Positions 1 through 64,000 of a stretch of 64,000 nt of DNA are shown piece after piece. The DNA lies in NCBI GenBank assembly GCA_933228675.1, contig OW121742.1:32767034-32831033 (forward strand). The letters run 5' to 3'. Position numbers and translations under genes: made by a program. The notes under the pieces are model-generated. The model saw only the letters and a list, made by a program, of their open reading frames with translations, was not told the origin of the DNA and ran no database searches. Position 1 is the stretch's first letter. Every line of letters starts with the position of its first letter. Source of the stretch: Stomorhina lunata. Taxonomy: Eukaryota > Arthropoda > Insecta > Diptera > Rhiniidae.

Positions 1-1100
1 ATTTTTGTATCAAAACTCTTCATATCAAAATTTTTCTATAAAAAAATTTAATACGAAAATTTTTCTAAAGAAAAATTTTTATGTCAAAAATTTTCTAAAG
101 AAAAATTTAGATATGAAAAAATGTTTATATCCGAAATATTTTATAAAAAACTTTATTATAGAAAAATTTTAATATGAAGAATTTTCTATAGAAAAATTTT
201 TATGTCAAAAAATTTTTTAAGAAATAACTACTTCCACATCAAAAATTTTGTATTTTAAAATTTTCATATCAAAAATTTTTAATCGAAATAAATTTATATC
301 GAAAATTTTCTATAGAAAAAATTAAATTTGAAATATTTTCTATAGAAAAATTTTTTAATTTCAAAAATTTTCTATAAAAATAATTTAATTTCCAAAAATT
401 TTCAATAAAAATAATTTCATATTAAAAATTTTCTATAAAAAAATTTTCATATCAAGAATTTTTTGTAGAAGAAATTTCATATTAAAACTTTTCGATAGAA
501 ATAATTTCATATTAAAATTTTCTATAGAAAAAATTTTTATAAAAAAATTTATATCAAAAATTTTCTATATAAAAAATTGTTATATTAAATATTTTCTATA
601 TAAAAATCTTTATAGCGAAAATTTTCTATAGAAAAATATAAAGATTTTTACTTCAAAAACTTTCTATAGAAAAATCATTAATTTTCATATTAAAATTTTC
701 TATAGAAAATTTTCATTTCAAACATTTTTTCTACAAAATTTCAAAAATTTTCTACAAAAATAATTTTATATCAAAAATTTTCTGTAGAAAAATTTTCATA
801 TCAAAAATTTTGTGTAGAAGAAATTTCATATCAAAAATTTTCGATAGAAACAATTTCAAATCAAAAAATTTCATAATAAAATTTTCTTTAGAAAAATTTT
901 CTATAAAATACATTTATATCAAAAATTTGTATATACAAATTTTCATATCAAAAATTTTCTATGGAAAAATTTTCATATAAAAAATGTTTATATTAAATTA
1001 AATTTTTATATCAAAGATTATCTATAGAAAAATATACAAATTTTTACTTAAAAAAATTTTCATAGAAAAATTATAAATTTTCTATAGAAAAATCATATTT
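1..1100. repeat. Degenerate ~30-bp AT satellite (family D)
   Basis: Diverged tandem units of about 30 bp run from the window edge and are clearest at 770-870, where successive units are exactly 30 bp apart. The core is TTTTCTATAGAAAAATTTTC, a near-palindrome centred on CTATAG, followed by a short ATATCAA-type linker. Many units carry substitutions or small indels, so this is an old array. It probably continues upstream of the window. Confidence 0.85.
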
Positions 1101-2228
1101 TATAACTAGTTTATTTTCCTCATGTGTATGAGTTTAAATTAAAGCCAAACTAAAACTATAATGTGAAGATATATTTACGATAACCTCCTATACATAAACT
1201 CCAGCCTTCTCCACCACGTACTAGAGTTTGTTGTTTAAATTATATTCGCTAGTAAAGTGGTTTTCCTCTTGAATTCAACATCATTGTAGTTCTCCTTCCT
1301 CTCAACATAACCTCTTTGTCCACCTCCAACCTCATTATAAACACTTTTACTTCAAAATTCTATATAATAACTAAATTTGTAAACTTTTGCTGTAAAACAA
1401 ATTTGCTGCTTTGTAAATAAAACACGGATGTATGGATGTATCTGTGTACTTGGCGCATAAATTCTAAAACTTAAGTCAAAGCAAAACACAGAACCCTTTT
1501 TAAAGGAAGTAAAGGCAAAACTCTAACACGGCTAACAAAACGTTGTTGTCAATAAATTCCTTTGTGGCTCATATATAATAAACCTTTGGAGTAAAGCAGA
1601 TGTGTTTTATTAAACAATTTAGAGTTTTGGCAAACGAAGCTAAAGCTGAATGGAAAAAGTTGGAGATGATGACATCGACAACGAAGGAACTAAACGAAAG
1701 TCAACCAACACATGCATATGTGATAAATTCAAACTTACTTACATAGAGACATAAATTCAAATACTAAATAATTTAAATATAGACTAAAAGTGAAAAATTG
1801 TCTGCGATATTCATTTTCTTATTTTATTTAATCACAAATTTTGCTAATTTTAAAAATCGATGCATTTTCAAAATTCAAACAATTTCAGCTAAATCATTAA
1901 AGGATTATACAGCACTGTCCGGCTATGCCAACAAATAGCTAATACTAACACTCTTACATACCAATACCTCTATAAATCTCTGGGCAACAGTGGATAGAAG
2001 ACTCAGTCTCAAACAAGGCTTAGTGATTTAACACCTTTCACCGAGTTTGGCATTTCAATTAAGGGTCTCGAAGATTAAGAATCTATGAGGGATTTGATGA
2101 AACGTTGGTCCTAAAGATCTTCCAGTGGAATAAGTCTTGATGTTCATCGAAAACTCCTTCTAACTAACGGAAGAGTCACTACAGTCGATCTCCATAATAC
2201 TAATTCCTCCGAATTTTCCCAATATTGA
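1101..2228. other. Non-repetitive AT-rich sequence, no gene seen
   Basis: Neither strand has a convincing open frame, an RNA gene or an element end. It is ordinary AT-rich intergenic or intronic sequence between the family D array and the 12-bp satellite. Confidence 0.6.
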
Positions 2229-3970
2229 CAAGGACACAGACTTACACAAAGACTAACGCGTAGACTAAGACATAGACTAGGACATAGACCAAGACATAGA
2301 CTAAGACATAGACTAAGACATAGACTAAGACATAGACTAAGACATAGACTAAGACATAGACTAAGACATAAACTAAGACATAGACTAAGATATAGACATA
2401 GATTAAGACATAGACTAAGACATAGACTAAGACATAGACTAAGACATAGACTAAGAAATAGACTAAGATATAGACTAAGACATAGACTAAGACATAGACT
2501 AAGACATAGACTAAGACATAAACTAAGACATAGACTAAGACATAGACTAAGACATAGACTAAGACATAGACTAAGACATAGACTAAGACATAGACTAAGA
2601 CATAGACTAAGACATAGACTAAGACATAGACTAAGACATAGACTAAGACATAGACTAAGACATTGACTAAGACATAGACTAAGACATAGACTAAGACATA
2701 GACTAAGACATAGACTAAGACATAGACTAAGACATAGACTAAGACATAGACTAAGACATAGACTAAGACATAGACTAAGACATAGACTAAGACATAGACT
2801 AAGACATAGACTAAGACATAGACTAAGACATAGACTAAGACATAGACTAAGACATAGACTAAGATATAGACTAAGACATAGACTAAGACATAGACTAAGA
2901 CATAGACTAAGATATAGACTAAGACATAGACTAAGACATAGACTAAGACATAGAATAAGACATAGACTAAGACATAGACTAAGACATAGACTAAGACATA
3001 GACTAAGACATAGACTAAGACATAGACTAAGACATAGACTAAGACATAGACTAAGATATAGACTAAGACATAGACTAAGACATAGACTAAGACATAGACT
3101 AAGACATAGACTAAGACATAGAATAAGACATAGACTAAGACATAGACTAAGACATAGACTGAGACATAGAATAAGATATAGACTAAGACATAGACTAAGA
3201 CATAGACTAAGACATAGACTAAGACATAGACTAATATATAGACTAAGACATAGACTAAGACATAGACTAAGACATAGACTAAGACATAGACTAAGACATA
3301 GACTAAGACACAGACTAAGACATAGACTAAGACATAGACTAAGACATAGACTAAGACATAGACTAAGACATAGACTAAGACATAGACTAAGACATAGACT
3401 AAGACATAGACTAAGACATAGACTAAGACACAGACTAAGACATAGACTAAGACATAGACTAAGACATAGACTAAGATATATACTAAGACATAGACTAAGA
3501 CATAGACTAGGACATAGACTAAGACATAGACTAAGACATAGACTAAGACATAGACTAAGACATAGACTAAGACATAGACTAAGACATAGACTAAGACATA
3601 GACTAAGACATAGACTAAGACATAGACTAAGACATAGACTAAGACATAGACTAAGACATAGACTAAGACATAGACTAAGACATAGACTAAGACATAGACT
3701 AAGACATAGACTAAGACATAGACTAAGACATAGACTAAGACATAGACTAAGACATAGACTAAGATATAGACTAAGACATAGACTAAGACATAGACTAAGA
3801 CATAGACTAAGATATAGACTAAGACATAGACTAAGACATAGACTAAGACATAGACTAAGACATAGACTAAGACATAGACTAAGACATAGACTAAGACATA
3901 GACTAAGACATAGACTAAGACATAGACTAAGACATAGACCAAGACATAGACTAAGAGATAGACCAAGACT
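2229..3970. repeat. 12-bp tandem satellite (unit GACATAGACTAA)
   Basis: About 145 head-to-tail copies of the 12-mer GACATAGACTAA run for about 1.74 kb. The first three or four units (2229-2262) and the last two (3945-3970) are degenerate and the interior is nearly uniform. Scattered variants are AAGATATAG, AATAAGACA and ACACAG. Because 12 is divisible by 3 and two minus-strand frames lack stops, the array yields two false minus-strand frames of about 570-610 codons reading (LCLS)n and (LVYV)n. These are not genes: composition is purely periodic and both frames are open equally. Confidence 0.97.
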
Positions 3971-5519
3971 CATTTTGAAACACACTAATTTTTTTTTGCT
4001 TTAAGAATTATCGTTTAAGCCAAAATTGTTCTCCCTTTATTTATTTGCCTTATTTTATGCTACACTTTTTATTTGTTTCTTTTTTGGGAAATCCTTTAGT
4101 TTACTTTTGAAATCAAAACATCCTGTTATATAATTTCTTGCCATTGTTTATTTACCTTTTTGCTACTTTAAATAAAATTATGTGTTTGTCTGTCTGCCTA
4201 TCTGTGTATGTCTATGTATGTGAAAATCGCATACATTTGTGATTTACGAGAATATTGGGTATATTTATTATTCGCATATACGACGTCTGTTGTTATAGTT
4301 AATGCTGCTTTTGTTATTTTATTTGTTTTATTGTAATTTTTGAAGGGTTGCATTAAAATTTATTAAAAACATTTTTAACATATTTCACTTTTTTACTTTT
4401 GCAGTGAGTAGACGGGAATGAAAACAATAAATTTTTGAGTGCTCACCTCTAGCTTAGGCTGTAATAAATAGATATTGAAGTTTTAGTTTAAACATTTAAC
4501 AACCTCTAGGGGCTTAGCAAAAGTTTTAGCAAAATATAAATTATACCTTTTTGCGTTTTTGTAACAACGTGCTAAAGATTTGTTCTCATTTCCAAAGTTT
4601 GAAATGGGGTTACCAAATTAGGGGGAATGAAGTATTGCCGAGTTTTAGTTTTTTTTTTTTTTGAATAATAGTTATTAAACAAAAATTAATATAATATTTT
4701 TTACCCCTTGGAAGGAACTAAATTCTTCTATTTACTTGCTCAAAATTTTTACAATATTTTCTTTTAGTGTAAAAAAACTATTAGATTGTTCATAAGCCTT
4801 CACCCATTTCCCCTTAAGTAAATCTGACGAACTTGACATTTTTTGTTTAAAGATTATAATATTTTTTCCCAACACATGAACGAATCATTAAATTTTCCCA
4901 CATTCCAAAGTTCCTTTTTTCATAATCATTATTAAAAAAAAATACTATAAGCAGGACTTTGAGTCCCAAACAAAATAATTATCAAAATATAAACTCTATT
5001 GTTGTTAAGATTCATATAAACATTTCAAAATTATACTCATAACAAAAAATTATATTACAATTTTTCATGCCCGAAAAAACTTTAGAAATTAATTTATTAA
5101 TTGATGCAAAAATAACTAGAATAACAAAAAAAAATAAAAAAATCTCGGCTTTATATAAACAAAAACTCTTCATAAAATCTCATAGAGGAATTTTTGAGAA
5201 AAAGGTCCTTTCCTGGAAGGAAATATAATGATTGTACGAGTATGTTAAAAATTATGAAAATTTAAGGGATGAATAATTTTTCATCTAACAATGGACTTTA
5301 AAATACTTAATTAAAAAGTTTGAAAAGTTAACATTTGTGAGTTTGTTAAATAAATATGATATAAATTTTTAAATATGGAGATTAAGTCATAAATAAATTT
5401 GATATTTTTTGTAGTAGTTCATCTACATTTTGTGTTACGCTCAAAGTAACAGATTTGATTTGTGGTTGTGGCAAAAAATGTGTACCATAGTTTAAGCCTA
5501 TGAGACACAGGTGTCTCGT
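3971..5519. other. Non-repetitive AT-rich sequence, no gene seen
   Basis: It contains homopolymer T and A runs (for example near 4652) and a short degenerate TCTGTCTGCCTATC stretch near 4188. No coding frame, RNA gene or transposon end is recognisable. Confidence 0.55.
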
Positions 5520-6400
5520 ATTGTACGAAAAATTAAAAATTTCCTACAAAAATAAGATATTTTTGAACAATATTCTATAAAAATCAGAAATTTTTTAAAA
5601 TCTCCCATAAATATAAAAAAATTTTTAAAAATTTCCTGTAAAAATAATGAAATATCATTTCTGAAAAATTACCTATAAAAATAAGTTATTAAAAAAAACC
5701 CTATAAAAATAAGAAACTTTTGAAATTTTTTGAAAAATTTCCTATAAAAATAAGAATTTTTTGAAAAATTTCTTATAAAAACTAGAAATTTTTGAATAAA
5801 TTCCTATACAAATAAGAAATTTTTGAAAAATTTGCTACAAAAAAAAGAACTTTTTTAAAAATTTCTTATAAAAATAAGAACTTTTTGAAAATTTCCTAAA
5901 AAATAAGAATTTTTTGAAAAATTTCCTATCAAAATAAGACATTTTTGTAAAATTCCCTATACAAATATGAAATTTTAGAAAAATTTCCTTTAAAGATAAG
6001 AAATTTTAGAAACATTTCTTAAAAAAATAAAAAATTTTTGAAAAAAATCCATTAACAATAAGAAATTATTGAAAAATTTCCTATAAAAATAAGAAATTTT
6101 TGAAAAATTTGCTACAAAAAAAAACCTTTTGAAAGGTTTCCTATAAAAATAAGAAATTTTGAAAAATTTTCTGTAAACAAAAAAGATTTTTGAAAAATTT
6201 TCAGTGAAAACAAAAAATTTTTGAAATATTTATTACAAAAATAAAAAATTTTTCAAAAAATTTTCTATAAAAACAGGAAATTTTTAAAAAATTTCCTAAA
6301 AAATTTTGTTTACAAAAATTGTAAAATTCCTTTAAAAAGAAAAAGTTTCGAAAATTTTTTTATCAAAGTAAGAAATTTTTGAAAAATACTTATTTTCTTA
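5520..6400 (-). repeat. 31-bp satellite family A, reverse orientation
   Basis: Degenerate units read as the reverse complement of the array that follows: CCTATAAAAATAAGAAATTT then TTGAAAAATTT. Units average about 31 bp, with many indels and substitutions. The block abuts an oppositely oriented array at about 6400, making a head-to-head arrangement. Confidence 0.88.
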
Positions 6401-8185
6401 CTATTAAAGGAAATTCTTATTTTTATGGAAAATTTAAAAAAAAAAAATTTAATTCTACAGTAAAATTTTCGAATTTCTATAGGAAAATTTTCAAAAATTT
6501 TATTTAAAAAAATAAAAAATTTAAAAGTTTATTATTTCTAAGAAAGTTTTTCAAAAATTTCTTTTTTTTATAGAAAATTTTCAAAAATTTCTTATTTTTA
6601 TAGGAAATTTTTCAAAAATTTCTTATTTTCATAGGAAATTTTTCAAAAATTTCTTATTTTTATAGGAAATTTTTCAAAAATTTCTTATTTTTATAGGAAA
6701 TTTTTCAAAAATTTCTAATCTTCAAAGAAAATTTTTCAAAAATTTCTTATTTTTAAGGAAATTTTTCAAAAATTTATTATTTTTATACGAAATTTTTCAA
6801 AAATGTCCTACTTTTATATTACATTTTTCAACATTTTTTTATTTTTATAGCAAATTTTTTCAAAAATTTTCTATGTTTAAAGGAAATTTTTCAAAAATTT
6901 CTTAGTTTTAGAGGAAATTTTTAAAAAATTTCTTAGTTTTATAGGAAATATTTCAAAAATTTCTTATTTTTATTGCCAAATTTTCACAAATTTTGTATTT
7001 TTATAGGAAATTTTTCAAAAATTTCTTATTTTTATAGGAAATTTTTAAAAATATCTTACTTTGGTAGGAAATTTTTCAAAAATTTCTTATTTTATTTTTA
7101 ATTTTTCAAAATTTTCTTATTTTTATAGGAAATTTTTAAAAATTTCTTATTGGTATAGGAAATTTTTCAAAAAAATTTTTTTTTTTATTGGAAATTTTTC
7201 AAAAATTTCTTAATTTTATATTAAATTTTTCAAAAATTTCTTACTTTTGTAGGATATTTTTCAAAAATTTATTATTTTTATAGGAAATTTTTAAAAAATT
7301 TAGTATTTTTATAGGAAATTTTAAAAAATTTATAAGAAATTTTACAAAAAATTTTTTTTTGCAAAAATTTTTTATTTTTATAAAATTTTTTTCAAAAATT
7401 TCTTATTTTTATTGCAAATTTTTTAAAAATATTCTTAATTTTATAGTTAAATTTTCAAAAATTTCTCATTTTTATAGGAAAATTTACAAAAATTTCTTAT
7501 TTTTATGGAAATTCTTTAAAAATTTCGTATTTTTATATGATTTTGTTTTTAATTTCTTATTTTTAAAGCATTTTTTTTTAATTTCTTAGTTTTATACGAA
7601 ATTTTTTAGACATTGTTTAGTTTCATAGAAAATTCTTCAAAAATTTGCTATTTTTATAGGAAATTTTTTTAAAATTTCTTATTTATATAGGAGATTTTTA
7701 AAAAATTTCTTACTTTTATAGAAAATTTTTCAAAAATTTCCCAGTTTCATATTAAATTTTTCAAAATTTTTTATTTTTATAGCAAATTTTTTCAAAAAAA
7801 TTTTCAAAAATTTTTAATTTTGATACGAAATTTTTCAAAAATTTCTAATTTTTATAGTAAATTTTTCAAAAATTTCTTATTTTTATAGGAAATTTTTCAA
7901 AAATTTTTTATTTTTATAGGAAATTCTTCAAAAATTTCTTATTTTTATAGGAAATTCTTCAAAAGTTTCTTATTTTTATAGGAAATTTTTCAAAAATTTC
8001 TTAGTTTTTTAAGAAATTTTCCAAAAATTTCTTATTTTTATAGGAAATTTTTCAAAAATTTCTTATTCTTATAGGAAATTTTTCAAAAATTTCTTAATTT
8101 TATGGGAAATTTTCCAAAAATTTCTTATTTTTATAGGAAATTTTTCAAAAATTTCTTATTTTTATAGGAAATTTTTCAAAGAAAA
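6400..8185 (+). repeat. 31-bp satellite family A, forward orientation
   Basis: Tandem units with core TTATTTTTATAGGAAATTTT then TCAAAAATTTC have a period of 31 bp. The best preserved stretch is 7850-8175. The 76-codon frame at 7359-7589 is only repeat-derived (F/K/I-rich) and is not a gene. Confidence 0.93.
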
Positions 8186-9689
8186 AAAATTTATATTTTT
8201 ATATTATTCAAATTGCTTATAGGCTGACTTCTTACCGAATATTTTGTTAAATAACATAAAGGCTTTAACTTGAGTTTTAATAACTAAATTCAAATTCTTT
8301 ATTATTATTTAATTTATACTTTACAAATGATATCAAAAACTAATGAAATAATTTTATTTAACCAAATGAAAATTACATACTCACATTAGCCCACAGCCGA
8401 CATTCATAAACTGTAATGAAAATTAAAATAAAACAATTTAGTTAAAATTCATTTAATTAAGTTTTTCCAAAAAAAGAACTTTATTGCTGTCCAAATTTAT
8501 TTACCTGCTGCCAGCCTTCAGTGAAAATGTCAAAATATTGTATTTTAGAAAACCGCAGGCATTATCTAACTAGTCAAGTGGTTTTAAAGAATTATGAAAA
8601 AAATAGACATAATTGTACCGCAAAAACACGTGTGTTTTATAAATTTATGAGGTTAAAACTATTTTCATATTAGAAAATATTAACAATTTACAAATTGTGG
8701 TTTTTGGAATAATTTTTGATAAAAAAAATTAAAAATCTCAATGAATTTTAATTTTTAGCATTTAAGAGGGAAAAAAAGTTAAATATATTTAAATAAAATT
8801 AACTCATCGATAACTCTGTCTGAGTAAATTAAATAAAAATTAAATATTTAATGACAAAAACATTCACTGGTAGACAACAAGAATTTATCACTGAAATCCA
8901 TCCATTATAGAGCAAAAATATGTATGAAAAAAAACATCAAAAACTACAAAAACAAAAGCTCGAATACTGTAAAAGAAAGAAAATAACAAAAACGAAGAAA
9001 ACTTTTCATATAAATAAAGTTTTTGAATTAAAACTAAGAGATACGAACGAATGAAGTACGTTTAATGTTTTCTTTTATGTTTTTCCTTGTGTTTTTTTTT
9101 TTTGTTTGCTTTTCACATAGAAAAAAGATCATCCTCGTCATCGTTATCCTTAACATGAACAAAAACAACAACAACATCAAAACTTGGTAGTATAATACTA
9201 AACTCCAGATACTTTATGTTCAAATTTATTTATGTCGTTCATTCCTTCATTTGTTCTTATACAAAAACAGTCACCGACTCCGACTCTGAATCAGAACTAA
9301 ACAATTTCACGACTCGAATCTTGTACTTTGTAAATTTATATGCTACTTCTTCCTACAAAAATAAATATTTGAAAATGTTTTTCTTTCATTTCATTTCGTT
9401 TCATTTTGTTTTTATTTATTTTAATTTAAAAAGTTTTGAAATTTAAACCCTGTTTTTTTTTACTACGTTCTTAGTTGCAAGCGAATGTCTCAAAAAAAAA
9501 GGCCAAGAGTCAATGCTCCACTTAATTACTCAACTTGATTCTGGAGGTATTTTATTTCATAGAAAAAAATATTGAGACTTTGTTTTAAATTAAAGTTTTT
9601 AATATGGGCTCATTTTAGTTAGTTTTTGAAATTGAACTTAGATTTAGCGATGAGAAAGTTGCTAGGAAAGCCAGAAAGAAAAAGTTCGC
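8186..9689. other. Non-repetitive AT-rich sequence, no gene seen
   Basis: It holds simple-sequence patches (CAACAACAACATC near 9165, TTTCATTTCGTTTCATTT near 9387) but no convincing gene. A 76-codon frame at 9216-9446 is low complexity and looks fortuitous. It carries no recognisable domain. Confidence 0.55.
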
Positions 9690-11430
9690 AGTGAAAATCA
9701 GAACTTCGTTGTTTTGGCTCTAGCTGTCATAATTAACGAGAAAATCATGTTTAAAGTTTTTTATAAAAAAATTAAAAAAAAACAAATTTTTGGTATAAAA
9801 ATTGAGTGATCACAGAATTTTTATATTTTCCTCTAGATATCATAATTAACGAGAAAATCAAGTTTAAAGTTTATTATAAAAAATTTCGAAAAAATCAATT
9901 TTTGGTCAAAAAAAATTGAGTAATCACAGAATTTCATTATTTTTTCTTTAGCTATCATAACTAACGAGAAAACTGAGTTAAAAGTTTTTTATAAAAATTA
10001 AAAAAAAATAATAAATTTTTGGTCCAAAAAATGAGTGATCAGAGAATTACATTATTTTTGCTCTAGCTATCATAAGTAACGAGAAAATTGAGTTTAAAGT
10101 TTTTTATAAAATAATTTCAAAAAAATCAAAACCATAATATACGAGAAAATTAAGTTTAAAGTTTTTTTATAAAAAAAATTAAAAAAAATAGTTTCTGGTC
10201 CAAAAAATGAGTGATCACAGAATTTCCTTATTTTTGCTCTAGCTATCATAATTAACGAGAAAATTGAGTTTAAAGTTTTTTATAAAAACATTTCAAAAAA
10301 ATCAAATTTTGGTCCAAAAAATCAGTGATCACAGAATTTCCTTATTATTGCTCTAGCTATCATAATTGACAAGAAATTTCAGATAAAAGTTTTTTTTTTT
10401 TAAATTCAAAAAACTCAATTTTTGGTCCAAAAAAATGAGTAATTACAAAATTTCATTATTTTTGCTCTAGCTATCACAATTAACGAGAAAATTGAGTTTA
10501 AAATTTTATTTAAAAAAAAATTCGAAAAAATAAATTTTTGGTCCAAAAAATGAGTGATCACAGAATTTCATTATTTTTGCTCAAGCTATCATAATTATCG
10601 AGGAAATTAAGTTTAAAGTTTTTTATAAAAAAATCTCAAAAAATCAGTTTTTGGTTCAAAAAATTAGTGATCACAGAATTTCTTTTTTTTTTTGCTCTAG
10701 CTATCATAAGTAACGAGAAAATTGAGTTTAAAGTTTTTTAATTAACGATTAAATTAAATTTATAGATTTTTATAGAAAGATTTCGAAAAAATCAGTTTTT
10801 TGTTCAAAAAATGAGTGATCACAGAATTTCATTATTTTTGCTCTAGCTATCATAAGTAACGAGAAAATTGAGTTTAAAGTTTTTTATGAAAAAATCCCAA
10901 AAAATCTGTTTTTGGTCCAAAAAATGAGTGATCAGAAAATTTCGTTATTTTGGCTCTAGCTATCATAATTAACGAGAAAATTGTGTTTAAAGCTTTTTAT
11001 AAAAAAGTTTCGAAAAAATAAATTTTTGGTCCAAAAAAATTAGTGATCACAGAATTTCATTACTTTTGCTCTAGCTATCATAATTACCGAGAAAGTTGAG
11101 TTTAAAGTTTTTTATAAAAAAAATAGAAAAAATAAATTTTGGGTCCAGAAATGAGTGATCACAGAATTTCATTATTTTTGCTCTAGCTATCATAATTAAT
11201 GAGAAAATTGAGTTTAAATTTTATATAAAAAAATTCAAAATAATAAATTTTTGATCCAAAAAATTAGTGATCACAGAATCTCCTTATTTCTGCTCTAGCT
11301 ATCATATTTAACGAGAAAATTGAGTTCAAAGATTTTTATAAAAAAATTTCGAAAAGATCAATTTTTGGTCCAAAAAATGAGAGATCACAGAATTTCGTTA
11401 TTTTGGATCTAGCTATCATAATTAGCGAGA
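9690..11430 (+). repeat. 112-116 bp tandem repeat with conserved GTGATCAC and GCTCTAGCTATCAT
   Basis: About 16 head-to-tail units. The landmark GCTCTAGCTATCATAATT begins near 9717, 9830, 9945, 10060, 10236, 10350, 10464, 10579, 10694, 10840, 10953, 11068, 11180, 11292 and 11406, mostly 112-116 bp apart. One unit near 10130 is shortened and one near 10740 carries extra bases. Within each unit the most conserved parts are the 8-bp palindrome GTGATCAC, the GCTCTAGCTATCAT block, TTAACGAGAAAATTGAG and TTTTTGGTCC. The A-tract between TTTTTTATAAAA and the FGGTCC-type end (TTTTTGGTCC) varies in length. No frame stays open across units. Confidence 0.95.
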
Positions 11431-13295
11431 AACCTGTACTTCAATTACAAGTTAACTTTCACAAACAGAGAGGCTGCCGTCTAGACTGATAGACGAACAT
11501 TTAATTCAGGGAAATTATTGTGAGTCGATTTGTGTACTTGAGTATTTTAATATTTGTATTGAAATATATGTAACTTTAAATGTTTATGAACTTTAATTTT
11601 TGTTTAGAATTTAAAAAAATTTCAAAAATTGTAAATTTTTTAACATTCAATAAAACGTTTTCATGAAGAATTGTATTTACTTAAATTAAATTTTTATTTT
11701 CTTTTTATTTTGTAAAAATACCCAAATATTTCGTTAAAATTCATATGAATTCAAAAGTTGTAAACATAAATTTATTATTGATCTTAATAAAGTTTACAAA
11801 GTCTTTAAAATACATTGAACTCTAACGTTGAAAACAGAAAGGACACTTGTACACAATCAACAAATATAAAATAAATTTTCATTTCGTTTCGAGTAATTTT
11901 GAACTGGAAAAACAAATGAAAAATTCCCCAAACTCAAATCAGAGCGATAAGAGAAACGAATGAGTAAATGAATGAATGTGTATGAGAAATACAGAGTAAT
12001 AAATATAAAAGAGTGCAATATTTAAAAAAAAATGAAAATTGTTAACAAATTTCTTTTACAAACAAAATAACTTTTATTAAGTTTTTACTGATGCAGAACA
12101 ATGGGACGGATGATTTATGAAATTTACTATTTTATCACTCATACGCAGTGGAAATACAATTTTATTTGGTACAACAACAGAAAAAAATTTACAATAATTT
12201 TTCCTCTTTTTTTCAAATTGATTGTGTTTCTTTAAAATAAAATTTATTTAGAATAATAAACACATTTTAAAAAATACAATTATTATGAAAAAAAAATGTT
12301 TGCTTTATTTTCATTTGATGTATGATCACAAAATTTCCCTTTAAAAGAAAGAAATTTTGATTATTTTATAGTTCTGTTTATTTGCATCTTTTTGTGGAAA
12401 AGATTTTATATATTTTCCTCTTTTTCATCTGCATGTGTAAGGGGACAAGTAACTTTGATATCAGGTAATAACTTGGATCTATATTAAAAAAGTAGTTTTC
12501 AAATGACCTCTTTGGTTTTGTAAATAATGTGTATGTTTGTAGTTATGAGTGCCATTGCATTACAACTGCAGATGTGTATTTTTTTGCTTAACATGAATTG
12601 AAATCCAATTTATCTCGAAGCCTTGAAAAAAGCCTATGTGTCAAAATAACTTAAAAAAAAAACAAAATGAATGAATAATAACATTTTTATAAATACAGAT
12701 TTAAAAAAAAATTAACTTAAAAGGCTATCAAGTGAAAATTTAAATTTTCATTTAATAAATCCTTTGTTGTAAATGATTATCTAGAGAAAATTTATATTTT
12801 TACATATGCCTTTTGGCAAGCCAAGCGCAACATATGTATGTGTATAAACCAAATGAACTGTTGCATACAGGTAATATATACAAACACAGAGAAAAATAAA
12901 CTAGTACCTAATAGAATAAAGGTAAACCACAAGAAACGAATGGAGAGAAAGACCAGTAAGTAAAAGTAAAATTTAAGTCTTTATTTGGTTTTCCAAGCAA
13001 ACTTTTCTTGCTGTTATGTTGGTATGTTTTTCATTTTTCCAAGTAAAAGAAGTAAATGTAAAAAGCAAGTTGTTCTACAAAAAATGATCTGCACATAATT
13101 TGGTCATCATCAAATTCTCAGTGCTAAGTTTGAGCTTTGGTAAAGCAGGATGATAATTATGGCTTAATGGGAAACGAAATAAAAGCCTTACACTTCACAG
13201 TGGGGGTAGTTGTAAAAAAAATTCCAAGTATATGTATGTGGATATGAAAAAAAATATAAAACTTATCAAAATGTTTTTTTTTATTATAAAATTGG
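11431..13295. other. Non-repetitive AT-rich sequence, no gene seen
   Basis: No coding frame above background. The 70-codon minus-strand frame at 13157-13369 runs into the family B satellite and is not supported as a gene. Confidence 0.55.
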
Positions 13296-13685
13296 TTTCT
13301 ATCGTCAACTTTTCTAAAGAAAATCTTCCTATCGTCAACTTTTCTTAAGAGAAGTCTTTCTATCGTCAACTTTTCTTAAGAGAAGTCTTTCTATCGTCAA
13401 CTTTTCTTAAGAGAAGTCTTTCTATCGTCAACTTTTCTTAAAAAAAGTCTTCTTATTGTCAACTTTTCTTAAGAAAAGGGTTCCTGTTGTTTTCTTAAGA
13501 GAAGTCTACCTATCATCAATTTTTCTTAAGAAAAGACTTCCTATCGTCAACTTTTCATTAGAAAAATTTTTCTATCGTCAACTTTTCTTAAGAAGAGTCT
13601 TCCTATTGTCAACTTTTTTTTAAGAAAAGTCTTCCTATAGTCAACTTTTCTTTAGAAAAGTCTTCCTAAATTTCAACTGATCTTT
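13296..13685 (+). repeat. 31-bp satellite family B, TTAAG subtype
   Basis: About 12 units of the 31-bp repeat whose centre is TCGTCAACTTTTCTTAAG. Several units read AAGAGAAG instead of AAGAAAAG. This is a small outlier of the larger array at 15310. Confidence 0.93.
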
Positions 13686-15309
13686 TGGTCCACTTTGTGG
13701 CAGTAGAATTACACTAAACTTTGACCGCATATAGAATCAGTTATGTAGATTCTTACGATTCAATAAAATATAATGATGTACATGCGTATACACTATTATT
13801 TTATTGAGGGGACTATATGAATTAATCTTTAAACATTGAATAATATATTTTTTGCATCGACTCAAAAAAAGATTTCATACATTTTTCTAAATTATATAAA
13901 TCAAATTCGGAAGGTATGGAAAATTATCTGGTAATATATTCTTAGTAGTTTTAGCGAAGGCAAGTAAAGAGTCGCCCTTAATCTACTGAAGTTTTATCCT
14001 TTTTGATTTTTGTAAAAATATACATATGCTTCTAAACAGAAAGAAAAACAAGTGAATTTTCTCTAGGAAATTGTTTCCTTCCTTTTGAAAATCATAAATG
14101 TGTTAGTTTCAACAAATGTCTTCAACAGGTGTATGCATGAGTTTAACACATATCCTTCCTTTCTAATAAAGTTTTTCTAATCATTTGGTTAAAAGTGCAA
14201 CAATATTTACATAAATTTGTTTTTATAAAGATGAAAAGGAAAATTCCTAATAAATTTAGGCTAGAATATTAAGAAAAAATTTATTGAGATTTTTATTTAT
14301 TAAAAGGAAAATTGTGATGTATTTATAAATCCATGTCCTTAAATGTCCTTCAAAAACAAATCCCACAAAGTTTGTTATATATATGATAAAATTTCCCTTA
14401 TTTTTCTCTTTTAGTGTAAATTGACTTGACCAACTTCAAAACGTTAAAACTATACACCCACTAAAAAGTTTGTACCTTTATAAATCACAAAATTAAATCC
14501 TTTTTAACAGTAATAAAACTAAACCATCTCTCAAACAAAAGCAAAAAAAAAATTGTTGCTAATTATAATTATTTATAGCCCACACAAAAGTTTTTACAAA
14601 TTCTAATTGCTGTTTATTTATTACAGTTTAAATTTTGGTTTTGTTAAACATTTGCTATTTAATTTTCCAAAAATATATTTCAATTATAGTAGAAATAAAT
14701 TCTTGTATAACTCCTGAAGGATAAAGCCGGGGACTTTATATATTTAGGTATGTGTCTTTGTATATATCTTCACAGCAATATTATTTTATATATAGAAAAA
14801 CATACTATAATCTTTTATATATAAAAAATATCATAAACACCAAAAGCCATTAATTCACAGACATAATTCTGAAGCATAAGGTACGAGTACTTAAGGTCTC
14901 TACACTGTTCTACAGTATTATACAATATCTCTATGTATGGCTATATAAAAACGCTGCTATTGTATATGCGTGTCTGTTTATATAGAGTCTTAAAATATTA
15001 TAAAATGTGATGGGGAAAAAAAATCTTTTGCTGTATCTGGTTTTTATGACTTTTACATTGTTTATTATTGTTTGAGGTTTTTCCTCAATAAAATTTTCTT
15101 CTTGTCGTTTTCCAAAGAACAGTGTGTGCCCAAGATTTATAAGATTGTAAACGAATGCATTGGATTATTCACAAAAACGTTCTTTACGAAATAAGACTAA
15201 AAGAAAATTTTCTATAAAGAATTTTGCGATGTCAAACGATTAATGAAAAATAAATGTAGAAATTGTATGATAATAACATTTTTAGTAAATCATTTCTATC
15301 GAAAATTAA
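13686..15309. other. Non-repetitive AT-rich sequence, no gene seen
   Basis: It includes TATA-rich patches around 14740-14990. No gene, RNA gene or element end is recognised. Confidence 0.55.
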
Positions 15310-17165
15310 ACGAAACGTCTTCATATCGTCAACTTTTCTATAACAAAGTCTTCTTATCATCACCTTTTCTATAGAAAAGTCTTTCTATCGTCAGCATTTC
15401 TAAAGAAAAGTCTCTCTGTCGTCAAGCTTTCTAAATAAAAGTCTTCCTATCATCAACTTTTCTAAAGAAAAGTCTTCCCATCATCAGCATTTTCTAAAAA
15501 AGTCTTCCTATCATCAACCTTTCCTAACAAAAGTCTTCCTATCGTCAACTTTTGTTAAAAAAGTGTGTCTTATCATCAACTTTTCTTAAGAAAAGTCTCC
15601 CTACGTGAAGTTTTCTCAAGAAAAGTCTTCCTGTCGTGAACTTTTCTTGAAAAAAACTTGCTATCCTGAACTTTTCTATAGAAAAGTCTTGCTTTCGTCA
15701 ACTTTTCTTAAGAAAAATCTTCATATTGTCAACTTTTTTTAAGAAAAGTCTTCATATCGTCAACTTTTCTTAAGAAAAGCTTTCCTATTGTCAACTTTTC
15801 TTAAGAAAAGTCTTCCTATCGTCAACATTTCTTAAGAAAAGTATTCATATCGTCAACTTTTCTTAAGAAAAGTCTTCCTATCGTCAACTTTTCTTAAGAA
15901 AAGTCTTCCTATCGTCAACTTTTCTTAATAAAAGTCTTCCCATCGTCAACTTTTCTTATGAAAAGTCTTCCTATCGTCAACTTTTCTTAAGAAAAGTCTT
16001 CCTATCGTCAACTTTTCTTAAGAAAAGTCTTCCTATCGTCAACTTTTCATAAGAAAAGTCTTCCTGTCGTCAACTTTTCTTAAGAAAAGTCTTCCTGTCG
16101 TCAACTTTTCTTAAGAAAAGTCTTCCTGTCGTCAACTTTTCTTAAGAAAAGTCTTCCTCTCGTCAACTTTTCTTAAGAAAAGTCTTGCTATCGTCAACTT
16201 TTCTTAAGATACGTCTTCCTATCGTCAACTTTTCTATAGAAATGTCTTCCTATCGTCAACTTTTCTTAACAAAAGTCTTCCTATCGTCAACTTTTCTTAA
16301 GAAAAGTCTTCCTATCGTCAATATTTTTTAAGAAAGATCTTCCTATCGTCAACTTTTCTATAGAAATGTCTTCCTATCGTCAACTTTTCTATAGAAATGT
16401 CTACCTATAGTCAACTTTTCTATAGAAATGTCTTCCTATCGTAAACTTTTCTATGGAAATGTCTTACTATCGTCAACTTTTCTATAGAAATGTCTTACTA
16501 TCGTCAACTTTTCTATAGAAATGTCTTCCTATCGTCAACTTTTCTATAGAAATGTCTACCTATTGTCAACTTTTCTATAGAAATGTCTTCCTGTCGTCAA
16601 CTTTTCTATAGAAATGTCTTCCTGTCGTCAACTTTTCTATAGAAATGTCTTCCTGTCGTCAACTTTTCTATAGAAATGTCTTCCTATCGTCAACTTTTCT
16701 ATAGAAATGTCTTCCTATCGTCAATTTTTCTATAGAAATGTCTTCCTATCGTCAACTTTTCTATAGAAGTGTCCTCCTATCGTCAACTTTTCTACAGAAA
16801 TGTCTTCCTATCGTCAATTTTTCTATAAAAATGTCTTCCTGTCGTCAACTTTTCTATAGAAGTGTCCTCCTATCGTCAACTTTTCTATAGAAATGTCTTC
16901 CTAACGTTAACTTTTCTATAGAAATGTCTTCCTATCGTCAACTTTTCTATAGAAATATCCTCCTATCGTCTTTTTTTCTATATAAATGTCTTCCTAACGT
17001 TAACTTTTTATAGAAATGTCATCCCAATGTCAACTTTTCTATAGAAAGGTCTTCCCATCGTCAACTTTTCTATAGAAGTGGCTTCATATCGTCAACTTTT
17101 TTTATAGAAATATCTTCTGATCGTCAACTTTTCTATAGAAATGTTTTTATGAGTATAAGTGTGGG
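15310..17165 (+). repeat. 31-bp satellite family B, subtype switch
   Basis: About 60 tandem 31-bp units. From 15310 to about 16230 most units contain the perfect 18-bp palindrome ACTTTTCTTAAGAAAAGT. From about 16220 onward most units carry TTTCTATAGAAATG in its place, a 12-bp palindrome, with a short zone of mixing at 16210-16350. The flanking CTATCGTCA and CTTC linkers are shared by both subtypes. Confidence 0.97.
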
Positions 17166-17277
17166 AGTGTTGCTTTAAGGATCGCTTTAGATTGTAAGTG
17201 TTAAGAATATTTAATGTGATCACACTTTAAATTTTTTTTTTGTTTTTATATTTCTATAAAATAAATTTAACGTACCA
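17095..17277 (+). repeat. 183-bp tandem duplication, copy 1
   Basis: This copy starts in the last family B units and runs through a non-satellite segment that contains GTGATCAC. It is repeated immediately downstream with one substitution seen (TAATGTGATC here against TAACGTGATC in copy 2), so the duplication is recent. Confidence 0.93.
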
Positions 17278-17460
17278 ACTTTTTTTATAGAAATATCTTC
17301 TGATCGTCAACTTTTCTATAGAAATGTTTTTATGAGTATAAGTGTGGGAGTGTTGCTTTAAGGATCGCTTTAGATTGTAAGTGTTAAGAATATTTAACGT
17401 GATCACACTTTAAATTTTTTTTTTGTTTTTATATTTCTATAAAATAAATTTAACGTACCA
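17278..17460 (+). repeat. 183-bp tandem duplication, copy 2
   Basis: Directly adjacent second copy, offset by 183 bp. It ends at AACGTACCA before GAGGCC. Confidence 0.93.
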
Positions 17461-18499
17461 GAGGCCAACGAGCTTCATTGTTTATGTTATTTTGTCTGAG
17501 GATATTTGTTTATATATTTACAATATTCCCTCTATGTAACAGGAGATAAGTATATAGTCTCTATATGTATTTACATTTATAAAGACAGTATTTATAATAA
17601 TTTGTACTTGTTGTTGTTGCTGCAGTTGTTGTTGTTGTTGCTATTATTGTTGTACCAGCACATTCAAAATATCTAGACAAAAGACATAAAATAAAGAATT
17701 TTATTCTGGTTATTTGTCGTTGGCGCTTGTACTTGTTGGTTGTGTTTGAAACATTTCATCTCGTGTTTGCTGTTTCTTCTCGTTGTTGTAAATGTCAGTT
17801 TATATACAATTTTATTACAACAACATTACAAAACAATAGACAACCAACAAGTATAAAACGACACCCCAAATACTGCCACAAACACCAACAAACGATGACG
17901 ACAACTACAGCCAACATTTTTTGTTTTTTCTTTTTTTTTTTCCTGAAAAAAGATTCTTTCAATATCCGAATATAAAAAAGCAGCGTTTAACATATTTTCT
18001 CTTGACTTTAACGACGTCACTTGGACGACGATAGGAGCCTGATGATGGCCAGACAAGACATCGAGCAAGTCTTGCTGTTGGTTTTCACATTTTCTTTTTT
18101 CCTCCCATTTTATGAGTTGAGGTCTAATAATAATGTCTCTTTTTGATTGTCCTTTAGATCTTAATGTCACTTTAAAGGCAATAATAATTTGTTGGCCATG
18201 ATTTAATTAAATTTTTTCATGGGTTTTGCTTAGTTCTTAGTATCATCACAATTTTAAATGGCTTTTAAGACATCTGCTAAAATATTAACAAATTTTGTAT
18301 ACTTTAAGTTATTTTGTAAGGAAATGGATATGAAATGTTAATGTACATTAAAAAATATTTGAAATATTTAGATGTGATTAAATATTAAAAAATTTTAATT
18401 GAATATTTTAATAATATTGTATGTCCTAAATACATTATTATAAATTTTATATATAATAATAAGCGATATTACATACATATTTTGAATAGATAAATTCAC
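17461..18499. other. Non-repetitive sequence with a TTG-rich microsatellite
   Basis: A degenerate (TTG)n run with CTGCAG in the middle lies at about 17608-17655. The minus-strand 114-codon frame at 17826-18170 has more mixed composition than most here. It has no recognised domain, and its downstream part reads a poly-pyrimidine tract as lysine/glutamate, so I do not call it a gene. Confidence 0.5.
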
Positions 18500-20262
18500 G
18501 ATAAAAGAAATTAATATAAGTAAAATTTTAAAATGAAATGTGTAAGCTCTAATAGAAATTTCATATTAACTTATGATTAAAGAAATTTTTCGATATAAAA
18601 ATTATCTTTGAAAAAAATTCACGATATCAGTATAAAACTAATGATAACTTAGCTGTAGAAAACTTTACGTTATAGATTTTCTACAAAGAATTTTACGATA
18701 TAAGAAATTCTAAATATAAACTTTTTATGATGCGAACAATTTAAATGAAAATAAACGACACGGAAATTTTCTCTTAAAAGAAAATATTATAGAAAATAAA
18801 ATTATTTTGCTAAATTTACGACATAAAAAATTTTCTTTAAAAAAATTTACAAAAAACATATCAAAATTTCCACAAAACAATCTACCATATCAAAAATGTA
18901 ATGTAAGAATTTTAACGACATAGAAAACTACCTAGAGAAATTTCCACAAAACATGAAATTTATACAGAAAAATTCAAGTATTAAAAAATTTTTGTGGAAA
19001 AATTTTTGATATGAAAAATTTTTTAAACAAAATTTTACGATTTGAGAAATCTTATATAGAAACATTTTATTAAATTTTTTATTAAATATTTTTCCAAAAA
19101 AATTTTTACATTGAATATTTTGCAATAAAAAGTTTACATTGAAAATTTTTCAGCAAAAAGTTTGCATTGAATTTTTTTTTTTGTAAAACTTTTTCATTGA
19201 AAATTTTTATATAAAAAATTTACATTGAAAAATTTTTTATAAAAATTTTACATCTAAAATTAATCTATAAAAATTTTTTATTTAACATTTTTCTATAAAA
19301 ATCATACATTGAATATTTTTCAATAAAATGTTTTCGTTGAAAATTTTTAAGTAAAAATTTTATCGTAAAAATTTAAATTGAAAATTTTTATATAAAAATT
19401 TTACGTCGAAAATTTTTATATAAAAATTTTACGTCGAAAATTTTTTTATAAAAATTTTTCTACGCAAATTTAACACTCAAATTTTTTCTTTAACATTTAT
19501 GTAACAAAAAGTCTGCATTGAAAACTTAAGCCTTGAAAATTTTCGTAAAACACTTCTACATTGAAAATTTTTGATAAAAATTTTTGATAAAAGTCTTTAA
19601 TGTAAAAAATTTACATTTAAATTTTTTTTTATAAAAATTTTTGTAAAAAAAATTTATATTGAAAATTTTTCTCTAAAAACTTTACACAGCAAATTTTTCT
19701 GTAAAAATTTTATATTAAAATTTTTTTTATAAAAATTTTCATAAAAAATTTATGAAAAAAACAATTAAATCAACATTATTTTCTATAAAGATTTTACATC
19801 GAAAATTTTTCTGAAAAAATTTTACCTTTAAAATTTTTATATAAAAAAATATATTGAAAATTTTTTTTATACAAATTTTATATAGAAAAATTTTCAATTC
19901 AAATTTTGAAATGAAAATTTGTTTATAAAAATTTGACATTAAAAGTTAATCTATAAAAATTTTACATTGAAAATTTTTCAATGACAATTTTTAATAAAAA
20001 TTTTACATTCAAAGTTTTTACAAAAAACGTTTATATTGAATTTTGAATTTTTAAATTAAAATTTTAAAATGAAAATCTTTTTTTCACCATCGAAATTTTT
20101 TTTTAAAAAATGTTGCAGTAAAATTTTTCTAAAAATTTAACATCGAAAAATTTATAATTTTTATAGATTTTAACAATTATTATAACAATTTTGAGCTGAA
20201 ACATTTTTCTATGAAAATTTTACATTAACAGTTTTTTTCTTGAAATTTTATATGAAAAATTT
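18500..20262 (+). repeat. Degenerate 28-bp satellite family C
   Basis: Sparse, degenerate units become clear from about 19130, with TATAAAAATTTTACATTGAA and AAATTTTT alternating at about 28 bp. Short K/F/I/N-rich frames on the minus strand (for example 18928-19125 and 19739-19939) are products of this composition. Confidence 0.75.
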
Positions 20263-22600
20263 TAAATTTCTTTCTACTGCCAGTTTTTAATAGAATTATC
20301 TTCCTATTGCCTACTTTTCTAAAGAAAAACTTCATATCGTCAACTTTTTTATACGAAAGGGTTCTTATAGTCAATTTTTCTAGATGTAGGTTTTCTTCAA
20401 CTTCCTATAGTCAACTTTTCCATAGAAATGTCTTTCTATCGTCAACTTTTCTATAGAAATGTTTTCCAATCGTCAACTTTTCTATAGAAATGTCTTCCTA
20501 TCGTCAACTTTTCTATAGAAATGTCTTCCTATCGTCAACTTTTCAATAGAAATGTCTTCCTATCGTCAACTTTTCAATAGAAATGTCTTCCTATCGTCAA
20601 CTTTTCTATAGAAATGTCTTCCTATCGTCAAGTTTTCTATAGAAATGTCTTTCTATCGTCAACTTTTCTATAGAAATGTCTTCCTATCGTCAATTTTTCT
20701 ATAGAAATGTCTTCCTATCGTCAACTTTTCTATAGAAATGTCTTCCTATCGTCAACTTTTCTATAGAAATGTCTTCCTATCGTCAACTTTTCAATAGAAA
20801 TGTCTTCCTATCGTCAACTTTTCAATAGAAATGTCTTCCTATCGTCAACTTTTCTATAGAAATGTCTTCCTATAGTCAACTTTTCTTTGGAAATGTCTTC
20901 CTATCGTCAACTTTTCTATAGAAATGTCTTCCTATCGTCAACTTTTCTATAGAAATGTCTTCCTATCATCAACTTTTCTATAGAAATGTCTTCCTATCGT
21001 CAACTTTTCTATAGAAATGTCTTCCTATCGTCAACTTTTCTATATAAATGTCTTCCTATCGTCAACTTTTCTATAGAAATGTCTTCCTATCGTCAAGTTT
21101 TCTATAGAAATGTCTTTCTATCGTCAACTTTTCTATAGAAATGTCTTCCTATCGTCAATTTTTCTATAGAAATGTCTTCCTATCGTCAACTTTTCTATAG
21201 AAATGTCTTCCTATCGTCAATTTTTCTATAGAAATGTCTTCCTATAGTCAACTTTTCTTTGGAAATGTCTTCCTATCGTCAACTTTTCTATAGAAATGTC
21301 TTCCTATCATCAACTTTTCTATAGAAATGTCTTCCTATCGTCAACTTTTCTATAGAAATGTCTTCCTATCGTCAACTTTTCTATATAAATGTCTTCCTAT
21401 CGTCAACTTTTCTATAGAAATGTCTTCCTATCGTCAATTTTTCTATAGAAATGTCTTTCTATCGTCAACTTTTCTATAGAAATGTCTTCCTATCGTCAAA
21501 TTTTTCTATAGAAATGTCTTCCTATCGTCAATTTTTCTATAGAAATGTCTTCCTATCGTCAACTTTTCTATATAAATGTCTTCCTATCGTCAACTTTTCT
21601 ATAGAAATGTCTTCCTATCGTCAAGTTTTCTATAGAAATGTCTTTCTATCGTCAACTTTTCTATAGAAATGTCTTCCTATCGTCAATTTTCCTATAGAAA
21701 TGTCTTCCTATAGTCAACTTTTCTATAGAAATGTCTTCCTATCGTCAACCTTTCTATAGAAATGTCTTCCTATCGTCAACTTTTCTATAGAAATGTCTTC
21801 CTATCGTCAACTTTTCTATAGAAATGTCTTCCTATCGTCAACCTTTCTATAGAAATGTCTTCCTCTCGTCAACTTTTCTATACAAATGTCTTCCTATCGT
21901 CAACTTTTCTATAGAAATGTCTTCCTATCGTCAAGTTTTCTATAGAAATGTCTTTCTATCGTCAACTTTTCTATAGAAATGTCTTCCTATCGTCAATTTT
22001 TCTATAGAAATGTCTTCCTATCGTCAACTTTTCTATAGAAATGTCTTCCTATCGTCAACCTTTCTATAGAAATGTCTTCCTCTCGTCAACTTTTCTATAT
22101 AAATGTCTTCCTATCGTCAACTTTTCTATAGAAATGTCTTCCTATCGTCAACTTTTCTATAGAAATGTCTTTCTATCGTCAACTTTTCTATAGAAATGTC
22201 TTCCTATCGTCAATTTTTTTATAGAAATGTCTTCCTATCGTAAACTTTTCTATAGAAATGTCTTCCTATCGTCAACCTTTCTATAGAAATGTCTTCCTCT
22301 CGTCAACTTTTCTATAGAAATGTCTTCCTCTCGTCAACTTTTCTATAGAAATGTCTTCCTATCGTCAACTTTTCTACAGAAATGTCTTCCTATCGTCAAC
22401 TTTTCTATAGAAATGTCTTCCTATCGTCAACTTTTCTATAGAAATGTCTTCCTATCGTCAACTTTTCTATAGAAATGTCTTCCTATCGTCAACTTTTCTA
22501 TAGAAATGTCTTCCTGTCGTCAACTTTTCTATAGAAATGTCTTCCTATCGTCAACTTTTCTATAGAAATGTTTTCCTATCGTCAACGATAGTGTCTTGCT
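20263..22600 (+). repeat. 31-bp satellite family B, CTATAG subtype with higher-order structure
   Basis: About 74 units. Nearly all carry TTTCTATAGAAATGTCTTCC and the CTATCGTCA linker. Marked variants recur at multiples of 31 bp: the pair with TTCAATAG at 20543/20574 recurs at 20791/20822 (248 bp, 8 units), and CAAGTTTTC followed by TCTTTC occurs at 20631, 21096, 21624 and 21934 (spacings 465, 528 and 310). This shows block duplication within the array. The 71-codon frame at 21451-21666 is satellite only. Confidence 0.97.
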
Positions 22601-23884
22601 ATCGTTGAATATATTTTTTTTCATTTATTATCATTAAATTTTCACAATTAAATTTTTGATATCAATTTAGTTTAAACTCCTATTACTTGTTTTCAAGCTT
22701 AATAATGACCCAATTATGTTATCATTAATATGCAATTTTTTGTGTACTTAAAAACTTATTATTGTCCTCTTTTATCCTTTTAAATCTCTATAGTTAAACA
22801 TAAATTTTCATTTTTTGTCTCCACTAAATAGTTGTTTATTAAAACTAATTTTAAAATAAACTGGATCATGTCGGCTAAATTAATACGTTTATGTCATGCA
22901 AAATTCATTGGATCCACTGAAACTGGGTAAAAATGGAAATATTTATATTAATTCCTCAAAAATACTGTGGGTACTATAAAATAAGTTCTATGTGGCGCAG
23001 GAAGCTAAAATTTTGTCTGTTTGTTGTACATAAATATTCTCAAATAACAAAATAATAAATAATATCAACAACTAAAACAAAAAAAGTGGAATATAATAAA
23101 ATATATCTGAAAACCACAAACTATTTACAGCGACAAACATTTGTACTCTCGGGTTCGACACAAATACCACAATAATGTCAACCAAAAAAAATGAAGCACT
23201 GGCATACAATCACGTTCACTATTTATACGAGATTCTGGCATATTTTCACCAAAAACACATACAAATATTTACAGAAAAATAAATGAAATAATATAATTTT
23301 ATATTAAAACAAAAACATCGTCATCACAGAAACTAGATATTGTGGTTATTAGAGAGACAATGGCAGCAAAAAAATATTAGAACCAAAAAAATAAATAAGT
23401 TGTATTTGTGTTTATTCATGGCTATAAAATCTAATGAAATTTTCACCAAAAATAAAGGGACAACAAACAAATAAAATACTCACATATGCATACAATATAA
23501 ATGACATGGAAATCATCAGATATCCTAACTGATGTAATATGAATGTAAGCCTTTAGAGACAGAGTGGATGAAAATGGTTAATACTATTATTTAAAATTTT
23601 ATTTCATTTGTCAAATGAATAAATATTAAGCAGTAAGGAATTCAGTTTGTTAAAAGGTTTTAATTTTGAAGGCTCTTTGCATATTTATTTTGTAAGCTAC
23701 ACATATTCTTTGTCCACTTGTATCAATTAAAACCAGTCACTCTGTAATAATATGAGCATTATTTTTTTTTTTTTTCTTAAATTTCAACGGCTATTTTAGG
23801 AAATTGCACTTCTTAGGAGAAGCTGTTGAAAGCTTTAAGTATAAAAGAGCAATTATAAGGCTAACAAAATTTAAAGTACTTTAG
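22601..23884. other. Non-repetitive AT-rich sequence, no gene seen
   Basis: No coding frame or RNA gene recognised. A poly-T tract lies near 23762. Confidence 0.55.
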
Positions 23885-24240
23885 AAAAAATTGTAGTCGG
23901 TTAAGCCCTACCATATGATACCCTACACCACTGAGGTCAAATGTGTTCCAGTAGTCAACGAAGTAAAAACTTTACCATCATACAAAATTTTCTAAATATA
24001 AGTTGCATTAAAGAGACTTTGTAAAATATTTGTTGTATGAAAGCTATGTTTTCGGCCATTTTCAATAGGATTGTTTCATAGAAAAAATTCCACTGTCATT
24101 CAGACGGACAGTTGGGTATCGTTTATTCCCTAAGTTAAATCAACTCAGAGATTGTATAGGAGTAAATCGAAATAACTTGATGTTTCTGAGACATTATAAG
24201 TTATTTCAATAAGTGGGTAGAAAACTCGAAAAGATACGGA
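23885..24240 (+). mobile_element. Dispersed repeat M, copy 1 (diverged)
   Basis: It begins AGTCGGTTAAGCCCTACCAT followed by GATACCCTACACCACTGAGG, the diverged head of the element seen complete at 32927. The CAGACGGACAG and AACTCAGAGATTG motifs near 24100-24160 match its tail region. The terminal hairpin is missing. I do not recognise the family. Hairpin-forming ends suggest a non-autonomous DNA element. Confidence 0.65.
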
Positions 24241-24249
24241 TTTATAGAC

Positions 24250-26205
24250 CAGCCCTCTTAAATTAAAAATATATAAAAATTTTTATAAATTAAAATTTAA
24301 TTTGAATAATTTTTTTATAGGAACTATTTCAAAAATTTCCCATTTTTATAGAAAATTTTCTAAAATCCCTTAATTTTATTGGAAACTTTTTAAAATAATT
24401 TTATTTTTTTAAAAAAAATTTCAAAAATTTTTTATTTTTACAGGAAATTTTATTTTTTTTAGGAAGTTTGTAAAAAATTTTCAACAAATCTTTTATTTAC
24501 TGTAAATTTTTCAAAAATTTCTTATTTTTGTAGGAAATTTTTCAAAAATTTCTGATATCTATAGGAAATTTTCCAAAAATTTTTTATTTTTATAGAAAAT
24601 TTTTTCAAAAATTTCTTATTTTTATAGAAATTTTTCAAAAATTTGTTACTTTTATAGGATATTTTTAAAAAATTTCTTATCTTTATGATAATTTTCCAAA
24701 AATTTCTTATTTTTATAGGAAATTTTGCAAAAATTTCCTATTTTTATAGGAAATTTTTCAAAAATTTCCTATTTTTATAGGAAATTTTTCAAAAATTTCC
24801 TATTTTTATAGGAAATTTTTCAAAAATTTCCTATTTTTATAGGAAATTTTTCAAAAATTTCTTATTTTTAGAGGAAATTTTTCAAAAACTTTTTATTTTT
24901 ATAGGAAATTTTTAAAAAAATTTCTCATTTCTAAAGGAAATTTCTTAAAAATGTCTTACTTTTATAAGAAATTTTTCAAAAATTTTTTATTTTTATAGAA
25001 AATTTTTTCAAAAATTTCTTACTTTTATAGAAATTTTTCAAAAATTTGTTACCTTTATAGGAAATTTTTCAAAAATTTCTTATCTTTATGATAATTTTTC
25101 AAAAATTTCTAATTTTTAGAGGAAATTTTTCAAAAACTTTAAATTTTTATAGGAAATTTTTAAAAAAATTTCTTATTTCTAAAGGAAATTTCTCAAAAAT
25201 GTCTTACTTTTATAGGAAATTTTTTAAAAATTTCTTATTTTTATAAGAAATTTTTATAGGAAATTTTTCAAAAATTGTTAATTTCTATAGCAAATTTTTT
25301 AAAAATTTGTAAAAATGTTTCAATAATTCTTATTTTTACTGTAAATTTTTTAAAAATTTCTTATTTTAATAGGAAATTTTTCAAAAATTTCTTATATCTA
25401 TAGGAAATTTTTGAAAAATGTTTTATTTTTATAGAAAATTTGTTCAAAAATTTCTTGTTTTTATAAGAAATTTTTCAAAAGTTTCTTAATTTTAGAGGAA
25501 ATTTTTCAAAAATTTGTTACTTTTATAGGAAATTTTGCAAAAATTTCTTATCCTTATAGGAAATTTTCCAAAATTTTCTTATTTTTATAGGAAATTTTTT
25601 TAAAAATTTTATATTTTTATAAGAAATTTTTTCAAAAATTTTATATTTTTATAAGAAATTTTTAAAAAATTTCTTATTTTGATAAGAAATTTTTCAAAAG
25701 TTTCTTATTTTTAGAGGAAATTTTTCAAAAATGTCTTATTTTTTATAGAAAATATTTTTAAAAGTTTCTTATTTCAGAAATTTTTCATTATTTGTCAAAA
25801 ATACCTTATATAATTTTTTTTTTAAATTTTTATAGAAAATTTTTCAAAAATTTCTTATTTTTATCGATTTTTTTTTAATTTCTTATTTTTATAGTAAATT
25901 TTTCAACAGTTTTTTATTTTTATAGGAAATTTTAAAAAATTTCTTATTTTTATTAAAAATTTTTTAAAAACTTCTGATATTTATACAAAATTTTTTAAAA
26001 ATATTTTTTAAGTTTTCAAAAATTTCATAATTTTATAGAAAATTTTTCAAAATATTCTTATTTTGATTTGAAATTTTAAAAAATTTATAATTTTTTGAAA
26101 CTTTCTTAGCTTTATTGAAATTTTTTTTAATAATTTCTTATTTTTGCAGGAAATTTTTGAACAATTTTTTATTTTTATAGGAAATTTTTCAAAATGTCTT
26201 AATTT
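24250..26205 (+). repeat. 31-bp satellite family A, forward orientation
   Basis: Tandem 31-bp units, best preserved at 24700-24870, where successive units differ by single bases. Toward 25700-26200 the units become irregular. Orientation is the same as at 6400-8185. Confidence 0.93.
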
Positions 26206-27416
26206 TGTGCTTGAAACTGTAAAATTTTCATTAATATATGTTTATTTTTCTGCATATTAAAAATCTTTACTTTTTGAATTATTAAATAAATTTTTTCTAT
26301 AATTTATTAAAAATGCAATTTTTCTATTCTAAAATAAATTCAAGCAATAAAATAAAATTCTTATGAATTTATTAAACATGACATGCTTTCAGATTTTATG
26401 GTAAATATGTAGTTCTATCTGATTTTCTCCCTTTATTCATATTAAATGTGCGTTAAATTATGATGATGTTTAATGTTTAACTAAATAGTTGATGTGAAAA
26501 ATGATTTAGATTTTGAAATTTAATACGTATTTATTTCAGATCTAGCACATACAAAAATATCAAATATTTTCTTTGTTTGACAAAGAGACCTAAGGAAAAA
26601 TAGACGAATGGACAGACAGAAGGATAGACAAACATCCTTATGTTTGTTTATTTGTTTGTGTATCAAAAAATTTCATGTCTTTTTAACATTTTATCCCTAA
26701 AATAAGATGTCATTTACAAAAGGTTTTTGTTCAAATTCATTTGCCCAAACAATGATGTCAAATTTATATTTTCACACACTATTTCTGTCTGTCAATTCTG
26801 ATTCTAAATTATGTGAAAGTGATTGGTTACTTGGGTTACTTTGGTTTGTTGATTTGCTCTTTTGATTATTTATTTGTGTTTGTGTGTTCGTCCGTCCGTT
26901 TGTCTGTCAGTTAATTTAAAAGTAAGTGGCTGTTTTAGACATTGTAAATATTTAATGAGAAAATGTTTTAGAAAATCAAATCAATTTGTTGTAAAACAAT
27001 ACTTTTTTCTCTATTAGCTTTTTATTTATTGTGCATGATTTATAATTTTAGAATATTAAATTTCTTTTAAAATCTGCGTCATTATTTATAAAAGTTTTGG
27101 GAGTATTAATCACCTGATATCGAAAAAAAAACTGCCTACAAAATTGTTTACGATATTTAAAAATTTTCTTAGAAAGTTTTTCTATAAAATTTTCATATCG
27201 TTAATGTTTCTATAGAATAAAATGTTTACATCTTAAATTATTAAATATATTTTCTCAATAACTTATTCAAAATTCAGTTTTTCTTTTCTAAAATTAATTG
27301 AAAAAATATCGTTAATGTTTCTATAGAAAATTTTTTTTATTGTTAGAATCGTATTTGGTTAGTGCTTATGTTTATAACGCTTAGAAATATTCTTATTATA
27401 AACTTAGATTGTTATT
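26206..27416. other. Non-repetitive AT-rich sequence, no gene seen
   Basis: It contains two short GACA/TGTC-like patches (GGACAGACAGAAGGATAGAC near 26610 and CGTCCGTCCGTTTGTCTGTC near 26888), which may be seeds or remnants of the microsatellite downstream. No gene recognised. Confidence 0.5.
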
Positions 27417-27447
27417 CCGTTTTTGATTTCCTTAATATTGGCTCAAA

Positions 27448-27453
<6 letters not shown>
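27417..27453 (+). repeat. Direct repeat flanking the TGTC microsatellite, copy 1
   Basis: A 37-bp non-microsatellite segment (starts CCGTTTTTGATTTCCTTAAT) recurs 167 bp downstream at 27584, so the microsatellite edge was duplicated as a block. Confidence 0.9.
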
Positions 27454-27943
<490 letters not shown>

Positions 27944-28019
27944 AGTTAAACGAAAGAGCGATAACGCCTTAACGAAAAGAGCTAGAGAGATAAAATTCGA
28001 CAAATTTATTTTGAATCTT

Positions 28020-28340
28020 GAAGAAGTTGTGTATTGAAAATGGCAAAATCGGTTCACATTTAGCTCCTGTGTAACCCCGCCCCGGAAATGATATTAATGC
28101 TAAAAATTGAATCCAGTTGTAAAAGCTATGCATACAAAGTTTTTGTATGCAAGGGTCCACATTGAACCCTAGCCTCCATATAAGTCAAAATAACGGAAAC
28201 AGCTTAAATATGTATATAAGTCTTAAGAAAATGTTTGTATTTTGATAAAATTTAGGAAATATTTGTCTTTAAAGACAAAAAGAACACCTTTAACCTTAGT
28301 CATGAAGGGTATAGTATGGTCGGGCTTGACCGACAATAGC
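28020..28340 (-). mobile_element. Dispersed repeat M, copy 2 (minus strand, partial)
   Basis: Read on the minus strand from 28340, it gives GCTATTGTCGGTCAAGCCCG, then ATACCCTTCATGACTAAGG, a GACAAATATTT block and GACTTATATGGAGGCTAGGG, in the same order as the copy at 32927. The head forms a hairpin (GTCGG/CCGAC). The 3' part is lost at or replaced by the TGTC microsatellite. Confidence 0.75.
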
Positions 28341-29762
28341 ATTTTCTATAGAAATCTGCAAAGACAAATTTCTCAATACAATAAAACATGTAATAGCTAT
28401 AAAATTGCTCAAGGTTGCAAATTTGAAAAAAAAAAATACAAAACAATAATTTCCCTGTCTAACAATTTTCCTAGCAAAAAGAAGCAAAAACTGAAAAAAT
28501 TGCAGAACATTTTCCCCCTTACACAAAAAAAAACCGAAGAAATTTAAGCGTTTTTGCTTTCTCCTTTTGCGAAATTCCTGTTGTCTAAAACATTTAAACG
28601 GTCGGTTGATTTTTGTGGTTTGACTGACTGATATTTTCTTTAGAGTTTAAATCCATTTAACGAAACGAACAATTCGAAATAAACTACAAATTTAACAACA
28701 ACAACAAAACCAACAAAATATTGGAAAATCTAATAAAAAATTTAAGTGCGTTTTTTGTCTTTGTGCCATCAAAGAAACCATTAGCTGCCTGGTTAGATGG
28801 AATGAAGTGCGAGTAGTCTCACTTTGGAGTGGGTTAGAGTGTAAGTGCAGAAATGAATTAAAACTCAATCAACGTAAGGTCTGTCTGCCAAATGTAAAAG
28901 AAAATATTTCGTGAAATAGAATTTTTGGCCTTGCGTCGATGGTTTGCAAATAAATAGCAGCAATTTCAGCTGAGCGATAGACGACGGATGGACAAATGCC
29001 TTTGAAGTATGGAAACCAATCAATGAAGTCTTTAATCAAAGAAACTTAAATTGAGATGGAACTAACATTGTTTCAAAGGTTTGATGAAGAAATTTTTGCT
29101 GATGTTTGAGCAGGAGAAAATAAAATTATTATGTCTTAATTTTTAAGAAAATTGGTTAAATGTTTTGGCTTTTAATCATTTTTTGGCATATTTATAAATT
29201 GTTCCTAATAAAGTAAATTTAATTAATTTGTATATTAAGTAATTTATTAAACCAAGTAATTCTTAATCGAGATTTTGAAAAAATATATTTCAAATTAAAT
29301 TATTATTTTGTTATATTTTAATATAAGTATTAGTATTAATGTCGCGCCTATAATTTCGAATTGGACAAAATGTGGCTAACTAGTACATATGGTTTGTGTC
29401 TGAATTATCATATACGTATGTTGTTTTGGAGGCTAAAGATATGTCATCATAATTCAGTGTCTTAAACTTTTCTACTTTTGATTAATCTCAAAGGCAAATT
29501 CTTCGGACAATTTCACAAATTAGGTATCAAATTCATTTGATGAAGAATCTGCTATGTAGTGCAATTTGCAAAAGAATATTTGTAGAAATAAGTATATAAT
29601 TTATGACATTTTAAAATTAAATATAAATGTTGTTATATTATGCATTAAAGATTTCACATGACAAGTTTCACGAAGAAAAATCAATCAAATTTCATTGAAT
29701 TTATTTGTTAGCCTAAGTTTATGCAAATTAGTATTTATTACCAAAAATGTTTTCATATTTCA
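28341..29762. other. Non-repetitive AT-rich sequence, no gene seen
   Basis: A lysine-rich 101-codon plus-strand frame overlapping 28242-28547 starts inside repeat M and has low-complexity composition, so I do not call it. Nothing else is recognised. Confidence 0.5.
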
Positions 29763-29766
29763 TTAA
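29763..29766. repeat. TTAA target-site duplication, left
   Basis: TTAA immediately precedes the CCCTT terminus of the element at 29767. piggyBac-superfamily elements insert at and duplicate TTAA. Confidence 0.8.
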
Positions 29767-29801
29767 CCCTTCTACTTTCCTTGGATTTGTGCCCTTTATA
29801 T

Positions 29802-29826
29802 TACCCTTTGGGTCAATATGACCCAA
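29802..29826 (+). repeat. Subterminal inverted repeat of the piggyBac-like element, left arm
   Basis: A 25-bp sequence containing GGGTCAATATGACCC, perfectly inverted at 31445-31469. GGGTCA and TGACCC make it a near-palindrome itself, so it could be a dimer-type transposase binding site (inference). Confidence 0.9.
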
Positions 29827-29869
29827 ATGAAATTGGATATTTATCATTGGATTTTTATAATTTAGAACC

Positions 29870-30888
29870 AGCACAGGTCATCCCCTGCCCCTTCTTATCC
29901 AATGCATTGTGTTGGAAGTAGGAAAATAGGTTATGGGAGGAGGGATAGATGGAGTAGTCTTTATGGCTTTAAATTTACCTATATTGCAACTGGCAGGGAA
30001 AACATCTGCGGGAAGTGAATTCCATATACGAACTATAGACTGAATATAGCGTGGTGTTCGGTCTACCGGCCAATCGACCACAAAGGAATGAGCTCTAACA
30101 GAATGACGTGTATTGCGTAAAAAAGTCCGAGTTTCGGAAACGAGTTCTCTGATTTCGTTAGAGCACTTTCAAAAGTATTAACAATAGAACAGTGTGACAC
30201 AACTCAAATTGCGATGGTGCTCCTGTAAATCAATAGAGTTGGATACCCTACTGTCCCGATGAGCACTTTCGCCATTTCGTACACTAGGTCGAGAAGCTCC
30301 AAAATAGACTTTGAAGTTCCGGCACATACATGAGGTGGTGTAAATAGTAAGGAGATCAGATGGAGTGAAGTATCTCTTGCACCGTTTTAGAAAACCGAGG
30401 CACTTGAATGCTTCTTTCGACACTTGAAAGATATATTTTGTCGAACGGACATCACATTGATGAAGAAACATGGTTTCCCGCGCGTTTATGCATAAGCATA
30501 CAACATCTATTCGCACGACCCCATTCTGAAATTGTTTCTAAATATCGATTTAATAATTAATTCATGTTTTGTCTCATAGCGCCAACCTAAAGAAGGCTTG
30601 GACTACGATTGAATGAATATGAATGGCAAATATTGCTGTCATCTGCAAAAGAGTAGATAGGATTGGAAGTTTGATGTTGAAGGACATTTATAAAGATAAG
30701 AAATAGAGTTGGAGAAAGAACAGAGCTTGCGGTAGCTCTGAATTAACCTTGAATTCTATAACAACTCGTATAGAGCGATCTCTGAGGAAGCTCAATATAA
30801 ACCGAGAGAAGTTATTACCGATACCAAAGGCAATAAGTTTTGATAGAAGTGCTCCGTGCCACACTTTATCAAACGCCTTGGAAATATT
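29870..30888 (-). pseudogene. 5'-truncated non-LTR retrotransposon, reverse transcriptase remnant
   Basis: Reading the minus strand from 30888: the frame opens at SKAFDKVWH (RT motif A, cut at or next to its catalytic Asp codon, which lies at the insertion junction), then GALLSKL and FLRDRSIRVV, and PQ at 30726-30732. One base is missing there. In the shifted frame follow SVLSPTLFLIF and the FADD catalytic box at 30638-30649. After further breaks come FLKRCKRYFTPSDLLTIYTT (near 30390), DSRVSNSID and HHRNLSCVTLFY, and finally DRTPRYIQSIVRIWNSLPAD near 30030, a typical C-terminal signature of Jockey/CR1-like RT proteins. Order is collinear with the family. Frameshifts and stops make it non-functional. 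No poly(A) tail or target-site duplication is clear at the 29.87-kb end. Confidence 0.82.
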
Positions 30889-31230
30889 CTTCGCCAAATA
30901 TGCTCATTTGTTAGCTCATTGATTTGCAAGTTCTACTAAATAAAGCTTGATTCTGAAGTTTGTATTAAAACCCCAGTCAGGATTCATTTAAGTCCATGTG
31001 ATGTAGGTGCTATATGCTGATACAATTATCATGTTTGAAAATAATGCAACTGGCCATCGTTTAGTCTCGCGCTTACATGTGTAATTAGCAACAAGTTGGT
31101 CAAGTGCATGAACTAAAGCTTTAGTTTGGATGCAATGATGTATTATTTTAGTCTTTTTTTGTTCATCATCTCTTACGTCGGCTGAATGATGAAGAGAACT
31201 TAAGAGGATAACATATTTATTTTTGTTTGG
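30888..31230 (-). pseudogene. piggyBac-like transposase, C-terminal fragment
   Basis: Minus-strand codons from 31230 read NKNKYVILLSSLHHSADVRD, a lysine-rich linker, then KALVHALDQLVANYTCKR, RWPVALFSNM, AYSTYITWT, a stop in place of an expected Glu, then NPDWG and FRIKLYLVELANQ before a second stop at 30916-30918. A one- or two-base shift restores ELTNEHIWRR to 30888. This order matches the end of the catalytic domain of piggyBac transposases, where the family has a GVDxLDQ motif with the last catalytic Asp. Here that Asp reads His. The C-terminal Cys-rich domain is cut off by the retrotransposon. Upstream (31231-31445) I see no homology. TTTTTTTTGTTTTCAG there resembles a splice acceptor but is probably chance. 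Confidence 0.8.
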
Positions 31231-31444
31231 AACATATCATCTGAAAACAAAAAAAATTGCGAAAATAGCGTAACGTAATATGTGAACAGCCCATGAATGG
31301 AAAAATGTTCAATAAAAGCGATTTTACTGATTATTTGACTGAACAAATTATTGATAGATGATTCTGAATGAAGGTGAACTCGATTCAATTATGTTCAATA
31401 GGAAAAAAAATTATAAAGTGTAATTAAGCTTGAAATATCGCTTG

Positions 31445-31469
31445 TTGGGTCATATTGACCCAAAGGGTA
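31445..31469 (-). repeat. Subterminal inverted repeat of the piggyBac-like element, right arm
   Basis: Exact reverse complement of 29802-29826. A further GGGTCAAATTGACCC palindrome at 31636-31650 lies nearer the right end, so the right side has two such motifs. Confidence 0.9.
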
Positions 31470-31667
31470 TTAAATGTGTGTAAATCGTGTTTTGAAATGT
31501 GGAGGGGGGAGGAAAATTTTTAATTTTATTATTTTCTTATAAAAACATAATTTTTGTCCCTGTAATGGATAAATAAAAGTTTCAAGTTCATATCTAAATA
31601 TTTAAGGGGAAAATTTTGCGTTTGAAAAACAAAATTGGGTCAAATTGACCCAAGGAGAGTATAAGGG

Positions 31668-31671
31668 TTAA
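31668..31671. repeat. TTAA target-site duplication, right
   Basis: TTAA directly follows the AAGGG right terminus and matches the left TTAA at 29763-29766. Confidence 0.8.
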
Positions 31672-32926
31672 TATTCGGTTATTTTACTCGATTACTTTCT
31701 TCTTTTCTCTCATTCCATTTTCATTTGCTTTTTTTAATTCTATTTTTGTTTTCTTTGCTATCAAACCAATTATGAATCCATAAAATAATGTTTTTTTTTT
31801 TTATTCGGCAAAACTTTTTTGCCGGGATTTGTTTCTCACAAGAAAAAAAAATCAAAACAGAAAAATCCAAAACAAAATCGACAGTTTTTCCAGTTGTATC
31901 GGGGGTAAACAGAGTAATTTGCTTTTGTTATTGTTTGTATCACAAGTAAAGAGAAAAGATAAAGATGAAGCAAAACAATAACAACAACAAGAGTGAAGAA
32001 GATGAAAACAATATTTTCCCAAAGGAATATTTAATACACAAAAGACAACAAGAAAAAAACTGGTGGAAACAAGAACAAAAAAAATATGTTACAAGAAAAT
32101 TGGTTCATTGTTTTTTTCTTGTTGTTGTTTTTGTAGCTGTTTTGTATTTTCCTGTATTTATCCTGGCTTAAAATATCCTTCGAGCATTTTAAGTTTTTTC
32201 AGTTTTTTTTCAATTCGTTACTACGTCTCATTACAATGAAGTAAAAAAGTTTTTTTTAAAGAATAAAATATTTTTTTCGGTTATTTAATTTCTATGTAAG
32301 TATTTACTTGTATCTCATTTTCATGTTTAGTCTTTAAGGGAAAAAAGCAACACTTGGAATTTTTAAGTTAACAAAATTCCTTTTTGTTAAAAGTTTATTA
32401 TATTTTTTTTCCACAAAGCTAAAAAAACGCAAAAGAAAAGATTGAAAGTAAAAGAAAAACTTGAAGAAAGAAAATTTTTACAACTTTCACTTTTAAAGTC
32501 TTACACAAATTTAATACGCCTTACTACTTTTTATTTCCATGGACTTTTCTTGTGATTATTGTTAAATTGTAATTGTTTCCAGGAAAACTTGTGAACAATT
32601 TTCTAACACCGAATATAAGAAACGTAAAAGGGTTTGTATTGTTTTAAGCTTAAATTATATTTTGTTTTACTTGTGCTTATTAAGAAGGATATTTCTTAAG
32701 ATTTGTACGCCATAATGTTGGAAAAGGTATCTACTTATTAAGTAGAAATGCATTAAGAATTAAAGACAATTCAAACAAATTTTTGTTAATAAATTTTGTA
32801 CTAATACTAGAGACAATTCTTAAACTGCTATAAGTATTAAAAGCGATACTTATGTCAAAACTAATACAAACGCTTATATAAAAAACTAATAAATACTTCA
32901 ATTTATATAAAAATAATTAAGAAAGT
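31672..32926. other. Non-repetitive AT-rich sequence, no gene seen
   Basis: A 68-codon frame at 31965-32171 starts in an AACAACAACAA tract and encodes poly-Asn and basic residues followed by a hydrophobic run. It has no recognised domain and I treat it as chance. Nothing else is recognised. Confidence 0.5.
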
Positions 32927-33690
32927 GCTATGGTCGGTCAAGCCCGACCATACGATACCCTTCACCATTAAGGTCAAAGATGTTCTTTTTTCTGTATAAA
33001 GACAAATATTTGCTAAATTTGACCATCATATAAACATTTTGACAAAACTTATATATTTCCGTCGTTTGGACTTATATGAGAGCTAGGGTCAAATGTGGAC
33101 CGATTTTATCGAAATTTGCAAGCTGATTACAGTTTTTAGAAGAATAATGTATGCAAAAACTCAAAATTCTCATTATCTTCAGATTTACGAGCGTTTTTGC
33201 GATTTTTTTCTCATTTAGTGCGTTTTTAAAGAAGAATTTGTATGGGAGCTATGGTCAAATGTAGGCCGATTTTAACGAAACTCGGTACAGTGATTTAAGT
33301 TTACATAAGCAATATTTGTTTTAGATGAAAAAATATTGGAACTTGTGGCTATTATATCAATTCCGGGTGGGACCTATGGGGGGTACCATAAATAATGGAC
33401 CGATTTTGAAGAATTTCAATAGCCATGGTCCCATTATCAGAAAAATGATCTGTGACAAATTTCACCAAATTATCTTTAGAATTGCGACCTGTAGTTTGAT
33501 TACAAGGTTTACATGGGGGTCCAGCCAGCCAGCCAGCCAGACGGACGGACGGACATCGCTAAAACGACTCAGATAGTGATCCTTAGCCTATTGGTATACC
33601 AAAAGGTGGGTCTAAGACAAATATTTCTATGCGTTACATACATCAGCACAAACCTATAATACCCTTTCCACCTATGGTGGTGAAGGGTAT
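32927..33690 (+). mobile_element. Dispersed repeat M, copy 3 (full-length reference)
   Basis: The left end GCTATGGTCGG folds with CCGACCAT (hairpin with loop TCAAGC) and is followed by ATACCCTTCACCATTAAGG. The right end has CCACC-TAT-GGTGG flanked by ACCCTT and GAAGGGTAT, also a hairpin. ATACCCTTCACCA at the left is the exact inverse of TGGTGAAGGGTAT at the right (13 bp). The internal CCAGCCAGCCAGCCAG then ACGGACGGACGGACATC tract lies at 33521-33556. No coding capacity. At least four other copies lie in this window. The family is not identified. Hairpin ends fit a non-autonomous DNA element (foldback or MITE-like), inferred. Confidence 0.8.
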
Positions 33691-34249
33691 AAAAATTGCG
33701 ATATGTAAAAAGTAATGCTATATTTTTTTCTATAGAATTAATGAGGTAATCTCTTAAAAATTTTCTCCATTTATTTTAAATTACTATAAATATGTTTCCA
33801 TTAAATAATATCAAAATGAAAAATATTTCCCTTAGCTTAATTCCAATTTAAAAATGAATAAATTTTCATGCTCAAACTAAATTTAAACCATTTCAATGCG
33901 CTTATTGTTCACAGCACGACCAAAGCCAAAAAAAAGTTTCTGACCCATTATGGTTTCAAAATACACCAAAAATTCATTAAGGCAATAATAAAAGGTTGTC
34001 ACAAAATTAAACCGCTTATAACAGGTAAATACAGAATTCATACATATAAATTTGATATAATATAATGACAATTTTTTTTTTTTGCTTTTGTTTAAAATCA
34101 ATTAAAATTGCGTGCATTATGGACGGAATACGAAAACATGGGTTTGGTATAAATATCAGATTTAAGATGCAAATTACTTGTGAATTTAAAAATTATATGT
34201 TGTTTTTATATTATACATATCCGTACTGTAAATAAAACTATATTTTAAA
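33691..34249. other. Non-repetitive AT-rich sequence, no gene seen
   Basis: Two overlapping short frames on opposite strands (33868-34065 and 33883-34101) have no recognisable domain and are probably fortuitous. Confidence 0.5.
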
Positions 34250-34614
34250 AATTGAACACTAAAAAAAATTTTAAAATTTCTCAAAAATATCCAAATTTTA
34301 ATAGGAAAATTTTCAAAAATTTCCTATTATTAAATAGGAAATTTTAAAAAATTTGCCGTTTTTTAATACAAAATTTCCTATTTGCTGCCAAGAAATTTTT
34401 CAAAAATTTCCTATTTTTTAATAGGAAATTTTTCAAAAATTTTTTTTATTTTTTTATAGGAAATTTTTCAAAACTTTTTAATTATTGTGTAGAAATTTTT
34501 TTAATTTTCTACAGAAAATTTTTTTAATTTTCTATAGAAAATTTTTTATTTTCTATAGAAGATTTTAAAATGTCTTATTTTTCTATAGAAAATTTTTCAA
34601 AATCTTATCTTTCA
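34250..34614 (+). repeat. 31-bp satellite family A, forward, degenerate
   Basis: Diverged family A units with TTTCTATAGAAAATTTT variants around 34500-34600, ending at a strand switch. Confidence 0.8.
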
Positions 34615-34960
34615 ATAGCAAATTTTTAAAAAATTTCCTATAAAAAATAAGAAATTTTTAAAATTTTTCCAATAAAAATAAGAAATTTTTGAAAAATTTC
34701 CTGTATAAAGAAGAAATTTTTGAAAAATTTTCTTATAGAAATAAGAAATTTTTGTTAAATTTTCAATTGAAAAAGAAGACTTAAAAATTTTTCTAGAGAA
34801 AAAAAAGAAATTTTTAAAAAAATTTCTATAGAAATAAAAAATTTTTGAAAATTTCAAATACAAATTAGAAATTTTTTATGAAAATAAGAATTTCTTTAAA
34901 ACTTCCCTATAAAAATAAGAAATTTTTTAAAAGAATTCCTATTGAAAAAAAAAGAAAATT
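34615..34960 (-). repeat. 31-bp satellite family A, inverted block
   Basis: About 11 units read AATAAGAAATTTTTGAAAAA and CCTATAAAAA, opposite to both flanking blocks. The 83-codon minus-strand frame at 34612-34863 is satellite translation. Confidence 0.88.
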
Positions 34961-37334
34961 TTTCAAAAATTTCTTATTTTTAAATAGGAAATTTTTATTT
35001 TTTAATAAAAAAATTTTTTAAAAATTTCTTTTTTTTTAAAGAAAATTAAAAAAAAAAATGTTAATTTTTTTTATTTTTTAATCATAAGCAAATTTTTGAA
35101 TTTCTTATTTGTAAAAGAAACTTTTCAAGAATTTCTTATTTATATTAACAATTTTTTTAAGAATTTCATACTTTTATACAAAATTTTTTAAAAGTTTCTA
35201 ATTTTTATAGGAAAATTTTTTATTTTTACGGGAAATTTTTGAAAAATTTCTTATTTTTATAGGAAACTTTTAAATTTATTTTTGAAAATTTCTTTTTAAA
35301 AAATTTCTTATCTGGTTTTTCAAACATTTTTTATATTTTAAATATTTCCTGATTTATTAAAAAATTTGTCAAAATTTTTTTTATACGAAATTTTTAAAAA
35401 ATTTCTTGTTTTTATAGGAAATTTTTCAAAAATTTCTGTTTTTTATATGAAATGTTTCAAAATTTTCTTATTTCTATATGAAATTTTTCAAAAATTTTCT
35501 ATTTTTATAGGAAATTTTTCAAAAATTTCCTATTTTTATAGGAAATTTTTCAAAAATTTCCTATTTTTATAGGAAATTTTTTAAAAATTTCCTATTTTTA
35601 TAGGAAATTTTTCAAAAATTTCCTTTTTTTATAGGAAATTTTTCAAAAGTTTCCTATTTTTATAGGAAATTTTTCAAAAATTTCCTATTTTTATAGGAAA
35701 TTTTTCAAAAATTTCCCATTTTTATAGGAAATTTTTCAAAAATTTCCCATTTTTATAGGAAATTTTTCAAAAATTTCCCTTTTTTATACGAAATTTTTCA
35801 AAAATTTCCCATTTTTATACGAAATTTTTCAAAAATTTCCCATTTTTATACGAAATTTTTCAAAAATTTCCCATTTTTATAGGAAATTTTTCAAAAATTT
35901 CCCATTTTTGTAGGAAATTTTTCAAAAATTTCCCATTTTTGTAGGAAATTTTTCAAAAATATTCTTTTTTATAGGAAATTTTTCAAAAACTTCCTATTTT
36001 TATAGGAAAAATTTTATAGGAAATTTTTCAAAAATTTCCTATTTGTATAGGAAAATTTTCAAAAATTTCCTATTTTGATTGGAAATTTTTCAAAAATTTC
36101 TCATTTTTATAGGAGATATTTCAAAAATTTGCTATTTCTATAGGAAATTTTTTAAAAATTTCCTATTTGTATAGGAAATTTTTCAAAAATTTCCTATTTT
36201 TTATCAGAAATTTTTCAAAAATTTCTTATTTGTATTGGAAATTTTTCAAAAATTTTCTATTTTTATAGGAAATTTTTCAAAAATTTTCAATTTTTATAGG
36301 AAATTTTTTAAAAATTTCCTATTTCTGTAGAAAATTTTTAAAAAATTTCCTAAATTTCTATAGGAAATTTTTTAAAAATTTCCTATTTTTATAGGAAATT
36401 TTTCAAAAATTTCCTATTTTTATAGGAAATTTTTCAAAAATTTTCTATTTTTATAGGAAATTTTTCAAAAATTTCCTATTTTTATAGGAAATTTTTCAAA
36501 AATTTCCTATTTTTATAGGAAATTTCTCAAAAATTTCCTTTCTTTATAAGAAATTTTTCAAAAATTTTCTATTTTTATAGGAAATTTTTCAAAAATTTCC
36601 TTTTTTTTCATTCAAATTTTTTTTTTAATTTCTTATTTTTATAGGAAATTTTTGAAATTTTTTTTAATTTTAAAGGAAATTTTTCAAAAGTTTCCTATTT
36701 TTTATAGGAAATTTTTAAAAATTTCTTGTTTTTTATGAATTTGTTGAAAAATTTCTTATTTTCATAGGAAATTTTTATAGGTAATTTTTCAAAAAGGTTT
36801 TTCAAAAAGATTATTTTCAAAATTTTCCTCTTTTTATAGGATTTTTTTTAAAAATTTCTTATTTTTTATGAATTTTTTTAAAAATTTCTTATTTTTTATG
36901 AATTTTTTAAAAAAATTCTTATTTTCACAAAAAATTTTTCAAAATTTTTTTTTATTTTAGTAAGAAATTTTTCAATAGCTACTTTTTTATAGGAAATTTT
37001 TCAAAAATTCTTTATTTTTTAGGAAATTTTCCAAAAATTTTTTATATTTTAGGAATTCTTTCAAAAATTTCATATTTTTATATAAAATTTTTCAAAAATT
37101 TGTATAGGAAATTTTTTAAGAATTTTTTATTTTTGTAGGAAATTTTTAAAAAATTTCTTATTTTTATAGGAACTTTTTCATAAAATTTCTTATTTTCATA
37201 AAATTTTTTATTTTTTATTACTTTGAAATTTTTTATAGGAAATATTCAAAAAAAAAAAATTTTTTATAGAGAATTTAAAAAAAAAATATTTTTTAAGATA
37301 ATTTTTTATATTTTGAGGAAATTATCAAGATATT
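34961..37334 (+). repeat. 31-bp satellite family A, forward, partly homogeneous
   Basis: Regular 31-bp units. The block 35480-36000 is very homogeneous, with runs of adjacent units sharing the same variant (for example CCCATTTTTATA at 35714-35930), as expected from recent local amplification. The 35366-35572 frame is satellite only. Confidence 0.95.
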
Positions 37335-38019
37335 TCTTTCAGTGTTTCGTCAGTAGTGTATCCACTGCATAATAACCTAATTCAATTAGGTTAACCGAGA
37401 GAGTAGCAATTAATGATGTTGTGCCTTTTATAACTTAAACAATATAACCCTTTTATTATAAAATCTTGATAATAATTGAAATGTATTGATATATTGTTAA
37501 ATTGTAAAGAGTAAAACTAATTTATTGGATATTACATTAGATTTATGTGGAAGTACAAGGACTATCCTAGTCTCTATGTCCCTATTTAAATATGAACAAA
37601 TTCATTGAATTATAATATACATTTTTTATAGAGAAATATTCATCCATTATGCCTTGCATGGTACATTTTGAAATAGTAAACCCTTTCGCATATATTATGT
37701 GAAGAGAAAAATGCATTTATATGCAACAAATTGTATAAAATGGCAACTAGTGGAGCTTCTAATCGCATCTAACTGGGAGATAAAGAATAAAAAATTTACA
37801 GCGAAGCATAAGCCAAACAGTAACGACAAAGGATAGGACTTTTTTCTAAAATTATAAAAGGAACAAGTAAAGGAGTAAATTTGGGCATATCCGAATAAAA
37901 TATATCCTAAAACAGATATTAAAGTGAAATTAGATGTTTTTATATCTAAAGTAATTTGAAAAGGGTCATTCATGGCTTATAGTTAATATATAAAACACAT
38001 ATATCTTAAAACTATATAG
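37335..38019. other. Non-repetitive sequence, no gene supported
   Basis: A minus-strand 92-codon frame at 37695-37973 is rich in hydrophobic residues but has no recognised domain. It reads as chance in AT-rich DNA. Confidence 0.45.
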
Positions 38020-38152
38020 TTTGATCGACATCGGTTATTTTACTCAGGAAATGGTTCATTGTAAAATTGGAGTATCCAAAAAATGAGGTCCCAATATGTC
38101 TTTGTATTTCAAAAATCAACACAAACACTCCTCACCTATGATGATGTAGGGT
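38020..38152 (+). mobile_element. Dispersed repeat M, copy 4 (tail only)
   Basis: GACATCGGTTATTTTACTCA, AATTGGAGTATCC, ATGAGGTCCCAATATG and CAACACAAACACTCC then CACCTATGATGATGTAGGGT follow the order of the tail of the copy at 32927 (GACATCGCTAAAACGACTCA, GGTATACC, GTGGGTC, CAGCACAAAC, CACCTATGGTGGTGAAGGGT). The head half is missing. Confidence 0.65.
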
Positions 38153-38800
38153 ATCCATAAATTATTGCACTTTACGTGCTTACGTACAACAAAAATACAT
38201 AACAAGTTTAAGTTAAATGTATAGCCCGTGTCTGTTGGTACCAGCGGAGACAGAGTCTGTTGCATGTAATAAAAGCGAACGTATATAATCATAACAAAAA
38301 CAATAAAAGCTACCTCACTATTGTAGTCACCAGATATACATATACAATATACATACATAAATTTATGTAAATACATAGCTATAAATATATATTTACGTAT
38401 ATATGTATATATTCTGACTGGTGTAAATATGTTAAGGTTGTAATTTTATAATGCAACAGATGCAACAAATTGAGGCAAATATTTAATTGCATTAAAAGGA
38501 AGACAGACACGCAGAAAGCCAGAGAAACATGAAAAACTATGACACCAACTATAACTAACAACAGAAGCAACAGCAGCAACAGCACCACTACCACCAGCAC
38601 CGAAACAACAACGACAAAACCAGGAAGGAAATAGGAGGAAAATCATCACTTAGATAACAAGTGTTTTGGAATTTTAGTAGATTATACATTATGTCTGCCT
38701 TTTTTATTGTTAGTGTTAAATTTAATATTGTAAAATATTTAATTTAAAAAGGTTTAGAAATTTAAAGAAAAATTTGAATATCGTTAATTTCATTTTGTGA
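38153..38800. other. Non-repetitive sequence with TA-rich and CAG/CAA-rich patches
   Basis: Alternating TATA/TACATA lies at about 38330-38410. A CAACAGCAGCAACAGCACCA stretch lies at about 38560-38610. The hydrophobic minus-strand frames here (38116-38649) come from these simple sequences. Confidence 0.5.
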
Positions 38801-39463
38801 ATACAGAAAGTTTTAAAATTTATTCAGTTTATAAAAATATAAAAATTAACAATTTCAATTTTTATTAAAAAAAATTTTATTACAAAATTTTTATAGAAAG
38901 TATTTTACATTGAAAATTTAATAGAAAATTTATTTTTTTATAAAAAAATTCTCAATAAGATTTTTTTATTAAATTCTCAATGAGAAATTTAAAATTTTTA
39001 TAAAACAATTTTCAATATAAAATTTTACATTGAAAAGTTTTCTATAAGAATTTCTCTGTGGAATTTTTCTTAAAAAATTTCTCTGTGAAATTTTCTATAA
39101 AAAATTCTCATTAGGAATTTTTCTATTAAAATTTCTTATTTCTACAAAATTTTTACATTGAAAATTTTTTCTACAAAAATTTTACATTGAAAATTTTTCT
39201 ACAAAAATTTTACATTGAAAACTTTTCTACAAAAATCTTATATTGAAAAGTTTTTATTAAAATTTTACATTAAAAATTTTTCTATAAAATTTTTATTTTC
39301 ATAGTTTTTCTACTAAAATTTTACATTGATAATTTTGCTTTACAAATTTTTCAATGAAAATTTTTCTATAAAAATTATACAATGAAAGATTTCTATTAAA
39401 ACTTAATATCGAAAATTTTATATAAAAATTTTTCAATGAAAATTTTCAAAATAAAAAATTTTC
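38801..39463 (+). repeat. 28-bp satellite family C, forward with inverted units
   Basis: Units CTATAAAAATTTTACATTG plus AAAATTTTT, best at 39150-39260. Around 38930-39010 a few units read in the opposite sense (CAATGAGAAATTT). Confidence 0.88.
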
Positions 39464-39532
39464 GAAAAATTAGGTTTCATCAGGCTTGAGTTCATTTAAT
39501 TTTCAAATTATTAATTTTGAAAATTGGAAAGT
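39464..39532 (+). repeat. Left arm of perfect 69-bp inverted repeat
   Basis: Perfect reverse complement of 39634-39702, separated by a 101-bp loop that holds a hammerhead-like motif. The identity of the arms implies recent formation or gene conversion. Confidence 0.95.
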
Positions 39533-39540
39533 GGTCGAGG

Positions 39541-39599
39541 GCGCTAAGTGCTGATGACGTCCTGTGGCGAGACAGAAATTGCAATCCACTAGCCGCGTT
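39541..39599 (+). ncRNA. Hammerhead-ribozyme-like motif, copy 1
   Basis: Seen on the plus strand: CTGATGA at 39551-39557, stem II GTC(C)/(A)GAC over 39559-39573, GAAA at 39575-39578, a minimal stem III (TT GC AA), then T39585-C39586, after which cleavage would fall. Stem I pairs GCGCTAAGTG upstream with CACTAGCCGCG downstream, with bulges. This is the type I layout with very short stem III known from animal retrozymes and Penelope-like elements. Oddities: position 10.1/11.1 is C·A instead of G-C, stem II has an additional mismatch, and stem III has only a 2-nt loop. It is probably a decayed ribozyme or one needing dimeric context. It lies in the loop of the 69-bp inverted repeat. Confidence 0.6.
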
Positions 39600-39633
39600 C
39601 AAAAATAATTTTTTCAGTTTTTCTCCATAATTT

Positions 39634-39702
39634 ACTTTCCAATTTTCAAAATTAATAATTTGAAAATTAAATGAACTCAAGCCTGATGAAACCTAATTTT
39701 TC
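39634..39702 (-). repeat. Right arm of perfect 69-bp inverted repeat
   Basis: Mate of 39464-39532. The ATGAACTCAAGCCTGATG stretch here resembles ATGAACCTGAGCCCGACT in the 84-bp repeats of the element at 44771, so this arm is the genuine downstream flank of the ribozyme module and the left arm is an inverted copy (inference). Confidence 0.95.
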
Positions 39703-39719
39703 AATTAATTCTAAAGTTC

Positions 39720-42700
39720 GAATAATTAATTCCCAAATAATAAAAAATTTTCTATAAAAGTTTGACTTTAAAAATGTTTCCATAAAAATTGACATTTAAA
39801 ATTTTTCTTTAAAAATTTTGCATTGAATTTTTTTTCTTAAAATTTTATTTTGAACATTTAAAAAAAAAACATTCTCAATGAAAAATTTTTATAGAAAATT
39901 TTCAATGTGAATTGTTTTCGAAAAAAATATCAATGAGAAATTTCTTTAAAAAAAATTTTATTAAGAAATTTTTACACAAAAGTTCTAGATAAGAAATTTT
40001 TATAGGCAAATTGTCAATAAAAAATTTTTAAAGTCATGGAGAAAGTTTTATAGAAAAATTTTAGAAATTTCTATGGAAAATTTCTCAATGTAAAATTTTA
40101 ATTAAAAAACCTTAACGAGAAATTTTTATAAAAAAATTCTCAATGAGAAATTTTTAAAGAAAATGTTTCATTACGAAACTTTATTTCAAAATTTTATGAA
40201 AAATTTTAATTTTAAAATTTTTTTAGAAAAATTCTCAATATGAAATCTTAATAGAAAAATTCTCAATAAGAAATTTAAATAAAAAATTCCCAATGAGAAA
40301 TTTTTATAGAAAAAATTGCATTTCAAAATTTTTATTACAAAATTTTTTTAGAAAATTTTTCCTTATAAAATTTGTATTAAAAAATTCTCAATAAAAAATT
40401 TTAATAATTAAAATTCTCAACAAGAAGTCATTGTAGAAAAATTTTCAATGAAAAATTTTTAAAGAAAACTTCTCAATAAGAAATTTTAAAAGAAAAATTC
40501 TTAATGGGCAAACTTGCTCTTTGACTATTTATAGGAAATTTTTCCAATATTAAACATTATAGGAAATTTTTCGAAAATTGACTATTTATAAGAAATTTTT
40601 GACTTTCAAAATTTAATATTTCAAAATTTAATATTTAATATTAATAATATTTATATATTTATTCCAAAATTTAATATTTATAGGAAAATTTTCGAAAATT
40701 GACTTTTTAAAGAAAAATTTTCGAACATTGAATATTTATAGGAAAATTTTCGAAAATTGGCTATTTATAGGAATTTTTTCACAAATTGACTAATTATAGG
40801 AACTTTTTATTATAAAATTTTTCTAGAAAATTGTTCATTGTTAAATTTTAATAGAAAACTCTTTATAATAAAATTTAAAACAGAAAAAATCCATTATAAA
40901 ATTTTTTTAGAAATTTTTTGATATGATTTTTTTTATCAAATTTTTCTAGAAAATTTTCCATTAAAAAAATTTTAATAGAAAAATATTTATTATAAAATTT
41001 TTACAGAAAAAATTTCATTATAAATTTTTTTTAGAAAAATTTTCATTGTAATATTTTTATAGAAATTTTTCAATAAAAAATTTTATTAAAAAAATGTTCA
41101 TTATAAAATTTTTATAAAAAAAATCAGAATAAAATTTTAGAGAAAAGAATAAGAAATTTTTAAAGACAAATTTCCAATGAGAAATTTTTGTGGAAAAATT
41201 TTCGTTCTAAAATGTTTATGGAAAAATTTTCATTATAAATTTTTTATACAAAAATTTTTGTAGAAAAATTGTCATTATTATTTTTTATAGAAAAATTTTC
41301 ATTATGAATTTTTTATACAAAAATTTTCATTATAAAATTTTTATAAAAAAATGTTCATTAAAAAATTTTTATAGAAAAATTTGCGTTATAAAATTATTAT
41401 TATAAATTTTTTTAACTAATTTTTATTATAAAGTTTTGATAGAAAAATTTTTATTTCAAATTTTTATAGAATAATTTTCATTATAAAATTTTTATAGAAA
41501 AATTTTCATTAAAAAATTTTTATAGAAAAATTTTAATAGAAAAATTTCCATTATAAAATTTTTACAGAAAAATTTTAATTATAAAATTTTTATAGAAAAA
41601 TTTTTTATAATAAAATTGTTTGGAAAATTTTTTTATAATAAAATTTCTTGGAAAAATTTTTATTATAAAATTTTTATAGAAAAATTTTCATTATAAAATT
41701 TTTATAGAAAAATTTTCATTATAAAATTTTTATAAAAAATTTTTCTTATAATATTTGTATAAAAAACTTTTATTTTAAAATTTTTATAGAAAACTTTTCA
41801 TTATAAAATTAATTTTTATAATACAAAATTTTCAATACAAAATATTTATACAAACATTTTCATTATAAAATTTTTACAGAAAATTTAAAATTATAGAATT
41901 TTTATAGAAAATTTTCGATACAAAATTTTTACAGAAACATTTTTATTATCAAATGTTTATAAAATTTTTATAGAAAAATTTTCATTATAAATTTTTTATA
42001 GAAAAATTTTTATTATAAAATTCTTAAAGAAAAATTTTCATTATAAAATTTTAATAGAAAATTTTTCATTATAAAATTTTTGTAGAAAATATTTCATTAT
42101 TAAACTTTTATATAAAAATTTTTATTATAAAACTTTTTTAGAAAAATTTTAATTATAAAATTTTTTTTTAAGAAAAATTTTCATTATAAAACTTTTATAG
42201 ATAAGTTTTCATTATAAAATATTCATAAAAAAATTGTCATTATAAAATTTTTCAATAAAAAATTTCATTATACATTTTTTTTACAGAAAATTCTCCATTA
42301 TAAAATTTTTTCAGAAAAATTTTAATTATAAAATTTTATAGAAAATTTTTTTATAATAAAATTTTTTGGAAAAATTTTTATAGAAAAATTTTCATTATAA
42401 AATTTTTGTAGAAAAATTTTTATTATAAAATTTTTATTCAAGAATTTCCATTATAAAATTTTTATAGAAAATTTTCATAATAACATTTTTTGCAAATATT
42501 TTTCATTTTAAAATTTTTTTTTCGAAAAATTTTCATTATTAAATGTTTATAGAAAAACTTTCATTTAAAATCTTAATTGAAAAATTTTTATAGAATTATT
42601 TTAATTATAAAAATTAAAAAAAAAATTTCATTATAAATTTTTTATAGAAAAATTTTCATTATAAAATTTTTATAGAAAAATCTTCATTATAAAATTTTGA

Positions 42701-42935
42701 TAGCAAAATGTTCATTATAAAATTTTTATAAAAACATGTTCATTTTCCAAATGAGAAATGTTTGAGGAAAAATTTTCATTATTAAATAAAATGGAAAAAA
42801 AATTTCATTATAAAATTTTTTTTAGAAAAATTGTTTATTATAAAATTTTATACAAAAACTTTTACGAAAAATTTTTATGTAACATTTTTCAGTATAAAAT
42901 TTTTATACAAAAATTTTCAATATAAAATGTCTGTA
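39720..42935 (-). repeat. 28-bp satellite family C, mostly reverse orientation
   Basis: Main units read TTTTCATTATAAAATTTTTA plus TAGAAAAA (28 bp), the reverse complement of the forward family with CATTATAAAA in place of CAATGTAAAA. At 39880-40500 a CAATGAGAAATTTTTATAG subtype is seen. At 40520-40810 a TTTATAGGAAATTTTCGAAA subtype with TTGACTATTTATA appears. The range 41440-42100 is the most homogeneous. Confidence 0.92.
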
Positions 42936-44385
42936 TAATAGTTTTGAATCAATTACTGTATATCCTTAATTAGTAGACATTATGAAGGTCTTTAAGACTT
43001 TTTCCTTTTTAAATAAATGTTTCCATTAAAAATCTTTCTAATGTCCTTCTGTACTCTGCTTTCGATTTCTGATTTATGTATAATAGTCTGTCTATCCGTC
43101 TGTCTTTCTGACTAAATGAATGAAAGTGAGTGTTTATTATAATTTTTGCAGCAGCAACAACAAGTAGGAAAAAATACAACTACTTGTGGCTTACAAAATT
43201 TAATAATATTGTACTGATTTCTAGGAAAATCATATAATTTTATTATTGTATTTACATCAGACTTCGATATACATATGGTTAAATGTACATGTGAGCAAAT
43301 ATACTTATAAAGTTTCACTATTAGAATGAGATGAAAGTGAACCCAGTAAATATTTCTTCATATAATTGTTGGGAACTCAGAATAATAGTAAAGCAACAGG
43401 TTAAATCAAGTTTGGTAAAACCTATTACAAGTCAAAAAATATCGAGCAACCATCTGACAATATTGTTACAAAGTGATAAATCAATGTCTGAGGACAATCA
43501 TCAGACAAATGTTTAATGTTTATTAAGCAACCTTAAAATGTGCTAACTTATTAAAATTAAATATTTTCTAAAATATGTAAAAATCATTTGAGGACATTTT
43601 GATAATTTCTTACTAGAAATATCTTACGACAATTGTCAGACAATTTTGTATTAAATCTACTTATATAGAAAATGTAGGGAATTTCAAATTTTTAAGAGTT
43701 TAACCATTTCTGCAAACCTTATTCACTGGGTGTATATATAAATACACACAGATGTAAGTATTGCTGTGTAAAATAATACTTATGAAAATGTGTCTATGAA
43801 TATATGTATGTATTTGTATGTATGTTGTGTAAAACCCCAATCGTTTTTATATATTGTACAGAACAAAAATATTACACAATATATATTAAAGACAAATCAT
43901 AACTCTCGTTTATCATAAGAGTGATCTAACTCAAGAAAAGTTAAGTTACTGTTAAATTACTTAAAATGACTTTGAAGATTAAAAACAAAAAACTCATACA
44001 TATTTCTAAATTTGACAATTGATGACTACATTAAATTTTCCTATTTTCCTATGGTAATCAGATCTAGCTTCGACTTACATCGCTTTTTGTTAAATGGCTC
44101 AGTTGTAAATGTTAGAATATTCTCAATTTTGCATTATATCTACCACATGTGTTTCTATTTAACCACATAAATGTTAGTATGTTTGCCTGAATACTTTACT
44201 TACGTTCTAGTACAATTACTAATAATTTTACACGAGTATATGAGAGTGTGTAAATAAATTTTAGTGTATTATTTGAGTCAGCATATACATACATAAGTAA
44301 TGGATATTCTATTTCACTGCTATACTGCAGTGATAGTTGGTTTGCTTTCTATGTTAACAACATTAACAGATGGGATGAAAATTAT
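42936..44385. other. Non-repetitive AT-rich sequence, no gene seen
   Basis: It contains a TATGTATG-type patch at about 43798-43825. Frames at 43112-43318, 43331-43516 and 44300-44488 are short and unrecognisable. Confidence 0.5.
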
Positions 44386-44770
44386 AGTAATAAAAGACTT
44401 GTACCTTATAAATTTGTTGAAATTTTTCTATACAAATTTGGTATTGAAACTTTTTTATAAAAATTTTACATTGATAAATTTTCTGTGAAAAGTTTGCTTT
44501 AAGTATTTAAAAAAAAAAAATTTCACTAAAATTTTTCTATAAAAATTTTATATTAAAAATTTTTTTATACAAATTTTATATTAAAATGTTTGCTTTAAAA
44601 ACTTTGCTGTCGAAATTTTACTTTGAAAAATTTTCTATAAAATATTTAATATTTTATTTTATTTAAAAAGAAATATTTCGTACAAGCTTTTCTGCCAAAA
44701 TTATTATATGAACATTTTTCTATAAAAATTTTTCTTTAAAAATTTTTCTATAAAAATTTTTCTATAAAAA
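44386..44770 (+). repeat. 28-bp satellite family C, forward
   Basis: Units of TATAAAAATTTTACATTGA type and TTTTTCTATAAAAA, interrupted at 44771 by the ribozyme-bearing element and resuming at 45415. Confidence 0.88.
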
Positions 44771-44854
44771 TAATTTATGACATGAACCTGAGCCCGACTC
44801 GAACCCACGACCATCAACATAAATTCTGGTTCAACTAAAATTAATTTCTTTCAA
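44771..44854 (+). repeat. 84-bp direct repeat, copy 1
   Basis: Begins TAATTTATGACATGAACCTG and ends CTTTCAA. It is preceded by satellite and followed by unique sequence of the element. Confidence 0.93.
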
Positions 44855-45200
44855 TTAAATTGCATGGGCACCGCGATTTACATGTTTTCATTAACTCTTT
44901 CAAGTTGATACTAAATTCAAATTTGCATTAACGTAAAAGAATAAACAGAAACTTGTCAAAACAAAAATCTTTGTCTTCATTACCAGCTGATAGTTGGTTA
45001 AAGTTCAAAGTAAATGTAGATTAATAAAGGATAGGAATACAAAACATAAAGGAAAAAACTATGGTGGATAAGTTCGTCTAACTGAATCGATCATATGGTC
45101 ATAGGTGAAATAGAAATAATTGTTAATATAATTCTCGTTTTCCATTTCGCTTAAGAATTCAGTTAAATAGATGATCTTAACTACTGGCATCTAACAGTTG

Positions 45201-45269
45201 GTGACACAGTGTGCTGATGAAGTCCGTAGCGGGACAGAAAATGCAGCATTCCACACTGCTAAGTGTCAC
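45201..45269 (+). ncRNA. Hammerhead-ribozyme-like motif, copy 2 (better preserved)
   Basis: Core: CTGATGA 45214-45220; stem II GTCC (45222-45225) with GGAC (45232-45235); GAAA 45237-45240; stem III ATG/CAT with CAG loop (45241-45249); T45250-C45251, giving a predicted cleavage between 45251 and 45252. Stem I: AGTGTG (45208-45213) with CACACT (45252-45257), then an unpaired GCTAA, then GTGACAC (45201-45207) with GTGTCAC (45263-45269). An internal loop in stem I is exactly where natural type I hammerheads place the partner of loop II. The one departure from the core is A·A at 10.1/11.1 in place of G-C. The motif is on the plus strand and its base pairing is too extensive to expect by chance in this AT-rich context. 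Confidence 0.7.
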
Positions 45270-45330
45270 ATAGTTTTTTCAGTATTCCTAAAATTTATTC
45301 ATCTAATTTAAAAATCATAAATTAAAAAAA

Positions 45331-45414
45331 TAATCTATGACATGAACCTGAGCCCGACTCGAACCCACGACCATCAACATAAATTCTGGTTCAACTAAAA
45401 TTAATTTCTTTCAA
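45331..45414 (+). repeat. 84-bp direct repeat, copy 2
   Basis: Second copy, 62 bp downstream of the ribozyme-like motif. Satellite resumes immediately after it. Confidence 0.93.
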
Positions 45415-48400
45415 AAATTTTGCTTTAAAAATTTTTCTATAAAAATTTTAAATTGAAAATTTTTCAAAAAAAAAAATTCACTATTGGAATTTCATAAAAT
45501 TTTACTATTGAAAATTTTTCTATAAAAATCATACATTGTAAATTTTACGTTGAAAACATTCAAGAATTTATTTTTTGTTTTTATTTTTTTTTTAATTTTA
45601 TATGAACATTTTTCTATAAAAATTTTTCTTTAAAAATTTTTCTATAAAAATTTTTCTTTAAAAATTTTTCTATAAAAATTTAAAATTGAAAATTTTTCAA
45701 AAAAAAAAATTCACTATTGGAATTTCATAAAATATTTTACTTTGAAAAATTTTCTTTAAATATTCTACGTTGACAAATTTTCCATAAAAATTTTACTCTT
45801 ATAGAAATTTTACCTTGGAAAATTTTGTATAAAAATGTTTAATAGAAATTTTTCACTGAAAATTTTTATAGAGAAATATAACATTAAAAATTATTCTAAA
45901 GAAATTTTAAATGGCAATCAACATAAATTTCGCATCGTAAATTTTTCTATAAAAATTCTGTATTGAAAATTTTATTATAGAAATTTTACATTAAAAATGT
46001 TTCTATAGAAATTTAATATAGAAAACTTACATTTAGAAGTTTTCTTTAAAAATTTTATATTGAAAATTTTTCTATAGAAATTTTATATATAAATTTTACA
46101 TTCAAAATTGTTCTATAAAAATTTTACACTAAAAATTTTTTTATAAAAATTTTACATTCTAAATTTTTCCATAAAATTTTTCTATAAAAATTTTACATTA
46201 AAAATTTTAAATTAAAAAATTTTTCTCTAAAAATTTTATATTGACAATTTTTCTATAAATATTTTATAATGAAAATTTGTTCACAAAAATTTTACATTGT
46301 AATTCTTTAATAGAATTTTCACATCAAACATTTTTTATTGAAAGTTTATTCTATAAAAATTTATTTATGAAATTTTTTTTTTTTAATTTTAAATTTTTCT
46401 ATAAAAAATTAACATTGAAAATTTTTTATTAGATTTTTACATTTTTTTTTTAAATTTTGCACTGAAATTTTTTCTATAAAAATTTTACATTAAAAGTATC
46501 TTTATAAAAAAAGTAAAAATTTTACATTTAAATATTTCCTTTGGAAATTTTACGTTAAAAATTGAAAATTTTCATATATTTAAAATTTTTCTGTAAAAAG
46601 ATATCATTGAAAATCTTTTCTACAAAATTTTATATCTTAAAATAAAAATTTTATAACGAATAATTTTCTACACAAATTTTATAAGAAAATTTTACTTTGA
46701 ATTTTTTTATAAATAATTTTTCTATAAAAACTTTACATCGAAAATGCTTCTTTAAAAAATGTACATAAATAAATCGTGAATTTTTCTATAGAAATTTTGT
46801 ATTCAAAATTTTTTTATAGAAATTTGATATTGAAAATTTGAATTCAAAACTTTTCAACAAAAATTTTTCTATAAAATATTTAACTGAAAATTTTTCTATC
46901 AAAATAAATATTACATTGAAAATTTTTTTATAAAAATTTTACATTGAATATATTTTTATAAAAATTTTACATTTCTATAAAAGTTTTACATTGAAAATTT
47001 TTCTATAAAAATTTTGGATTGAAAACTTTTCTATAAAAATTTTATATTGAAAATTTTTCTATAAAAATTTTACATTGAAAACTTTTTATAAAAATTTTAT
47101 ATTGAAAATTTTTCTATAAAAATTTTATATTGAAAATTTTTCTATAAAAATTTTATATTGAAAATTTTTCTATAAAAATTTTATATTGAAAATTTTTATA
47201 AAATTTTTTTAAATTAAAAATTTTTCTATAAAAATTTTAAATTGAAAACTTTTCTATAAAAATTTTATATTGAAAATTTTTCTATAAAAATTTTTCATTA
47301 ATAATTTTTCTATAAAAATTTTTCTATAAAAATTTTTCATTAAAAATTTTTCTATAAAAATTTTTTATTAAAAATTTTTCTATAAAAGTTTATATTAAAA
47401 ATTTTTCTAAAATTATTTTTTATTGAAAATTTTTTATAAAAATTTTACATTCAAAAATTTTCTATAAAAATTTTGAAGTGAAAACTTTTCTATAAAAATT
47501 TTGTGTTGAAAATTTTTCTATAAAAATTTTAAATTGAAAACTTTTCTATAAAAATTTTATATTGAAAATTTTTCTAAAATTATTTTATATTGAAAATTTT
47601 TCTAAAATTATTTTATATTGAAAATTTTTCTATAAAAATTTAACATTGAAAAATTTTGTGTTGAAAATTTTTTCATAAAAAGTTTACATTGAAAGTTTTT
47701 TCTATGAAAATGTAAATTAAACAATTTTTCTTTACAAATTTTACATTAAAAGTTTTTCAATAAAAATTTTACATTGAAATTTTTTTTATAAAAATTTTAC
47801 ACTTAAACGTTTTCTGTAAAAATTTTACATATACATTTTTTTCTACAAATATGTTATTTTGAAAATTTTTCTCCAAAAAAATTTATATTGATAATTGTTT
47901 CTTTAAAAATTGTATATTGGAAATTTATCTATAAAGATTAACATTGAAAGTTTTTATAGAAAATGTATTTTTTTTTTAACTTTTCTATAAAAATTTTTAA
48001 CATAGAAAATTTTCCTAAAAAAAATTTACATTGAAAAATTTTCTTTAAAATTTTACATTGAAAATTTTTCTACAAAAATTTAACATTGAACAATTTTTTA
48101 AATTTTTTAATTTACAGCAAAAGTTTTCTGTAAAAATTTTGTATAGGAGATTTTTCTTCAAAATTTTCTTATAAAAATTTCACATCGAAAAATTTTCTGT
48201 AGAAATTGTATATTAAAAGGATTTTCTATATAAATTTTATATTGAAAATTTTCCTTAAAATTTTATATTAAATATTTTCCTACAAAAATTTTACATTGAA
48301 AAATTTTCTATTAAAATTTTGAATTGAAAAATTTTCTATAAAAATTTTGAATTGAAAAATTTTCTATAAAAATTTTGAATTCAACATTTTTCTGTAAAAA

Positions 48401-48955
48401 AATTTCTATTAAAAATTTTTCTATAAAAATTGTATATTGAAAATTTTTCTAAAATTATTTTATATCGAAAATTTTTACAGAATTATTTTATATTGAACAT
48501 TTTTTTTTCATAAAAATTTTTGTATACAAATTTTAAATTGAAAGTTTTTCTATAAAAATATTACATTCAACATTTTTTTATAAAAATTTTACTTTTAAAC
48601 GTTTTCTTTTAAAAATTTTGTATATATATTTATATTAAATTGTTTTTCTATGAAAATTTTATATCGAAAATTTTTCTAAAAAACTTTATATATGAAATAG
48701 TTTTATTTGAATTTTACATTGCAAATTTCTTTATTCAAATTTCACCCAAAAAATTTACTTAAAACTTTGTCGTTGAAAATATTCTTACATACATTTTATA
48801 TTGAAAATTTTTTGTATAAAAGTTTTATATTAAATTTTATATTAAAAATTTTTATAGAAAAATTTTAAACTAAAAATTTTAGAACGAAAATTGTTTCATA
48901 TAAATTTTGCACTGAAATTTTTTTCTTAGAAAGTTTTCTATACAATTTTGACACT
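45415..48955 (+). repeat. 28-bp satellite family C, forward, large block
   Basis: About 125 units. The stretch 46975-47200 is nearly perfect at 28 bp (TTTTTCTATAAAAATTTTAT plus ATTGAAAA). Both CATTG and TATTG subtypes are present. Other parts are irregular, with TTTTTTTT and AAAAAAAA runs. Confidence 0.95.
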
Positions 48956-50460
48956 GTAATGAATGTTAATAAAACCTACACCCCTCAGTTTTTCTCTAAT
49001 TGAAATATGATCTTTAGATTTTAATAAAATGAAATGAAATCTGTGCTAATATATTTAACAAAATTATAAATCCGGTGCATTTACATTTTTTTTGTTTGTA
49101 TATGTTAGTATGAACAAGTATGTGTATAAAAATATGCCAGAAAGTCTATTTTAAAAGAAATCTATACAATTATGTATTTCATAACCAAAGAACCAAATGC
49201 ATCCTTTATATTTTTGCTTGGATACTCCCATTCATATGGGAATGAGTTTGTTTTAAAATGAATGTTATTAATGCCTGAGTATTAGTTTACGCATATGTGT
49301 GTATGTGTGTGTGTTTGTAGAAATGGTTAGATGTGCTTATGTGTAAATGTAGACAAACTGAAAGTATGTATTAAATTACTGCATCCATATTATTAGTTTA
49401 TTGTACTAAGGGTTACACTGGCTTAACTAGGAACCACAATTTACTTGCATATCCTTCGTAAACATATGTATTTATGTGATTGCCTAGATATCATTCTATG
49501 GGTTTGTCTGTCTGTGAGTTTGTTCATTAGTATTTGTGTAATAATGTTGAGGGGTAAAATAAGATGATTATGAATGATATTTCCTGGTGTTATTCTAGTT
49601 GGTTTTTTTAGTACTCAAACAAGATATCGATATCATCAACAGTATCGTCATCACATCATCAATTTTGAGCTTATATAAATATAAACTTGAAACTTTGAAA
49701 TTGCATACATCTGCACTATACATAGAGTCATATATTTATACATATAAATTTACACATATTTATTTGTAGTTGAATATCCTTCATATAAAATTCCATACAT
49801 TTACTTTCATTACATGTATAACTTTAGTATGAGGTAGTTGGTCTGTTGGTCACATCATATAAATATGTATTGGGTGTTGCTCTACTCGGTTGCATTTGCT
49901 AATTCATTATTGAAAATTTCCCTTTTCATATCCTTTATCTAATAATATCCCTACATACACATGTAATTCCTTCACATTGTCATGGTAATAGTTTATTCTC
50001 CTAATTAATATTTTAAAAATCATTAAGATATTATGACAGTATATGAAATACTCAATAACTTAAATTCGACTCTGAGGTATATGTAAGCTATTGTGTTTTG
50101 TCTTGTATTTCGTATTTTGTCTTATTGCTTTAAAATGATTTTTAATTATAGATATTGGCATGAGTTATGGTGAATTAGATACTAATTATTTGTATTATTT
50201 ATACTTAGGTATGAAGATTTTGTAAAATACCAATAATAAATAAGTTAAAAGGATTTAATTGAACCAAACTGTCGATATTTATTTATGAGTAAAATTAATG
50301 TATGCCATTTTGATTTGAAAAGGGCTGAGGCTATTTTGCATGGAAATCAAGGGGAAGTGTCCGGTATTTTGTTTAGGAAATTATACTATTTTATGTACGT
50401 TTGGTACATTAGAGAAAGGAAATGAATAATAGGCACTTGGAAGGCAATATAGCCTAAAAT
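48956..50460. other. Non-repetitive AT-rich sequence, no gene seen
   Basis: It includes a short GTGTGTATGTGTGTGTGTTT tract near 49295. No gene, RNA gene or element end is recognised. Confidence 0.55.
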
Positions 50461-52650
50461 AGCTAAACAAAACTAAAAATTTTTCCACACAAATTTTCTA
50501 TTGAAAATGTTTCTTAACAAAGATTATTCATTAAAAATTCTAATTTTTCTATAAACACTTTCCATTGAAATTTTTCTATACAAATTTTATGCTGAAATCA
50601 CATAGAAATTTTTTCTATTAAAAATTGTACATTTATTATTTCTTTATAAATAACTTATATTGAAAATTTTTCTAAAAAAAAAAATTCTTTAAAAATTTTG
50701 TATTGAAATTTTATTTATAAAAATTTTACATTGAAACTTTTTCTATAAAAAATTTACATAGAAAATTTTTCTATCAAAATATTACACGAAAACTTTTTCT
50801 ATCAAAATTTTACATAACAAATTTAAATTGAAAAATTTTCTCTAAAAATTTGGTTTTAAAATTCTTTTATAAAAAAAAAATCCACTGAAAATTTTTCTAC
50901 AAAAATTTTTAATTGAACATTTTTCTATAAAAACAAAAGTTTTATTGATAACTTTTCTATAAAATATTCAATGCCTTTTTAATAAAATTTCAGATCAAAA
51001 ATTTGTCTTCAAAAACTTTGCATTGAAAATTTATCTATAAGAATTTTACATTCCAAATTTGCCTATCAAAATTTTACATTAAAAATTTTTTTATTAGAAT
51101 TTTTTATATAAAAATTTGACACTGAAAATTTTTCTATAAAGATTTTACATTGAAAATTTTTCTAAATAAAGTTTGCCATTAAAAATTTTTCTATACAAAT
51201 TTTATATCAAATTTTTTTATTCAGAATTTGACACTGAAAATTTTACATAAAGATTTCACATCGAAACAAATATTTGATATTCAAAATTTTTCTTTGAAAT
51301 TTTTTTTATCAACAATTTTTCTATAAAAATTTGACACTGAAAATGTTCTTCAAAGATTTTTTTTACATTGAAAATTTTTCTATAAAAATTTTATATTGAA
51401 AACCTTTCTAAATAAATTTTACTTTAAATTTTTTTTTTCTATAAGAATTTTAAATTGAAAATTTTTCTATAAAAATTTTACACTGAAATTTTTTCTATAA
51501 TAATTTTACATTGAAAATTTTTCTATAAAAATTTTACATTGAAAATTTTTCTATAAAAATTTCACATTGAAAATTTTTCTATAAAAATTTTACATTGAAA
51601 ATTTTTCTTTCAAAAAGTTATTTGTAATTTTTGAAATTTTTTCTATAAAAATTTTACACTGAAAATGTTTCTATAAAAATTTTACAGTGAAAATTTTTAT
51701 ATAAAAATTTTACATTGGAAATTTTTTATATAAATATTTAACATTAAAAATTTTCTATAAAATTATTAAACTGAACTTTTTTCTAGAAAAATTTTGCATT
51801 GAAAATTTTTCTATAAAAATTTTGCATTGAACATTTTTCTAAAAAAATTTTACATTGAAAATTTTTCTAAAAAAAAATTTACATTGAAAATTGCTCTATA
51901 AATAATTTTATATTGAAAATTTTTGTATAAAAATTTTAAATTAGAAATTTTTGTATAAAAATTGTATATTGAAAATTTTTAAATTAAAATCTTACATTAA
52001 AAATTTTTGTATAAAAATTTTATATTCAAAATTTTTCAATTAAAATTCTACACTGAAAATTTTTGTATAAAAATTTTTCTATAAAAATTTGTCATTGAAA
52101 ATTTTTCTAAAAACATTTTTCACTAAAAATTTTTCTATAAAAATTTGGCATCGAAAATTTTTCTATAAAATTTAAAATTTTCTTCAAAAATTTTACATTG
52201 ATTTTTTTTTTTACAAAATTTTAAAAGTTTTTCTATAAAAATTTTACATTGAACATTTTTCTACTAAAATTTTTCATAAATATTTTTCATTTAAATTTTT
52301 TTACAAAAACAAACATTGAAAATTTTTCTGTAAAAATTTTACAATAAAAATGATTTTACAAAAATTTTACATTGAAAATATCGCAATAAAAATTCTACAT
52401 TGAAAATTTTTTAATATAAGTTTTAGAATAAACATTTTTTCATTCAAATTTTTCTATAAAAAACCTTACTTTGAATAACTATAAATACTTTACATTAAAA
52501 ATTGAATATTATTCTATAAACATTTTACATGAGAAATTTTTTATTCAAATATTTTTTTTTAAATTTGGCAAATATTTTCACAAATATTTTACATTGAAAT
52601 TTCTTCTGTAAAAATTTTACATTGAAATTTTTTACATTGAAATTTTTTCC
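50461..52650 (+). repeat. 28-bp satellite family C, forward
   Basis: Tandem 28-bp units, most regular at 51440-51600. Degenerate edges on both sides. Confidence 0.94.
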
Positions 52651-53840
52651 TTTTTAACGCTTTGTTTATATTATTAACGATGTGTGTACAATATGTAATT
52701 TACCCACAAATACTTTAGTTACACAAAAATAACACATGTGTTATTTAGACCATAAATGTTCCAAAACAAAACAGAGCAATACAAATGACAAATAACTTTG
52801 AATTAATGCAATAAACCAAAAATTTAGGAGACATTTATTATATTTAAGACACACCGTAAGTAAGACCATCTAATGGGCAATATCCGATGTTTGATTTTCT
52901 TCGTTCCTAACATAAGTCAATAAAATTCTGTTGGCTTTTATACAAGCCTGCCAGTGACTTTAACTTTTCAATTTAAATCAAAATATTAAATGTTAAATAA
53001 ACTCTTCATTCAAAATCTATCTGATTCAATCACTTTCGTCAGCTCAATATGATGAGGCAAACAGTCCATCAGACATGAACTTATACCCGTAGTCCCTCAA
53101 TACTTTCAGCACAAATGGAATGATAAATTAAATACAATAAATCAGTTGAGGGTATAAAATGAACAGAAGCAAAAAAAAATAAAATTCAAATATCATTAAA
53201 AACACATGCCACATGTGCAACACTTGAAATCATATTAGCGGCATATAAACACAAAAAAAAAAATACAAAAATTGTAAACAAAAATACAACATTTGGTTTT
53301 GTTAGATTGAATTATGGTGCGTACAACAACTTTAAGGTAAAAAATAAAAATGAAAAAACCCAGAAAACACAACTCAAGCTGATGCATCATCATCCTGCAC
53401 GCATCATCAGTTGCCTGCTGCAGGGCACATGGTGGCTTCCACCAAAACATATGTATACATAAATTGTTGGCTATGTAAATTTCTGCGTCCGTGTGTATAT
53501 CTGTTTTGGTTTTATTGGTTTGTCTGTTTATTGTTAATATTATCGGAGTGATTTTCCAGGAAGATTTAATAGGAAACAAAAACACAAACTCATTAATGAT
53601 TAAAAACATTGATTTGGATTGAAAGAGGTCAGGGTGTTGTATGGTATGTTATGAGAAGAAGGAGATGAAGTTTTTTTCTTCATGTATTTGTTGATGTAAA
53701 CAACAATTAAGCTGATTTAAACATTCAATGAGAGGATTTATGTCGAATATAGAGAGGGTATAAAAAGCTTTACATGACCAAGTCTCATACTTATACAATG
53801 GTCTTATACACAGACTCAGACATAAAGACTCTTTTTTCTA
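52651..53840. other. Non-repetitive sequence, no gene supported
   Basis: A minus-strand 124-codon frame at 53235-53609 is dominated by F/I/K/C from AT-rich tracts, with no recognised domain. The segment 53085-53165 has ATACCC and GGGTATAAAA at its ends, vaguely like repeat M ends, but I could not confirm it. Confidence 0.45.
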
Positions 53841-54420
53841 TACGAAATTTGGAAAATTTTGAAGGAATATATTTTTATAAAATTTTTGTAGATTAAGTAT
53901 TAATCTAAAATTTTGACAGAATAATTTTCAATCTAAAATTTTTATAAAATAATTTTCAATGTAAAATTAAAAAAAAAATGTTAAATGTAAAATTTGTAAA
54001 GAAAAATTTTGAATGTAAATTTTTTTTTATAGAAAAATTTTCAATGCAAAATTTTTTATAGAAAATTTTATCATGTAAAATTTTTATTGAAAAATTTTTA
54101 ATGTAAAACTTTTAATACAAAAATTTTAAAATTCAAATTTTTTATAGAAAAATTTTCAAGTTAAAATTTTTATAAAACAATTGAATACAGACAAATTTTA
54201 AATTCAAAATTTTTAATATAAAATTTGAAAATAAAATTTTCAATTTAAAATTTTAATAGAAAAATTTTCGATGTCAAATTTTTAAGAAAAATTTTCAGTG
54301 CAAATTTTCATAGAAAAATTTTTATACAAAAATTTTTATTGTAAAATTTTTTTAGAAAAATTTTTATTGTAACATATTTTATTGAAAATTTTTCTATGAA
54401 AATTTGCACTATAAAAATTT
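53841..54420 (-). repeat. 28-bp satellite family C, reverse block
   Basis: Units read AATGTAAAATTTTTATAGAA. The block ends at a strand switch near 54420. Confidence 0.88.
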
Positions 54421-55020
54421 GTCCTATAAAAATTTGACATCGGAAATTTTGCTATTAAAATTTTAAATTAAAATTTTTTTCTATAAAAAATTTTAATTTG
54501 AAAATTTTTCTTAAAAAATTTTACATTAAAAATTTTTCTATAGAAATTTTATATTGAAAATTTTTCTATAAAAATTTTACATTCAAATTTTTTTTCTATA
54601 GAAATTTTATATTGAAAGTTTTTCTTAAAAAATTTTACATTAAAAATTTTTCTATATAAATTTTATATTGAAAATTTTTCTATAAAAATTTTACATTCAA
54701 ATTTTTTTTCTATAGAAATTTTATATTGAAAGTTTTTCTATAAAAATTTTTTATTAAAAATTTTTCTATAAAAATTGTACAAAAAACAAATTTTTTCTAT
54801 AAAAATTTTGCAATGAAAATTTTCGTATAAAAATGTTTCTATGAAAATTTGCACTGAAAATTTTTCTTAAAAATTTGAAATCGAAAATTTTTCTATTACA
54901 ATTTTATTTTAAATTTAACATTAAAAATTTTACATTGAACATTTTCTATAGTCAATTTTTTTATAAAAATTTTAATTTATAAATTTTTCTATAAAAAATT
55001 TTACATTGAAAATATTTCTA
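54421..55020 (+). repeat. 28-bp satellite family C, forward block with ~114-bp higher-order unit
   Basis: Forward units. The segment beginning at 54521 recurs at 54635 (offset 114 bp, about four monomers), including the unusual CATTCAAATTTTTTTTCTAT monomer and the AAAGTTTTTC variant. Confidence 0.88.
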
Positions 55021-57262
55021 TTAAAATTTTTTAAAGAAAAATTTTCAAATTAAAATTTTTTATAGAAAAATTTTCAATTCAAAATTTTAATAGAAAAATT
55101 TTCGATGCAAATTTTTATAGAATAAATTTGTAGAGTTAAAATTTTCAATAAAAATTTCAAATAAAAATATTTAAAGAAATTTTTATATAAAAATTTTCCT
55201 TGTAAAATTTTTATAGAAAAATTTTTATAGAAAATTTTTCAATATAAAATTTTTATAGAAAAACTTTCAATATAAAATTTCTATAGAAAAATGTTTAATG
55301 TAAAATTTTTATAGAAAAATTTTTAATTAAAATTTCTATATAAAAATTTTTGATATAAAATTTTTAGTAGAAAAATTTTTAAATTAAAACTTTTATAAAA
55401 AAAATTTAATATAGAAAAATGTTCAATATAAAATTTTTATAGAAAATTTTCGATGTCAAATTTTTTTGAAAAATTTTTAATAAAAAATTTTTATAAGAAA
55501 TTTTTAATATAAAATTTTTATTGTAAAATTTTTATAGAAAAATCTCGAATGTACAATTTTTATTGGAAAATTTTCAGTATAAAATTTTTATAGAAAAATA
55601 TTCAATATAAAATTTCTAAAGAAAAATTGTTAATGTAAAAATTTTAATGAAAAATTTTCAATGTAAAACTTCTATCGAAAAATTTTGAATGTAAAATTTG
55701 TATGGAAAAATGTTCAATATAAAATTTTCATAGAAAAATATTGAATGCAAAATTTTTTGTAAAAAAATTTTCAATGTGAAATTTTTAAAGAAAAATTTTC
55801 AATGTAAAATTTTTAAAGTAACATTTTTAATGTAAAATTTTTAAAACAAAATATTTGTAGATAAATATTCAATTTAAAATTTAAAAAAAAAATTTTCAGT
55901 GTCAAATTTTTGTAAAAAAAATTTGGATATAAAATTTTTATAGAAATATTTTCGATGTAAAGTGTTTTATTGAAAAATTTTCGATGTTAATTTTTTATGG
56001 GAAAGTTTTTTATATAAAATTTTTATAGAAAAATTTGGATAGAAAATTTTTGTAGAAAAAGTTTCAATGCAAATTTTTTGTAGACAAATTTTCAATTTAA
56101 AATTAATAAATAATAAAAATTAATTAAATTAAAAATTAAATAAAAATCAAATTTTTATAGATGTAAAATTTTTAATTGAGAAACTTTCGCTTTAAATTTT
56201 TTATGGAAAAATTTTCGATGCAAAATTTTAATACAAAAATTTTGATGTAAAATTTTTGTAGAAAATTTGTAAAATTGTAAAATTTTTATAGGAAAATCTT
56301 TCAATATAAAATTTTTATAGAAAACATTTCAATCTATAATTTTTATAGAAGAATTTTCAATTGAAAATTTTGATAGAAAAATTTTTAAAGTAAAATTTTT
56401 GTAGAAAAATTGTTAAAGTAAAATTTTTGTAGAAAAATTTTCAATTTAAAATTATTATAGAAAAATTTTCGATGTAAAATTTTTATAAAAAAATTTCATT
56501 GTCAAGTTTTTATAAAAAAAAATTCGATGTAAAACTTTTAAGAAAAATTTTAAATGTTATTGAAAAATTTTCGATGTAAATTTTTTATAGAAAAATTTTC
56601 GATGAAAAATTTGTATTGAAAAGTTTTCAATGTAAAATTTTTATAGAAAAATTTTATAGAAAAATTTTCGATTTAAATTTCAATTTCGGAGAAACATTTT
56701 GATACAAAAACTTTCAATGTAAAATTTTTATAGAAAAATTTTCAAGTAAAATTTATAGAAAAATTTTTAGTATAAAATTTATAGAAAAATTTTTAATATA
56801 AAATTAAAAAAAAAAAAAAACATTTTCAATGTAAAATTTGTATAAAAAAAATTTTTAGAGTAAAATTTTTATAGAATAATTTTCAATGTAAAATTTTTAT
56901 GTTCAAATTTTTAATATAATTTTTTTTTAGAAAATTTTTCAATGTAAAATTTTTATTAAACTATTTTAAATCTAAAATTTTTAAAGAAAAAATTTTAAGG
57001 TAAAACTTTTATAGAAAAATATTCATTGTAAAATTTTTATAGACAAATTTTTAATGTAAAATTTTGATAGAAAATTTTCAGTGTAAAATCTTTTATAGAA
57101 AAACTTTCAATATCAAATTTATATTGAAAAAATTTCAATATAAAAATTTTATAGAATAATTTTCAAGATAAAATTTTTTTAGAAAAATTTTTCGATGTAA
57201 AATTTCAAAATAAAATTTTAGATGTAAAATTTCAATATATAATTTTCAATGTAAAAATTTGT
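55021..57262 (-). repeat. 28-bp satellite family C, reverse block
   Basis: Units TTTTCAATGTAAAATTTTTA plus TAGAAAAA. The portion 55945-56760 is duplicated at 60355-61005, as judged by shared unusual variants such as TTTCGGAGAAACATTTT and TAATTTTTATAGAAGAATTT. Confidence 0.94.
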
Positions 57263-59204
57263 AATTCGTTTTATGTTCTTCATTTACATACCTAATAAGA
57301 AACCCAAATTATCATTGCCCTTCAATATTCACGCATAAGCGCATTTCACAACATGTGTTTTATGGGTCTCTAGAGGTCATAATTCTTTCTTTTCTTACAA
57401 AGAAATACAAAAACTCATTCTTTTCGAAAATCATAACAAAATAATTTTGGTTTACATTACAGAGTTATTTTCGTGTTTTAATTGTTTTCATGAAAATTCT
57501 GTTTACTTTTCGCCCAAATTTTCCTCAACTTTTCTTAAAAACCAAACAAAAAATGTTTAATTTAAAGTTCATTTACTTCATTTTTGAGGTTTTGGTTGAA
57601 ACTGAAAGTGTAATTGTTCGACTTCTGTTTTGGATTTGTGTTTTTAATTATTTAGATTGACAATTGAAATTTGTTTTATAAGAAAATTTCTTTTATTGTT
57701 GAGGTTTAAGTTATTTCAAGATTTTTTTCGGAGATCAATGGCCTTAACAGAGCAAATGTTTAGGTGAATGTTTAGATTAAATCAATATTAATCTTTTTAC
57801 ATTAGTAGGTGTAATGGCAATGAATTGGTTTTATTTAATTGTTTGTTATAGTTCATAAGTTCAATGACTTGAAAAGTAAATTTGTAAATAAACGTTCTAG
57901 ATTTGATTGTTTAGGTTATAGAGAATCTTGAAAATGTTTAAGGATTTTTCAAAATTGTATTATGACTGTCTCTAAAAATTTCTTAATTTAAAACTCTTAA
58001 AATAAATGAACCCCCAAAAATTACTTTAATATTTGCAATTATCTTAGTTCATTACAAAAATGTAATTCAAAGACTTTTTTCCTTCATTTTCCAGAAGCCT
58101 TCTTTACAACATTCTTATAAGTATCTTCAATATTTTTGAGGTGACAATATTGTTTTACCTTCTTCTGAAACTACTATTTAACTAACTTTACTCCTTAACT
58201 ATGATTACTTGACAAAAATTTTATTAAGAAGAAATTCCAGGAAATCTAAACTAAACAGACCTCATATGAAAAATATGCTTATCTTTTGTTTTAAATCATC
58301 AAGTATTTCAAAAATCTTCATATTTTCCCAAAGTTTTGCCCGAACAGGAATGAAATGTTAGAAGAATGAAAAAGGGAAAAGTTTTGCCAACATTTTGTAA
58401 ATACTCAACTGCATGTGCTGGTTTCAGTCTGCATCTGCAAGTTGCAACTTGTTGTAAGAATGTGTTCCACAAGATAAACAACTACAGAGCCAACAGTTTT
58501 ACAACAAAAACAAAATTAAATTTATATATGTATATGTAAGTATGTAAGTAAAAGTTAAATATCCCATACACTCCTCATCATCGTTTGTATCTTCCAAACC
58601 AAACTTTATTTTCTTTTTTTTTTGAAGATTTCAAAGCAAAAACTGTAAAATTGTAAAATAAAATAAAGAATAAACAAATAAAAAAATAAAATAAGATAAA
58701 GTTTTGGTAACAAGAATTGTGTCGTGCAGATGACGTTGACAATGTTGTTTAATAGAATTTACAGATGAGACAGTGGTCGATCACAACCGAGAAAAAGTAA
58801 ATGAAATAACAAATATTTAGCAAAACTGAAATTTATTTCCAGACATTATTGTCTTAAACTGAAAGTTAGGAAAACCTGTAGGTATTACGGAATGTTGAAT
58901 ACACTACGAATCGGGTTGGTAATTGTGCTTCGCGGTTTATACATCGCAATCATAGTCTGAGAAAAACTTCTTTAGATATTTTAATAAAATCATCATGGGA
59001 GGTTCTTAAACAGTTCAATCAATGTCTCAATCATTAGTATTTGTATCGGGCATTATTTGTAGAGTGACGAATATGAAAATAAACACGCAAAAGTGTTATA
59101 TTCCGAATTTGATATAATCACCATAAAATTGTCTTAAATTTAACACACTTCTCTGTTCTGTGACATACCTCCTCGCCTTTAGGTTCTGTCATGTCTTCAA
59201 CAGA
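57263..59204. other. Non-repetitive AT-rich sequence, no gene seen
   Basis: Nothing recognised on either strand. GTATATGTAAGTATGTAAGTA lies near 58530. Confidence 0.55.
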
Positions 59205-60055
<851 letters not shown>

Positions 60056-60058
60056 GGT

Positions 60059-60134
60059 AAAATAACAGGATTACCCATAATCGAAGAAGACGCATCGCCA
60101 TCTATCGTGCAGAACGTGGACTTTTCTATTTGTA
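60059..60134 (-). pseudogene. Non-LTR endonuclease fragment, duplicate
   Basis: Minus-strand codons give QIEKSTFCTIDGDASSSIM, the same as at 61003-61078, with about six base differences. It starts at GTAAAATAACA as the other copy does. The minus-strand reading beyond 60134 (to about 60250, including PKFLDSFRWLVRPSLQEEYP) stays open but I do not recognise it. Confidence 0.55.
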
Positions 60135-60294
60135 AAATAAGTAATAATGCAAGGTTTTCGATCTGTCTAAATTGGGGATACTCCTCCTGAAGAGATGGCC
60201 TAACCAACCATCGAAACGAGTCGAGGAATTTTGGTTTCTCCACAAATGTAATAGATTTGGGATCAAATGCGAATACTCTTTCTTTTTTTAAATA

Positions 60295-61005
60295 AAATTT
60301 TTGTAATAAAATTAACGATATCGAATATTTATAGCAAAACTTTCATCGAAAATATAGAAATATTTTCGATGTAAAAATTTTTATCGAACAATTTCCGATG
60401 TTTATTTTTTAAGGAAAAGTTTTTGATGTTAAACTTTTGTAGAAAAATTTGAATAGAAAATTTGAATAGAAAAAGTTTCGATGTAAAATTTTTGTAGAAA
60501 AATTTTTGGTTTAAAATTTTTGGTTTAAAATTTTATAGAAAGTCAAATTGTTATAGATGTAAAACTTCTTATTGAAAAATTTTTCATGTAAATTTTTTAT
60601 GGAAAAATTGTCGATGTAAAATTTTAATACAAAAATTTTGATGTACAATTTTTGTAGCAAAATTGTAAATATGTAAAATTTTTATAGAAAAATCTTTCAA
60701 TGTAAACTTTTTATAGAAAAAATTTCTTTCTATAATTTTTGTAGAAGAATTTTCAATAGAAAATTTTAATAGAAAAATTTTGAATGTCAAATTTTTGTAG
60801 AAAAATTTTTAATTAAAAGTTATTTTAAAAAAATTTTCGATGTGAATTTTTTATGGAAAAATTTTAATAGAAAAATTTTCAATTTAAATTTTTTATATAA
60901 AATTTTTATAGAAATATTTTCGATTTAAATTTCAACTTCGGAGAAACATTTTTATACAAAAACTTTCAATGTAAAATTGTTATAGAAAAATTTTCAGTGT
61001 AAAAT
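60295..61005 (-). repeat. 28-bp satellite family C, reverse, duplicate of 55.95-56.76 kb
   Basis: Monomer order and private variants follow 55945-56760 at an offset of about 4.4 kb. About 140 bp is missing relative to that copy near 60780-60920. Confidence 0.88.
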
Positions 61006-61190
61006 AACATGATTACACATAATCGAAGAAGAAGCATCACCATCTATCGTGCAGAACGTGGACTTTTCTATTTGTGCAGCCAACGACGCATTTCTTTGAT
61101 TTTCATCAAGAAATAATTGCCAAAGATTATGCTGCTCGTTAAAGTCCCTAAGAACCAGTAGTATTTATTCTTCTAGAAGGATGCGGATGT
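61003..61190 (-). pseudogene. Non-LTR retrotransposon endonuclease remnant
   Basis: Minus-strand codons from about 61190: ILLVLRDFNEQHNLWQLF, then DENQRN, ASLAAQIEKSTFC and TIDGDASSSIM, ending at 61003. The (G)DFNxxHxLW and S-x-FC-x-ID-GD-A pattern is that of APE-type endonuclease domains in Jockey/I/R1-like retrotransposons. The usual Gly before DFN reads Arg, and a stop lies just upstream, so it is dead. The right boundary is uncertain. 61238-61447 may belong to the same element: it reads GDIAFIVDNLVHYRVLSPVY and IAVQISEMILSLQFNCNNLI, but in the opposite order to that expected. Confidence 0.6.
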
Positions 61191-61237
61191 CGGGAAAGTA
61201 ACCTGTTGGACAACTGGCTACAGGCGGAATTTAGACA

Positions 61238-61447
61238 TTATAGAGCTCCAAGACAATATCTTATGATCTGACTGCAATACACAGGAGATAAAACTCTATA
61301 ATGCACTAAATTATCTACAATAAAAGCGATGTCCCCGAAGAAACTTTTGGTGCGGTCTTTACAACTTTGTTGTGTTGCCGCATAAATCAAGTTATTACAG
61401 TTAAACTGCAAACTTAAAATCATCTCAGAAATTTGAACTGCTATCAA
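61238..61447 (-). pseudogene. Possible rearranged endonuclease N-terminal part
   Basis: A 69-codon minus-strand frame contains two stretches resembling the early part of APE-type endonucleases (an AVQIS...NLIYAAT strand, and GDIAFIVDNLVHYRVL). Normally the second comes before the first. Either there has been a local rearrangement or the resemblance is partly fortuitous. Confidence 0.3.
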
Positions 61448-61449
61448 CT

Positions 61450-61746
61450 GCTGTTGTCGGTCAAGACATCACAACTGATGTCATTTTTCGTGTATACGAC
61501 AAATATTTTATATATTTTGTCATCATACAAAGATTTTCTCAAAACTTATATTTATATTTAAGCTATTTCTGTGCCAAATCTCATCAATTATCTTTATAAT
61601 TGCGACCTGTACTTTGATACATGGAGGATCTACTCAGGGAGTGATTCTAAGTCTTTTGGTATACTTTAAGGTATAATATCAATATTTCGTTAGATAAAAC
61701 AGAACAAACTAAAATTACCCCCTTCACTTTAGGTGGTGAAGGGTAC
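61450..61746 (+). mobile_element. Dispersed repeat M, copy 5 (internally deleted)
   Basis: Starts GCTGTTGTCGGTCAAGACAT, then CGACAAATATTTTATATATT and GTCATCATACAAAGATTTTC. It jumps to ATCTTTATAATTGCGACCTG, TGATTCTAAG and GGTATAC, and ends TTCACTTTAGGTGGTGAAGGGT. The order matches the full copy with about 450 bp missing, including the GACG tract. Confidence 0.78.
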
Positions 61747-62499
61747 AGCATGAGTTGTTCAATAGCAGCGTTTGTATGTATATGATCGGATCTATGCTCC
61801 GAGATTTGTTGGTTAATTGTTTAGCACGTCTATTACTAAGCTTAATATAGAAAATTATAACTGGGTTCAAGTTCCCGTCAAGGCAACATCATTTTCTGTA
61901 ATAATTAATTTCTTTTAAAAAATTTATAGCTGAAACAGCATCCTCAATCGTCGGTTAGCACTATAGGATTAACACGCTGTCGATGTAAAATAAATATAAT
62001 TTGTTGCAGAACAAAGAGCTTTAGCAATGCGTCTAAATAACAACAAATATAGAAGTTTTGCTGATCTTAAAAAAAATATGGAATTACAGTTTTCAAAGAA
62101 GGAAACCCAGTTCTTATATACAATTAGATACAATTAGATAATAGGTACAAATATGTATCATTTTTCTGAGTATCTCTTTATAACAAAAAAAAAATATCGA
62201 GCAACACCGCCAAAATATGTTGTTCTGAAATTCAAAATTCGTTACAAAGTTGACAGTCCTTGGCAGTGATACCTCGGGTTATCCCTATGAAAAGAACTGG
62301 CTGCAGCTGGAATGTATCCCATCAAAGTTTGCCTAAATGCATCAAAAATACCCGTAAATCTTAAAGTAATGAAATTGTTTGCAATTTCAGCAGTTATTAC
62401 ACATTTGAATCTAGCTCCGACGTAATGCCCATATTTGAATGGTGAGAGAATTTTTGAAAATATTACAAAAATTAAAAACAATTTCCCTCAATGGTATAG
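61747..62499. other. Mostly unrecognised sequence; one tRNA-like B-box
   Basis: At 61812-61897 a plus-strand segment TTGGTTAATTGTTTAGCACG followed 46 bp later by TGGGTTCAAGTTCCCG resembles the A and B boxes of a tRNA-derived SINE head. No tRNA cloverleaf is complete. The 79-codon minus-strand frame at 62242-62481 is not recognised. Confidence 0.35.
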
Positions 62500-62579
62500 C
62501 CCAGCAAAACTTTTTATTACCAAATAATGAGTTAAACAGTTAAACTATTGAACACGAACTACTTACTTATTCACTGTTT

Positions 62580-62648
62580 AAGTCATTACATTAACATGGG
62601 GATGTCATTGGAGGCAAGTACTTACCAATTGCAGAAATGTAATGACTT
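62580..62648. repeat. 13-bp subterminal hairpin in the TIR element
   Basis: AAGTCATTACATT (62580-62592) and AATGTAATGACTT (62636-62648) are exact inverses with a 43-bp loop. Confidence 0.85.
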
Positions 62649-62751
62649 GGGTAAGTAATTGGAAGACAACAACAACAACAACAACAACAACTTTTTTGTT
62701 GTTGTTTTATTTAAAAAACATATTTTTAAACGAAATACAAATTTTTTCTTA

Positions 62752-62825
62752 TGACCCCATGGGGGCTCGAACCCAGACCCTCCGACTGCTAGGCGGAGAC
62801 TCTTCCACCGAGCTACTTCATATGT
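62752..62825 (-). ncRNA. tRNA-like segment (tRNA pseudogene or SINE head)
   Basis: On the minus strand: TAGCTCGGTGGAAGAGTC (A box and D arm, GCTC/GAGT), an anticodon-like stem CTCCG/CGGAG with a 9-nt loop, then GGGTTCGAGCCCCC (B box). The acceptor stem is poor and the T stem pairs only three bases, so I do not call a functional tRNA. Confidence 0.45.
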
Positions 62826-63499
62826 TGAAAATTATAATTAATATAAACAATTTTTATTTTTAGATCCAAAATCATGTGACAATAACTTTGTTTTTCTCTG
62901 CTTTTTTGCTTTGTTGTAATTTTTGGAAACATATTTCTATACGATTTTTTGTAAATGTTTAATGCATTTAATAAACAAAAAAGAAGTGTTTTTTAATTAT
63001 TTTAAAACTTAAACAATATAATTTATATAATATTGGCTCTTACTTACTTAAATGGCCTATAGATACAACCTATTTTCTTCGATCTTGTGCGAATATTCTT
63101 CAATTTTATAGGCCAAGTTGTGAAAATTTTTCCTCTACTTGGTCTTTCCATCCCATTTTTTATCGTTCTTATTTTACAACTCGCGGTACATGTTAGCTCA
63201 CTACGTAACGTAGCTCTTTTGGTGATGTCACTAGGAGGTCAGTGTCCACAGTTGAAATAAAGGATAACCAAGATAAGTCTATGCTTACCAAGTTAAGACC
63301 AAGCAGAACCGTTGCTTGGTATCCAATAGGTATGTAGCCTACATAATCAAAATTGACTCATGATAGTATTTTTTCATTACCGTGAGTTAGTTTTCCAAAA
63401 TTTTTTTTACAGAAGGTAATATTTATGTTTTTAAAATTCACAAATCATTTAAAAATACATTTTTAATAAAAAAAAAAATAAAAAAAATTGTTGCTCTTG

Positions 63500-63525
63500 G
63501 TGGGATTTGAACCCGGGCCATTCAG
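63500..63525 (-). ncRNA. Isolated tRNA-like B box
   Basis: Minus strand GCCCGGGTTCAAATCCCACC followed by an A/T-rich stretch with a T run. No A box is recognisable upstream, so this is only a fragment of a tRNA-derived repeat. Confidence 0.3.
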
Positions 63526-63653
63526 TTCAACTTACCATTTTAATTACAAATAAGTACTTATGTAATAACTTATTAGTTATTCGGAGGGTATGCTGTAGTC
63601 ATTACAAGGTAACCAGATACCAGAGTACTTGCCGTTACCAAAGTTTTGCTGGG

Positions 63654-64000
63654 AGGGTACTATAGAGACGTTCTTAACCGACTATAGTATTTTATTACCG
63701 ATTTTCATCTAGCTTAGCCTCCGGAACTAATAAATTTATAATAAAAATTTTGCTTAAGATCAACTGAAACTAATGAACTACCAAACGAAATCATTAAACT
63801 GTCAAAATTATCTTTCTAGCCCTATCATTTCTAAAACAACCCCTGCAACTTACATAAAACTTAAATATTTATACAAGTTGTTTTTCCCAAGTTTAACACT
63901 TTCTTAAAGTAAAGATAAAGCAGAGAATAAACCTTAAGCAAAAATTGTTGTCTCAAGCTTTAATTTTATTTCGGTTCTTTAATTTACACAACCACTTGAC
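63654..64000. other. Unrecognised sequence to window end
   Basis: No gene or element is recognised in the final 347 bp. Confidence 0.5.

What the first reader, a model, noticed from the sequence alone, without database searches (positions are those of the whole stretch)
45201..45269. Hammerhead-ribozyme-like fold with predicted cleavage at 45251/45252
All parts of a type I hammerhead occur in the right order: stem I with an internal loop, CTGATGA, stem II (GTCC/GGAC), GAAA, a 3-bp stem III, and TC before the cleavage point. Stem I has 13 pairs around an unpaired GCTAA, where natural hammerheads dock with loop II. The only core deviation is A·A in place of the G-C pair closing stem II. This is G+C-richer than anything around it and sits in AT satellite. 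A self-cleaving RNA in a fly satellite region would be a notable find.
Basis: partly seen in the sequence, partly recalled or inferred. Interest (0 to 1): 0.87.

Follow-up and report, generated by a model that had tools for sequence, protein, structure and literature searches.

The report
Hammerhead ribozyme in Penelope-type mobile repeats
The sequence is one copy of a small motif shaped like an RNA-cutting hammerhead ribozyme that recurs thousands of times in this genome inside short non-coding jumping elements, whose scars suggest that they were copied from RNA circles by machinery like that of Penelope retrotransposons.

Summary
The hammerhead-like motif at 45201-45269 is real, base for base as described. 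It is not an isolated decayed fold. Its core occurs 2,986 times in this genome (control 0), 2,909 times through the cleavage site. The copies read fall in two non-coding families: A (563-bp unit, this copy) and B (463-bp unit, second window copy at 39551). The stem-II closing deviation is the normal state of both, not decay. Rfam misses them.

Insertions show Penelope-type anatomy in a sample chosen for an intact core. All 27 two-half elements are head-to-head. 3' ends cluster at two sites, one short and one long in 19 of 21 classifiable pairs. 20 of 27 have flanking repeats of 10-14 bp. The genome gives 150 Penelope-type endonuclease matches, 11 in frames of 830-864 aa; 6 of 11 such 3' flanks hold a hammerhead-like motif.

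Laps and halves of one insertion are near-identical (0.4% against 2-3% between insertions), with no mixed variants at sites covered four or more times, as one circular template predicts. Best reading: non-autonomous retrozymes moved by Penelope machinery. Cleavage, circles and the helper family are not shown.

The parts
44766..45419 (+). Family A element, single-handed copy: 1.17 units (unit positions 77 to 173), 97.1% identical to the A unit used as query
   Evidence: BLAST against 8x A unit; direct repeat 44763-44863 / 45323-45423, 94% identical, 560 apart
45201..45269 (+). Type I hammerhead-like motif, family A
   Evidence: sequence; 2,909 genome matches of core plus cleavage site in families A and B together, control 0
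45201..45213 (+). stem I 5' strand (outer 7 + inner 6 pairs)
   Evidence: sequence
45214..45220 (+). CTGATGA core (C3-A9)
   Evidence: sequence; same in A and B
45221..45221 (+). extra/mismatched A on the 5' side between core and stem II (C in family B)
   Evidence: the six Penelope-flank motifs also have one extra base here (read)
45222..45235 (+). stem II GTCC/GGAC with loop GTAGCG
   Evidence: sequence; stem the same in the A and B consensus, loop differs; in the window's B copy one stem base differs
45236..45236 (+). extra/mismatched A on the 3' side of stem II, before GAAA
   Evidence: present in A and B, absent from the six Penelope-flank motifs
45237..45240 (+). GAAA core (G12-A15.1)
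   Evidence: sequence
45241..45249 (+). short stem III ATG-CAG-CAT, nearly self-complementary
   Evidence: A dimer fold shares it between two molecules; energy gain not above shuffles
45250..45252 (+). U16.1 and C17, predicted cleavage between 45251 and 45252
   Evidence: hammerhead rule (recalled numbering); cleavage not assayed
45252..45269 (+). stem I 3' strand with bulge GCTAA (45258-45262)
   Evidence: sequence
45323..45423 (+). second copy of the 101-bp repeat; holds the family A 3'-end sites and a tRNA B-box-like string on the opposite strand
   Evidence: 3'-end clusters at unit 128-139 and 162-173; ARAGORN finds no tRNA
39464..39746 (.). Family B element in head-to-head form: minus half 39464-39532 (unit 48-117, short end), plus half 39516-39746 (unit 393-161, long end)
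39551..39590 (+). Family B hammerhead-like core: CTGATGA, extra C, GTCC...GAC, A, GAAA, TTGCAA, TC | CACT; predicted cleavage 39586/39587
39450..39463 (+). left copy of a 14-bp flanking direct repeat, read as target-site duplication of the B element
39739..39752 (+). right copy of that 14-bp repeat (overlaps the element's 3' edge)

Best explanation
The motif is the hammerhead ribozyme of a non-autonomous, non-coding retroelement of the retrozyme kind (families A and B). Proposed cycle: transcripts of tandem units cut themselves at the hammerhead, probably best as dimers because stem III is very short (inferred). Unit-length RNA is closed into a circle, presumably by a host RNA ligase (inferred from published retrozymes). 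A Penelope-type reverse transcriptase/endonuclease nicks AT-rich DNA and starts copying inside the RNA, about 115-175 nt downstream of the cleavage site, from both DNA ends (the end positions are shown; the enzyme is inferred). Copying runs round the circle, up to 4.6 laps, and the two cDNAs join head-to-head between short target-site duplications (result shown, process inferred).
For: Copy number 2,986 and 2,909, controls 0. In 52 mapped elements (79 segments), all 27 two-half elements are head-to-head, none tail-to-tail. 3' ends fall in two narrow zones for 28 of 32 A and 38 of 47 B segments, 5' ends for 1 of 32 and 1 of 47; zones drawn after seeing the data. One short and one long end in 19 of 21 pairs with both ends classifiable (6 of 27 not), random pairing P about 2.4e-4. 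Best flank match 10.7 bp on average against 6.3 for mispaired flanks; 20 of 27 are 10-14 bp; 100-bp flanks of all 52 are 82% AT. Same anatomy published for Penelope: inverted pLTRs, ~31-bp tail on one of them, 8-10 bp TSDs (PMC3846280, passages); AT-rich cutting, both strands extended, internal start (PMC11167929, passages). Penelope-type endonuclease: 150 matches (150 of 206 candidates were scored), 11 in frames of 830-864 aa; hammerhead-like motif in 6 of 11 3' flanks. Laps and halves: 0.42% (A) and 0.39% (B) divergence within an element, 2.2% and 3.3% between. At 2,186 sites with four or more copies, variants are in all copies 14 times, in one 13 times, mixed 0; at 2,054 sites with three copies 17 all, 20 one, 3 two-of-three. 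A and B share the 3' module: score 95, null 58.4, sd 7.6, max 85.5 of 300.
Against: No Rfam hammerhead hit at any copy tested; the genome-wide RF00163 search was empty too (73 of 59,897 candidates scored) but rang in none of 14 control genomes, so it shows nothing. The monomer MFE fold is not the hammerhead for A or B. The A dimer folds as a double hammerhead but its gain is ordinary (67 of 100 shuffles equal or better); the B dimer does not fold so. A changed 10.1/11.1 step is expected to slow cleavage (PMC3088659, section 8). No significant DNA similarity links A or B to six Penelope 3' regions (12 comparisons, best z 2.0, 14 of 300 shuffles). In vitro a Penelope inserted without hammerhead cleavage, and no reads ended at its cleavage site (PMC11167929). 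Counter-cases: the halves of L056 differ at 12 of 276 sites with no shared variant, those of L022 at 10 of 105; L042 and L056 have two long ends; four two-half elements have flank repeats of 4 bp or less. Loci were picked by an intact core, so core conservation inside them is not independent evidence.
Confidence: 0.7

Rival explanations
1. Same elements and same Penelope-type machinery, but the template is a linear multimer read-through RNA; the hammerhead is weak or dead and circles play no part.
For: A published Penelope used unprocessed RNA in vitro, and hammerhead mutants did not block insertion (PMC11167929, passages). Penelopes form tandems anyway. The fixed A.A / C.A deviation may weaken cleavage.
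Against: At 2,186 sites with four or more copies in an element no variant is shared by some but not all copies beyond single-copy variants; 3 of 2,054 three-copy sites show two of three. A multimer copied from an aged array should pass on mixed variants. A young, still uniform source array, or homogenisation by gene conversion, would look the same, so this rival is weakened, not excluded.
Confidence: 0.3
2. Foldback-type DNA transposon whose inverted repeats grew by DNA-level tandem duplication; the hammerhead is a passenger.
For: Palindromic arrays with tandem subrepeats and flanking repeats resemble foldback elements in outline (Tetris and Galileo, search listing only). In family B 5' ends are not uniform (KS p 0.0008), which picking loci by the core may explain.
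Against: 5' ends of family A are spread over the unit (KS p 0.39) while 3' ends cluster; short/long end rule; 25 of 52 elements are single-handed as mapped, though some may have lost or diverged halves.
Confidence: 0.05
3. Solo pLTRs of an autonomous Penelope in this genome rather than a separate non-autonomous family.
For: Hammerhead-like motif and 3'-end layout resemble Penelope pLTRs; Penelope-type endonucleases are present.
Against: Neither unit is found in the 11 Penelope 3' flanks read (about 1 kb each; only 23- and 45-nt matches). A and B matches outnumber endonuclease matches about 20 to 1, but the latter count is a lower bound. Most Penelope copies were not read.
Confidence: 0.15
4. 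Chance hammerhead-like fold in AT-rich DNA.
For: Energy z-score of the 91-nt stretch is -0.58; Rfam silent.
Against: 2,986 matches in two divergent families, 0 controls.
Confidence: 0.01

Closest known systems
Metazoan (non-LTR) retrozymes, Cervera and de la Pena 2020 (PMC7229834; abstract, passages and Discussion seen)
   Same: Non-coding tandem units of a few hundred bp with a type I hammerhead, low GC, longer TSDs; proposed circRNA template; Penelope named there as likely helper
   Different: Units of 463 and 563 bp against 150-450 bp repeats cited there; head-to-head insertions with a short and a long end; an extra base on each side of stem II; expression and circles not tested here
Penelope-like elements (PLE) with pLTR hammerheads (PMC11167929, PMC3846280; passages seen)
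   Same: Head-to-head inverted units, tail on one side, TSD, AT-rich target, internal RT start near a hammerhead; extra base between A9 and stem II shared with the six Penelope-flank motifs of this genome
   Different: A and B units are too short for the ORF; second extra A before GAAA; no significant DNA similarity to the Penelope flanks read here
Newt/salamander satellite hammerheads (as cited in PMC7229834 and PMC6155905; passages seen)
   Same: Very short stem III, tandem repeats; dimer activity reported there
   Different: Insertion anatomy and core deviation; newt repeats not compared by sequence here
Type I hammerhead with U10.1-U11.1 mismatch (PMC3088659, section 8 read)
   Same: Natural mismatch at the first stem II step
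   Different: There U.U; here A.A and C.A (or one inserted base per side) as the normal state of two families

Membership tests
Type I hammerhead ribozyme | CUGANGA, GAAA, NUH in order around three stems, stem I open | tested here: met
Type I hammerhead ribozyme | G10.1-C11.1 pair next to the core | tested here: not met
   A.A in A, C.A in B; if read as one inserted base per side, G-C is the next pair
Type I hammerhead ribozyme | covariance-model match | tested here: not met
Type I hammerhead ribozyme | compensatory change in stems | tested here: inconclusive
   Of 11 inner pairs that form in both families (hand-aligned), two differ on both sides (1.4/2.4 and 15.2/16.2). Pairs formed in A only (outer stem I, 15.4/16.4) were left out, so compensation among the 11 is partly by construction; two changes are modest evidence
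Type I hammerhead ribozyme | self-cleavage | not testable with these tools
   needs in vitro assay
Metazoan retrozyme | non-coding tandem units with HHR, dimers to multimers | tested here: met
   28 of 79 segments exceed one unit, 9 exceed two, largest 4.62
Metazoan retrozyme | expressed as unit-length linear and circular RNA | not testable with these tools
   no RNA data
Metazoan retrozyme | no LTR, PBS or PPT; low GC | tested here: inconclusive
   LTR, PBS and PPT were not searched for as such
Penelope-like element | RT plus GIY-YIG ORF | tested here: not met
   units of 463 and 563 nt cannot hold an ~830-aa ORF. Of the 60 longest frames listed near copies, the 5 scanned with Pfam gave no RT or GIY-YIG
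Penelope-type insertion anatomy | head-to-head halves, tail on one half, TSD, AT-rich site | tested here: met
   27 of 52 elements have two halves, 19 of 21 classifiable pairs one tail

The most novel reading that the evidence does not exclude
Each head-to-head insertion records one retrotransposition in which Penelope-type machinery twin-primed a single self-made RNA circle at two start sites about 40 nt apart and copied it by rolling circle from both DNA ends, with a hammerhead whose core has an extra base on each side of stem II as its normal state. This would be genomic evidence for the proposed circRNA intermediate and for the helper of animal retrozymes.
Probability: 0.45. Interest if true: 0.85.

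Novelty: new variant of a known kind. Interest (0 to 1): 0.72.

Why it matters
How animal retrozymes move has been a proposal: circles as templates, Penelope as a strong candidate helper (PMC7229834, Discussion, read). The insertion scars here carry signs of both, in families with thousands of copies, so the proposal becomes testable by typing all copies and by RNA-seq. The fixed double insertion beside stem II asks whether a hammerhead can work without the usual 10.1-11.1 pair, and copies were invisible to Rfam in every scan run here. In the listings (capped, open-licence papers only) I saw no title or abstract on such elements in a fly or on one-circle evidence from insertion structure; two directly relevant papers were not held.

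Tried and rejected
Rejected: chance fold; tRNA gene (ARAGORN none); known Rfam family; foldback DNA transposon (see rivals). The genome-wide RF00163 search is uninformative, its controls were silent too. DNA search with the hammerhead as query gave no candidates, and the tool warns that it skips common words. Sequence homology between A/B and Penelope 3' regions was sought and not shown. The 680-aa frame between two B arrays in L044 was first suspected to belong to the element; it matches a Transib transposase. Two core-less fragments seemed to start at the cleavage site; on reading, L012 starts about 10 nt inside and L049 is ambiguous. The test for an excess of copies starting exactly at the cleavage site did not complete. 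MAFFT did not align stem III of A and B, so the stem comparison is by hand. No covariance model was built.

Full report
Observation. The motif is exactly as described: 13 stem I pairs around the bulge GCTAA, CTGATGA, GTCC/GGAC, GAAA, ATG/CAT and TC before the predicted cut at 45251/45252. A second copy stands at 39551. Rfam release 15 gives no hammerhead hit in the window at gathering scores, nor around either copy at E<=10, nor in eight loci that hold many intact copies at gathering scores, nor at one intact A copy at E<=10. No positive control was run.

Copies. The core pattern occurs 1,509 + 1,477 = 2,986 times in the 728-Mb assembly, with 0 for the reversed pattern. Through the cleavage site it is 1,461 + 1,448 = 2,909, control 0. 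Only the first ~100 places are listed in each; those fall in two families. A (loop GTAGCG, A.A beside stem II) has a 563-bp unit and B (loop TGTGGCG, C.A) a 463-bp unit. In 40 distinct-context copies the pair is C.A 26, A.A 13, T.A 1. The loci were fetched with A required on the 3' side, so only the 5' base is a free count. A canonical pattern (CTGATGAG...CGAAA...TC) finds 73 matches against 20 control matches, some of them overlapping; none that I read in the list is an A or B copy, but a recurrent third motif with stem II GATGG/CCATC and CGCG in stem III appears.

Structure. Of 11 inner pairs that form in both A and B, nine are the same and two differ on both sides (1.4/2.4 and 15.2/16.2; hand alignment). 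Pairs that form in A only were left out, so this is modest evidence. For an isolated copy the minimum-energy fold is not the hammerhead. Two A copies fold together as a double hammerhead with a shared stem III at -53.0 kcal/mol, but the gain over monomers is ordinary (67 of 100 shuffles reach it), and B does not do this. Dimer activity is inferred from the short stem III and from published cases (PMC7229834 and PMC6155905, passages). That 10.1-11.1 is nearly invariant, with a natural U.U exception, follows PMC3088659, section 8.

Elements. I mapped units in the 56 loci then held plus the window: 79 segments in 52 elements, A 21 and B 31, after dropping edge-cut, short, overlapping and duplicate segments. 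L017 and L019 flank one Transib insertion and are probably one array. Twenty-seven elements have two halves, all head-to-head (A 11, B 16); 25 are single-handed as mapped, including the window's A copy. Numbering the unit from the cleavage site, 3' ends fall at A ~128-139 and ~162-173, B ~115-129 and ~154-161 (28 of 32 and 38 of 47), while 5' ends hit those zones 1 of 32 and 1 of 47 times; the zones were drawn after seeing the ends. Outside are four A ends (10, 84, 121, 156) and nine B ends (3-100 four, 324-457 five). Of 21 two-half elements with both ends classifiable (A zones slightly widened for this), 19 have one short and one long end: A 8 of 10, B 11 of 11; six more could not be classified. 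Random pairing gives a mean of 10.7 and P about 2.4e-4. Direct repeats at the outer flanks average 10.7 bp against 6.3 for mispaired flanks; 20 of 27 are 10-14 bp, some in non-simple sequence (L011, L025, L027, L035, L048), and four (L007, L045, L047, L056) are 4 bp or less. Because the flanks are AT-rich, part of each length is chance. The window's B element has a 14-bp repeat.

One template. Laps and halves of one element differ at 0.42% (A) and 0.39% (B) of sites, different elements at 2.2% and 3.3%; counter-cases are L056 (halves differ at 12 of 276 sites) and L022 (10 of 105). At 2,186 sites with four or more copies in an element, variants from consensus are in all copies 14 times, in one copy 13 times, and mixed 0 times; at 2,054 sites with three copies 17, 20, and 3 in two of three. 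The simplest source is one unit copied repeatedly, that is a circle; a young uniform linear array or gene conversion is not excluded.

Helper. A GIY-YIG search found two places: an SLX1-like frame and one Penelope-like endonuclease fragment, L061, with a 135-nt inverted-junction palindrome (92%) and an AT-rich 3' flank (the SLX1 and Penelope names are my reading, Pfam says GIY-YIG). That 143-aa query gives 150 matches (150 of 206 candidates scored; some rows are pieces of one copy), 11 in open frames of 830-864 aa, with several minus/plus neighbours; the RT domain was not examined. Six of 11 3' flanks read (ten picked from different identity bands, plus L061) contain a hammerhead-like motif by a 4-pair stem I descriptor, with no shuffle control; each has one extra base between A9 and stem II; L061, L062 and L063 are close relatives. 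A and B have that extra base plus a second one before GAAA. Similarity of the A or B 3' module to those flanks is not significant (12 comparisons, best z 2.0), so the helper family is not identified. A and B share their 3' module (score 95, null 58.4, sd 7.6).

Comparison. Head-to-head pLTRs, a ~31-bp tail on one inverted pLTR and 8-10 bp TSDs are described for Penelope elements (PMC3846280, passages). A purified Penelope protein cuts AT-rich DNA, extends both strands and starts inside the RNA, but works without hammerhead cleavage in vitro (PMC11167929, passages). Retrozymes as circle-templated, possibly Penelope-mobilised elements are proposed in PMC7229834 (abstract, passages, Discussion). 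What is added here is a variant core, two large families, and insertion scars that carry the marks of both proposals at once.

Verdict. Hammerhead-bearing mobile elements, a new variant of a known kind. Shown: sequence, copy number, insertion anatomy in the sample, within-insertion uniformity, Penelope-type endonuclease frames. Inferred: cleavage, circularisation, rolling-circle copying, Penelope as helper.

Noticed in passing
L044:2371-7899 (G000:C1, ~4.660-4.666 Mb): A ~5.5-kb DNA transposon with an open 680-aa frame matching the Transib (RAG1-like) transposase 6pqn (E 1e-89) sits in loop II of a B hammerhead, with what reads as a 5-bp duplication TGGCG.
   Followed up: partly
G000:C10:96365833, C10:102051965, C1:96265914 and about two dozen listed matches in all (L057-L059): A third hammerhead-like motif with canonical G10.1-C11.1 (stem II GATGG/CCATC, CGCG in stem III) in another dispersed repeat.
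   Followed up: partly
window 44788-44806 and 45348-45366: tRNA B-box-like string (minus strand GGGTTCGAGTC) in the family A unit, close to its 3'-end sites; no tRNA called.
   Followed up: partly
window 13299-13668, 15312-17141, 20401-22586: 31-bp tandem arrays with units like CTTCCTATCGTCAACTTTTCTATAGAAATGT, distinct from the AT-rich 14/28/30-bp arrays.
   Followed up: no
window 2233-3969 and 27455-27936: 12-bp array GACATAGACTAA (145 copies, 95% matches) and a TGTC tetranucleotide array.
   Followed up: no
G000:C11:74117354-74125413: Penelope-type endonuclease matches spaced 2,977 bp in tandem, two of them in 846-aa open frames, next to an inverted copy.
   Followed up: no
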